Shown here: positions 1 through 64,000 of the stretch, piece by piece | Numbering within the stretch: the first letter of the stretch is position 1 | Layout of the letters: the number at the start of each line of letters is the position of its first letter | Source of the DNA: Lentisphaerota bacterium | GTDB taxonomy: Bacteria; Verrucomicrobiota; Lentisphaeria; Victivallales; Victivallaceae | Direction of reading: 5' to 3' | Assembly: GCA_015061545.1 (NCBI GenBank) | Contig: SUWJ01000010.1 | Coordinates: 1-64,000, forward strand | DNA: 64,000 bases | Notes under the pieces: generated by a model | The model's input: the letters and a program-made list of their open reading frames with translations, nothing else | Told to the model about the DNA's origin: nothing | Databases searched by the model: none | Translations under genes and position numbers: made by a program

Positions 1-99
1 GGAACTTTTCCGCTCGGTTTGCCGGAATATATCCGGCAAACTGCCCTCTCATGCGTTCGCGGCGCTAACCGCGCTTTGCGGCGTTCCGCCGCATGAGCT
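1..99 (-). repeat. Structured dispersed repeat, left copy (truncated by window edge)
   Basis: Reverse complement of 50-99 matches 4611-4660 at 48/50 positions. The adjoining 1-49 aligns without gaps to 4661-4709 and forms the same hairpin with a different stem sequence (TTTGCCGGA/TCCGGCAAA). Confidence 0.8.
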
Positions 100-168
100 G
101 TTGGCGAGCTTCATTGTGTTGCAAAACTCTGAATGGTTTGGCAACAGCCCCTGTGATTTGAAATTGCT

Positions 169-1020
169 TCAGCAGTTGAATTCTTTTTGCATGAATTCCT
201 TCAGCGCCTCCTGCCAATGGGGCATGGGCGGCAGCGCCGCCAAGCGCAGCATCATCTTGTCCAATCTGGAGTTTTTCGGACGTGGAGCAGGGCGCGGAAA
301 TTCATCGGTCGTACACGGCTCAATGGTTTGCGTTCTGCCTGCCAGACGGAAAATTTCTGCCGCAAAATCTGCCCAGGTGGCTTCGCCCTCGCAAGTCAGA
401 TGAAAAGTTCCGACCAGTTCCCGCTGGTTTAATATATTGCGCAGCGCCCGGGCTACTGCCAGCGTGCTGGTGGGATTGCCGATCTGGTCGGCCACCACTT
501 TCAACACGGGGCGCGTGCCGTCGGCAAGATTCATCATAGCGTGAACAAAACTTGGCCCCCCCGCGCCGTAAAGCCACGAAATGCGGCATATAACATGATC
601 GGGGCAAAGTGCGCGGATCGCTTCTTCGCCGGCAAATTTGCTTTTTCCGTAAATGGTACGCCCGCCCGTAGGACGGTCAAACTCGTTGTAAGGCTGGTCG
701 GAATCACCTTCAAAGACATAATCTGTTGAGATGGCGATCAGCCGCACGCCGTTGCGCTGACAGGCACTTGCCACATTGGCGGTACCGAACGCATTGAGTT
801 TATACGCCAGATCAATTTCCGATTCGCACTTATCCACCGCGGTCATGGCGGCACAATGGATCACCACATCGGGGCGCACTTTTTTCAGCAGCGCATCAAA
901 GTTGGCTGCATCGGTAATATCCGTTTCGGGCAGATCGGTGGGGATGATTTCAAAGTCGGTCAATTCGGCGCAGAGCGTTCTGCCCAGCATACCTTTGCCG
1001 CCGGTAAGCATTACGATCAT
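169..1020 (-). CDS. rfbD: dTDP-4-dehydrorhamnose reductase
   Basis: MIVMLTGGKGMLGRTLCAEL Rossmann start and STDYVFEGD; located in an rfb cluster. Confidence 0.93.
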   Translation of the reverse strand: MIVMLTGGKGMLGRTLCAELTDFEIIPTDLPETDITDAANFDALLKKVRPDVVIHCAAMTAVDKCESEIDLAYKLNAFGTANVASACQRNGVRLIAISTDYVFEGDSDQPYNEFDRPTGGRTIYGKSKFAGEEAIRALCPDHVICRISWLYGAGGPSFVHAMMNLADGTRPVLKVVADQIGNPTSTLAVARALRNILNQRELVGTFHLTCEGEATWADFAAEIFRLAGRTQTIEPCTTDEFPRPAPRPKNSRLDKMMLRLAALPPMPHWQEALKEFMQKEFNC

Positions 1021-1589
1021 TGCAAATACTCCGGATTGTTCAGGTCAAATACTTCCGCCTCCGCCAGAAGCGGATTGCGGGTATCTTTTTCAGAAAGAAT
1101 ATATTCGCTCAGGTTGACCTTCCAGTCGATTCCCAGCGCGGGATCGTTGAACGCGATCCCCCTTTCGTGGGAAGGCATATAGAGATTGTCGCACTTATAA
1201 GCAAAAGTCACGCTTTCCGACAGCACCACAAAGCCGTGGGCAAATCCCCGCGGTACAAATAACTGACGCTTATTTTCGCCTGACAGTTCCACCGCAACGT
1301 GCTGCCCGAAGGTCGGGGAGTTTTTTCTGATATCCAGCGCCACATCCAGCACCGCACCTTCGATCACCCGCACCAATTTGGCTTGCGTGTAGGGCGCCGC
1401 CTGAAAATGCAGTCCGCGCAGCACGCCGAATCTGGATTTGGATTCATTATCCTGCACCCAGTTGCAGTCGATACCGATTTCGCGGTATTTGTTTAAATTC
1501 CATGACTCAAAAAAATAACCGCGGGCATCGCCGAAGATCTTCGGTTCGATTATTTTTACTTCCTGGATCGCTGTATTGATTATCTGCAT
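1017..1589 (-). CDS. rfbC: dTDP-4-dehydrorhamnose 3,5-epimerase
   Basis: DARGYFFESWN, GVLRGLHFQ, FVPRGFAHGF motifs. Confidence 0.95.
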   Translation of the reverse strand: MQIINTAIQEVKIIEPKIFGDARGYFFESWNLNKYREIGIDCNWVQDNESKSRFGVLRGLHFQAAPYTQAKLVRVIEGAVLDVALDIRKNSPTFGQHVAVELSGENKRQLFVPRGFAHGFVVLSESVTFAYKCDNLYMPSHERGIAFNDPALGIDWKVNLSEYILSEKDTRNPLLAEAEVFDLNNPEYLQ

Positions 1590-1592
1590 GAA

Positions 1593-2462
1593 TTATTTGC
1601 CTTCCGTAAGCCGCATAAGATATTGACCGTAATCGGTTTTAAGCATATTTTTGACCGAATCGCGCACTTCGGCGGCGGTCATCCATTGGTTTTCGTAAGC
1701 GATTTCCTGCAAACACGCCACTTGCAGCCCCTGACGGGATTCGATCGTATGAATAAAGTTGCCGGCTTCCAGCATACTTTCGTGGGTGCCGGTATCCAGC
1801 CACGCATAGCCGCGGCCGAGCGTTTCCACAAAAAGATCCCCCCGCCGGAGATAGGCGTTGTTGACCGAAGTTATTTCCAGTTCGCCCCGGGCGGAAGGTT
1901 TGATGCTTTCGGCAATTTTTACCACATCGTTATCATAAAAATAAAGACCTGTTACCGCGTAGTTGGACTTGGGGCAGGCGGGTTTTTCTTCAATGCTTAT
2001 AGCGTTGCCGTTGGAGTCAAATTCGACCACGCCGAAGCGTTCAGGATCGCACACATAATAGCCGAACACCGTCGCTCCGCGGGGACGGGCGGCGGCAGAA
2101 CGCACCAGCTTGGAGAGATGCGCCCCGTAGAAAATATTGTCGCCCAGCACCAGCGCGACCGAGTCGCTGCCGATAAAATCTTTGCCGATGATAAACGCCT
2201 GCGCCAAACCTTCCGGCTTGGGCTGCACCGCGTAAGAAAATTTCACGCCGAAGCTGGAACCGTCGCCCAGCAGCCGCTGAAACGATGCTTGATCTTCGGG
2301 GGTGGTGATAATCAATATCTCTCTGATCCCAGCCAGCATCAACACCGAAATCGGGTAATAGATCATCGGCTTATCATAAACCGCCAGCAGCTGTTTGGAT
2401 ACGCCCAATGTGATCGGATGCAGTCTGGTTCCCGCCCCGCCTGCCAGAACAATACCTTTCAT
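1593..2462 (-). CDS. rfbA: Glucose-1-phosphate thymidylyltransferase
   Basis: [37 protein letters not shown]. Confidence 0.96.
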
Positions 2463-2467
2463 ATATT

Positions 2468-3535
2468 TTACTCCCCTGTTCCCAAACGTTCCATTTTATA
2501 TTCACCGCTCAAAACTCTGGCGCACCAGTCGTCTTTGTGCTGCAGATACCACTCAACGGTTTTGCGGATGCCGCTTTCAAAACTTTCCTGCGGTTTCCAG
2601 TTCAACTCGCGGGCGATTTTGTCGGCATCAATGGCATAGCGCATATCGTGCCCCGGACGGTCTTGTACATAAACGATCTGTTCGGCATACGGTTTACCAT
2701 CCTGCCGCGGACGCAGTTCGTCGAGCAGTTCGCAAATCTTGTTGACTACATCAATATTACGTTTTTCGTTGTGCCCGCCGATATTGTAAGTTTCGCCGGG
2801 GACACCTTGCGTTGCCACCAGATAAAGCGCCCGGGCGTGATCTTCCACATAGAGCCAGTCGCGTATTTGCAAGCCCTGACCGTAGACTGGCAGCTCCTTG
2901 CCGTCCAGCGCGTGCAGAATTACCAGCGGAATAAGTTTTTCCGGGAAATGATACGGTCCGTAATTATTGGAACAGTTGGTCACCAGCGTCGGCAGCTTGA
3001 AAGTGCGTTTCCACGCCCTGACCAGGTGATCGCTGGCGGCTTTGCTTGCCGAGTAGGGGCTGCTGGGCGCATAGGGCGTAGTTTCGCGGAAGAAATCTTC
3101 AGGACCTTCCAGATCGCCGTAAACTTCGTCGGTGGAAATATGGTGAAAGCGGAATTTTGCTTTATCTGCTTCAGAAAGCGAATTGAAGTATTTTCTTGCC
3201 GCTTCCAGCAGCGTATAAGTTCCGACAATATTGGTTTGGATAAATTCGCCCGGGCCGTCGATAGAGCGGTCAACGTGACTTTCCGCCGCCAGGTGCATGA
3301 CGTGGGTGGGGGCAAAATCGGCAAATACCTTATCCAGCGCAGCTTTGTCGCAGATATCGACTTGTTCAAAGCGGAAACGGTCGGAATCTGCCACTTCCGC
3401 AAGTGATTCCAAATTCCCTGCATAGGTGAGCTTATCAATTACACATACCTGATCGGCGGTGTTGGCAATAATGTTGCGCACTACTGCCGAACCGATAAAT
3501 CCGGCGCCGCCGGTAACGATGATCCTGTTGGCCAT
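2468..3535 (-). CDS. rfbB: dTDP-glucose 4,6-dehydratase
   Basis: [50 protein letters not shown]. Confidence 0.96.
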
Positions 3536-3796
3536 AACTTCCTCCTCGCTCTATACAATATAATTATTTGATAATATAATATTGGCAAATCAAAAAAACA
3601 AGTTTTTATTTCAGTTTTTTGCTCTGAACAGCTTACTATTTGTTATTTCAGGAGTTAAAACTGTTGAAAAACGGCGCTTGTGTGGTATATTAATTTATGC
3701 AGACCGTTTGCAGACCATATAATACATTCAGAATATTTTTATAAGGTATGAGCCGGACGGAAAAATTATCATCAACCGACAGGGAGCAGTATTGCA

Positions 3797-4573
3797 ATGT
3801 CAACTTCAGCAGCAGTAACGATCATTATACCCAACTATAAAACTTTGGAGCTGACCAAACTTTGTTTGCGTTCGCTGCGCAAATATACCGATTGCAGCCG
3901 GATCAAAGTGCTGGTGGTGGATAACAACTCCAACGATGAATCGCTGGAATATTTGCGTCAACTTGAGTGGATAACGCTTCTGGAGCGCGATACCGATGGC
4001 GAAAGCGGGCCGCAAATGCACGCCAAAGCGCTGGATATGGCTATGGAGTATGTTGATACCGAGTATGTTATGATTATGCATACCGATACGATCGTTTTAA
4101 ATAGCTCCTGGCTGGATTTTATGCTGGAAAAAATCCGCCGGAGCGACAACATTGCCGCCGTCGGCAGCTGGAAACTGGAACACGTTCCCGCGGTGAAAGC
4201 ATTTTTCAAGCGTTGGGAAACTGCCATACGGCGGATGCTGGGGCGCAAGGTGCTGGATCGTGAACACTATTTCCGCAGTCATTGTGCGTTGTACAAAAGT
4301 GCCGCCGTGCGGGAGAGCCGCGGGTTTTACGATGGCAGGAGTGCCGGGATCAGTCTGTTCAACATTTTGCGCGAAAAAGGTTACGAGCTGCCCTTTATTG
4401 AATCTGAAGAGTTGTGCCGCTACATGGCGCACCTCAACCACGCCACTATGATCCTCAATCCCCGGACGGGCGACCGGAAGACCGCCAAAGCATCGGCGGG
4501 GCGCAAACTCCGCAGCAAGCTGCGCTCGATCAACCCGGAAAAAATCCTGAACGATGACTCGCTTGATAACTGA
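3797..4573 (+). CDS. Glycosyltransferase family 2-like protein
   Basis: VTIIIPNYKTLELTKLCLRSLRKYT...VLVVDNNSND N-terminus typical of GT2. Confidence 0.85.
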   Translation: MSTSAAVTIIIPNYKTLELTKLCLRSLRKYTDCSRIKVLVVDNNSNDESLEYLRQLEWITLLERDTDGESGPQMHAKALDMAMEYVDTEYVMIMHTDTIVLNSSWLDFMLEKIRRSDNIAAVGSWKLEHVPAVKAFFKRWETAIRRMLGRKVLDREHYFRSHCALYKSAAVRESRGFYDGRSAGISLFNILREKGYELPFIESEELCRYMAHLNHATMILNPRTGDRKTAKASAGRKLRSKLRSINPEKILNDDSLDN

Positions 4574-4610
4574 AAAAGTTTGCAGCGGCTGCGTTGTATT
4601 ATTTTACCAA

Positions 4611-4709
4611 AGCTCATGCGGCGGTACGCCGCAAAGCGCGGCTAGCGCCGCGAACGCATGTGAAAGGAATCAGCAGGATGAATTCCTGCTGATCGAGCGG
4701 CTCTGCCGC
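4611..4709 (+). repeat. Structured dispersed repeat, right copy
   Basis: agctcatgcggcggtacgccgcaaagcgcggctagcgccgcgaacgcatg, followed by the hairpin TCAGCAGGA-tgaat-TCCTGCTGA and cgagcgg. Inverted relative to the 1-99 copy. Confidence 0.8.
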
Positions 4710-4985
4710 GAAGTTGAACGGAGATGAGCGAAGCCACCCGGCGTCTGAGGGCGATTTTTGCGTTTTACGCAAAAATCGTGTAAGGGAGCGGCAGCGACCG
4801 CTCTAATGTAAAGTCGTTAAGTAACTCGCGCTGGACGTAGCTGCCCAATGAGCAGGGTGGTCCCGGAGGGGAATGCAATCTCCTCCGGGGGGGCGCATCG
4901 AATATGATGTTGCATGAATACAAAAGTCAGGTGCGCTGAATAAACGTTGGTTTTACGGTTTTATTTGTGCATAAATAATGACCAA

Positions 4986-5015
4986 GGGCTGTTGCAAAAG
5001 TTTTGCAGCAGCCCC
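4986..5015 (-). terminator. Rho-independent-like hairpin downstream of the 5047-5826 gene
   Basis: gggctgttgcaaaagttttgcagcagcccc inverted repeat just after the minus-strand stop. Confidence 0.6.
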
Positions 5016-5046
5016 GGTAAAAGTTTTTACGACATTTTAATGGTGA

Positions 5047-5826
5047 TTATTTTTTGATTTTGCCATCGGTGCCGGTCAGAACCATCTTGGGGATGTTCTC
5101 CTGCTTGCGGCCCTTCCACGGGGTGGTGTTGTTCAAGCTGGTCATACATTCCTGTACAAAATCTTTGTCGGAATCCGAAATGTGTATATCCATGCCGAAT
5201 TCCATACCGGCTTTGACTGCGCCTTTCACTCCCAGCACTTTCCACGGGATCCGCGCTTCGATAACGTAGCCGTCTTCGGTTATGGCGGACTCCACATCAA
5301 TACCTTCCCATTGGAAATTGGGCGGAAACGCCATCAATGCATCGGCTTCCATATCGGCAAGGGGATCGCCTGATTCTTCCACCGAACCGGGGGTGAAGCC
5401 GATAATGCGCCAGTCTGCACCCTGCCGACCGGCAACGCCGTCTTTGAAATTGGGGGCAAAGTCCAGTTCAATGTGGTCAGATACAAAGATATCTTTGTCG
5501 CTTGCCACTTTGATCGCTTCGTCCACTACTTCCACCATAAAATAGAAATAGTTGGCATCGTAGCAGATCCTTACCGTGCCAGAGAGGTCTTCTTCGCCCT
5601 GATACTGCGCCAAACCCCAGGTTACATGAGATTTGTTCAGTTCGATAGCTCCGGGCAGGTTGTCCCACTCGCTGCAATCGCCGTCGATCACCGGCGGCGG
5701 ATCGGGTTTTTGGGGACAGGCGATCACCGGGCGCGAAGGTTTTTTAGCCGGCGTTGCCGCCGTTCCGAGCGTCAGCAGCAGCGTTGCTGCCGATACAGCA
5801 TAAAGAAATTGGCTGAATTTTTTCAT
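5047..5826 (-). CDS. Secreted protein with CBM9-like/sugar-binding domain
   Basis: Signal peptide; VIDGDCSEWDNLPGAIELNK...VRICYDANYFYFMVEVVDE...IEARIPWKVLG pattern of the CBM9-like family. Confidence 0.7.
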   Translation of the reverse strand: MKKFSQFLYAVSAATLLLTLGTAATPAKKPSRPVIACPQKPDPPPVIDGDCSEWDNLPGAIELNKSHVTWGLAQYQGEEDLSGTVRICYDANYFYFMVEVVDEAIKVASDKDIFVSDHIELDFAPNFKDGVAGRQGADWRIIGFTPGSVEESGDPLADMEADALMAFPPNFQWEGIDVESAITEDGYVIEARIPWKVLGVKGAVKAGMEFGMDIHISDSDKDFVQECMTSLNNTTPWKGRKQENIPKMVLTGTDGKIKK

Positions 5827-7082
5827 TCGATCACCACCTGGGCGTTATCTATGACGATGGAACGGGGCAGCTTGGTGCTGAAGAGGTTTTTGAAAGCAAT
5901 GCTGTTGCTGCCCGCCTTGACCAATTTGGTGATATCCAAACGGAAGTTGAACGGATTGCGGTCGCTCAGCGATACGGGGCTGTAGTGATTGTCTTCGCTG
6001 ATGCTGAAACAGGCATTGCTGTAGTAGAGTACATAACCCGTGTTGCGGGCAAAGATCAGATCGCTGCCTGACGAGATGGTCGCTTTATTGACCGGTTTGA
6101 CCAGTTCGGCGGCACGGCAGAACTGCTTGTTTACTTCCACCCGCACCCCGGCGGTGAATCCCGATATGGTGCTGAACTGGTCAATGCGCCCGCTAAAGTC
6201 CAGATAAACTTTTTTGCCAGCCACATCTGCAGGCAGTTCAACATTGATCGTTTCGGTCTTGCCGAAGGGGATGATCATACGTTTGACCAGAGTCAGCGGA
6301 ATATTATTGTTCTTGACTGCGCTGTTGACATCCACATTTTCGGGATAAAGTTTGCTGCTTCTGACACCTTTGGAGTCAATGGCAACAACTTCGTAACTGC
6401 CGAAAGCGGGAACCTTGATCGTTTTGCTGAACGCATTGGCGGTGACTTTTTCGTCCAGGATCTTACCCGTCTGGCTGTGCAGAACGATAACTTGTTTGAC
6501 ATCGTCACCCTTGACATTTATTGCCAATTCCGCCGAACCGCCCTGCATGAGGACTTCGTCGAACCATTGTTCGCCTTCCTGATTGTAGTAGCAAAGATAG
6601 AAGGTTGCCGACTTTATATCGTGGGGAACGGTGTTGACGATTTCAAACTCGTTCCAGTCGTAATCTTCTCTCGGCAGTTCAGGAGCGCGCAAATACAGGG
6701 CTTTAGCACCGTCGGAAAATGTTGCCTGCCAGGCAATGCTGCCGGGGCGTTTTTCAATGTCGCAGCCTGAATTTTTAGCTTTGACCTTGATATAGTAAAG
6801 ATCGTTGGCTTTCAGCGGCACGTCAATCGGGCGGATGCTCTGTGATACCCCGGGGCGCTGGGCGGGATCGCCGGAGAATTTTATACTTGTACCATCGGTT
6901 TTATCCAGTTCTGAGGTTCCGCCGAAGGCCCGCCACGGAGCGAGTTTGCCATCTTCAAAATCTGCGTTTTTGATCAGATTGGCGGTCGGCATGGCGGGGG
7001 TACTGTTTACGGAAATATCGGTCGCGGCCATGGCAGAAGCAGCCAGCAGCAAAGCGCCGGATGCAGCAAAAGTTTTCAACAT
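5823..7082 (-). CDS. Secreted hypothetical protein
   Basis: MLKTFAASGALLLAASAMAATD signal peptide; ATGA overlap with the 5047-5826 gene. Confidence 0.7.
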   Translation of the reverse strand: MLKTFAASGALLLAASAMAATDISVNSTPAMPTANLIKNADFEDGKLAPWRAFGGTSELDKTDGTSIKFSGDPAQRPGVSQSIRPIDVPLKANDLYYIKVKAKNSGCDIEKRPGSIAWQATFSDGAKALYLRAPELPREDYDWNEFEIVNTVPHDIKSATFYLCYYNQEGEQWFDEVLMQGGSAELAINVKGDDVKQVIVLHSQTGKILDEKVTANAFSKTIKVPAFGSYEVVAIDSKGVRSSKLYPENVDVNSAVKNNNIPLTLVKRMIIPFGKTETINVELPADVAGKKVYLDFSGRIDQFSTISGFTAGVRVEVNKQFCRAAELVKPVNKATISSGSDLIFARNTGYVLYYSNACFSISEDNHYSPVSLSDRNPFNFRLDITKLVKAGSNSIAFKNLFSTKLPRSIVIDNAQVVIE

Positions 7083-7106
7083 ATTTTTACCTCGTTATGT
7101 TAAAGA

Positions 7107-8981
7107 TTATTTTTTTACGATTGCGCAGGATTCGTGTTCCGATAATTCGACCTTGTAATAGGTCTTGTTGTCTTTGATAACTTTTTCGGCGGGGCGCTTG
7201 ACTTCATAGCCGTTGGCATCGTAGAAATGCAGTTCGGCTTCTTCATTGCCGCCGAAGCTGTAGTAGCCGGAACGGTTGGTCAGGATCCGTTCTTTGCCGA
7301 TAATGTAACCTTCGTGCAGTTCCACCGGCGTGATCGGGTACATATGCTGGGCGAGGGTGGGATGAGTGAACGGTTCAACCTGCTGATGATAGTAGAAATA
7401 CAAGCTGCCGTAATCCAGATAACGCACCATATTGCGATAGCAGTCAATTTCGTTGCGTTCGGTCAGGTGGTCGCCCAGCCCGATGGGGGTGGAGAGGTGG
7501 CTGTGATTGAGATTGCTGGCGCTGCCGGTTTCCATAAAAGCCAGAAATTTGTTTTTGATAAACAAATCGGTCATGGTTTTGGTGTAACCGCCGCCGCCGT
7601 TGGCGATCAGGAATATATTTTTATCGGCCATCTTTTCGACCATGCGCTTGCGCCACGGCAGAGAAATAAGTGCCACCGAAGTCTTTTTCTGGGTGATCTT
7701 GTGGGTTTTGGGGTGAATGTCGCCTGAAACACCGTCCCAGGGTTCGGCAAAGTGGTAGTTGCTGGCGCTGTGGGGAAATTCATCCCAGAAGATGCCGTCC
7801 AAGCCGAATTCATTGATCAGGCGTTCGATTCTTGCTTCGTGAAGTTTGCTCCATTCGTTGCCTTCGATGGGAATGAAGAGCGGCAGCGCCGGGTTGCGGT
7901 AGTCGGATTGTTCGCCGTTGGGCTTGATGTTGCGGGCGTCGTCAAAATTGCCGTTGATATGACCTTTGATATCAATATAGCAATGGAAGTAATGCAGGAG
8001 CTTGCTGTCGGGCTTGGCCTCGCGGAGTTTTTTGTAGAATGCCTTGTGGATTTCCGGTTTGGCAGTTTTCATCCATGCCGAACCGTGAGTGAGTTCGCCC
8101 AGCTGTTTGACGGAGCCGTCACAGAGGAAGCCGGCGGATTTATTGTTGATCCATTTACGGAGATCTTCCACGCTGTCATCTTTGCCCATGCGGTCAATGC
8201 CGGGGGTAAAGGTGACCACGCCTTTGGGGTAGGCCGAGAGAAATGCAAAACCGCGGGGAATTTCGTAGTTCACACCCAGAAAACGGCGCATGGCATTGAC
8301 CTGACTGTAGTAGTCGGTTTTGGCGGAGGGGAAGATGGCAAAGCTCATTTCCTGAGTGACTCCGGGGCGGATGATCAAATTGTCATCGCCGATGCCGTAA
8401 AGATTTTTGGCGGAAAAAGCGCGGAAGTGAACGCGGAAAACGTCGTTAAGCGCCAGCAGCCCGACCGAACCGCCCGATTTGGGCATGACGATCGCGGTAC
8501 TGTTGATTCCGCTGTTGCCGTTGCCGCGGCGGGAAAAGATGCGGTAGCCGCAAAGGCGGTACTCAACGGGTTTTTCTTTGTAGACCATATACTGCCGATA
8601 CATAAATGGCAGATCTTCTTTGCCGACATTGGTGATTTTGTCGGTCACCACCACAGCTTCGTCTTTGACTTCAATGCTGCGTTTGAGGGTGAAATTCGCT
8701 CCTTTGGCTTCCAGAGTGTTGCCTTTTACGGTAACAAAGCTGAATCCTTCCGCTTTGTCGGCGGTGAACTTTGCCCACCCCGGCTGCAGCGAGAAATCCG
8801 CATTGACCGTATAGGTGAGATTTTTAAGTTTAACTTCCACCGCGCCGCCTGCGGTCAGCTTGGCGTTTATCGGCAGCTTTTCCACTTTTTCGGGCGCCAC
8901 ATAGGGCAAATCAGCTGCCTGAGCAGCAACAGCTGCCGCCGCAGTCAGCAGCAGCAACGAACTTTTACTGAAAATTTTCAT
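7107..8981 (-). CDS. Secreted putative glycoside-hydrolase-like protein
   Basis: Signal peptide; NEFGLDGIFWDEFPHS TIM-barrel-like acidic motif. Family not recognised with certainty. Confidence 0.55.
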   Translation of the reverse strand: MKIFSKSSLLLLTAAAAVAAQAADLPYVAPEKVEKLPINAKLTAGGAVEVKLKNLTYTVNADFSLQPGWAKFTADKAEGFSFVTVKGNTLEAKGANFTLKRSIEVKDEAVVVTDKITNVGKEDLPFMYRQYMVYKEKPVEYRLCGYRIFSRRGNGNSGINSTAIVMPKSGGSVGLLALNDVFRVHFRAFSAKNLYGIGDDNLIIRPGVTQEMSFAIFPSAKTDYYSQVNAMRRFLGVNYEIPRGFAFLSAYPKGVVTFTPGIDRMGKDDSVEDLRKWINNKSAGFLCDGSVKQLGELTHGSAWMKTAKPEIHKAFYKKLREAKPDSKLLHYFHCYIDIKGHINGNFDDARNIKPNGEQSDYRNPALPLFIPIEGNEWSKLHEARIERLINEFGLDGIFWDEFPHSASNYHFAEPWDGVSGDIHPKTHKITQKKTSVALISLPWRKRMVEKMADKNIFLIANGGGGYTKTMTDLFIKNKFLAFMETGSASNLNHSHLSTPIGLGDHLTERNEIDCYRNMVRYLDYGSLYFYYHQQVEPFTHPTLAQHMYPITPVELHEGYIIGKERILTNRSGYYSFGGNEEAELHFYDANGYEVKRPAEKVIKDNKTYYKVELSEHESCAIVKK

Positions 8982-9010
8982 TTTCTTATCCTTAATTTTA
9001 TTGGTTCAAT

Positions 9011-9052
9011 AAAAAACAACTTCTGTCCGATATCGCACAGAAAGTTGTTTTT
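9011..9052 (-). terminator. Terminator hairpin downstream of the pseudopilin gene
   Basis: aaaaaacaacttctgtccgatatcgcacagaaagttgttttt inverted repeat with a T-run on both strands. Confidence 0.65.
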
Positions 9053-9179
9053 CAGTTTTACAAGCTGATCTTTTGTGCTGTCGGAAGTTGTCTGCGGTAT
9101 AACTTAGCTGCACAGGCGTTGCTTACACCGCAGGATCATTTCCAACAGACTTCCCCGCCCCCCACGGAAACTTATCTGT

Positions 9180-9875
9180 TTACTGGGCATCAAGGAACGG
9201 GATAGCGGTTCGCCAGCTGTTGCCCGCGGTGGTCGCTGTGGGTTTGGGAATGCTGACCACATCGCCGCCGAAGGCAAGGATGTTCAGCGAGTTGGGGTGA
9301 TTCGGCGCACCGCTGTTGACGTCAAGATGCCACGGCAGACCAAAGTCAAAGAAAATCGCATTGCCGGGGTCGCAGTTATTCTGGTTGCGGGCGCGGGTTT
9401 GGGTGTCGTTGGCAGTATAGCCGTATTTGGTAACTTGGTCAGGGGCGATCCAGACCCCGAAATAGCTCGATAAACCCGGTTTGTATGTGCCTTGGGTGTG
9501 GTTGGCGTTTACCGTATCGGAGGGGCATTGCCAGTACATTTCAATATATTTGGCATTGCTTTCGGTGCTGTTGACTCTGCCGATGGAGAGGTAAGGACCG
9601 AAGTCTTCGGAGTCCAGAGTACTGACCGCTTGCGTGGAAACAATATTACCCATGGTTGTAATATTGGATTTCTGATTGTCAGGAACTGCACGCCAGCCTT
9701 TGTTATCGTCGCAATACATCAACCCTGCAATACCGATCTGCTTGAGTTTGCTTATGCAGTTGCTGACTCTCGCCCGTTCGCGGGCGGCGGAAAGAGCGGG
9801 CAGCAGCATTGCCGCAAGAATGGCAATAATGGCAATCACAACCAACAGCTCGATCAAGGTAAAACGTTTTTTCAT
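9180..9875 (-). CDS. Type II secretion/pseudopilin-like protein with prepilin N-terminal methylation domain
   Basis: [48 protein letters not shown]. Confidence 0.9.
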
Positions 9876-10183
9876 AATAGGTATATATCCCCGTTTCCTG
9901 CCAAGGCAACAACTTGACAAACATTTGTTATATTCGATTTATCTCTTTTTCAGCCAAATTGTTAAGTCCGGTTTAATGCCGGGCAGCCTGTTGCCTGCTG
10001 CGCTACTCAACTTATTGTTGTATTAAGTATACATAAAAAAATTGCCATTGTCAAGTCAATTTTGTATAAAAATAACAATAATTATGAAAAAAATATGATT
10101 TTTTCATATATTCAGGGGTAAATTGCCAGTCCGGCGGCAATATAACGGTATTGGGCAGGGGCGGGTGGAGTTCTGAAAAGGAA

Positions 10184-10229
10184 AAAGGCACTCATCTTTC
10201 CCATACAGGTAAAAAAGATAAGTGCCTTT
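10184..10229 (-). terminator. Terminator downstream of serA
   Basis: aaaggcactcatcttt...aaagataagtgccttt stem-loop. Confidence 0.65.
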
Positions 10230-10254
10230 GTATTATAAGTAAATTATCGGCAGA

Positions 10255-11823
10255 TCAGAATTCGATCTGGAATGCCTGTTTGGCTTTGACCACTTCCTGA
10301 ATCCGTTCGATCAGCAGATCGGGCGCTGCCACGTTGGTGGTAAATACCGCCAGAGAGTTGCCGCTCTTGAGGCATTGGGGCGCGCGCAGATCAATAATGT
10401 TGATATTCTTTTCGCCCAGCATACTGGCGATTTTGCCGATCACACCGGGTTCGTCGGCGTATTCCACAAACAGCACTGCACCCGCAGGTTCCAGATAGAG
10501 TTTGTCGAAGTTGTTGATGCGGGAGATCATCATATTGCTTTCGGTGATCGTACCGCGCACGCTGACGCTCTTGAGTTCGCTGCCGCCTGCCACCAGATCG
10601 ATGGTCATGGATTCGCCGTAATGTTTGTTGTCATCCACCGGGCGGTTGACCAGCTGAACGCCGCGGCCTTCCAACAATTTTTCCGCCGCCGCAGGTGCGG
10701 GCAGATCTTCGCAGGAGCTGCTGCAAATCGCCGCCGCGATGGGGGCAGTCATATATTTGGCGTAATCTTTGAGCTTGCCGTAGAAGCTCGTTTCAATACG
10801 GGCAGGCTGTTCGCCGGAAAGATACTTGTGCGCCACCAGAGTCAGCGCATACGCCAGCTTCTGGTATTGGGGATCCAGCCCGTCGGGCAGCTCTTTGTTG
10901 ACGACCCAGGTGGTGATGCCCTGTTCAAAGTAGGCAATGGTCTGTTCGGCAGCCCGTCGGGCAGCCACAAAGTTGGCTTCGTGAGTGTTGGCGCCAATGT
11001 GGGGCAGCATAAGATCGGCAACATCGGCAATGGATTTTTCCCCGGCTTCATCTTTGGGGTAAACATCGTTGCAGTAGATGATCTTCTTGGCAGCTTTGGC
11101 AGCGCGCAGATCAGCTTCGTTGATGATACCGGCGCGGGCGCAGTTGATAAGCATGGCGCCGTCGCGCATAAGGTCGAACAAACGGCCGTTGATCATGCCG
11201 CGGGTTTCATCATTTTCAGGTATATGCAGCGAAATGTAATCCGACTCGGCAAAGATGCGGTCTATGGTGGTCAGTTCCACGCCCAGCTCTTTGGCGCGTT
11301 CCGCCGTCAGCATGGGGTCGAAGCCCAGCACTTTGACTTCAAAACCGCTCAGACGCTTGACCAGCAGCTGACCGATGTGTCCCAGACCCAGAATACCGAC
11401 GGTCTTGCCGGTGACTTCCCGACCCATAAACTTTTTCTTTTCCCACAAACCCGCGCGGGTGGAGATATCTGCAGCCACCACGTGACGGCTGGCTGCCAGC
11501 ATCATGGCCACCACTTCTTCGGCAACGCCGTTGCTGTTGGCACCGGGGGTGTTCATAACATCGACGTGCTTTTTGCGGGCGTATTTGGTGTCGATAGTGT
11601 TGAAGCCGGCACCGGCGCGCACCACCAGCTTGAGCTGGGGCAGGGCATCAATTTCAACGGGGGTGATCTTTTCGCTGCGGACGATCAACACTTCGGCATC
11701 GCTGTTGGCGGCGATCAAATCAGCCAGCGGCGTATCCGCATCCTGAACGACGTTATAATTCTTGCTGCGCAGCAGCTCAGCTGCCACTTTGTCCAACTTG
11801 GTAGGAATCAATACTTTTTTCAT
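10255..11823 (-). CDS. serA: D-3-phosphoglycerate dehydrogenase
   Basis: VGILGLGHIGQLLVKRL, long form (522 aa) with C-terminal ACT domain (ADEPGVIGKIASMLGEKNINI). Confidence 0.92.
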   Translation of the reverse strand: MKKVLIPTKLDKVAAELLRSKNYNVVQDADTPLADLIAANSDAEVLIVRSEKITPVEIDALPQLKLVVRAGAGFNTIDTKYARKKHVDVMNTPGANSNGVAEEVVAMMLAASRHVVAADISTRAGLWEKKKFMGREVTGKTVGILGLGHIGQLLVKRLSGFEVKVLGFDPMLTAERAKELGVELTTIDRIFAESDYISLHIPENDETRGMINGRLFDLMRDGAMLINCARAGIINEADLRAAKAAKKIIYCNDVYPKDEAGEKSIADVADLMLPHIGANTHEANFVAARRAAEQTIAYFEQGITTWVVNKELPDGLDPQYQKLAYALTLVAHKYLSGEQPARIETSFYGKLKDYAKYMTAPIAAAICSSSCEDLPAPAAAEKLLEGRGVQLVNRPVDDNKHYGESMTIDLVAGGSELKSVSVRGTITESNMMISRINNFDKLYLEPAGAVLFVEYADEPGVIGKIASMLGEKNINIIDLRAPQCLKSGNSLAVFTTNVAAPDLLIERIQEVVKAKQAFQIEF

Positions 11824-11924
11824 GATTTTTCTTCATCCTGTGGTTATAAAACAATTTATTCTTTTAAAATACCACAATATTGCTGATTTTCAAGACCCGA
11901 TCAAAAAAATCTCATGTTTTTAGC

Positions 11925-12428
11925 TTACAGCGCCTTCTTCATCAGGTAATCATCCATAAAAAATCCGCTGCCGATCGGATTGCAGACGGAATCGTAAATT
12001 GTAAATCCATTGCGCTGATAGGCTTTTATGGCGCGGCTGTTCTGCTTGTTCACTGCCAGCACTACAGAAGTGAACCCCAGTTGGCGGCATTGCTCCTGCG
12101 CGTGATCGAGCATCTGCTGACCGATGCCCTGCGAGTGGAATTTGTGCAGCAGGTAAACCTTGTGCAGTTTGGCAACTCTCCGGTCGCTGCCGTAAGCGGA
12201 ATAGACGATATAACCGGCGGGGGCATGGTCGGCTCTTACCAGCTCAAAATGCACACCTTCCGCCAGTTCTTTGTTCATGACTTGCGGCGCGTACATCATT
12301 TCCATCATATATTCGATTTGTTCGGGGGAAAGAATTTCCTTGAAAGTGCGGGGCCAGACTTCGGCGGCAACATCGCGGATCGCCTGCAGGCTGGCTTCGG
12401 TGGTGAGTTCTTCAAAGGTTATCAGCAT
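11925..12428 (-). CDS. GNAT family N-acetyltransferase
   Basis: VYLLHKFHSQGIGQQMLDHAQEQCRQLGFTSVVLAVNKQNSRAIKAYQRNGF acetyl-CoA binding region. Internal start MLITFEEL chosen. Confidence 0.88.
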   Translation of the reverse strand: MLITFEELTTEASLQAIRDVAAEVWPRTFKEILSPEQIEYMMEMMYAPQVMNKELAEGVHFELVRADHAPAGYIVYSAYGSDRRVAKLHKVYLLHKFHSQGIGQQMLDHAQEQCRQLGFTSVVLAVNKQNSRAIKAYQRNGFTIYDSVCNPIGSGFFMDDYLMKKAL

Positions 12429-12489
12429 GACTTTGTAACTCCTGCCTGTTATTGTGTTGGATTTAATTGGGATAATGTAGCACAAAAAT

Positions 12490-12518
12490 TTGCAAATTCA
12501 ACGGAGTTGTGTTATATT
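12490..12518 (+). promoter_or_regulatory. Candidate sigma70-type promoter of the metallo-enzyme operon
   Basis: TTGCAA (12490-12495), 17-nt spacer, TATATT (12513-12518), about 40 nt upstream of the ATG at 12560. Confidence 0.5.
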
Positions 12519-12559
12519 CCGTCACAGAATTGTCCGAGAGTAAAGTAGAGAGTTGTTTT

Positions 12560-12811
12560 ATGGCAGAAAATCGCGTGGCGGTCATCGCTATTATTGTGGA
12601 AAATATGGAATCCGCTTCCGCTGTCAATGCCATATTGCACGAATACAGCTTGTATATCGTAGGGCGCATGGGGCTGCCTTATCGGGAGCGCAGCATAAGT
12701 ATTATCAATATTGTGCTGGATGCGCCGATGGATAAGATCAATGCTGTAGCCGGGCAACTGGGCAGATTGCCGGGGGTAACTGCCAAAGCGGTCTGTTCCA
12801 CTCTCGGGTGA
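12560..12811 (+). CDS. ACT-type iron-only hydrogenase system regulator-like protein (TM1266 family)
   Basis: MAENRVAVIAIIVENMESASAVNAILHEYSLYIVGRMGLPYRERSISIINIVLDAPMDKINAVAGQLGRLPGVTAKAV matches my recollection of the TM1266-type small ACT protein. Confidence 0.78.
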   Translation: MAENRVAVIAIIVENMESASAVNAILHEYSLYIVGRMGLPYRERSISIINIVLDAPMDKINAVAGQLGRLPGVTAKAVCSTLG

Positions 12812-12834
12812 TTGCTGAAAATAACAGAGTTTAT

Positions 12835-12951
12835 ATCCTGACGCCGAAAACCGCGCAAGCGCTTTGAGGCCGAAGCATACGAGCCGGAAAGAAGATTTTT
12901 GTATTCGTAAACCGTACTGGTTCTGCTGTCAGGATCGTTACGGTTTTTTTT
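12835..12951 (+). promoter_or_regulatory. Candidate cis-regulatory RNA with terminator expression platform
   Basis: Perfect 8-bp stem atcctgac (12835-12842)/gtcaggat (12928-12935) encloses several sub-hairpins. A competing stem AAACCGTA (12909-12916)/TACGGTTT (12939-12946) is followed by a T8 run (12944-12951). Confidence 0.6.
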
Positions 12952-12978
12952 GTGCCTCAGAAATAATGGTAAAGTAAA

Positions 12979-14022
12979 ATGGATTGCAGAAGTTTGATCG
13001 GAAAACTGGAAGCTCAGCGGAGTTTGACCCGCGCAGAGTGGAGCTTTTTGTGGAGCAGTTATGCTGCTGCCGACCGGATTTACGCCGCAGAACGGGCGCA
13101 TCGGATCAGCTGCAATATATTCGGTAAAAAGATCTATATCCGCGGAATCGTGGAATTTTCCAACTGCTGTAAAAATGATTGTTTTTACTGCGGGATCCGC
13201 AAATCCAACCGGTTGGTGGCGCGTTACAATTTAAGTGACGAAGTCATCGTTGAATGCTGCCGTTCCGGCTGGGAGAATAATATACGCACCTTTGTTCTTC
13301 AGAGCGGCGAAGTCGGTTCAAAGGCTGTCGAACACATATGTCAGCTGGTGCAGAAGCTCAAAAAAACGTTTCCGGGGTGCGCGGTGACTCTTTCGATTGG
13401 TGAATTGAGTTCATCTGAATATTCCGCGTTGCGGCAGGCCGGGGCGGATCGCTACCTTTTGCGTCACGAAAGTGCCGACGAAAAGCATTACAGCAAGCTG
13501 CATCCGGCATATATGAAGTTGAAAAACCGTCTGGAATGTCTGGAAAATCTGCACCGGATCGGTTTTCAGACCGGTTGCGGCGTTATGCTGGGCAGTCCAT
13601 TTCAGAATGCCGATACATTGGCAGAGGATATGGTTTTTATGCAGAATTTCAAGCCCGAAATGATTGGAGTAGGACCGTTTATTCCGCATAAAGATACGCC
13701 TTTCAAGGATCATCCGGCAGGAACGCTTGAGGATACACTCTTTATGATAAGTCTGTGCCGGATCATGCATCCGGAAGTGCTGCTGCCTGCCACTACGGCG
13801 CTGGGCACATTGCAGCAGGACGGCCGTTTGCTGGGGGTGTTGGCGGGGGCGAATGTTATCATGCCCAATCTGACTCCGCAGTCGGTGCAGGAAAATTATA
13901 ACTTGTACAACAACAAACTCCATACGGACTCGGCTGTAAGCGTTGCTATTGCGCAATTGCAAAGTTCATTGGCTTCGATCGGTTATTCGATAGCTGTCGG
14001 GCGTGGGGATTTCGGAGAATAA
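12979..14022 (+). CDS. hydE: HydE-like radical SAM protein
   Basis: Radical SAM cluster motif CKNDCFYC in EFSNCCKNDCFYCGIRKSN; HydE/BioB-type sequence; next to a TM1266-like gene. Confidence 0.8.
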   Translation: MDCRSLIGKLEAQRSLTRAEWSFLWSSYAAADRIYAAERAHRISCNIFGKKIYIRGIVEFSNCCKNDCFYCGIRKSNRLVARYNLSDEVIVECCRSGWENNIRTFVLQSGEVGSKAVEHICQLVQKLKKTFPGCAVTLSIGELSSSEYSALRQAGADRYLLRHESADEKHYSKLHPAYMKLKNRLECLENLHRIGFQTGCGVMLGSPFQNADTLAEDMVFMQNFKPEMIGVGPFIPHKDTPFKDHPAGTLEDTLFMISLCRIMHPEVLLPATTALGTLQQDGRLLGVLAGANVIMPNLTPQSVQENYNLYNNKLHTDSAVSVAIAQLQSSLASIGYSIAVGRGDFGE

Positions 14023-14025
14023 ATC

Positions 14026-14772
14026 ATGTTGAAACTGGCATTTTATGGTAAAGGCGGCATCGGCAAATCCACTACGGTAAGCAATGTGGCGCTGGCGCTG
14101 GCGGAAAAGAATCTTAAAGTAATGCAGATCGGCTGCGACCCCAAGGCGGATTCCACTTCGGCGCTTCTGGGTGGAAGAAAAATCCCAAGCGTGCTGGAGC
14201 TGATCCGCCGTTACAACGATGATTTTCCGTGGCAGGATATGATAGCTATCGGCGAAAACGGCATCGTTTGTGTGGAAGCCGGCGGACCGGTTCCCGGAAT
14301 GGGCTGCGCCGGGCGGGGGATCATCAATGTACTGGAAAAGCTGCAGAGCAAAGATGTCTACAACCAACTGAATATTGATGTGGTACTGTACGATGTTTTG
14401 GGCGACGTGGTCTGCGGCGGTTTTGCCATGCCCATGCGCAACGGCTATGCAGATAAAGTTTTTATAGTTACATCGGGCGAAAATATGTCCATTTACGCAG
14501 CTGCGAATATTGCACTGGCGCTGAAGAATTTTCAGAGCCGCAATTACGCCGCATTAGGCGGATTTATTCTCAACTCCAGAGATGTTAAAGATGAATTGCA
14601 GAAAGTGCAGGCGCTGGCAGATGATTTTGATTCATCCGTAATCGGAGTGCTGCCGCGCAGTCAGACGGTGCTGGATGCCGAAGAAGCAAAACGGGCGGTT
14701 TTAAGCGTATATCCCGACAGCGCAATGGCGCAATGCTACCGCACGCTGGCGGAGAGTATATTGAATACCTGA
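14026..14772 (+). CDS. NifH-like ATPase/reductase 1
   Basis: P-loop [32 protein letters not shown] and [15 protein letters not shown]: both 4Fe-4S cysteine motifs of the NifH/BchL/CfbC superfamily. Confidence 0.93.
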   Translation: MLKLAFYGKGGIGKSTTVSNVALALAEKNLKVMQIGCDPKADSTSALLGGRKIPSVLELIRRYNDDFPWQDMIAIGENGIVCVEAGGPVPGMGCAGRGIINVLEKLQSKDVYNQLNIDVVLYDVLGDVVCGGFAMPMRNGYADKVFIVTSGENMSIYAAANIALALKNFQSRNYAALGGFILNSRDVKDELQKVQALADDFDSSVIGVLPRSQTVLDAEEAKRAVLSVYPDSAMAQCYRTLAESILNT

Positions 14773-14780
14773 GTTTAACT

Positions 14781-16115
14781 ATGTTAAAGAAGATTAACAA
14801 CTTTGATAAAGCCGATGCTCACGCGCTGAAGATCAGCCAGATTGAGCAGACGCAAATATTTACTCCTGAACTGGAGTTCAACGCGCCTGCGCGGGGGCTG
14901 TGGAACATTGTGCATACTTGTATGCTCATACCACAGCTGCATCAGATCTTTGTTTGCGCTCAGGGCTGTTTGCGGGGGGTGATCCTGACGGCGGCGGAAA
15001 TGAAGGCTATGAACCGTATGAGTTTTGTTGCCATTCAGGAAAACGATCTCTTTGACGGCTCGCTGGAAGAAAATGCCATTGAAGGCGTAACGGCGATTCT
15101 GGATAAAATGGATGCTAAACCCCGTGCCGTGGCGGTATTTTTCAGCTGCGTACAGCTGTTTGCCGGGTGCGATCTTGCTGCGGTATTATCGGAGTTGCGA
15201 TGCCGTTTCCCCAAGATCGATTTTATAGAGTGCCTTATGCACCCGACCATGCGAAAGGCAGGGCTGACTCCGGATGCTTTTATGCGCAAGCAACTCTATG
15301 CACCGCTGCGGGAGTGCAAGGTTCGGCCGCGTTCGGCGGCGATCATCGGCAATGATTTTGCGCTGGCAGAGAGCAGCGAGTTGTTCAGGATACTGGCGGC
15401 AAACGGTTTCAGTTGGAGCGATATAACGTTGTGCCGTAATTACGATGAATACCTGGATCTGGCATCCTGCGAATATTTTATTTCAACTCAACTCAACGCC
15501 AAGGCCGGTTGTGAAGCACTCAGTCGCCGACTGGGGCGCAAGATGCTTTATTTAAAGCAGAGTTACAACTTTGACGAAATACTTGCCAATTACCGTATGA
15601 TGGCGGAAGTCATGCACCTTGAAACAATCGATCTGACAGTTGACCGGACTGAAACGGAGCAAGTTTTGCGGCAGACCGCCGAATGGCTGGACAATATGCC
15701 CATTGCCATAGATTATACTGCAACCTTGCGCAATCTGTCGCTGGCAAGGCTGCTGCTGGATGCAGGATTCAATGTGCAGCGGGTCTATACAGATGTTATC
15801 ACCGCCGAAGAGATTGCCGATCGGGATTACCTTAAAGTGCATTACCCGGATTTGATGATCTATCCCACGCTGCACCCGGCAATGCGGTTTTCGGTCAGAA
15901 AGCCCGGTTCAGGCGATGAATTTCTCTGCATCGGGCAGAAGGCGGCGTGTTATACCGGGTCGCGCCATCTGGTCAATATGGTTTCCGGCGGCAGGTGGTA
16001 CGGTTTTGACGGTATCCGGCAGCTTTGCTGTGCTATGCGTCGGGCTATGGTAGAAATTGTTGACACGGAAGAAGTTATTCAAATCAAGGGTTGGGAGTGC
16101 GAAAGCTGCATATGA
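14781..16115 (+). CDS. Nitrogenase component 1-like alpha (NifD-like) subunit 1
   Basis: Position after NifH-like; Cys motifs HTC...HQIFVCAQGCLRG and VFFSCVQLFAGCD typical of nitrogenase-like component 1; much shorter than true NifD. Confidence 0.8.
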   Translation: MLKKINNFDKADAHALKISQIEQTQIFTPELEFNAPARGLWNIVHTCMLIPQLHQIFVCAQGCLRGVILTAAEMKAMNRMSFVAIQENDLFDGSLEENAIEGVTAILDKMDAKPRAVAVFFSCVQLFAGCDLAAVLSELRCRFPKIDFIECLMHPTMRKAGLTPDAFMRKQLYAPLRECKVRPRSAAIIGNDFALAESSELFRILAANGFSWSDITLCRNYDEYLDLASCEYFISTQLNAKAGCEALSRRLGRKMLYLKQSYNFDEILANYRMMAEVMHLETIDLTVDRTETEQVLRQTAEWLDNMPIAIDYTATLRNLSLARLLLDAGFNVQRVYTDVITAEEIADRDYLKVHYPDLMIYPTLHPAMRFSVRKPGSGDEFLCIGQKAACYTGSRHLVNMVSGGRWYGFDGIRQLCCAMRRAMVEIVDTEEVIQIKGWECESCI

Positions 16116-17287
16116 AAAAGATCGTTTACAGCCAAGGTATATCCTGTTACGCTTCGGATACTGCGGGCGTATGTTCAGCGCTGTTTGAGCTGGGCGGCAT
16201 GACCGTTGTTCACGATGCTTCGGGCTGCAACTCCACCTACGCAACCTTTGACGAGCCGCGCTGGTACAACTCGGAGAGCATGACTTATATATCGGCATTG
16301 ACCGAAAATGATATGGTTTGCGGCAATGATGAAAAGCTGATCGCTGATATTGTCCGCGCCGCAGAAGAATTAAAGCCTGCATTTATTATGCTGACCTGTT
16401 CGGTGATACCGCTGATGACTGGCTGCGATCTGGACGCTATTGCCCGCGAGGTGGAAAATCGCAGCGGTATAACTTCATTTGCTGTATCGCTGGGCGGATT
16501 GAAAAATTATACGCAAGGCATGAACAAAGCATTCTGCCGTCTGGCGGAACGTTTTCTGAAAGCACCGGACAAGGTAAGTAAAATACCGCGGGGAGTGAAT
16601 ATTTTAGGCGCCACCCCGCTGGATCTGCCGCTGAACGGGAGTTTAGAGGCAATAAAAGAGTTTCTTAAACGGAATAACTTTGTGCTGCAAAGCTGCTGGG
16701 CGATGGATTCAACGCTGGAGGAGTTGAGCAATTCAGCTGCTGCGGAGGTAAATTGGGTTATATCTTCAGGCGCGTTGGCTTTGGCTGAATATATGTTTGA
16801 AAAGTACCATATACCTTTTGTCTGCGGCGTACCGCTGGGCAGGGCGGCAGCTGAAGCACTCCGCGTTGACTTGGAAAGAGCGATTGCAGAAAAGTGCAAT
16901 ATTTACAGTTGCGCACGGCGTTGCGCGGCGGCAGAAAAGGAAAAAACGGCAGCGTTTATTATCGGCGAAAGCGTTTTTGCCGGATCTTTAGCTTATACAT
17001 TGCAACAGGAGTGCCGCTGGAATTGCCGGGTCATCGACCCGCTGGCATCGGATCAGGTTCTGCTGGGCGCGGATGATCTGCAATGCAGTACCGAATCTGA
17101 AATCGAAACGGCAATTGCTGATAGTGATGTGGTGGCTGCCGATAATATGTACGAAGTTATCGTGCCGGAAGGTGCTTTGATGCTGAAGATACCTCATACG
17201 GCTTTTTCAGGGCGCTGTTACCGCAAGCAGCAGTTGAATTTGATAGACAGAAAAATTGATTGGGAGAATTTATTATGCAGAAAATAG
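16112..17287 (+). CDS. Nitrogenase component 1-like beta (NifK-like) subunit 1
   Basis: [33 protein letters not shown] and [19 protein letters not shown] overlap with the preceding gene. Confidence 0.8.
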
Positions 17288-18036
17288 CAATATACGGCAA
17301 GGGCGGCATCGGTAAATCCACCGTCACCAGCAACCTGGCGGCGGCAATGGCGCAGCTGGGCAAGCGGGTCATCCAGATCGGCTGCGACCCCAAGGCGGAT
17401 TCCACGGTGAATCTGCTGAAAGGGCAAACGCTGACACCCGTGATGAATTTTATCCGCGAACACGATCGGGAGCCGGAGCGCATCGAAGATATATCCCGAG
17501 TTGGTTTCGGCAATATATTGTGTATCGAAACCGGCGGCCCCACTCCCGGACTGGGTTGTGCGGGACGGGGGATCATCACCACCTTTGCGCTGCTGGATGA
17601 AATGGAGCTGTTTGAGAATTTTCAGCCCGATGTAGTGTTGTACGACGTTTTGGGCGATGTGGTCTGCGGCGGTTTTGCCGCACCGATCCGCGAAGGCTAT
17701 GCCGATAAGATATTGATTGTCACTTCGGGCGAAAAGATGGCGCTTTATGCCGCCAACAACATCAACAGCGCAGTCAACAACTTTGCCGACCGCAATTATG
17801 CCAAGGTGCGGGGCGTGGTGATGAATCGGCGCAATGTGGAGCGCGAAGAAGAAAAAGTACGCAGCTTTGCTGAAAGCAATCAGCTGGAAATCGTGGCAGA
17901 TATTCCCCGCAGCGATGATATTATCCGCTGGGAAGATCAGGGTAAAACGGTTATTGAAGGCGATATAAACTGCGAGGCTTCGCAACGTTTTACCGCGCTG
18001 GCAAAACTGCTTTTAAGCGAAGATAACGGAGCGTGA
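17275..18036 (+). CDS. NifH-like ATPase/reductase 2
   Basis: [64 protein letters not shown]. Confidence 0.94.
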
Positions 18037-18042
18037 AGCACT

Positions 18043-19326
18043 ATGAACAACGCTTACAGTATAAGTGCATCGGAGCTTTATCAGCTGGGCAGGGAAAATA
18101 TACCAGCTGAATTGCAGTCATCGAAAAATCTGATTTACAGCAGTCCAGCTACGCTGGCATTCAATTCACCGGGGGCGCAGGGCTTCGGGGTCAAGCGGGC
18201 AGGGCTGGCGGTGCCTGAATCGGTGATGCTGCTGGTGTCGCCGGGGTGCTGCGGCAGAAATACCGCCGCCTTGGGGCGGGATCGCAAATATGCCGATCGT
18301 TTTTACTATCTTTTGCAGGACGATAACGATATAATTACGGGACGGCATTTGAACCGTATTCCTGAAGCAGTCAAAGAGATTTGCGATTCCCGCGAACAAC
18401 GCCCCAGCGCCGTGATGCTTTGTATAACTTGCGTGGATGCGCTGCTGGGAACCGATATGGAACGGGTCTGCCGCCGCTGTTCGGAAGCAGCCCAAGTGCC
18501 GGTGGTGCCCTGTTATATGTATGCACTTACCCGCGAAGGACGGCTGCCGCCGATGGCATCGGTGCGCCGTTCGGTGTACAGTTTGCTGGAAAAAATGCCG
18601 CGCAAGAGCAACGCTGTAAATATTATGGGATATTTTTCGCCCTTGTGCGATGATTGCGAATTGTATTCTCTGCTGCAGCAAACAGGCGTGAAACATATCC
18701 GTGAAATATCGCGTATGGAATCTTTTGCCGAGTATAAACTTATGGCGGAAGCCAACTTCAATCTGGTGCTGGACAGCGAAGCGCGTTACGCAGCGCAGGA
18801 TTTGAGCGATCGTCTGGGAATACCTTATATTGAATTGGCTAATCTGCACAATATTGATAAGATCCGCAATCAATATGCTGCGCTGGGACGGGCGATCGGC
18901 TGCAATTTTGATGATGAAAAGTTTTATAATGCCGCCGCTGAACAGATAAGAAGTTTTACCGAACGGTTCAAACAGGTGAACTTTGCCGTGGGCGAGTGGC
19001 TGAATGCGGACAGTTTTGAACTGGCGCTGGCGCTGTTGGAAATGGGTTTGAAGGTAGTCGAAATATACGGCACCATCGGCGAAAGAAATTTTGTCTATCT
19101 TAAAAAAATAGCTGCCCTTTCGCCGGATACGCGCATTTACTCCAACCTGTCGCCTTCCATGCTCAATTATTCGGCGGAAAAGAGCAACGTTCAGGCGGTT
19201 ATCGGACAGGATGCCATGTATTATCATCCCGCTAAAGCGGGAATAAAGTGGAACGGCGAACGGCGGCAGTTCGGTTATCAGGCGGTCAACGATCTTTTGA
19301 CGCAGCTTACGGAGGTGTTGAAATGA
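18043..19326 (+). CDS. Nitrogenase component 1-like alpha (NifD-like) subunit 2
   Basis: LLVSPGCCGRN and VMLCITCVDALLGTD motifs; order H-D-K repeated. Confidence 0.78.
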   Translation: MNNAYSISASELYQLGRENIPAELQSSKNLIYSSPATLAFNSPGAQGFGVKRAGLAVPESVMLLVSPGCCGRNTAALGRDRKYADRFYYLLQDDNDIITGRHLNRIPEAVKEICDSREQRPSAVMLCITCVDALLGTDMERVCRRCSEAAQVPVVPCYMYALTREGRLPPMASVRRSVYSLLEKMPRKSNAVNIMGYFSPLCDDCELYSLLQQTGVKHIREISRMESFAEYKLMAEANFNLVLDSEARYAAQDLSDRLGIPYIELANLHNIDKIRNQYAALGRAIGCNFDDEKFYNAAAEQIRSFTERFKQVNFAVGEWLNADSFELALALLEMGLKVVEIYGTIGERNFVYLKKIAALSPDTRIYSNLSPSMLNYSAEKSNVQAVIGQDAMYYHPAKAGIKWNGERRQFGYQAVNDLLTQLTEVLK

Positions 19327-28896: not shown

Positions 28897-28914
28897 GATC
28901 TACAGCTTGAGTAC

Positions 28915-29430
28915 TTATTCAGCCAACGATGCCTGCAATTCGGCATCGGCTGCTTCCACCTGCGCAGTCTGCGCCTGACGGAATTGCATCAGCTTGGCTT
29001 GCAGCTTTTCATCCGACAGCGCCAGAATCGCTACTGCCATCAATGCTGCATTTTTAGCTCCCGCCTTGCCCGCAGTAACCGTGCCGACCGGAATCCCCGG
29101 CGGCATCTGAACCGTTGCCAGCAGCGCATCCAAACCGTTGAACGGCTCGCTGGCGACCGGGATCCCCAACACGGGCAATACCGTATGCGCCGCCATAACT
29201 CCTGCCAGATGAGCAGCCATGCCCGCAGCGCAGATAATTACTTTAATGCCGTTTTCCTGCGCTGTTGCGGCAAACTCCATTGCCTTGGCAGGAGTGCGGT
29301 GCGCGCTCATGACCCGTGCAGTAAACGGCACGTTGAACTCTTTCAGCACTTTGAACGCTCCTTCCAGCAGCGGAAGGTCGCTCTTGCTGCCCATCACAAT
29401 ACCAACCAGCGGTTTTTCCATAGTTTTCAC
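28915..29430 (-). CDS. purE: 5-(carboxyamino)imidazole ribonucleotide mutase
   Basis: VGIVMGSKSDLPLLEGA, SAHRTPAKAMEFA, AGMAAHLAGVMAAHT. Confidence 0.96.
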   Translation of the reverse strand: MKTMEKPLVGIVMGSKSDLPLLEGAFKVLKEFNVPFTARVMSAHRTPAKAMEFAATAQENGIKVIICAAGMAAHLAGVMAAHTVLPVLGIPVASEPFNGLDALLATVQMPPGIPVGTVTAGKAGAKNAALMAVAILALSDEKLQAKLMQFRQAQTAQVEAADAELQASLAE

Positions 29431-29459
29431 CTCAGAAAATATTCCTGTCCGGCAAGTGA

Positions 29460-29723
29460 TTATTCAGCAACGTCCGCAGCAGTATCCGCAGCTGCGTCAA
29501 CAACGGCTTCTTCGGCGGCTTCCGCTTCGGGGGTGCCGAACTCGTAACCGATCAATCCCTGACCGATCTCAAGCAATGCCACATCCAGATGATTTTCTGA
29601 ATCGCACTTGACCATAGGACGGGCGCCCAATGCCAGCTGGCGGGCACGTTTGGCTGATACTACTGACAAAATCTGCGGATCAGGAATCACCTTCTTCGCC
29701 ATATCCAGATATGCGTTGTTCAT
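29460..29723 (-). CDS. rpoZ: DNA-directed RNA polymerase omega subunit
   Basis: VVSAKRARQLALGARPMV...DVALLEIGQGLI. Confidence 0.85.
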   Translation of the reverse strand: MNNAYLDMAKKVIPDPQILSVVSAKRARQLALGARPMVKCDSENHLDVALLEIGQGLIGYEFGTPEAEAAEEAVVDAAADTAADVAE

Positions 29724-29777
29724 TTTTTTGCTCTCTTTCCTGTCACCGGTTCGGACCGGATTCCTTCAAATCAAAAC

Positions 29778-29810
29778 TCCGCCCGAGGCAATATCGCTTC
29801 CCGGGCGGGG
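29778..29810 (-). terminator. Terminator of the acyl-CoA dehydrogenase/etf operon
   Basis: ccgcccgaggcaatatcgcttcccgggcgggg inverted repeat. Confidence 0.65.
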
Positions 29811-29845
29811 TATTCTTAGACCTGTTTACCTGTAAAAAGGTTTTA

Positions 29846-31558
29846 TCAGTAATCGATCACATCACGATGATGATCGATCACAGTCTGGTCGCCGGACATA
29901 ACTTTGGCATAACGCTTGGCAAATTCTGCCTGAGCGTCAAGGATGTAGCGTTCAGCCAGCACAAAGCGGTCTTCGCACTTCTGAGCGTCGCGCAGCATCA
30001 ACATACCAACGAATACGTAGGTTTCCATTTCCACCAGATCGCGGGCGTGCAGATCGTGGTAAGCCACATCTTTGCGGTCGGCAACGAATTTGACTGCTTC
30101 CAGCTGTTTGGCGTACATCGCTTTGACCAATTCCGCCAGACGGGCAGATTCGCCGGTGTATTCCAGAGCAAACATTTCGTTCAAACGCTTATCCGCATCG
30201 CGCTGCATCACGCCGCCGATGGCAGCGACCACCTGCAGCTGGGTGGTACCTTCGTAAATGTTGGTGATACGCGCATCGCGGTAGAAACGTTCCGCGTTGA
30301 AGTCGCGCATAAAACCGGTACCGCCGTGGATCTGAATGGTGTCGTAAGCGATCTGGTTGGCGCTTTCCGTTGCCATTGCCTTACACATCGGCGTAAGAAT
30401 AGCTGCCAGTTTGTTGTAATATTTGGCCATTTCGCGGATTTCAGGAGTGGCTTCGGAACCTTCCGCCAAATGGGTGTAAACGGTGCGCAAATCCACCGCG
30501 CGGGTGGTTTCGTACAGCAGCGTACGCGCAGCAGTCAGCTTGGCCTTCATGCCCGCAAGCATATCGTAGATCGCGGGGAATTTGTCGATGCTCTTCTTGA
30601 ACTGTTCACGTTCGGCAGCGTACTGACGGGCGGCGCGGTAAGCGGCTTCCGCAATACCGACTGCCTGGGCGCTGATCGCCACGCGGGCACCGTTCATCAG
30701 GCTCATAACGTAACGGATCAAACCCAGACGGCGCTTGCCGCAGAGCTGGGCGGGCACATCGTTGTACTGCAATTCGCAAGTCGCTACGCCGTGGATACCC
30801 ATTTTATCTTCGATACGGCGCACCACCAGCTGAGGGCAGGCTTCGCAGATAAACATGGAAAGACCGCGGCCGTCGCCCGTGCCTTCTTCGGAACGCGCCA
30901 GCACCAGGTGCACCTGGGCGCAGCCATTGGTGATAAAGCGCTTCATGCCGTTGAGGTACCACTGACCGTTTTCATCCTGCCATGCGCGGAGTTTGACCGC
31001 CTGCAGGTCGGAGCCGTAGTCAGGTTCAGTCAAGTCCATGGAGCCATCGACCAGACCCTTGGCGAAGAGCGGCAGATACTGCTGCTTTTGTTCTTCGCTG
31101 CCGAATTCGGCAATGGTTTCGGCAATATCCTGCAAGCCGAACAGGTTCTGCAAGCTGGCATCGGCACGGCTGACCATTTCGGTCATCATCGTGTAAACCG
31201 ATACGGGGAAGTTCAAGCCGCCGAAGCGGTGTTCCAGCATCACGCCCGACACATCCGCTTTGCGCAGATCTTCCAGATTCGCCTGAGTCAGCGGGTGATA
31301 AGTCACCACGCCGTCGGCAAAATGCGGACCTTCGCGGTCCACGGTACGGCTGCGGGGTTCGATATTGTCGCCGCAGATTTCGCCGACCACGCTCAGCACG
31401 CGGTTGAAGTTATCCAGCGCATCAGCATAGTCAACGGGGGCGGTTTCAAATTCTTCCGCAAATTTGTAATTATTTTCGCGCAGAGTTACCGCTTCGATCA
31501 AATCAAGATTGTTCAGCGTGAACTCAAGGTCACGGTTATCAGAAAAAAAGTTCGCCAT
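29846..31558 (-). CDS. Acyl-CoA dehydrogenase
   Basis: MDLTEPDYGSDLQAVKLRA, IHGGTGFMRDFNAERFYRDARITNIYEGTTQLQ. Confidence 0.95.
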   Translation of the reverse strand: MANFFSDNRDLEFTLNNLDLIEAVTLRENNYKFAEEFETAPVDYADALDNFNRVLSVVGEICGDNIEPRSRTVDREGPHFADGVVTYHPLTQANLEDLRKADVSGVMLEHRFGGLNFPVSVYTMMTEMVSRADASLQNLFGLQDIAETIAEFGSEEQKQQYLPLFAKGLVDGSMDLTEPDYGSDLQAVKLRAWQDENGQWYLNGMKRFITNGCAQVHLVLARSEEGTGDGRGLSMFICEACPQLVVRRIEDKMGIHGVATCELQYNDVPAQLCGKRRLGLIRYVMSLMNGARVAISAQAVGIAEAAYRAARQYAAEREQFKKSIDKFPAIYDMLAGMKAKLTAARTLLYETTRAVDLRTVYTHLAEGSEATPEIREMAKYYNKLAAILTPMCKAMATESANQIAYDTIQIHGGTGFMRDFNAERFYRDARITNIYEGTTQLQVVAAIGGVMQRDADKRLNEMFALEYTGESARLAELVKAMYAKQLEAVKFVADRKDVAYHDLHARDLVEMETYVFVGMLMLRDAQKCEDRFVLAERYILDAQAEFAKRYAKVMSGDQTVIDHHRDVIDY

Positions 31559-31575
31559 GAAAAAATATCCTTCTA

Positions 31576-32601
31576 TTACGCCTTGGCCTTGAAAGCCTTG
31601 ATCATTTGCGGAATGACCACATTCAAGTCACCCACGATCGAATAGTGCGCCACCGAGAAGATCGGCGCATTCGGATCGGTGTTGATTGCAATGATCTTTT
31701 TGGATTCTTTCATACCGGCAGTATGCTGAACCGAACCGGAGATACCGCAGGCAATGTAAAGACGGGGACGCACCGTTACACCGGTCTGCCCCACCTGATG
31801 ATCGTGATCGATCCAGCCGGCATCCACCGCCGCACGCGAAGCACCCACTTCGCCGCCCAGCGCTTCCGCCAGATCGCGGATCAACTTGAAGTTTTCCTTG
31901 CTGCCGACACCATAGCCGCCGGACACGATGATCTGCGCACCCTTGAGGTCAACTTCCTTGTCCTGACGGACGCGTTCGAGAACTTTCACCACCGTATCCA
32001 CATCGGTAAGTTCCACCGGCACTTTGACCAGTTCGCCCTTGCGGTTGGGATCGGCAGCGCCCATTTTCATAACGCCTTCGCGCACCGTAACCATCTGGGG
32101 ATCTTCCCAGGTATTGACGATGGTGGCAATAATGTTGCCGCCGAACGCAGGACGGATCTGCATAAGTTTGTTCTTGTAGCTGACCTTGCTGACAGCATCT
32201 TCAAAATCGTCGATCTTCAGCTCGGTACAGTCGGCGGTCAGACCGCAGCGCTTTTCGCTCGCCACGCGGGGAGCCAGTTCGCGGCCCTTCATGGTGGCGC
32301 CGAACATCAGAATATTGGGCTTATGCTCAAGAATGAGCTGCATGATGATCTTGGCAAAAGGCAGCACCGTGAAAGGTTCCAGGCGCTTGTCGCAAGCCAT
32401 AAATACTGTATCGCAGCCGTAGCTGTAGAGCGTCGGCACAAAATTTTCCACATTTTCATCGCCCAGCAGCAGAGCTTCGACTTTAAGACCAAGCTGATCG
32501 GCCAGTTCGCGCGCCTTGGAAACCAGTTCCAGACTCACGTCGGCGATCTTGCCGGATTCGTGTTCGATGAAAACCCAAACGTTACCCATTTTTTCAGCCA
32601 T
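31576..32601 (-). CDS. etfA: Electron transfer flavoprotein alpha subunit
   Basis: VSGGYGVGSKENFKLIRDLAEALGGEVGASRAAVDAGW, ACGISGSVQHTAGM, INTDPNAPIFSVA. Confidence 0.96.
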   Translation of the reverse strand: MAEKMGNVWVFIEHESGKIADVSLELVSKARELADQLGLKVEALLLGDENVENFVPTLYSYGCDTVFMACDKRLEPFTVLPFAKIIMQLILEHKPNILMFGATMKGRELAPRVASEKRCGLTADCTELKIDDFEDAVSKVSYKNKLMQIRPAFGGNIIATIVNTWEDPQMVTVREGVMKMGAADPNRKGELVKVPVELTDVDTVVKVLERVRQDKEVDLKGAQIIVSGGYGVGSKENFKLIRDLAEALGGEVGASRAAVDAGWIDHDHQVGQTGVTVRPRLYIACGISGSVQHTAGMKESKKIIAINTDPNAPIFSVAHYSIVGDLNVVIPQMIKAFKAKA

Positions 32602-32607
32602 GATTTT

Positions 32608-33486
32608 TTATCCCAGAGTGTGATCGGAAATAAGTTCGTGAATAAGTTCAGTAATGCCAGCTTCGGTGGCTTCCACCTTTTTGGCTTCACTGGCGGTCAG
32701 CACTACGCTGGCAATCGCTTTGACTTTGGTCGGAGAACCGGCTTTGCCGATGTTGTTGACATCGGCATCCACATCCGCCGCCGTCCATTCGGTGATCAGC
32801 AGACCCTTGGCAGCCAGTTCCGCCATCTTGGCTTCGACTGCTGCGGCATCGGCGCAATCTTTGGTGATTTCGCTCTTGATGCGGGCGCGTTTGTACTGCA
32901 TAATGCGCTTGGCAGCCATCGGGCGGGGAATATTTGCATCGATAACCGTCATAACCGTCGGCAGCGGGCTTTCCAGCACTTCGTAACCGCCTTCGATGGC
33001 GCGGCGGGCAACTACCTTGCCGTCACCCAGCGAAATAACTTCTTCGGCATAAGCGATCTGAGGCAGGTGCAGCTTTTCCGCCACCTGGGGCCCAACCTGC
33101 GCAGTATCGCCGTCGATAGCCTGACGGCCGCAGAGGATCAGGTCGTACTTGACCTTGCGGGCAGCGCAGCTCAAGGCAAAGCTGGTGGCAAGGGTGTCGG
33201 CACCGGCAAACGCGCGGTCGGTCAGCAGAATGCCTTCGTCAGCACCGCGGTACATCGCCTGACGCAGCACTTCAGCTGCTGCGGGCAGACCCATGGTGGC
33301 GACTACGACCTTAGCGCCGTAACGGTCTTTGAGTTCCAGCGCCATTTCCAGCGCGTTGAGGTCTTCCGGATTGAAAATCGCGGGCAGCGCAGCGCGGTTG
33401 ACGGTACCGTCAGCCTTCATTGCATCGCCGGTGATGTTCTGGGTATCCGGAACCTGTTTGACAAACACGAGTACAGTGTAGCTCAC
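32608..33486 (-). CDS. etfB: Electron transfer flavoprotein beta subunit
   Basis: MSYTVLVFVKQVPDTQNI, GRQAIDGDTAQVGPQVAEKL. Confidence 0.95.
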   Translation of the reverse strand: MSYTVLVFVKQVPDTQNITGDAMKADGTVNRAALPAIFNPEDLNALEMALELKDRYGAKVVVATMGLPAAAEVLRQAMYRGADEGILLTDRAFAGADTLATSFALSCAARKVKYDLILCGRQAIDGDTAQVGPQVAEKLHLPQIAYAEEVISLGDGKVVARRAIEGGYEVLESPLPTVMTVIDANIPRPMAAKRIMQYKRARIKSEITKDCADAAAVEAKMAELAAKGLLITEWTAADVDADVNNIGKAGSPTKVKAIASVVLTASEAKKVEATEAGITELIHELISDHTLG

Positions 33487-33654
33487 AGTTTCACTCCCAT
33501 TTTTTGTTTTAAGGATATTTTTAACTGACTAAAAAGTTTTTTCTTGAATACATCTTATCTTGTACATAAAATACAAGTATATTAATATAACTCCAAAATG
33601 CGTAAAAAACAAATATTCCGCATTTTTTTTACTGAAATCATTCTTGTTTTGGGG

Positions 33655-34293
33655 TTATTTACCTTGAAATGTCCGATAGATCAAAAGCGGGGTCCCGTCA
33701 GCGAATTCCAGCGAAAATTTATCTTGCAGCGCCTCGTTGAGTGTTGCCTGGTACCAGCGGCGGAGTCGGAAATTTTTCATCGGGTATTTCAAGCCGCTTG
33801 AAGTGATCTCCACTTCGCCTGCCAGCGATATGATCGACACTTGCATCCCCGCAAACGACTCAAAAGTTCCGCTTTTATTTACCGCCACAAAGTACCCGTA
33901 ATCGGTTACGATGCTTATATCGGGAACTTGCAAAGTGTATTCGCTGAGCAGCGAAAGATTGCCCAGCGTGTGATCTTCCCGCTTGCCGGTAGCGCCCAAA
34001 ATCACAATATTATCAAAATTATTTTTGCAGCAATAACGGAATGCCTTGGATAGATCGTTGCTCTCCTGTTCGCTGATATGTTCGATCCGGTCGGCAAAAC
34101 GTTTTTTGAACTCAGCGCTCAAGCTGTCCAGATCGCCTACGATCTTATCCGGTTCACGCCCGTAGGAAATAAGCGAACGTGCCGCGCCGTCGCAGCAAAT
34201 CACCCGTGCTGCTTTCTGCAGGCATTCCAATGCTTCGCGCCCGGCAGGAAAGGTGCCGTCGGCCAGAATAACTGTTAATTCTTTTGTGGACAC
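33655..34293 (-). CDS. thiN: Thiamine diphosphokinase
   Basis: CCDGAARSLISYGREPDKIVGDLDSLS, QESNDLSKAFRYC, LGATGKREDHTLGNLSLL. Confidence 0.9.
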   Translation of the reverse strand: MSTKELTVILADGTFPAGREALECLQKAARVICCDGAARSLISYGREPDKIVGDLDSLSAEFKKRFADRIEHISEQESNDLSKAFRYCCKNNFDNIVILGATGKREDHTLGNLSLLSEYTLQVPDISIVTDYGYFVAVNKSGTFESFAGMQVSIISLAGEVEITSSGLKYPMKNFRLRRWYQATLNEALQDKFSLEFADGTPLLIYRTFQGK

Positions 34294-34973
34294 TTTTTGA
34301 CCTCTTTATGCCATAAGTAGAAGAAAATAAGTCCGTTGCACAAACTTAAAAGCCACATCATCAGCACCGCTGCCGATCCGTTGCCGGTTGCGTAGACCAG
34401 ATACCACATATAGATACTTGCCAGATTGACCAGTGTCCACAGCAGCCATTGTTCCATGCAGCGCTTGACGGTCAGCACCATGGCGATAATGGATAATACC
34501 GTAGTAAAGCTGTCCAGTATCGGCGACTGATCGCCTGCCTGGTTCAGAATTGCCGCTCCCGACAGCGTACCGATTGCTACGATCAATAAAGTCAGCAGCC
34601 GTCCGCGCCAGCTCAATGCGCGCTTGATGATTTCCTGTGTATCTTTTTTCAGATGTTTGCGCCAGAAAAACAACCCGGCAAACATCATTGGCAGATACCA
34701 CAGCCAATTCAGCACCGTTTCTCCGTAAAGTGTTGCCTGAAAAGATATCCACCCGTAGGCAATGCTGTTGAATATGCCGAAAAAGTAGCAGGAGAGTTTG
34801 CCTTTGCCCGCCCATAAACTGTAAAGAACCCCCGTGACGGCAGCAGCTGTTCCAAACCAGTTATCGCCCAGCAACTGCGAGATAATAACTGTTGATACTG
34901 TGCAGAAGATCATCCACAGCCATTCCCAACCTTGCCAGTTGGAGAATTCTTTGCGTATAAAGTTTTTCAGCAT
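34275..34973 (-). CDS. PnuC-family vitamin transporter (likely thiamine, PnuT-like, from context)
   Basis: PnuC-like TM protein (GVLYSLWAGKGKLSCYFFGIFNSIAYGWISFQATLYGE, WLLWTLVNLASIYMWY) overlapping the thiamine diphosphokinase gene. Confidence 0.82.
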   Translation of the reverse strand: MLKNFIRKEFSNWQGWEWLWMIFCTVSTVIISQLLGDNWFGTAAAVTGVLYSLWAGKGKLSCYFFGIFNSIAYGWISFQATLYGETVLNWLWYLPMMFAGLFFWRKHLKKDTQEIIKRALSWRGRLLTLLIVAIGTLSGAAILNQAGDQSPILDSFTTVLSIIAMVLTVKRCMEQWLLWTLVNLASIYMWYLVYATGNGSAAVLMMWLLSLCNGLIFFYLWHKEVKKCPQKN

Positions 34974-35002
34974 ATCATCACCAATCTTTTTTCTGATGCA
35001 AT

Positions 35003-35034
35003 AAAAAAGCGGCAGTCGTACAACCGCCGCTTTT
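35003..35034 (-). terminator. Terminator downstream of rpsD
   Basis: Minus strand aaaagcggcggttgtacgactgccgctttttt. Confidence 0.7.
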
Positions 35035-35054
35035 CTGAACCCGTTTCCGATCAA

Positions 35055-35657
35055 TTACCGGGCGTAGTATTCGATGACGCTCATGATCTGGACGTTCACA
35101 GGGATTTCGTCCAAATTCGGTTCGCGCACCAGAGTCACCTTCAGCGCTTCCAGATCCACTTCCATATAGGGCGGGATAGTGGAGTTGCCTTTTTTGGCCA
35201 TTTCGGCAATCGCGGGGGATTTTTCAGCATTGATGCTGATTACCCAACCGGGCTTGACGATGGCGCTGGCACGGTCAAGACGCTTGCCGTTGACCAGAAT
35301 GTGACCATGGTTGATAATCTGCTTGGCGGCAAAAATCGTGGGGGCGAAACCTGCACGATAGACCAGCGCATCCAAACGCTGTTCCAGCGAACGGAACAAA
35401 CGTTCGTGAGTCTGACCCAAACCGGCCTTGGCTTTGGCGTAAGCGATCTGCAGCTGTTTTTCGCTGATCGCGTAGTGGTTGCGGAGCTTCTGTTTTTCCA
35501 TCAGCAATGCACCGTAGGTGGAGAGCTTGGCGCGGCGGCCTTTGCCGTGAGGACCGGCAGGATAAGGACGCTTGACGCTGGGACACTTGGGATCACCCCA
35601 CAGGCACTGACCGACGCGGCGGCAGAACTTGTGCTTGGCTTGACTTGCGGTAGACAT
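35055..35657 (-). CDS. rpsD: 30S ribosomal protein S4
   Basis: EKQKLRNHYAISEKQLQIAYAKAKAGLGQTHERLFRSLEQRLDALVYRAGFAPT, INHGHILVNGKRLD. Confidence 0.95.
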   Translation of the reverse strand: MSTASQAKHKFCRRVGQCLWGDPKCPSVKRPYPAGPHGKGRRAKLSTYGALLMEKQKLRNHYAISEKQLQIAYAKAKAGLGQTHERLFRSLEQRLDALVYRAGFAPTIFAAKQIINHGHILVNGKRLDRASAIVKPGWVISINAEKSPAIAEMAKKGNSTIPPYMEVDLEALKVTLVREPNLDEIPVNVQIMSVIEYYAR

Positions 35658-35936
35658 GAATCTATCCCTTTCTTTATGTTTTAAGAAGTTGGAAGCTCTG
35701 AACTGCGTCCGGATAAACTGCATCCGGAAAATCTCCCGCATTTCAGCAATATTCAGCTTCCGCCGCGCTCAGGTGTCAAGCCCATTAACTGTCTTATGGG
35801 GCCTGAACGCAACTTCCAAGATATATACAATAGCATCAAAAGCAGTATATTGCAAGTTTTAATTGTAAAAACGGCTGCAAGTTTTCTGATTTTATGCCTT
35901 TGCTGCGGCAATATGGTACTTTTCTGTCATGGGTGT

Positions 35937-35965
35937 AAAAAAGCATCCATCTGCTGATGGATGCT
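35937..35965 (-). terminator. Terminator downstream of the 36020-37162 gene
   Basis: Minus strand AGCATCCATCAGCAGATGGATGCTTTTTT. Confidence 0.8.
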
Positions 35966-36019
35966 ATTCCCCGCTCTCGCGGTCCCCCCCCCTGGGAAAA
36001 GGATTAAAAAAGTATTATT

Positions 36020-37162
36020 TTACTTTTTTTCGGCCCAAACGCTGTCGGGCATAAAATCATTGATAAAGCTGCGCACGATCTTTTCCAGACCGACTTCGCC
36101 GAAATCCCAATTGACAAAATCACTGCCCAGAGCGTCGGTGATATTGCGCTGGTCGAAGGTGATATTGCTGGCAAAGTAGGGCAGCAGATCGCCCAGAAAT
36201 TTGCTCATCAGATTGCTTTCAGGCGCGGCATTTTCGACTTCGCTTTCCTTGCTTACGCTGATTTCCACGGCACCGATCTTCAGAATATTGCAGATGGCGC
36301 GCTGGATCTGATGCACCTGCACCGGGCTGTTGCCGGTAACGTGATAGGTGCGGTTGCAGACGGGTTTCTGGAACAGCGCAGTGATCGCCTGCTGCACATA
36401 GTCGATCGGAACAAAATAGACCCGTTCCGATGCCGCCGTGCGGAAATGCAGATCCATATCCACCCATTCCGCAGGATTCAAGCCCGCCTTCATGCAGCGG
36501 TTCTGCTTGAGTTTGGCAAGAAATTCAACAATGCGGTAGAATGCCAGCGGGCGGCGCACTCTGCCATCGCTCAAACGGCCGGTGATGATCGCGGGGCGGT
36601 AGACCGAGAAGGGGATCCCTGAGTTGCGCACCAGCATTTCACTTTCAAACTTGCTCTGTTCATAGGGGTTGTTGAACCCGCTGTTCAGCGCCTGTTCTTC
36701 CATTGCCCGACCCGAAATGCGGCCCGCGACGTAAGCGGTGCTGACCTGATGGAATTCTTTGACCTTGAGCAGCTGAGCCAGTTTGACCATATTGGTGGTA
36801 CCGCCGAAGTTGATCTTGTAGGTTTTGCCGGTGGGGTCCTTGCCCAGATTCACGTCAGCCGCGCAATGGAAAACCCGATCCACATCCTGCAATATATCAA
36901 GTTTGGCAAGTTCTTCCGGAACAATATCCACCACGTCGCCGTCAATAACTTCCACCGCCGCGATGACTTTATCCGCCATTTCGGGGCAGCTGTCGAATTC
37001 GCACTGTTCGCGCAGTACTTTGGCAACGCGATCTGCTGCCGAGCCACCGCCGTTGGAGCGGGCAATGCAGACGAAGCGCTCAGAGGGTTTGTCACGCAGC
37101 AGCGCAACTACAAATGCGCTTCCTACAAGGCCGGTTACACCGGTAAGCAATATCTTTCCCAT
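36020..37162 (-). CDS. SDR/NAD-binding-4 (thioester reductase-like) protein
   Basis: MGKILLTGVTGLVGSAFVVALLRD, VFHCAADVNL, STAYVAGRISG. Confidence 0.8.
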   Translation of the reverse strand: MGKILLTGVTGLVGSAFVVALLRDKPSERFVCIARSNGGGSAADRVAKVLREQCEFDSCPEMADKVIAAVEVIDGDVVDIVPEELAKLDILQDVDRVFHCAADVNLGKDPTGKTYKINFGGTTNMVKLAQLLKVKEFHQVSTAYVAGRISGRAMEEQALNSGFNNPYEQSKFESEMLVRNSGIPFSVYRPAIITGRLSDGRVRRPLAFYRIVEFLAKLKQNRCMKAGLNPAEWVDMDLHFRTAASERVYFVPIDYVQQAITALFQKPVCNRTYHVTGNSPVQVHQIQRAICNILKIGAVEISVSKESEVENAAPESNLMSKFLGDLLPYFASNITFDQRNITDALGSDFVNWDFGEVGLEKIVRSFINDFMPDSVWAEKK

Positions 37163-37252
37163 GAATTCTCTTTCAAATTTATTTTTTTATTGTCAATATG
37201 TAAAATGCCCTTTAATATAGCACCGTTTGCATGAAAAGGCAAATTCAGCGGC

Positions 37253-37288
37253 AAAAAAATGCCGTACAGCGGCAGACTGCACGGCACC
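37253..37288 (-). terminator. Terminator downstream of the sugar isomerase-like gene
   Basis: Minus strand gtgccgtgcagtctgccgctgtacggcattttttt. Confidence 0.7.
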
Positions 37289-37304
37289 GATGGACGGTAA
37301 AAAC

Positions 37305-38066
37305 TTATTTTACAAAGTTTTTCACCAGGTAATCGAAGCTGTCTTTCAGCGAGCTGAACACATCTTTCTGGCATTGATCCTGTTCGACGATGAACCACTC
37401 GGTCGTTCCCGCTTCGGCAGCAGGAATAATGCCGTTCCAGTTCAGATTGCCGCTGCCGACCGGGACCATAATGGAAGTGCGCGGATAGACTACTCCGAAA
37501 TCTTTGAGATGGAATATCTGCATACGGTTGGTGTATTTTGCCGTGTATTCCACCGGATCGCAGCCCCCCATCTGCACCCAGTAGGTGTCGATTTCCGCCA
37601 GCAGCGTCGGAGCGTTGTTCATGATCGTATCCAGAATCGTTTCGCCGTTGATCTTGCGGAACTCGATATTGTGATTGTGGTAGCTCAAAGTCATACCCGC
37701 TTCGGCAAATTTCTGCGCCGACTTTTCCAGCGCCTGAGCAAAGTCGATCACACTTGCGTAGTCGATGACCGTGTATTCCGCAGGGCAGGGGTAAGCGGTA
37801 TGTTTGCAGTTATAGAGCGCCAGTTTTTCGATAATGACTTCGGGGGTGTTGAGTAAAACATCGCCGTTGTCGTGAGTGGCGCAGATGGTCAAACCGTTTT
37901 TATCGGCATACTTTTTGATCTCTTTGGGGTCCAGCGCCGTTCCTGAGATCTGGATTGCTTCGTAGCCGATTTCCCGCAATTTGGCAAAAGTGCGGTCGCA
38001 GCTTCCTGAAGTGTGCAGATATTCGCGCAGAGTATAGCATTGGGCGGCAATTTGACTCTTTTTCAT
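37305..38066 (-). CDS. Sugar phosphate isomerase/epimerase (xylose isomerase-like TIM barrel)
   Basis: AQCYTLREYL...GYEAIQISG...MTLSYHNHNIEF...AEIDTYWVQMGG. Confidence 0.85.
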   Translation of the reverse strand: MKKSQIAAQCYTLREYLHTSGSCDRTFAKLREIGYEAIQISGTALDPKEIKKYADKNGLTICATHDNGDVLLNTPEVIIEKLALYNCKHTAYPCPAEYTVIDYASVIDFAQALEKSAQKFAEAGMTLSYHNHNIEFRKINGETILDTIMNNAPTLLAEIDTYWVQMGGCDPVEYTAKYTNRMQIFHLKDFGVVYPRTSIMVPVGSGNLNWNGIIPAAEAGTTEWFIVEQDQCQKDVFSSLKDSFDYLVKNFVK

Positions 38067-39130
38067 TTGGCAAGTTCCTTATTATAAAATGGAGATTGTG
38101 ATTTTACTATGTCGCTGATTTCCACCACCGCCAGCGCTTCGGACAATTTTACCGGGAAGGGTACGTTATCCAGTACGCTGTCGGCAATGGCGGAGTAAAA
38201 TTTAGGTATATCCATGCCGTTGGCGGGGCGGGTCATGATCGTTTTGCGTATCCATGGCAGCGAACGGGTGTCGGCAAAAATAAATCCGTTGGGCCGCCCC
38301 GTGTTGACAGGATAGGGTTTGAGTTCATAATCGGGGTCGATGTAACGCAGTTTTATATCCTGTTCATCGGGCGTGCAGAACAGTGCGCCGCGGTCGCCGT
38401 AAACTTCGTAAGTATTGCTGGGCATGGCATCGCCGCCGAAGATCTCCACATCCACCGTCAGACCGTGTTTGCCCTTGAGGATCACCTTTACGCAATCTTC
38501 GGCATCGCCCTGAGCTGCAATCAGTTTGAGTTCGCTCCAAACCGATTCCACCTCGTAATTCAGAAATTGCAGCGCGTGGTCAAGGATATGCGGCCCCCAG
38601 TTGTTGAGCTGACCGCCCTGATTGGCGAGCAGCGTCTGCCAGTCGTCGCGGCGGGAAAACTGGTTACGGCAGAGCTTGATGGTGTGCAGTTTGCCGAGGA
38701 TTCCGGTGGCAATGATCTCTTTGACGTGATTGAAGGCAGCTTCAAAGCGGCGGTTGTGGCGGGGAAAGAGTTTTCCCGGATACTTTTTATCCAGTTCCAC
38801 CAGTTCTTCGGCATCGGCGCGGCTGTTGGCAATGGGTTTTTCGATAATTGTGTAAAAACCTGCTTCCAGCGCTTGACGGGCGTGCTTGATATGATCCGCC
38901 GAATAGGTGGCAACTGCCACTACATCCATATTTTTATCGGCAAGGAATTTGTTGGGATCTGTATAGTACGGCACATTGAGCTTTTTGCCGTATTCTTCGG
39001 CCTGCACGGCATCAATATCGCACAATGCGGCAACTTCCACGCGGTCGCTGTTGACTTTTATCTCTTCCATGTGGTTGCCGATGGCGGCGCGCCCTACACC
39101 CCAGAGACCCACCTTGACTTTTCTGTTCAT
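38063..39130 (-). CDS. Gfo/Idh/MocA family oxidoreductase
   Basis: KVGLWGVGRAAIGNHMEEI, IIEKPIANSRADAEELV. Confidence 0.9.
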   Translation of the reverse strand: MNRKVKVGLWGVGRAAIGNHMEEIKVNSDRVEVAALCDIDAVQAEEYGKKLNVPYYTDPNKFLADKNMDVVAVATYSADHIKHARQALEAGFYTIIEKPIANSRADAEELVELDKKYPGKLFPRHNRRFEAAFNHVKEIIATGILGKLHTIKLCRNQFSRRDDWQTLLANQGGQLNNWGPHILDHALQFLNYEVESVWSELKLIAAQGDAEDCVKVILKGKHGLTVDVEIFGGDAMPSNTYEVYGDRGALFCTPDEQDIKLRYIDPDYELKPYPVNTGRPNGFIFADTRSLPWIRKTIMTRPANGMDIPKFYSAIADSVLDNVPFPVKLSEALAVVEISDIVKSQSPFYNKELAK

Positions 39131-39272
39131 TTCTCAACCTTTCCCGGAGTAAATAAGCTACTCCGAATAAAAATGGATTTTTTGCAGCGAAATTATTTGA
39201 CAATATTTCACATGCCTTTATCTTAATATACGTCAAAACTGATTTTATACAATAGATTTTTTACTCTAAAAC

Positions 39273-40097
39273 ATGGATTTTATGAGCATTGATTATTTTT
39301 CTGATCTGGAATTTGTCTGCCACGGGCAAATGAGTTACTTTAATGGTGTTGTAGAACGTAATGATTTTGATTACTGGGGATTGCAGTTTTCGCGCCGCGG
39401 CAGTCTCTTTCTGCAAATAGACCGCAACCATGCCGAAACCACCGGCAATGCCGCAGTTTTTTTAACTTTTCCCGGGGCATCATTCCGCTACGGAGCAGCT
39501 GATTTATCAAACGGCATCGAAGATAAGCTCTATATTTGCTTCAAAGGCGCGCGGGTCGAACGCTATCTGCAAGGAGAACTGTTGCAGGAACGCCGGAGCG
39601 GAGCTTTAATCCAGCTGGGCGAACCGGAGAGCTTTATGCGGAAGATGCGCACTATCCGCGCGCTGTTGATGCTGCCTTTTTCGCCGGAAAATCATGCCCG
39701 TGCGGTGTTGGAACTGGAACATTTGCTGGTGATTATGAAGTATTCACATCGGGCTGATTCGCCGCGTTCGGACTGGCGATTTGAAGAGTTTTCGGCCCTG
39801 ACGGAGAAAATTGTCGCTTCTCCGGAATTGGCGTGGGATTTTGAAAAAGAAGCGCGTAAACTTTCAGTCAGTTATCCGCATTTCCGGCGGTTGTTTGAAA
39901 AATTCTTTCAGGTTCCGCCCGGCAAATATCTGCTTTCCGCCCGCATCGAAAAAGCGGCGGCGCTGTTGAGCGGTACCAATTTGAGCATCCGGGAAATTGC
40001 GCATGAGTGCGGTTTTGAAGATGAATTTTATTTTTCGCGCATCTTCAAAAAATACCGGATCGTATCACCGCTACAATACCGCGAAAATTTCCGTTGA
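39273..40097 (+). CDS. AraC family transcriptional regulator
   Basis: C-terminal HTH LSVSYPHFRRLFEKFFQVPPGKYLLSARIEKAAALLSGTNLSIREIAHECGFEDEFYFSRIFKKYRIVSPLQYR. Confidence 0.93.
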   Translation: MDFMSIDYFSDLEFVCHGQMSYFNGVVERNDFDYWGLQFSRRGSLFLQIDRNHAETTGNAAVFLTFPGASFRYGAADLSNGIEDKLYICFKGARVERYLQGELLQERRSGALIQLGEPESFMRKMRTIRALLMLPFSPENHARAVLELEHLLVIMKYSHRADSPRSDWRFEEFSALTEKIVASPELAWDFEKEARKLSVSYPHFRRLFEKFFQVPPGKYLLSARIEKAAALLSGTNLSIREIAHECGFEDEFYFSRIFKKYRIVSPLQYRENFR

Positions 40098-40123
40098 AAG
40101 AAATTTCTGCCGTTTAAAAACAA

Positions 40124-40162
40124 GTTGGAACTGTTTTTACGTTGCATAAAAACAGTTCCAAC
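40124..40162. terminator. Bidirectional terminator with perfect 15-bp stem
   Basis: gttggaactgttttt-acgttgcat-aaaaacagttccaac between convergent genes. Confidence 0.75.
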
Positions 40163-40188
40163 ACAAGTATCAAAACTTGCAGGAGAAA

Positions 40189-42753
40189 TTATTCTCCGAC
40201 CACTTTGGATTCGTCAAAGTTGACGTCCGTTTCGCGGATACCCACCACCTTACGGTGCCACAGCGACACGATCGGGCTGGCGATGAAGACCGAAGAATAG
40301 GTCCCTACGATCACCCCGATAAACATCAGCAGCACAAAGTCTTTGATCGCCGATCCACCGAAGATCAGCAGCATCAATACCGCCAGCAGCGTGGTGATAC
40401 TGGTCAGCAGCGTGCGGTTGAGGGTGCGGTTGATGCTGTAGTTGATGATCTGCGCATAACTCATGCCGTTTTTGGCACGCAGGTCTTCGCGGATACGGTC
40501 AAAGATAACAATAGTATCATTAATGGAGTAACCGAGGATCGTCAATACCGCAGCGATCACCGAAAGCGTGATCTGGTTGCCCAGCAGCAGGTAGATCCCC
40601 AGCGCCACGATAATGTCGTGCAGCAGGGCGATGATCCCCGCCATGGCGTAAGCAAATTCGTAGCGCAGCGAAATGTACACGATCATACCCATAATGCTTA
40701 TCACCAGCGCAATGATCGCCGACTTGCTGAACTCCGCCCCGATCAGACCGCCGACCAGATTGTCCTGATCCAGCGACAACTTCAGCTGCGGATAGTTCTT
40801 GTTCAGCACCTTCTGCATACGGTCAGCCGGAGTACCTTCATCGGTGATGGTGGTTTCCTTGACCATGATTTCCAGTTTGTTGCCGTTGGCTGCGCTGCTC
40901 TTGTAGGTGATACGGGCATTGGCAAAACCGTTTTGGTTCAGCGTATTGGTCAACTGCTGGGCAGGGACTGCATCGCTGTAATCATAGACCGCTACCGTAC
41001 CGCCGGAGAGATCCACCCCCAGCATGGCTTTGTTCTGGAATATCATCAACCCTAAACTGCCGATAATAAGCACTGCGGAGAGGACAAATGCGATCTTGTA
41101 CTTGCCGAGGAAGTTAAATTGCGGCTTCTTGAACAGCAGCAGCATCGGCAGCTTTTTCAAGCCGCAGCGCAGCATATAATCGAAGATCAAACGGTTGAGG
41201 AACAGTGCAGTGAACAAGCTCGTAAGAATACCGATGCTCAGCGTGACGGCAAAACCTTTGATCGCCCCTGTACCGATCCAGTAAAGGATCATCCCCACAA
41301 ACAGCGTGGTCAAGTTGGCGTCCAGCACCGCGCTCAAGGCTTTGCTGTAACCGGCATCGACTGCTGTTGCCAGCGTCTTGCCTTCGTTAAGTTCTTCGCG
41401 GATACGTTCAAAAATCAGCACGTTGGCGTCAACTGCCATACCGATCGTAAGCACGATACCGGCGATCCCGGGCAGCGTCAGCGTGGCATCAAACGCCGCC
41501 AGCGCACCCAGCACCAGCACCATGTTTACCGCCAGCGCAACCACCGCAGTCAAACCTGCGATCAGATAGTAGCCCACCATAAAGATAACTACTGCGATCA
41601 TGCCGTAGATACCCGCGCGGATACCGCTTTTGATGTTGTCAGCCCCCAGCGTCGGGTCAACGTCGTAAACCGACTGGACCTCGATGATGAAGGGGAAACT
41701 GCCGCTGACCAGCGCATTGGCAATGTTGGTGACTTCTTCGTCGGAGAACTGCCCGGTGATTTCACCCGAACCGGACAGGATTTCGCTCTGGATCGTCGGC
41801 GCGGTGTAGAGTTTGCCGTCCAGCACCACCGCCAGATTGCGGTATTTGTAACGGGTGGTGATTTCGCCGAACTTGCGGGCGCCTTCGGTGTTGAAGCGGA
41901 AGGTGATCTTGCGGTTGTTGTATTCATCCCGCACGGGACGGGCATCGACAATGCTGCGGCCATCCATTTCGGGGATTTTTTTCACAAAGTAGTACTGCAC
42001 GTTGGCTTGTTTGCCTTTGCGGAACTCTTCGATGGTCATAAGCTCGTAACCGGCGGGAGCTTTGAAGTTCTTGATGTTCCCTGAAGCCAGCATCTGCGAC
42101 ACCAGATTGCTGTTGTTTTCGTGAACCAGACGGAAATGCAGCTTGGCGCTCATGCTCAGGAGGTTCTGCAATTTTGCCTTTTCGCTTTTACTGGTGATCG
42201 GCGCTTTCAGCGAAATGAAATCGGAACCCGCAGGTGCGATTTCGGTTTCGTAGATATGTTCTTTTTCCAGACGTTTACGCAGCACTTCAATCGCCAGATC
42301 GCGGTAGCGGTTGAACTCTTCGGTGCTGAGTTCCCCGGAGTCTTCGGCGCGGAGGCTCTTGTCTTCCACCAGCTTGAGCATGAATTCCACCCCGCCTGCC
42401 AGGTCGATACCGCGGCGGATCGAGGCGCTGGTGAGTTTGCGCAGCGAACTTATGGCGTCTGCATTGTGGTCGGCGGGCGGGATCTTGGTTATATCCGACA
42501 GCAGCACGCCGTTTTTATTCGCCGCCTGCAGCAGCGCGTTGGTATCAAAAAGATCCGGCGAAGCCTTCTGCAACTGCTGGGCTTCATCCACCAGTTTTTT
42601 GCCCTGTACATCATCCGGATTTTTCAATACCGAAAGAAAAGTTTTGTAAAAATCCCGTTCCTGAAGCGGGTAGGTCGACCAGGCGAAAACTCCGATCACA
42701 ATAATTGCGATCACAGTCCGCAGGATCACCGGGCGCTTGTCATTGATTGCCAT
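40189..42753 (-). CDS. secDF: SecD/SecF fusion protein-export membrane protein
   Basis: RRGIDLAGGVEFML (SecD), GMAVDANVLIFERIREEL, then second half GVDLSGGTVAVYDY and YSINDTIVIFDRIREDL (SecF). Confidence 0.96.
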   Translation of the reverse strand: MAINDKRPVILRTVIAIIVIGVFAWSTYPLQERDFYKTFLSVLKNPDDVQGKKLVDEAQQLQKASPDLFDTNALLQAANKNGVLLSDITKIPPADHNADAISSLRKLTSASIRRGIDLAGGVEFMLKLVEDKSLRAEDSGELSTEEFNRYRDLAIEVLRKRLEKEHIYETEIAPAGSDFISLKAPITSKSEKAKLQNLLSMSAKLHFRLVHENNSNLVSQMLASGNIKNFKAPAGYELMTIEEFRKGKQANVQYYFVKKIPEMDGRSIVDARPVRDEYNNRKITFRFNTEGARKFGEITTRYKYRNLAVVLDGKLYTAPTIQSEILSGSGEITGQFSDEEVTNIANALVSGSFPFIIEVQSVYDVDPTLGADNIKSGIRAGIYGMIAVVIFMVGYYLIAGLTAVVALAVNMVLVLGALAAFDATLTLPGIAGIVLTIGMAVDANVLIFERIREELNEGKTLATAVDAGYSKALSAVLDANLTTLFVGMILYWIGTGAIKGFAVTLSIGILTSLFTALFLNRLIFDYMLRCGLKKLPMLLLFKKPQFNFLGKYKIAFVLSAVLIIGSLGLMIFQNKAMLGVDLSGGTVAVYDYSDAVPAQQLTNTLNQNGFANARITYKSSAANGNKLEIMVKETTITDEGTPADRMQKVLNKNYPQLKLSLDQDNLVGGLIGAEFSKSAIIALVISIMGMIVYISLRYEFAYAMAGIIALLHDIIVALGIYLLLGNQITLSVIAAVLTILGYSINDTIVIFDRIREDLRAKNGMSYAQIINYSINRTLNRTLLTSITTLLAVLMLLIFGGSAIKDFVLLMFIGVIVGTYSSVFIASPIVSLWHRKVVGIRETDVNFDESKVVGE

Positions 42754-42782
42754 AGTAAATTTTCTTCCTTATTAAATACGAT

Positions 42783-42816
42783 AAAAGCCGAGCTCACGCA
42801 AAAGAGCTTCGGCCTT
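42783..42816 (-). terminator. Terminator downstream of yajC
   Basis: aaaagccgagctcacgcaaaagagcttcggcctt stem-loop. Confidence 0.6.
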
Positions 42817-42827
42817 ATTGATAAATT

Positions 42828-43172
42828 TTACTTTTTCGGTTCTTCGGCGGCGTTGTCGAGAACCTGTGCAACGGCGCTCTTGAGAATTTCCACCGCAGGC
42901 ATTTTGTCTGCCAATTCGATCATCAGCGTATCCTGCCCTACTTCTGCCACCTTGCCGGTAAAACCGCCGATGGTACGGACTTTGGTGCCTTTAACGATGG
43001 AGTCAAACATCTTCTGCTGTTTTTCCCGCTGCTTTTTCTGGCTGCGGCTGGATATGAAGGTCATGACCACAACCACGACCAGCAGCGGCACCATAAAGGT
43101 CCACATACTGTTGTTGGCGGCGGGGGCCGCCGCAGCTTCACCTGCGGCGATCAGAAGCGAATCCATAATCAT
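42828..43172 (-). CDS. yajC: Preprotein translocase subunit YajC
   Basis: Single TM then SRSQKKQREKQQKMFDSIVKGTKVRTIGGFTGKVAEV. Confidence 0.93.
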   Translation of the reverse strand: MIMDSLLIAAGEAAAAPAANNSMWTFMVPLLVVVVVMTFISSRSQKKQREKQQKMFDSIVKGTKVRTIGGFTGKVAEVGQDTLMIELADKMPAVEILKSAVAQVLDNAAEEPKK

Positions 43173-43353
43173 TTTTTTTCTCCTTGATTTATTTTAATTT
43201 TTTAATGAAATAAACACTTGATAACAAAATAACACTATACACCTGAAAAGTTATTTTCGCAAATATTCCAACTGTATTTATTTGACAATTTTTCTGTTTT
43301 CTGGCTGGTTACAGCGGTATCGGGCAGGGGATTACCCGACTGATAAAACCAGT

Positions 43354-44082
43354 TTATTCCGAAAAAAGGATCCCCAGTTTGCGGCGCTGCAGCAGCATAG
43401 CGGCGGCAGTATCAAAAAATCCGCTGTCCAGTTCCCAGACTTCTGCCAATTCCCGCAAAGCGGATGCTTCGGAGCTGCTCCAGACATCGTCGCTCATACG
43501 CATTTCGATCAGATTCAACAGTACAGATTGCTTTTGTTCTTCCGTAAACGCATTGTGGCAATTGGCGATCAAATCGGGCAGTTCGTAATTGGCTCCATAC
43601 TTTTTGCCCGCCTGATAAAGCTGTTTGCCCAGTAAGTCGCAAGTGTAATCGGCGCAAGCAGCGTCGGAGAGTCGGCTGAGCAATGCAGCCATCAGCAATG
43701 CCGGTTCCGAAAACATCGACCGCGGTTCAGCATGAGCGGCGGTTATGGCATTGAGAATAATTTCGCAATCTTCTTTTTCCGACGGGGTGAAACTGCAGCT
43801 GTAACTGGTGCCGCTGCAATCCATATCAATCGCCAGATTATATTTCTCTTCGCGGTAATTGTCGAAAGTCCAACTGGCAGTTTCGCCATAACAGCCTTCG
43901 TAATCGCGCAATCCCAAGCGGCGGTAGAGCAGGACAATGCCTTCTTCGTAAAGCAGCAAATAGCCTTCGCCCCGTTCGCCATTGACCGCGCCTGAGAGGC
44001 GGACTCCGGCTTTAAGTGTTCCGCTGCCGCCCAGTGACGCGGCTTCGCGCAGAATCGAACTGAGTACATATTTTACATCCAT
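43354..44082 (-). CDS. Hypothetical protein
   Basis: 242-aa ORF in operon-like position upstream of secDF; no family recognised. Confidence 0.55.
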   Translation of the reverse strand: MDVKYVLSSILREAASLGGSGTLKAGVRLSGAVNGERGEGYLLLYEEGIVLLYRRLGLRDYEGCYGETASWTFDNYREEKYNLAIDMDCSGTSYSCSFTPSEKEDCEIILNAITAAHAEPRSMFSEPALLMAALLSRLSDAACADYTCDLLGKQLYQAGKKYGANYELPDLIANCHNAFTEEQKQSVLLNLIEMRMSDDVWSSSEASALRELAEVWELDSGFFDTAAAMLLQRRKLGILFSE

Positions 44083-44124
44083 AATTCTCCTCCATGAAGT
44101 TCCGTGCCGCCTGAGCGGGTACGA

Positions 44125-45498
<1,374 letters not shown>

Positions 45499-45721
45499 AA
45501 TATCCTGTCTTTCTGCTTTGATTTGTTTTTTTATAATTGGCTCTGTTCCCGATTAGATAAATGCACTTCAAGTTTTGAAAAAATCTGATCCGGCACTTTT
45601 ACCGTTCAGCAGCCGCTATTGGGGACAGAACTTTACTATTACACACAAAAGCGCGGCTGGAAAGGCCGCGCCGTACAATACTTCTGTTGCATTTTATTGC
45701 AGCAGAATGTACTGAAAAATC

Positions 45722-46957
45722 TTACTTGTTGATTCTGAATACATGATCCGACAGGATCGGCAGTTCAACCTTGTCCGCAGGTTCCAGCTGCCACATATTC
45801 AAATAATCGGTTGTCGCAACCGTTGCCACAAAAATCATGATCAATGCCGCCAGCGTGGCAAAGATGGCAAAGGTCACATTGATAGCCGTGGATTCAGGTC
45901 GGCTGTCCTTGAGCTTGTTGACCGCATTGGGATCCAGCGCACCTGCACCATCCTGCACCATGGGCGCGCTGCCCAGATCTTTGATGGCATCGGTATTGAC
46001 TTTAAGCCCGGCTTTTTCTTTGGGCGGAGCCTGATTTTTGCCGTTATTGCCTGTGGGTTCTTCCTGAGGAGCTTCTGCTGCGGGGGCAGGTTTGGGCATG
46101 GCAGGTTTGGCTGCCGCTGCGGGCTTGTTCAGTTTAATGCCGCCAACTGCCGACGCGCCGCCCGCCTGAGAGGCAGGAGCCACCGAACCGGGCATGGCGG
46201 GTTTGGGGGCAGGACGCTGCAGTTTAACCGTATCATCCACATTGCCGGCCTTGAACTTTTCGTCCTGGGCATCTATTTTTACGCTCTTGCGGGTACGGGT
46301 GTCGTCACCGGCGGGAGCGTTAAGGTCAATTTCAGGAGCTGACGCTTCCGGAACAGTCAGCTTGACCGTCTTGCGGGTGTTGGTATCACCGGGTTTGGCA
46401 TTCAGGTCGATCACCGGCGTATGCGTAGGCGCAATGCTGTTGACTTTGACTGTCTGGCGGGGCTTGGTCGGATCCGCAACTTTGGCGGGCTGTACCGGCG
46501 GCGGTGCCGCAGCCGAGATTTTGACCGTCTTGCGGGTAGTGGTGTCGAGATCCGCTTCGGTCATTGCAATAACATCCTGAGTGTCAAGTGCTTCAAGCTG
46601 CTGAGTGCGGCGCGGGGTCGCACTGTGGGCCGGGGCGGGCACGGGTTTGGCAATGTCGAGCGGTTTGACGGCAGGACCATTGGCCAAACTGGAGAGTTTG
46701 ACGGTACGGCGGGTACGGGTGTCGTCGGATTGCTCTGCTGCCGGAGCAGGAGCTGCCGCAGGTTTGGGCGCGCCCATTCCTGCCAGACCCTGCAGTTTCA
46801 TAGTACGGCGGGTCATAGTGCTGGAGGCAGGAGCTGCCGTTGCAGAGGTTTCCAGATCAATAGCAGGAGCAGTTCTGCCGGGAGTATTGGCGTTGATCTT
46901 GCTCGTTACCCTGGTCTTGGTATCTTCAGCTTCCGGGAGGTTGTTTTGTTCTGTCAT
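45722..46957 (-). CDS. Repeat-containing single-pass (C-terminal TM) protein with TRxTVKL motifs
   Basis: Repeated [T]xTR[KR]TVK[LI] motifs in a Pro/Ala-rich region, then TM INVTFAIFATLAALIMIFVATVAT. Confidence 0.75.
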   Translation of the reverse strand: MTEQNNLPEAEDTKTRVTSKINANTPGRTAPAIDLETSATAAPASSTMTRRTMKLQGLAGMGAPKPAAAPAPAAEQSDDTRTRRTVKLSSLANGPAVKPLDIAKPVPAPAHSATPRRTQQLEALDTQDVIAMTEADLDTTTRKTVKISAAAPPPVQPAKVADPTKPRQTVKVNSIAPTHTPVIDLNAKPGDTNTRKTVKLTVPEASAPEIDLNAPAGDDTRTRKSVKIDAQDEKFKAGNVDDTVKLQRPAPKPAMPGSVAPASQAGGASAVGGIKLNKPAAAAKPAMPKPAPAAEAPQEEPTGNNGKNQAPPKEKAGLKVNTDAIKDLGSAPMVQDGAGALDPNAVNKLKDSRPESTAINVTFAIFATLAALIMIFVATVATTDYLNMWQLEPADKVELPILSDHVFRINK

Positions 46958-47121
46958 AAAAACTATCCTGTTTTAGGAGGTTTAAGTCCCCGTTTTTTGT
47001 TATTTGTAAATACCCATTCGGTCAAGAATATAACCCTGTATTTTCAAAATGGCAAATCCTGAAAGGCATATTCCTGATTATTTTACGTTTTTTTTTGAAA
47101 AAAATCGGAAAAAATCCTTTT

Positions 47122-48528
47122 TTAAGCGTTTCCGCCCAGTTGTTGGATCCGTTGAGCCACATCTCTGAACTTGGTGCTGTTGCGGTAGATTTCCTGAAAT
47201 GCCGCCAGCGCTTCATCTTTTCGGCCGAGTTCTTCCAGCGCCGAAGCGCGGGTGTACATGACCGCAAATTTATTCCGATCCATACGCACCATTTCCGCCA
47301 GCGCTTCGTCGCAGAAGCGGATGGCTTCTTCGTACTGATTCTGTTCAAAGGCGCAGCGACCCAGCAGAGCTATGCTGGGAGTGCGGCGCTGGGGACTCTT
47401 GGCTGCTTCGTTCAGCTCCCGCACCGCATCTTCGTAGCGGCCGGCATCGGCATAGATCGAACCCAGGTCAAAGTGCAGCAGCGCTTCCGCAGGGTACGCC
47501 TGGACCCGCCGTTCGGCACGTTCGATACGGAATTCCAGCAAAAAGTCTTCCGCTTCCTTGAGATTGCCTTCCATCGCCGGATCCACCGCTGCTTTTTTGC
47601 GCACCTGATCCACGATCAAATTGTATTTGGCAAGGTAGGTGCGTTCGATCTGCTTATCCAGCGTCGGGTCCAGCGCGGGCAGATTTTTAGCCACGATCTC
47701 GAAGTTTTCGATCGCTTTGTCGTAATCGCCGACTACGATGTAGGCTTCCGCCAGCTTTTTGCGCATTTCGTCAGAATTCTTTTCCGCCAGTTCTTTGGTG
47801 TAGAGTTTGATCAAAGTGCGGGCGTGGTCGGCATCGCGCAAGGTTCCTTCCGCCAGCTGAATGGTCAGCGCGTCATCTTTCACGCTCTTGCCGCGGCTGG
47901 CAAGGCTTTCCTTTTCCCATGCCGCTTTCTGCTGAGTGGCAAATGCCGCTGCTTCGCGCAATTCGTTCTGGATTTTCTTATCTTTGGGATTCTTGCTGGC
48001 AAGATACTGGAATACCTTCAAGGCTTCCTGGGCCTGACCGTCGGAGCGGTAGCAGCCCGCCAGCTTGCGGAGTACCTGTACATTGTCAGGCTGATAATCG
48101 TGCAGCACCTGCAACGCATCAATGGCAATGTTAGCTGCATCGGCTTTAACTGCCGCATCCGCCAGCGCCTGCAGCACGGTGGGATTGTTCAGGTAGGAGC
48201 TCAAAACTTTTTCGCACTCGCCAATGGCATCCAAGGGACTGCTCTTGGTCAGACTTTTGATTTTGCCCATTGCCAGCGCGCCTTTGATCCCGGCAATGGT
48301 TTGAGCCATGCCCTTGCGGGTTTTGGTGTACTGCTTTTCGTAGCTGCGCAGTTTCTGACGCGCTTCGGTGAAGGCGGGAACCCGCAGTACGACCTCAAGC
48401 ATACAGCGGATCGCAAATTCCCAGTTCTCGCTGCGTTCAAATTCGACCGCGCGATTGTAGAATTCACGGATCCCTGCGTGCACATCCTGAAGAGTTTTTT
48501 CTTTCATAAAAACTTTTTTTTTCAGCAA
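47122..48528 (-). CDS. Tetratricopeptide repeat protein
   Basis: TPR-like repeats (ALLHFDLGSIYADAGRYEDAVRELNEAAK, RKLAEAYIVVGDYDKAIENFEI). Confidence 0.82.
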   Translation of the reverse strand: MLKKKVFMKEKTLQDVHAGIREFYNRAVEFERSENWEFAIRCMLEVVLRVPAFTEARQKLRSYEKQYTKTRKGMAQTIAGIKGALAMGKIKSLTKSSPLDAIGECEKVLSSYLNNPTVLQALADAAVKADAANIAIDALQVLHDYQPDNVQVLRKLAGCYRSDGQAQEALKVFQYLASKNPKDKKIQNELREAAAFATQQKAAWEKESLASRGKSVKDDALTIQLAEGTLRDADHARTLIKLYTKELAEKNSDEMRKKLAEAYIVVGDYDKAIENFEIVAKNLPALDPTLDKQIERTYLAKYNLIVDQVRKKAAVDPAMEGNLKEAEDFLLEFRIERAERRVQAYPAEALLHFDLGSIYADAGRYEDAVRELNEAAKSPQRRTPSIALLGRCAFEQNQYEEAIRFCDEALAEMVRMDRNKFAVMYTRASALEELGRKDEALAAFQEIYRNSTKFRDVAQRIQQLGGNA

Positions 48529-48815
48529 CGATTCTTCCGGGGGTGGAGAATCGGTTGCCCTCCCTTGTGATTTATTATATAAAAAAATTAAAAAATTGTC
48601 ATCTCATCGGTATTTCTCAGACACGGAAATACACCATTCTTTATCTATACACCATTTTCCTGTTTTTTTCAAGCTTTAAATGCAAAAAATCATCATTTTT
48701 TATTTGTGGAGCGGATGGTAATCAAGAATGTTTAAAAAAATTTGCCGAACATAAAAAAAGTGCTATATTAACCTGATATGTTTATATATACTTATATGTA
48801 ATACGGGAGCGTCTA

Positions 48816-48944
48816 ATGTTTTTGGGTATGAGTGACCCATGGGTGGCAGCGGCTTATATTGCCAATATTGCTGTTACTCTGGTCTGTGTTGTTTACGGGA
48901 TCTGTTTCTACAATTCGGGCGATGATTCAGAGGTGGAAAAATGA
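48816..48944 (+). CDS. Symporter small accessory protein (42 aa; below the ORF track length cut-off)
   Basis: MFLGMSDPWVAAAYIANIAVTLVCVVYGICFYNSGDDSEVEK*, single TM, ATGA overlap with the SSS symporter gene. Confidence 0.8.
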   Translation: MFLGMSDPWVAAAYIANIAVTLVCVVYGICFYNSGDDSEVEK

Positions 48945-50521
48945 ATAGTACACTTATATTCTGCCTGATCGTTCCGCTTTTTCTCGCTGCGGTGGCTTAC
49001 TTGAGTTATCTGGGGTACCGCTCCACCCGCAGCAGCAAAGATTATCTGGTGGGCGGCAACTCGGTGCACCCTTTTGTTATGGCAATGAGTTACGGCGCTG
49101 CGTTTATCAGCACTTCGGCGATCGTCGGATTCGGCGGCATGGCGGGAGTGTACGGCCTGGGGCTTTTGTGGCTGCCGTTCATGAACATAGCCGTAGGTGT
49201 GTTGCTGGCGTTTCTGGTTTTCGGAAAACGTACCCGCCGGATCGGTCAGCGGCTGGATGCCAACACCTTTCCTGAATTTATCGGTCTGCGCTTTCAGTCG
49301 CGTTGGATAAAGGTGCTGCTGGCGGCGATCATCGTGGCTTTTATGCCGATCTATTCGGGCGTGGTGCTGATCGGCGGAGCCCGCTTTCTGGAACAGACGC
49401 TCAATGTGGATTACAATGTGGCGCTGCTGATTTTTGCGGTGGTGATTTCCATTTACGTCGGTTTTGGCGGGATCAAAGGCGTGATGTATGTCGATGCAAT
49501 GCTGGGCGTGGTGATGGTGCTGGGGATGCTTTCGCTGCTGGTGATGACTTATCATGAGATGGGCGGCATTGTTTCGGCGCATCAGGCACTCAGCGATATG
49601 CGACCGCTGGTGCCGGAAGCACTTGCCAAACTGGGGCATGAGGGCTGGACAAGTATGCCGCGCTGGAACTCGCAATGGTCGTGGACTCTTATATCCAGTT
49701 TGATTCTGGGTGTGGGGATCGGTGCTTTGGCGCAGCCGCAGCTGGCGGTCAGATTTATGACGGTCAAAAGCGGCAAGCAGCTCAATCGGGCGGTGCTGGT
49801 CGGTTCGGTATTTATCCTCTGTACTGCGGGGATCGCGTATGTGGTCGGCGCCCTTGCCAATGTCTGGTTTTTCCGTCATGACGGCGTGATTGCGCTGCAG
49901 GCGGCGGGGGGCAATGCGGATTTGATCATTCCCCGTTTTATTGATCGGGCTATGCCTAAAGCATTTGTCTATATATTTATGCTTACGCTGCTGTCGGCAG
50001 CGATGAGTACGCTCAGTTCGCTGGTACACGTCAACGGCAGTTCGCTGGGGCACGACCTCTGCCGGACTTTGAGTCAGGATAAACTCGACAGCCGCAAGAT
50101 CACCCGTATCGGGGTGGTGCTGGGGATCATCGGCAGTATTGCCGTAGCTTACATCTTTCCCCCCGGTATTGTGGCCCGGGGTACTGCGATCTTTTTCGGG
50201 GTATGTGCGGCGGCTTTTCTGCCCGCTTACTTTGCCGCTCTTTACTGGAAACGCGCCACCCGTATCGGAGTTTGGGCGAGTGTGGTGACCGGTTCGGCGG
50301 TGAGTATTTTCGGATTGACTTTTATGCACATATCAGAATCCAAAGCGTTGGGGATCTGCAAACTGGTCACGGGTAAAGATGTGCTTTTCAGTCAATTCCC
50401 CTGGCCCTTTGTGGATACGCTTTGCTATGCGCTGCCGCTTTCGGCGGTGGTGCTGGTGGTGGTGAGTCTTTGTACCGCTGCACCTGATAAAGAACATATC
50501 AACAAGTGTTTTGATAAATAA
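48941..50521 (+). CDS. Sodium:solute symporter (SSS) family protein
   Basis: SSKDYLVGGNSVHPFVMAMSYGAAFISTSAIVGFGG, multi-TM. Confidence 0.93.
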   Translation: MNSTLIFCLIVPLFLAAVAYLSYLGYRSTRSSKDYLVGGNSVHPFVMAMSYGAAFISTSAIVGFGGMAGVYGLGLLWLPFMNIAVGVLLAFLVFGKRTRRIGQRLDANTFPEFIGLRFQSRWIKVLLAAIIVAFMPIYSGVVLIGGARFLEQTLNVDYNVALLIFAVVISIYVGFGGIKGVMYVDAMLGVVMVLGMLSLLVMTYHEMGGIVSAHQALSDMRPLVPEALAKLGHEGWTSMPRWNSQWSWTLISSLILGVGIGALAQPQLAVRFMTVKSGKQLNRAVLVGSVFILCTAGIAYVVGALANVWFFRHDGVIALQAAGGNADLIIPRFIDRAMPKAFVYIFMLTLLSAAMSTLSSLVHVNGSSLGHDLCRTLSQDKLDSRKITRIGVVLGIIGSIAVAYIFPPGIVARGTAIFFGVCAAAFLPAYFAALYWKRATRIGVWASVVTGSAVSIFGLTFMHISESKALGICKLVTGKDVLFSQFPWPFVDTLCYALPLSAVVLVVVSLCTAAPDKEHINKCFDK

Positions 50522-50550
50522 ATAACTGCAAGAGAGAGGAGTAATAGATT

Positions 50551-52152
50551 ATGGCCGTAAAACAGCTGCTCAGCGGCAACGAAGCGATTGCTTTGGCTGC
50601 CATAGATGCCCAGGTGGCATTCGGTGCCGGTTATCCCGGAACCCCTTCGTCAGAGATTCTGGATGAATTTGCCAAGCTCGGCGGCAAAGCCCAATGGTCG
50701 CCCAATGAAAAAACCGCGTTGGAAAACGCCATCGGCGGAGCTTTCGGACAGGTTCGGACGCTGGCAACGATGAAACACGTTGGTTTGAATGTGGCTGCCG
50801 ACCCGCTTTTTACCATTGCTTATTCGGGAACTCCCGGTGGATTGGTGATAATTTCTGCCGACGATCCGGGTATGGCATCCAGCCAGAACGAACAGGACAA
50901 CCGCCGTTATGCAGCGGCGGCAGGAGTGCCGATGTTTGAACCGGCTGATTCGCAGGAAGCATACGATCTGCTCTTTGAAGCGTTTGAACTTTCGGAAAAA
51001 TTCCACCAGCCGGTGCTTTTCCGTATGACCACCCGCGTATGCCACAGCAAAAGTCTGGTGGCGCGGCGCGAAAATGGCGTTGACGCACCGGTTGCGCGTT
51101 ACACCAAAGATGTAAAATCCAACGTTATGATTCCTGCTTATGCGCGCATTGCCCACAAGAAACTGCGTCAGAAGCTTGCCGATATTGCCGCATTGAGCGA
51201 TAAATCTGAAGTTTATACCAGCGAGTTATCCAAGGGCAGCGATTTAGGGATCATCACTTCCGGCATCAGCTATCACCATTGCCGGGAAGCGGCGCCTGAG
51301 GCTTCGATCCTCAAGCTGTCGCTGACCTATCCGCTGCCGCAGGAGAAACTCCGCGAGTTTGCCGGCAAAGTCAAACGCTGCGTAGTAGTGGAAGAAGGCG
51401 ATCCGATTCTGTTTGAAAGCTGTAAAGCCATGGGGTTGGCGGTGGAAGGCAAAGCCGAAATGTACCGTTTCGGAGAATTGAACGTGGAACGGGTCCGCCG
51501 GATCCTTGCCAATGATCTTACTGCCGAACCGCAGCCGCTGCCGGGCAAACCTCCGCAGCTTTGTGTGGGCTGCCCGCACCGTAAATCCTACGAAGCGCTC
51601 AAGGCTCTGAACTGCATCGTTACCGGCGATATCGGCTGCTATACGCTGGGCGTGCTGCCTCCCTTTGAAGCGGTGGATACCTGTGTCTGCATGGGTGCCA
51701 GTGTTACTACGGGGCTGGGGTTGCGGCGGGTGCTGCCCGAAGCCGAGGCGCGGCGGGTGGTCAGCGTGCTGGGCGACAGCACTTTCTGGCACACCGGGAT
51801 CAACGGTATTGTGGATATGGTCTACAACAAGCCGTCTACCGGTCACGTTGTAATGGTGCTGGATAACAGCATTACCGCTATGACCGGGCTGCAGGAACAC
51901 CCGGGAACGGGCCGCAAGCTGGATCATACTCCGGCGGAAAAGCGCCTGGTTATCGAAGATACCGTCAAGGCCATGGGCGTGGATAATGTTGATATCATAG
52001 ACCCGCTGACTGAACAGGATAAATTGCGCAGCGTGCTTGCCGAACGGCTTGCCAGTAACGATACAACAGTTATCATTGCCCGCCGCGCCTGTATTCTGGG
52101 GGCGGTCAAAGCCAAGAGTTATGAAGAAAGTGCCAAAGTGGAGAGCAAGTGA
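50551..52152 (+). CDS. iorA: Indolepyruvate ferredoxin oxidoreductase alpha subunit, lacking the C-terminal ferredoxin domain
   Basis: LLSGNEAIALAAIDAQVAFGAGYPGTPSSEI, ADDPGMASSQNEQDNR, CVGCPHRKSYEAL, LDNSITAMTGLQEHPGTG; ends shortly after VIIARRACIL. Confidence 0.9.
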   Translation: MAVKQLLSGNEAIALAAIDAQVAFGAGYPGTPSSEILDEFAKLGGKAQWSPNEKTALENAIGGAFGQVRTLATMKHVGLNVAADPLFTIAYSGTPGGLVIISADDPGMASSQNEQDNRRYAAAAGVPMFEPADSQEAYDLLFEAFELSEKFHQPVLFRMTTRVCHSKSLVARRENGVDAPVARYTKDVKSNVMIPAYARIAHKKLRQKLADIAALSDKSEVYTSELSKGSDLGIITSGISYHHCREAAPEASILKLSLTYPLPQEKLREFAGKVKRCVVVEEGDPILFESCKAMGLAVEGKAEMYRFGELNVERVRRILANDLTAEPQPLPGKPPQLCVGCPHRKSYEALKALNCIVTGDIGCYTLGVLPPFEAVDTCVCMGASVTTGLGLRRVLPEAEARRVVSVLGDSTFWHTGINGIVDMVYNKPSTGHVVMVLDNSITAMTGLQEHPGTGRKLDHTPAEKRLVIEDTVKAMGVDNVDIIDPLTEQDKLRSVLAERLASNDTTVIIARRACILGAVKAKSYEESAKVESK

Positions 52153-52154
52153 CA

Positions 52155-52628
52155 ATGAGCAAGACGATCAATATAATTGTAGCCGGTCTGGGTGGTCAGG
52201 GGGTGCTTAAAGCCTCCGATATCGTTGCCGAAGCGGTCTTTGCCGCAGGGTTCGACGTCAAAAAGAGCGAGGTTCACGGTATGAGTCAGCGCGGCGGATC
52301 TGTTTCCAGCGAAGTTCGTTACGGCGAAGATGTGGCAAGTCCCATGATCCCCGCGGGAGAAACGGATTTTCTGCTGGTGCTGGAAGATACTCAAATCGAG
52401 GTCAACCGGAACAAACTCAAAGCAGACGGCAAACTTATCACCCTTGCCGATGTGGATGCTTCCAAGCTGGAGAATCCCAAGACGGTCAATATTGCCATGC
52501 TGGGGGTACTCAGCGCCAGTTTGCCGGAAATTCCTGAACAATGCTGGCTGGATGCGTTGAAGAAATTTCTGCCTGAAAAACATCATGCGGTCAATTTGAC
52601 TGCATTTGCCATGGGCAGAGGTAAATAA
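52155..52628 (+). CDS. iorB: Indolepyruvate ferredoxin oxidoreductase beta subunit
   Basis: NIIVAGLGGQGVLKASDIVAEAVFAAGFDVKKSEVHGMSQRGGSV. Confidence 0.93.
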   Translation: MSKTINIIVAGLGGQGVLKASDIVAEAVFAAGFDVKKSEVHGMSQRGGSVSSEVRYGEDVASPMIPAGETDFLLVLEDTQIEVNRNKLKADGKLITLADVDASKLENPKTVNIAMLGVLSASLPEIPEQCWLDALKKFLPEKHHAVNLTAFAMGRGK

Positions 52629-52659
52629 CAACGTTTTCTCCGCCATGCGGATATTTCAA

Positions 52660-52695
52660 GGGGCTGCAGCAGATAGTATGGTTTGCTGCAGCCCC
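52660..52695. terminator. Terminator hairpin between iorB and the yihY-like gene
   Basis: ggggctgcagca...tgctgcagcccc perfect 12-bp stem. Confidence 0.65.
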
Positions 52696-52728
52696 GATTG
52701 ATTTTATGGGATCAATGTTACTTCAATA

Positions 52729-54021
52729 TCATTTGTTGATCAGATCGCAGAGCAATACTTCGCCCTGGGAGGCAATGGCGGTTTTACGCATATTTTCCAG
52801 TATATCAAAGATTTTTTTGCCTGTGCGGGTTTCGGCGGCGGCAAAGTTGCGGTCGATCTTGAGGTCGTCGTAACGCTCCATAACCGCAGCGATGGTCATT
52901 TGCTGCAGCGGGATCGCCGGGTGATAGCCGGGGGCGTCGTACTCTTCGGAACCAATAGCGGCAATCACGTTGCTGCGGCGCAGATTATTTATCAATTCTG
53001 CGGTCATGGTGGGCGAAAGACCCAGTTTTTCCGCCAGCGCCGCTTCGGTGGGCGGCGGGTTGCCGCAGGCAAAGTCGTGAGCGATCTCGGCAGCCAGCAT
53101 CAGCGCCATCAACCGTTTTTCGCCCTGAGTGCGTTCGTGGTCGCGGGCCTGTTTGCTTACATAGTCATACTTTTGATAGAGGTAACTCAAGGTTACACCG
53201 AAAAGCAGGATCAGCCAGTTCAAATACACCCAGATCAAAAAGAGCGGCAGCGCCGAAAAACTCCCGTAGATAACATTGTAGCGGGATAAGCCCATCTGAA
53301 CAAAGAAGTAGCCGCTTTGCAATATCTGGTAGATGCTCCCGGCAATGACCCCGCCGAAGATCGCTGCCGAAAACTTGACTCTGGTATTGGGCAGGAATAT
53401 GTAAATAAAACTGAACAGTACCCAGACCAGAAAATAAGGCATACATTTCAAGCCGAAGGTGGTTACGGCTTGCAGATATACTCCGAGGCTGGAGCCTTCA
53501 GAGAACTTTTCCACATATCTTGATACCAGCACGCTGGCAGAGCTTGCCGCCAGCAGCAGCGTCGGTACGATCACCAGAAAGGAGAGATAGTCGGTAAATT
53601 TGCGGAAGATCGTCCGGTTTTTCTGCACTTTCCATACCCGGTTGATGGCGCCTTCGATATTGCCGATCATCTTGACCACCGACCAGCAGAGAATCAACGC
53701 CCCGACTCCCGCCACCAAGCCGCCGCGGGTTTCGCTGAGGGTTTTATCGGCAAAGTTGTAAAGCCAGTTGAGTATTTCGCCGTGTTCGCTCATGCGGGTG
53801 GACATCTCCTGTTTGAGCCATTCATCCAGCGAGAAACCTTTTGCCACCCCGAAAATCAGCGCAAAGACCGGTACGATGGCGAATAAAGTGTAATAGGTCA
53901 GCGAAGATGCCCGCAGCTGACCTTCGCTGGCGGTAAAGGCGGGCAGCGATTCGCGCATAATGTTGAGGCAGCGTTTAACGTTCCAGAAAAACTTTTCTTT
54001 TTTGTCGTTCATATTGTTCAT
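52729..54021 (-). CDS. YihY/virulence factor BrkB family membrane protein
   Basis: LRASSLTYYTLFAIVPVFALIFGVAKGF...WSVVKMIGNIEGAINRVWKV...YGSFSALPLFLIWVYLNWLILLFG. Confidence 0.92.
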   Translation of the reverse strand: MNNMNDKKEKFFWNVKRCLNIMRESLPAFTASEGQLRASSLTYYTLFAIVPVFALIFGVAKGFSLDEWLKQEMSTRMSEHGEILNWLYNFADKTLSETRGGLVAGVGALILCWSVVKMIGNIEGAINRVWKVQKNRTIFRKFTDYLSFLVIVPTLLLAASSASVLVSRYVEKFSEGSSLGVYLQAVTTFGLKCMPYFLVWVLFSFIYIFLPNTRVKFSAAIFGGVIAGSIYQILQSGYFFVQMGLSRYNVIYGSFSALPLFLIWVYLNWLILLFGVTLSYLYQKYDYVSKQARDHERTQGEKRLMALMLAAEIAHDFACGNPPPTEAALAEKLGLSPTMTAELINNLRRSNVIAAIGSEEYDAPGYHPAIPLQQMTIAAVMERYDDLKIDRNFAAAETRTGKKIFDILENMRKTAIASQGEVLLCDLINK

Positions 54022-54213
54022 AAAGTGATTCCCCGCGTTTTTATCGGTTTTAAAGCGATCGGAGAAATATAATCTGTGTTGAACGCATTGTCAAATTTTT
54101 ACACAATATTTATCGCGGCAGGTTGAATTTTGCAATTCAGGGTGTATTTTGATTCAGTCGCCGTAAATGCGGCAGTAAAACAATGCAAAGGCAAAGGATA
54201 CAGAGATTGATTT

Positions 54214-55038
54214 ATGAAAGATTCTACCAATAAGCAGCTTGATTGCGAAGAACGTTTCGGGATCGTTTCCGCCGGTTCGCTGGCGGCAGGCAAGTTCAGT
54301 TCGCTGGTGCTGGGCTGCGTGTTGACGGCGGTTTTTTACGGAGTGCTGAGCCTGGCAAAACTGATTTGGAGCAATGCAGCGCTGCTGCAGATGTTTTTTC
54401 CCGGCGGGGCGGAAAACCGCACGCTGATCCCGGCAATAACGGTGTTGGCTGCCATGTGGACATTGTCGATGCTGCTGATTAAAAAAAGTAAACTTAAATT
54501 GCAGCAGAAAATGTTTGCTGCGGGTAGCGAACTCTGGCGTCAGGCGTGTACTGAATCGCAGTTCCGCAGCATCTACCCCGAGCCTGAAGCTTCGGTTGCG
54601 GCAGTCATGCTGGCGGAACAGTTGAAATTGCATCGGAGCGATTTGGCGCTTGCCGATCGGCTGCAGATCATGGAAAACAAATTTGATGATCTGGAAAAGG
54701 AGTTGGAAAATAATTTCATTATTATCAGCAGTTTTATCTGGTCGATCCCCGTGCTGGGCTTTATCGGTACAGTTTTGGGGCTGGCAGGCGCGGTCAGCAA
54801 CTTCGGCTTGCTGGCAAGCGGCGATAAAGTCAGTTTCGAGGCAGTATTGCCGCAGATCACAGGCGGTTTGGCAACGGCGTTTGAAACCACCCTTATTGCT
54901 TTGGTCATGGCGTTGATATTGCAGTTGATTTCTTCGTTTCAGCTGCAAAGCGAGCTGGCATTTGCCGCGCGGATCAAAGCTGCCACCGGCGGAATGCCGA
55001 CTTGGGAAAATCCAGCGGAAGAGGTTGGGCGGCAATGA
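54214..55038 (+). CDS. MotA/TolQ/ExbB-like proton channel family protein
   Basis: SIPVLGFIGTVLGLAGAVSNFG...LPQITGGLATAFETTLIALVMALILQL. Confidence 0.85.
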   Translation: MKDSTNKQLDCEERFGIVSAGSLAAGKFSSLVLGCVLTAVFYGVLSLAKLIWSNAALLQMFFPGGAENRTLIPAITVLAAMWTLSMLLIKKSKLKLQQKMFAAGSELWRQACTESQFRSIYPEPEASVAAVMLAEQLKLHRSDLALADRLQIMENKFDDLEKELENNFIIISSFIWSIPVLGFIGTVLGLAGAVSNFGLLASGDKVSFEAVLPQITGGLATAFETTLIALVMALILQLISSFQLQSELAFAARIKAATGGMPTWENPAEEVGRQ

Positions 55039-55847
55039 GCCGACGCCGTAATCGGGAACGGAACCGTCTGACGGCGGTTTCATTTTTTGCTTTTCAGGAT
55101 ATTATCACAGCGCTGGCGGGAGCGCTGCTGATAATCGTTTTGCTGCTTTCCTATGGCAAACAAGGTTCGGAGATAACGGAAAACTCCTCAGGCATTGCCC
55201 GCAGCGAATATGATTTACTGGTGCAAGCCGTTGAACTGAAGCGGGCATCTTTGGCGCGGAATCAAAAACAAATCGACACGCTTTTGCAGCAGCTTAATGC
55301 CCGAAGATCCGGCGAAGCGGCACTCAAGAGCAACCGTCAGCTGAAGAATATTGCCAACGAAGCCGAAAATGCCATCCGCCAAATGCAGCTGGAACGGAAA
55401 AAATTGCAGGAGGAATTGACTGCGGTTATGCAGCAGGCAGCTGATACTGATCCGGAGGTAAAGGAAAAACTCAAACAGCTCGATCGGATCCGTAATCTGA
55501 CACGGCAGCTGCAGGATAAGGAAAATAGTTTCCGCGCAGATCCGTCGGGGAAAAAACAGTTTTTACTGCTGGATTGTTCGCAGCAACGCTGGCGTTGGAG
55601 CAGCCGTTCCGGCGAAGTTGTCAACTTGGGCAGGGCGGATGATCCAACTTGCGAAAGTGCTTTGCAGGAGCTGTTGACAAAGTTGGATAAGTGCAATCGC
55701 AGCGACAGTTGTCTGATCGTAACTGTCCGCCCCGCTGCAGGAGGTTTTGCGCGGGCGCTGATCGAACTTGTCAATCAAAAATATCCGCAGCTTGAAATCA
55801 TCGCCGAACCGCTGGTGTCGGAGAGCGCAGGAGGAATTGTGTTATGA
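55035..55847 (+). CDS. TolR/ExbD-like single-TM coiled-coil protein
   Basis: VSFFAFQDIITALAGALLIIVLLLSYG then coiled coil; ATGA overlap with the MotA/TolQ-like gene. Confidence 0.65.
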   Translation: MSRRRNRERNRLTAVSFFAFQDIITALAGALLIIVLLLSYGKQGSEITENSSGIARSEYDLLVQAVELKRASLARNQKQIDTLLQQLNARRSGEAALKSNRQLKNIANEAENAIRQMQLERKKLQEELTAVMQQAADTDPEVKEKLKQLDRIRNLTRQLQDKENSFRADPSGKKQFLLLDCSQQRWRWSSRSGEVVNLGRADDPTCESALQELLTKLDKCNRSDSCLIVTVRPAAGGFARALIELVNQKYPQLEIIAEPLVSESAGGIVL

Positions 55848-56746
55848 GCAGATTCAAAGCCCCCTCCAGTATGGAACTGCTGCTGGATGCCATGTGCAAT
55901 GTGTTCGGCGCGGTATTGTTTGCAGCAATACTTATCGGCGGAATGTCCGTCAGTCGGGAACTGGCGGAGCGCGGCGATCAAGTCGATTCCGAAGCCTTCA
56001 ATGCGATGCGGGTGCAGAGCCGTCTGCTGGATGAACAGCTTAAAGCATCGGCAATGGAGCTGGATATGCTGCAATCGTTGGCGGGAGATTCTCCGGCTGC
56101 CCATGTCGGGAAACGCGATTTTGGATTACAGCAGCGCGCCGCGGCAACAGTTGCTGCAGCAAACGATCTGGCGCTGGAACTGAATGATTTGCAGCGTAAA
56201 TTATCTCTTAAACGCCGCGAGTTGCTGCAGGGCAGAAAATTTCAGGATGCTGCCGATTCCCGCACTCCGGACGATTTGGCTGCCGAGGAGAAACTTCTTG
56301 AACAGCAGCTGGCAAAAGTTACCGACCGCAGTTGGGATCTGCCGGAAAAGGTGGTGGATCCCAAGCTGACGCCGTGGCGCTATCTGGTCGCTGAAGATGA
56401 GTTTTTTCTGATCGGCTCCAACGCCCATATCCGCTATGGCAGAAGCAATAATAATGCTTTGGAAATAAAGCGCTTTGCCTATGGCGAAAATGAATTTTTC
56501 CGCTTGATAAAACAGCCGGGTAAGGGCATTGCTTATTCCGAAGCCGAACTGCTTGCCCAGCTGGAAAATGTCGATCGTCAGGAGCATTATATTGAGTTGC
56601 TGGTCGAAGCCGATGCCGTTGCCCGCGCGGCAGTAATCGTGCAACTGCTGCGTCAGAATAATTTTCTTTATAATTGGCGCATTGTCCCCGAGTCGGGAGC
56701 ATTGCTGCGTACAGGCAAACGGAGGAATTATGAAATGGTCCGTTAA
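55844..56746 (+). CDS. Second single-TM coiled-coil protein of the MotA/TolQ-like cassette
   Basis: SSMELLLDAMCNVFGAVLFAAILIGGMS then coiled coil; ATGA overlap with the upstream gene. Confidence 0.65.
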   Translation: MSRFKAPSSMELLLDAMCNVFGAVLFAAILIGGMSVSRELAERGDQVDSEAFNAMRVQSRLLDEQLKASAMELDMLQSLAGDSPAAHVGKRDFGLQQRAAATVAAANDLALELNDLQRKLSLKRRELLQGRKFQDAADSRTPDDLAAEEKLLEQQLAKVTDRSWDLPEKVVDPKLTPWRYLVAEDEFFLIGSNAHIRYGRSNNNALEIKRFAYGENEFFRLIKQPGKGIAYSEAELLAQLENVDRQEHYIELLVEADAVARAAVIVQLLRQNNFLYNWRIVPESGALLRTGKRRNYEMVR

Positions 56747-57206
56747 ATTGCTTTACTTATTGCTGGTGCTGGTTTTTCTGGCGGCGGTCGGAGCAATGTG
56801 GCGTCTGGCAATATATGAGCCTGCCCCAACGGGTGAAAAAAAATCCGGAGAACGGCGCTGGCAGCTGCAGGACTCCGTTGAGAGCATCAAGCGCTACCCG
56901 CTGAGAAGTTCGCTGCCGGCGGCGGTCGGAACCGAAGTCAGCGGCAGTTCTGATTTGGTGGAAAATATTTACCGCGCTGCCGAAAATATCATCCAAAGCA
57001 CCGTCAGGCGCGAGTGCATCATTCTGCCCGATAAGCAACTTGATATAGTCGAAGCCAATATTGCCCGCGTCAGTTGCCAGGTGGTGTTTCCTGCCGCTGA
57101 TTCGCAACCGGAAACTCTTTACCGCTGTCGGGTCGAGGTAAGTTTTCTGCCCGATGGCAGCACCTCGGCTGCCTTTCCCCGATTCACGTTGCTCAAGCCG
57201 GAGTGA
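56730..57206 (+). CDS. Single-TM hypothetical protein, fourth gene of the cassette
   Basis: MKWSVKLLYLLLVLVFLAAVGAMWRLAIYEP; overlaps the upstream gene. Confidence 0.6.
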   Translation: MKWSVKLLYLLLVLVFLAAVGAMWRLAIYEPAPTGEKKSGERRWQLQDSVESIKRYPLRSSLPAAVGTEVSGSSDLVENIYRAAENIIQSTVRRECIILPDKQLDIVEANIARVSCQVVFPAADSQPETLYRCRVEVSFLPDGSTSAAFPRFTLLKPE

Positions 57207-58479
57207 ATTTTGCTCCCAGCGTTTGGAAGTCTTTAATAAAATCAGGATAGGTCACTGCGCAGGACTCGGCATCAAGAATCCGGGTGGAACCCTCCGCCCG
57301 CAGCGCCGCCACCGCCAGCGCCATTGCCAGACGGTGATCTTTGCAGCTGTCCACTACCGCGCCATGCAGTTGGGCGCCGCGGATGATCATTGCATCGGGT
57401 AATTCTTCAATATCGGCACCCATCTTGCGCAATTCGCGCGTCATGCAGCTGATCCGGTCAGTTTCCTTGTTGCGGGCTTGTGCAGCATTGCCCAGTTTGA
57501 TAACAGTATTGCTGTTCTGTACTGCTGCCACCGCCGCCAGCAGCGGCAGCGCATCGGGGGTCTGATCCAGATCCAGTTCGCCGCTGTGCAGCTCAGACGC
57601 AAAAACCGTTACCGAGTTATCATCGTTATACCGTACTTTTGCCCCCAGCTTTTCCAGCATGGCGAATACGGCTTTGTCGCCCTGTGCATCGGTAAAATCC
57701 AGATTTTTGATCGTTACTCCGCCGTTGTCGGCAGCAATAATGCCCGCGCCCAGCGGAAACGCCGCCGTGGAAAAGTCGGCGGGGATCACGCTGTCAAAAC
57801 ATTGCACTTGTTGTCTGCCGGGAATGATAAAGTGCATAAGATCGGCGGAAGCACTAAAGTTTATCTGCATCTTGCGCAGCCAGTTGAGCGTTATTTCCAC
57901 ATAAGGCTCTTCCGAGAGCTGCGTAACTTCGATCGTCAACTCTTTGTGATCCATCAGCGGTGCAGCAAACAGCAGCGCGCTTAAAAACTGGCTGCAAAGC
58001 GCTTCGACCCGGGTTTTATTGCCATACATAGGTCCTTGCACGCTCAACGGTGCTTTGCCGCCGGGTGCGCTTTCGATCTTTACATTCAGCATTTCCAGCG
58101 CCGAGAGCAACGGCTGCATATTGCGTTTGCACAGCGATTCATCGCCGGTGAAGGATACTTTACCCGTCGCCAGCGCCGCCGCCGCAGTCAACATCCGCAA
58201 GCCCGTTCCCGAATTGCCCATATCAAGGATTTGAGTCGGAGTTTGCAGTTTCCCGCCGCAGCCTGTGATCTCCCAGCGATCAGCAAATTTATCCACTTTT
58301 GCCCCCAGCTGAATCGCACAGTTAAGCGTACTGGCGGTGTCGTCGCTGGCAAGCGGAGCGCGGACAATGCTTTTGCCCGCCGCCAGCAAAGCTCCTGCAA
58401 TAGCGCGGATCGTATGCGATTTGGAACCCGGGACTGCGACCGTCCCGCCGACAGAAGACGGATCAATATGAAGAATCAT
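57193..58479 (-). CDS. aroA: 3-phosphoshikimate 1-carboxyvinyltransferase
   Basis: VPGSKSHTIRAIAGALLAAG, LDMGNSGTGLRML, DHRLAMALAVAALRAEG. Confidence 0.95.
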   Translation of the reverse strand: MILHIDPSSVGGTVAVPGSKSHTIRAIAGALLAAGKSIVRAPLASDDTASTLNCAIQLGAKVDKFADRWEITGCGGKLQTPTQILDMGNSGTGLRMLTAAAALATGKVSFTGDESLCKRNMQPLLSALEMLNVKIESAPGGKAPLSVQGPMYGNKTRVEALCSQFLSALLFAAPLMDHKELTIEVTQLSEEPYVEITLNWLRKMQINFSASADLMHFIIPGRQQVQCFDSVIPADFSTAAFPLGAGIIAADNGGVTIKNLDFTDAQGDKAVFAMLEKLGAKVRYNDDNSVTVFASELHSGELDLDQTPDALPLLAAVAAVQNSNTVIKLGNAAQARNKETDRISCMTRELRKMGADIEELPDAMIIRGAQLHGAVVDSCKDHRLAMALAVAALRAEGSTRILDAESCAVTYPDFIKDFQTLGAKFTPA

Positions 58480-58493
58480 TTATAACACCCTGT

Positions 58494-59012
58494 TTAGTGC
58501 AAGACTTGGCTGAATCTGGCACTTTTTATTTTCCACTGACCGTTCAGGCGGATAAAATCAACGGTTACATCGTTGATAACAGTTTCGCTTAAAGAATTTT
58601 TGGTCGTTCCCGAAAATTTTCCCGAAAAGATGATCTGCGCGTAATTTTCCTGTATGGTGACAATTTCGGGATCGTTTACGCTGATTTTTGCCGTCTTTAT
58701 AAAGCTGCGGTAACGACCGATACTGGCAAGCATTTTTTCTTCATCATAACTGCCTGCAACGTATTTACCCATCGCTATATCGGCAGGATAAGCAAATGCC
58801 GAAGCTGCACTTTTTACTTTGATCAGCGCCGCGGCGGCACTTTCGTTGGGGTTTTTGCTCAAATCTTCCGCCAGAGTTTCAAGGGTATCAAGCAGTTTGG
58901 CTTCGTCGCGCTTTTCCCGGGTAAACATCCATATTGATCCGAGTGCAAGCAGCGATATCAGCAGCAGGATCATCGGGATATATTTGCCGATATACAGCTT
59001 TTTTCTTTTCAT
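58494..59012 (-). CDS. Hypothetical membrane-anchored protein
   Basis: N-terminal TM IPMILLLISLLALGSIWMF; start overlaps the rng stop. Confidence 0.6.
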   Translation of the reverse strand: MKRKKLYIGKYIPMILLLISLLALGSIWMFTREKRDEAKLLDTLETLAEDLSKNPNESAAAALIKVKSAASAFAYPADIAMGKYVAGSYDEEKMLASIGRYRSFIKTAKISVNDPEIVTIQENYAQIIFSGKFSGTTKNSLSETVINDVTVDFIRLNGQWKIKSARFSQVLH

Positions 59013-60631
59013 ATCAGTTCCACTCCGTTTTCGGCATTATAGAAATGAAATTCTTCAATGTGCAGCTCTTCATCGGCACGGAAACTGAGTTCGTGTTTGA
59101 ATTCAGTTTCCAGCGCTTCCAGCAGCATGGCATCCTCGTTTTTCAACCGCTGCAGAACTTCGGGGTGCATGGTTATCCTGATCGGGATCTTTTTGTAGGA
59201 TTTGTTGCGCAGAATACCCTGCAAGCGACGCTGGATTTCCACACTCATTGATTCTGCCGACTTGACCAGACCGCTGCCGCGGCAATAAGGGCAGGGCACA
59301 TAGACCGCATCCTGAATGCTTTCGTGTTCCCGCTGGCGGGTCATTTCCATCAGCCCCAGTTTGCTTACCGGCAGAACTCTGGTTTTGGCGCGGTCGTTCT
59401 TGGTCAGCTTTTTCATCAACTTATAAAGTTCGTCCCGATGGTGCATACTTTTCATATCAATAAAATCCAGCACCACCAGTCCGCCCACGTTGCGCAGCCG
59501 CAGCTGGCGGGCGATCTCTTCGGCAGCTGCGCAGTTGGTTTGAAAAATCAACTCCGATTGGTCGCTGCCCGCTTTGGAGCGGCCGCTGTTGACATCGATT
59601 GCGATCAATGCTTCGGTTTCGTCGATGCAAATATATCCGCCGCCTGCAATCGGCACTTTGCGCTGAAAGACCATGTTCAGCTGTTCTTTGATCTGGAACG
59701 CTTCAAAAATATGTTGAGCGGATTTATGGCGGATAACTTTTGCCGCCTGTTTGCGCCCGCCGAATTTCTTGATGGCAGCATAAACCGAGTCGTAAGCATC
59801 CAGATTGTCCACCACGATCTCGTCAATATCTTCGGTCATAAAATCCCGGACGGTGCGTTCCAGCAGCGACGGTTCGCGGTAGACCAGCGCCGGAACAATG
59901 TTTTTATCCAACGCTTCATCCACTTTTTCCCAGTAATCCAGCAGAATATCCAAGTCGTGCTTGAAATAGATACTTTTGCGCCCTTCGCCAACTGTGCGGC
60001 AAATCAACCCCATGCCTTCCGGCCGCTCCAGGGATTCCAGAACTTTGCGCAATCTGGCGCGTTCGGCATCGCCTTCGATCTTGGTGGAAAGTCCCAGATG
60101 GTCGGCATATGGCATCAGCACCAGAAAACGCCCCGCAATGGATATATCGGTAGTTATACGGGCGCCTTTGGTGCCGATCGGACCTTTGGTGACTTGCACC
60201 AGCAGCTCCATGCCGGGTTTGAATACTTCGGGTATATCGTTGACCGTCAGCTTGCGTTTGCGCAGTTTTATGGCGTTATCCAGCAAGGTTTCGGTTTTGC
60301 TGCGGCCGCGTTTTTTGCGGCTGCGGCGGGAGTTGTCTGCCACGGGCTGCGGGTGGGAGTCGATGATCTTTTCCAGTGCTTCATCCGCTCCGGTAAGCAT
60401 ATCGCTGTAATGCAGAAATGCGTTTTTTTCGCACCCGATATCCACAAATGCCGCTTGCAGTTTGGGCTCAAGATTGACGATCTTGCCCAGATAAATATTC
60501 CCCGGCATCGGGTCGGAGCTGTGCCGCTCCATAAGATATTCTTCCAGCTTGCCGTTGCTCAGCAGTGCCACGCTGGTTTCCAGTTTTTCGCAGTTGACGA
60601 TCAGCTGTTTGCCGATTTTATGATTGAACAT
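59009..60631 (-). CDS. rng: Ribonuclease E/G
   Basis: GNIYLGKIVNLEPKLQAAFVDIGCEKNAFLHYSD, IDVNSGRS, VVLDFIDMKS, CPYCRGSGLVKS. Confidence 0.95.
   Translation of the reverse strand: MFNHKIGKQLIVNCEKLETSVALLSNGKLEEYLMERHSSDPMPGNIYLGKIVNLEPKLQAAFVDIGCEKNAFLHYSDMLTGADEALEKIIDSHPQPVADNSRRSRKKRGRSKTETLLDNAIKLRKRKLTVNDIPEVFKPGMELLVQVTKGPIGTKGARITTDISIAGRFLVLMPYADHLGLSTKIEGDAERARLRKVLESLERPEGMGLICRTVGEGRKSIYFKHDLDILLDYWEKVDEALDKNIVPALVYREPSLLERTVRDFMTEDIDEIVVDNLDAYDSVYAAIKKFGGRKQAAKVIRHKSAQHIFEAFQIKEQLNMVFQRKVPIAGGGYICIDETEALIAIDVNSGRSKAGSDQSELIFQTNCAAAEEIARQLRLRNVGGLVVLDFIDMKSMHHRDELYKLMKKLTKNDRAKTRVLPVSKLGLMEMTRQREHESIQDAVYVPCPYCRGSGLVKSAESMSVEIQRRLQGILRNKSYKKIPIRITMHPEVLQRLKNEDAMLLEALETEFKHELSFRADEELHIEEFHFYNAENGVELI

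Positions 60632-64000: not shown

What the first reader, a model, noticed from the sequence alone, without database searches (positions are those of the whole stretch)
12835..12951. Candidate novel riboswitch-like RNA controlling the nitrogenase-like/hyp operon
Seen: between the ACT gene and hydE lies a perfect 8-bp long-range stem atcctgac/gtcaggat (12835-12842 with 12928-12935) closing a domain with internal hairpins, such as gcttt-gaggccg-aagc and an atac/gtat stem. The 3' strand of that stem sits in the loop of a second 8-bp stem AAACCGTA/TACGGTTT (12909-12916 with 12939-12946) directly followed by T8, ending 28 nt before the hydE ATG. The two helices are interleaved (5'P1, 5'T, 3'P1, 3'T), as expected for a switch between a closed aptamer and a terminator. 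It does not resemble any riboswitch consensus I can recall. Inference: ligand- or metal-dependent attenuation separates the regulator gene from the 11 downstream genes.
Basis: partly seen in the sequence, partly recalled or inferred. Interest (0 to 1): 0.8.

Follow-up and report, generated by a model that had tools for sequence, protein, structure and literature searches.

The report
New RNA switch before hydrogenase-assembly genes
A previously undescribed, evolutionarily conserved RNA structure sits in front of the genes that build the iron catalyst of [FeFe] hydrogenases in gut and rumen bacteria and probably switches them off by early termination of transcription; what it senses is not known.

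Summary
Both 8-bp helices exist at the stated coordinates. There is no Rfam match for this copy or for 19 related loci. The conserved domain is a compact ~55-nt element (12829-12884; CCUGA-4bp-GA-AA...UU-GA-4bp-RAAG), not the region closed by the 8-bp helix. I found 80 distinct members in Victivallales and Clostridia (rumen/gut; Ruminococcus albus), with strong covariation. It nearly always abuts the TM1266 gene and precedes hydF, hydE, hydG or a nifH-like operon, so its target is [FeFe]-hydrogenase (H-cluster) maturation. A model-only search of 292 clostridial genomes gave 12 new hits; 11 were beside TM1266 and hyd maturation genes. It is therefore better read as the antiterminator: folded element + terminator = OFF; long-range helix = ON. 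The effector (small molecule/ion, or TM1266 protein) is unresolved. A by-product: in these operons HydG and the NifH-like cluster never occur together, suggesting HydG-independent H-cluster assembly.

The parts
12490..12518 (+). sigma-70-like promoter candidate (TTGCAA-17-TATATT) upstream of the TM1266 gene
   Evidence: consensus scan, 9 of 12 matches, about chance level (3 found against 1.4 expected); inference
12560..12811 (+). TM1266-family ACT-domain protein (putative [FeFe]-hydrogenase system regulator, TIGR03959/PF21699); start taken at 12560
   Evidence: Pfam and NCBIfam hits over cut-off; solved relative 2NZC
12829..12884 (+). conserved RNA element (local fold): weak P1 GTTT/GAGC and TAT/ATA, CU/AG, P2 GCC 12843-12845/GGC 12868-12870, P3 AAA 12848-12850/TTT 12863-12865 with apical hairpin CGC 12852-12854/GCG 12859-12861, GA-rich internal loops
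   Evidence: covariance model match 12830-12885 (E 1e-7; this copy was in the training set); covariation; prefix folding
12835..12842 (+). 5' strand ATCCTGAC of the long-range (antiterminator) helix; overlaps the element's conserved CCUGA
   Evidence: between-locus permutation tests
12928..12935 (+). 3' strand GTCAGGAT of the long-range helix, mostly inside the terminator's upper stem
12910..12951 (+). intrinsic terminator: stem 12910-12916/12939-12945, upper stem 12918-12925/12930-12937, T run 12944-12951
   Evidence: folding; hairpin + T run in 72 of 80 members vs 20 of 80 shuffled
12979..14022 (+). HydE, H-cluster radical SAM maturase
   Evidence: TIGR03956 480 bits, cut-off 254.6
14026..14772 (+). 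NifH-like protein 1
   Evidence: PF00142
14760..16115 (+). NifDK-like protein 1 (start inferred)
   Evidence: PF00148
16109..17287 (+). NifDK-like protein 2 (start inferred)
   Evidence: PF00148
17272..18036 (+). NifH-like protein 2 (start inferred)
   Evidence: PF00142
18043..19326 (+). NifDK-like protein 3
   Evidence: PF00148
19323..20372 (+). NifDK-like protein 4 (start inferred)
   Evidence: PF00148
20366..22687 (+). HypF (start inferred)
   Evidence: TIGR00143
22779..22967 (+). HypC-like, 62 aa (MCVG start)
   Evidence: ORF; naming by sequence signature and position, inference
22964..23995 (+). HypD
   Evidence: TIGR00075
24016..25017 (+). HypE
   Evidence: TIGR02124

Best explanation
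A new family of cis-regulatory RNA that attenuates [FeFe]-hydrogenase maturation operons by a bistable fold. SHOWN by comparison: a conserved ~45-60 nt element with covarying P2 and a covarying local closing stem, followed in most members by an intrinsic terminator. Its conserved 5' strand (nnCCUGAC) can pair with the terminator's loop/3' arm, and/or its 3' strand (RAAGnnn) with the terminator's 5' arm. SHOWN by computation on the window: the long-range helix dominates until the terminator arm is complete, then terminator plus local element win by about 2 kcal/mol. INFERRED: when the effector stabilises the local element, the antiterminator cannot form, the terminator forms and hydE-hypE is off; without effector the antiterminator lets transcription pass. 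I think the effector is most likely a small molecule or ion reporting H-cluster or hydrogenase status (riboswitch, about 0.5), with TM1266 protein binding next (about 0.35).
For: The covariance model finds it in 27 of 138 genomes of the order. A pattern scan of GTDB recovered further members in Clostridia. Model R2 alone, on 292 clostridial genomes, gave 12 new hits, 11 beside TM1266 and hydE/hydF/hydG. Covariation: 53 cells changed on both sides vs 16.1 +/- 2.9 shuffled and at most 11 when slid; 56 vs 18.5 with divergent members. Local P1 score 8.96 vs 6.19 +/- 0.37 permuted between loci. 5' strand x terminator 13.40 vs 11.24 +/- 0.33; 3' strand x terminator 16.28 vs 12.59 +/- 0.91 in the divergent group. 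Terminator in 72/80 vs 20/80 shuffled. Window prefix folds: long-range pairs P 0.8-1.0 at 12936-12942, about 0.06 at 12946. No Rfam match; no description found in the held literature.
Against: No ligand, binding or expression data; the switch direction is inference. At full length the window's RNA already prefers the terminator without any effector, so a simple leaky terminator is not excluded. The permutation tests do not remove all relatedness between sequences. In some members neither long-range helix is strong (21 of 87 below score 14 for both). Near-perfect linkage to one protein gene is unusual for a metabolite riboswitch. A few members (L061) lack a terminator; that locus looks as if it could mask the start codon instead, by eye only.
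Confidence: 0.72

Rival explanations
1. TM1266-binding leader: the ACT-domain TM1266 protein binds the element and stabilises it, giving autogenous or operon feedback termination (an RNA-binding attenuation protein rather than a riboswitch).
For: TM1266 is adjacent to nearly every member, either just upstream or just downstream. All 12 RNA-positive genomes of the clostridial sample have TM1266, which occurs in 177 of 292 (over cut-off). Four genomes whose RNA stands alone before hydF or hydE still encode TM1266 elsewhere. TM1266 is called a regulator but the family model covers only a ~75-aa domain with no separate DNA-binding part.
Against: ACT domains are usually small-molecule binders (general knowledge). 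TM1266 occurs without a recognisable RNA at most clostridial TM1266 loci examined (11 of 34 with a match). Linkage is also expected if TM1266 is simply part of the regulon.
Confidence: 0.35
2. One reading: the 8-bp helix closes the aptamer, and ligand binding favours it over the terminator (an ON switch).
For: The helix is perfect in the window and dominates before the terminator is complete.
Against: The most conserved nucleotides form a local element that uses the same CCUGA, and a covarying local closing stem exists. In the divergent group the terminator instead competes with the element's 3' strand, and the 5'-strand helix is not clearly above permutations there.
Confidence: 0.12
3. A constitutive terminator that merely lowers expression of the downstream genes relative to TM1266, with no effector.
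For: Full-length folding favours the terminator.
Against: It does not explain the near-invariant CUGA/GAAA/UUGA/AAG core and covarying P2 across Victivallales and Clostridia when the linker is unrelated (median 27% identity).
Confidence: 0.08

Closest known systems
Transcription-terminating OFF riboswitches (e.g. SAM-I, FMN)
   Same: conserved structured domain upstream of an intrinsic terminator, with mutually exclusive antiterminator; lies before biosynthesis/maturation genes
   Different: no sequence or structure match in Rfam; ligand unknown; usually one copy per genome and one target operon
Moco/Wco RNA motif
   Same: metal-cofactor metabolism; Wco copies reported near hydrogenase genes (PMC9481103)
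   Different: no Rfam hit; the conserved core here is ~45 nt, differently built (recalled, not aligned)
yjdF motif riboswitch
   Same: almost exclusive association with one gene of unknown function (PMC4793209 abstract), as here with TM1266
   Different: unrelated by Rfam search; the linked operons here are H-cluster maturation
Protein-binding attenuator leaders (TRAP, PyrR type; from memory)
   Same: possible feedback by a protein encoded beside the RNA
   Different: TM1266 is not known to bind RNA

Membership tests
Any Rfam 15 family | covariance-model score at or near gathering threshold | tested here: not met
   0 hits in the window, 0 at E<=10 for 12600-13100; no hit at the element in 19 homologous loci
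Riboswitch (as a kind) | conserved, covarying structured domain in an mRNA leader or intergenic position | tested here: met
Riboswitch (as a kind) | expression platform mutually exclusive with the sensing domain | tested here: met
   by prediction:
Riboswitch (as a kind) | direct binding of a ligand without protein | not testable with these tools
   needs in-line probing or ITC
Protein-binding leader of TM1266 | genetic linkage and co-occurrence with TM1266 | tested here: met
Protein-binding leader of TM1266 | TM1266 binds the RNA | not testable with these tools
   needs a binding assay with purified protein
Moco/Wco RNA (RF01055) | match to the Rfam model | tested here: not met
T-box / leader-peptide attenuator | T-box model match, or a short ORF rich in one amino acid | tested here: inconclusive
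   no Rfam match; leader peptides not searched systematically

The most novel reading that the evidence does not exclude
The RNA reports the state of H-cluster assembly, either by binding an assembly-related metabolite or ion directly or through TM1266 as the first RNA-binding ACT-domain regulator. It does so in both HydG-type operons and operons where a NifH/NifDK-like (+HypFCDE in Victivallales) system replaces HydG.
Probability: 0.4. Interest if true: 0.95.

Novelty: new member of a known kind. Interest (0 to 1): 0.84.

Why it matters
It is an undescribed RNA regulator of [FeFe]-hydrogenase maturation in H2-producing rumen and gut bacteria, including Ruminococcus albus. It gives a defined ~55-nt target for ligand or TM1266-binding screens, and so a handle on how H-cluster synthesis is controlled and what the long-unassigned TM1266 family does. 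The shared RNA also points to a NifH-like cluster that appears to stand in for HydG, the usual source of the CO and CN ligands.

Tried and rejected
Rfam on the window and 19 related loci: no relevant hit (one ordinary SAM riboswitch near L084). Two R1 hits elsewhere in the phylum (G308, G394) lie inside coding genes and were discarded. Many pattern hits in other phyla (Bacteroidota, Proteobacteria etc.) lack TM1266 and were set aside as chance; R3 still scores some of them up to 33 bits because the pattern selected them, so a core score alone is not proof. L208 and L220 likewise lack any hyd gene. No literature on the RNA: TM1266 papers irrelevant; RNA-discovery papers do not mention hydEFG. 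Sixteen loci of less related HydE homologues give no convincing hit. A sigma-70 promoter upstream of TM1266 is only a consensus match. The pair probabilities printed for P2/P3 used wrong coordinates and are not used.

Full report
OBSERVATION. Both 8-bp helices are exact and interleaved as described. The window's own folding is only moderately unusual (z = -2.1), so I relied on relatives.

NO KNOWN FAMILY. Rfam 15 gives no hit in the 64-kb window, none at E<=10 around the site, and none at the element in 19 homologous loci. The held literature has no RNA of this kind near hyd genes.

RELATIVES. The hydE gene has orthologues in the order. Upstream of most lies CCUGA-NNNN-GAAA-(3-26 nt)-UUGA-NNNN-RAAG followed by a terminator. 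A covariance model (R1) finds one copy in each of 27 of 138 genomes of the order. It gives no true member elsewhere in class or phylum (two hits were inside genes). In genera g10, g44 and g48 (G013, G097, G102, G103, G105) the RNA directly precedes the nifH-like gene instead of hydE.

WIDER SPREAD. R. albus AR67). Those are next to a TM1266 gene; hits in other phyla lack it and look like chance. In all I used 80 distinct members, 27 from the Victivallales search and 53 others. An unbiased test followed: model R2 on 292 clostridial genomes gave 12 new hits at E<=0.001, and 11 abut TM1266 plus hydE, hydF or hydG in most cases. Divergent versions also lie close upstream of TM1266 at about a third of clostridial TM1266 loci examined (11 of 34; R3 was partly trained on these).

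STRUCTURE. On the sequence-anchored alignment A2 P2 covaries: pair 14-47 is GC 40/AU 18, 15-46 CG 52/UA 10, 16-45 CG/UG/AU/UA. Cells changed on both sides are 53 against 16.1 +/- 2.9 shuffled and at most 11 when the partner is slid; with divergent members 56 against 18.5, adding A-U to U-A swaps in P3. The scan pattern allowed R/Y classes but did not force G-C versus A-U pairing. A local closing stem (e.g. CATC/GATG, GCATC/GGTGC, TCCGTA/TACGGA, TATCAG/CTGATA) scores 8.96 against 6.19 +/- 0.37 when strands are permuted between loci. The linker between is unrelated (median 27% identity).

SWITCH. A hairpin with T run follows in 72 of 80 (20 of 80 after shuffling). The element's 5' strand (nnCCUGAC) pairs with the terminator loop/3' arm better than permuted partners (13.40 vs 11.24 +/- 0.33). 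In the divergent group its 3' strand (GRAAGnnn) pairs with the terminator's 5' arm (16.28 vs 12.59 +/- 0.91), and 13 of 87 loci have both at score >=14. Together these would make one long antiterminator (5' strand with 3' arm enclosing 3' strand with 5' arm) as the alternative to element + terminator. In the window the long-range helix has pair probabilities of about 0.8-1.0 for transcripts ending 12936-12942 (-32.4 to -32.9 kcal/mol). Once position 12946 exists the terminator wins (-35.2 vs -32.9). Because nucleotides 12835-12842 are shared by local element and long-range helix, stabilising the local element should promote termination. That logic is inference.

TARGET GENES. In the window: TM1266, RNA, HydE, NifH-like, two NifDK-like, NifH-like, two NifDK-like, HypF, HypC-like, HypD, HypE. 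Elsewhere: TM1266-RNA-HydF-HydE-HydG, RNA-TM1266-HydE-HydG-HydF, TM1266-RNA-HydF-HydE-NifH-like, and one locus leading into a transporter and HydB/HydA-like genes (L116). The common denominator is H-cluster maturation. Because the RNA is shared by HydG-type and NifH-like operons, its signal is unlikely to be specific to HydG chemistry (inference).

EFFECTOR. TM1266 is present in all 12 RNA-positive genomes of the sample (177 of 292 overall) and in four genomes where the RNA stands alone before hydF/hydE. This fits either a TM1266-binding leader or a riboswitch with TM1266 in its regulon. I cannot separate them here.

BY-PRODUCT. Of 34 RNA-positive genomes tested, 31 encode an [FeFe]-hydrogenase domain but only one has HydG over cut-off (this test set was mostly NifH-type). 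Across RNA loci 49 have the NifH-like gene, 22 have HydG, none both. One paper notes acetogens in which hydG was not identified and HydE+HydF activation at ~1% without HydG (PMC9431212), but I found no report of a NifH-like replacement.

CONFIDENCE (my judgement). Structured cis-regulatory RNA 0.95; transcription attenuation of maturation operons 0.85; OFF logic 0.7; small molecule/ion 0.5, TM1266 0.35.

Noticed in passing
window 12979-25017 and RNA-linked loci (L039-L073, L077-L219): After TM1266/HydF/HydE the operon carries either HydG (22 loci) or a NifH-like/NifDK-like cluster (49 loci), never both; most of the tested NifH-type genomes have [FeFe] hydrogenase but no HydG over cut-off. Suggests a HydG-independent H-cluster assembly route.
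   Followed up: partly
L061/L066 (G013): The RNA lacks a terminator; its linker (CATGCCGA...AACTCCC) is complementary to the Shine-Dalgarno/start region (GGGAGGTTCGGCATG), suggesting a translational variant. Seen by eye only.
   Followed up: no
L116, L087, L114, L136: RNA/TM1266 operons that include ABC transporter genes (one periplasmic-binding type, some FecCD-like by eye); L087, L114 and L136 have two TM1266-like stretches.
   Followed up: no
L215, L216 vs other members: In some divergent members both G of an internal GA/GA loop become A (AA/AA), a concerted non-canonical change.
   Followed up: no
L084:1-75 (-): Ordinary SAM-I riboswitch near a maturation operon.
   Followed up: no
L117 / G469: One RNA precedes hydF and a second divergent copy precedes TM1266 in the same genome.
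   Followed up: partly
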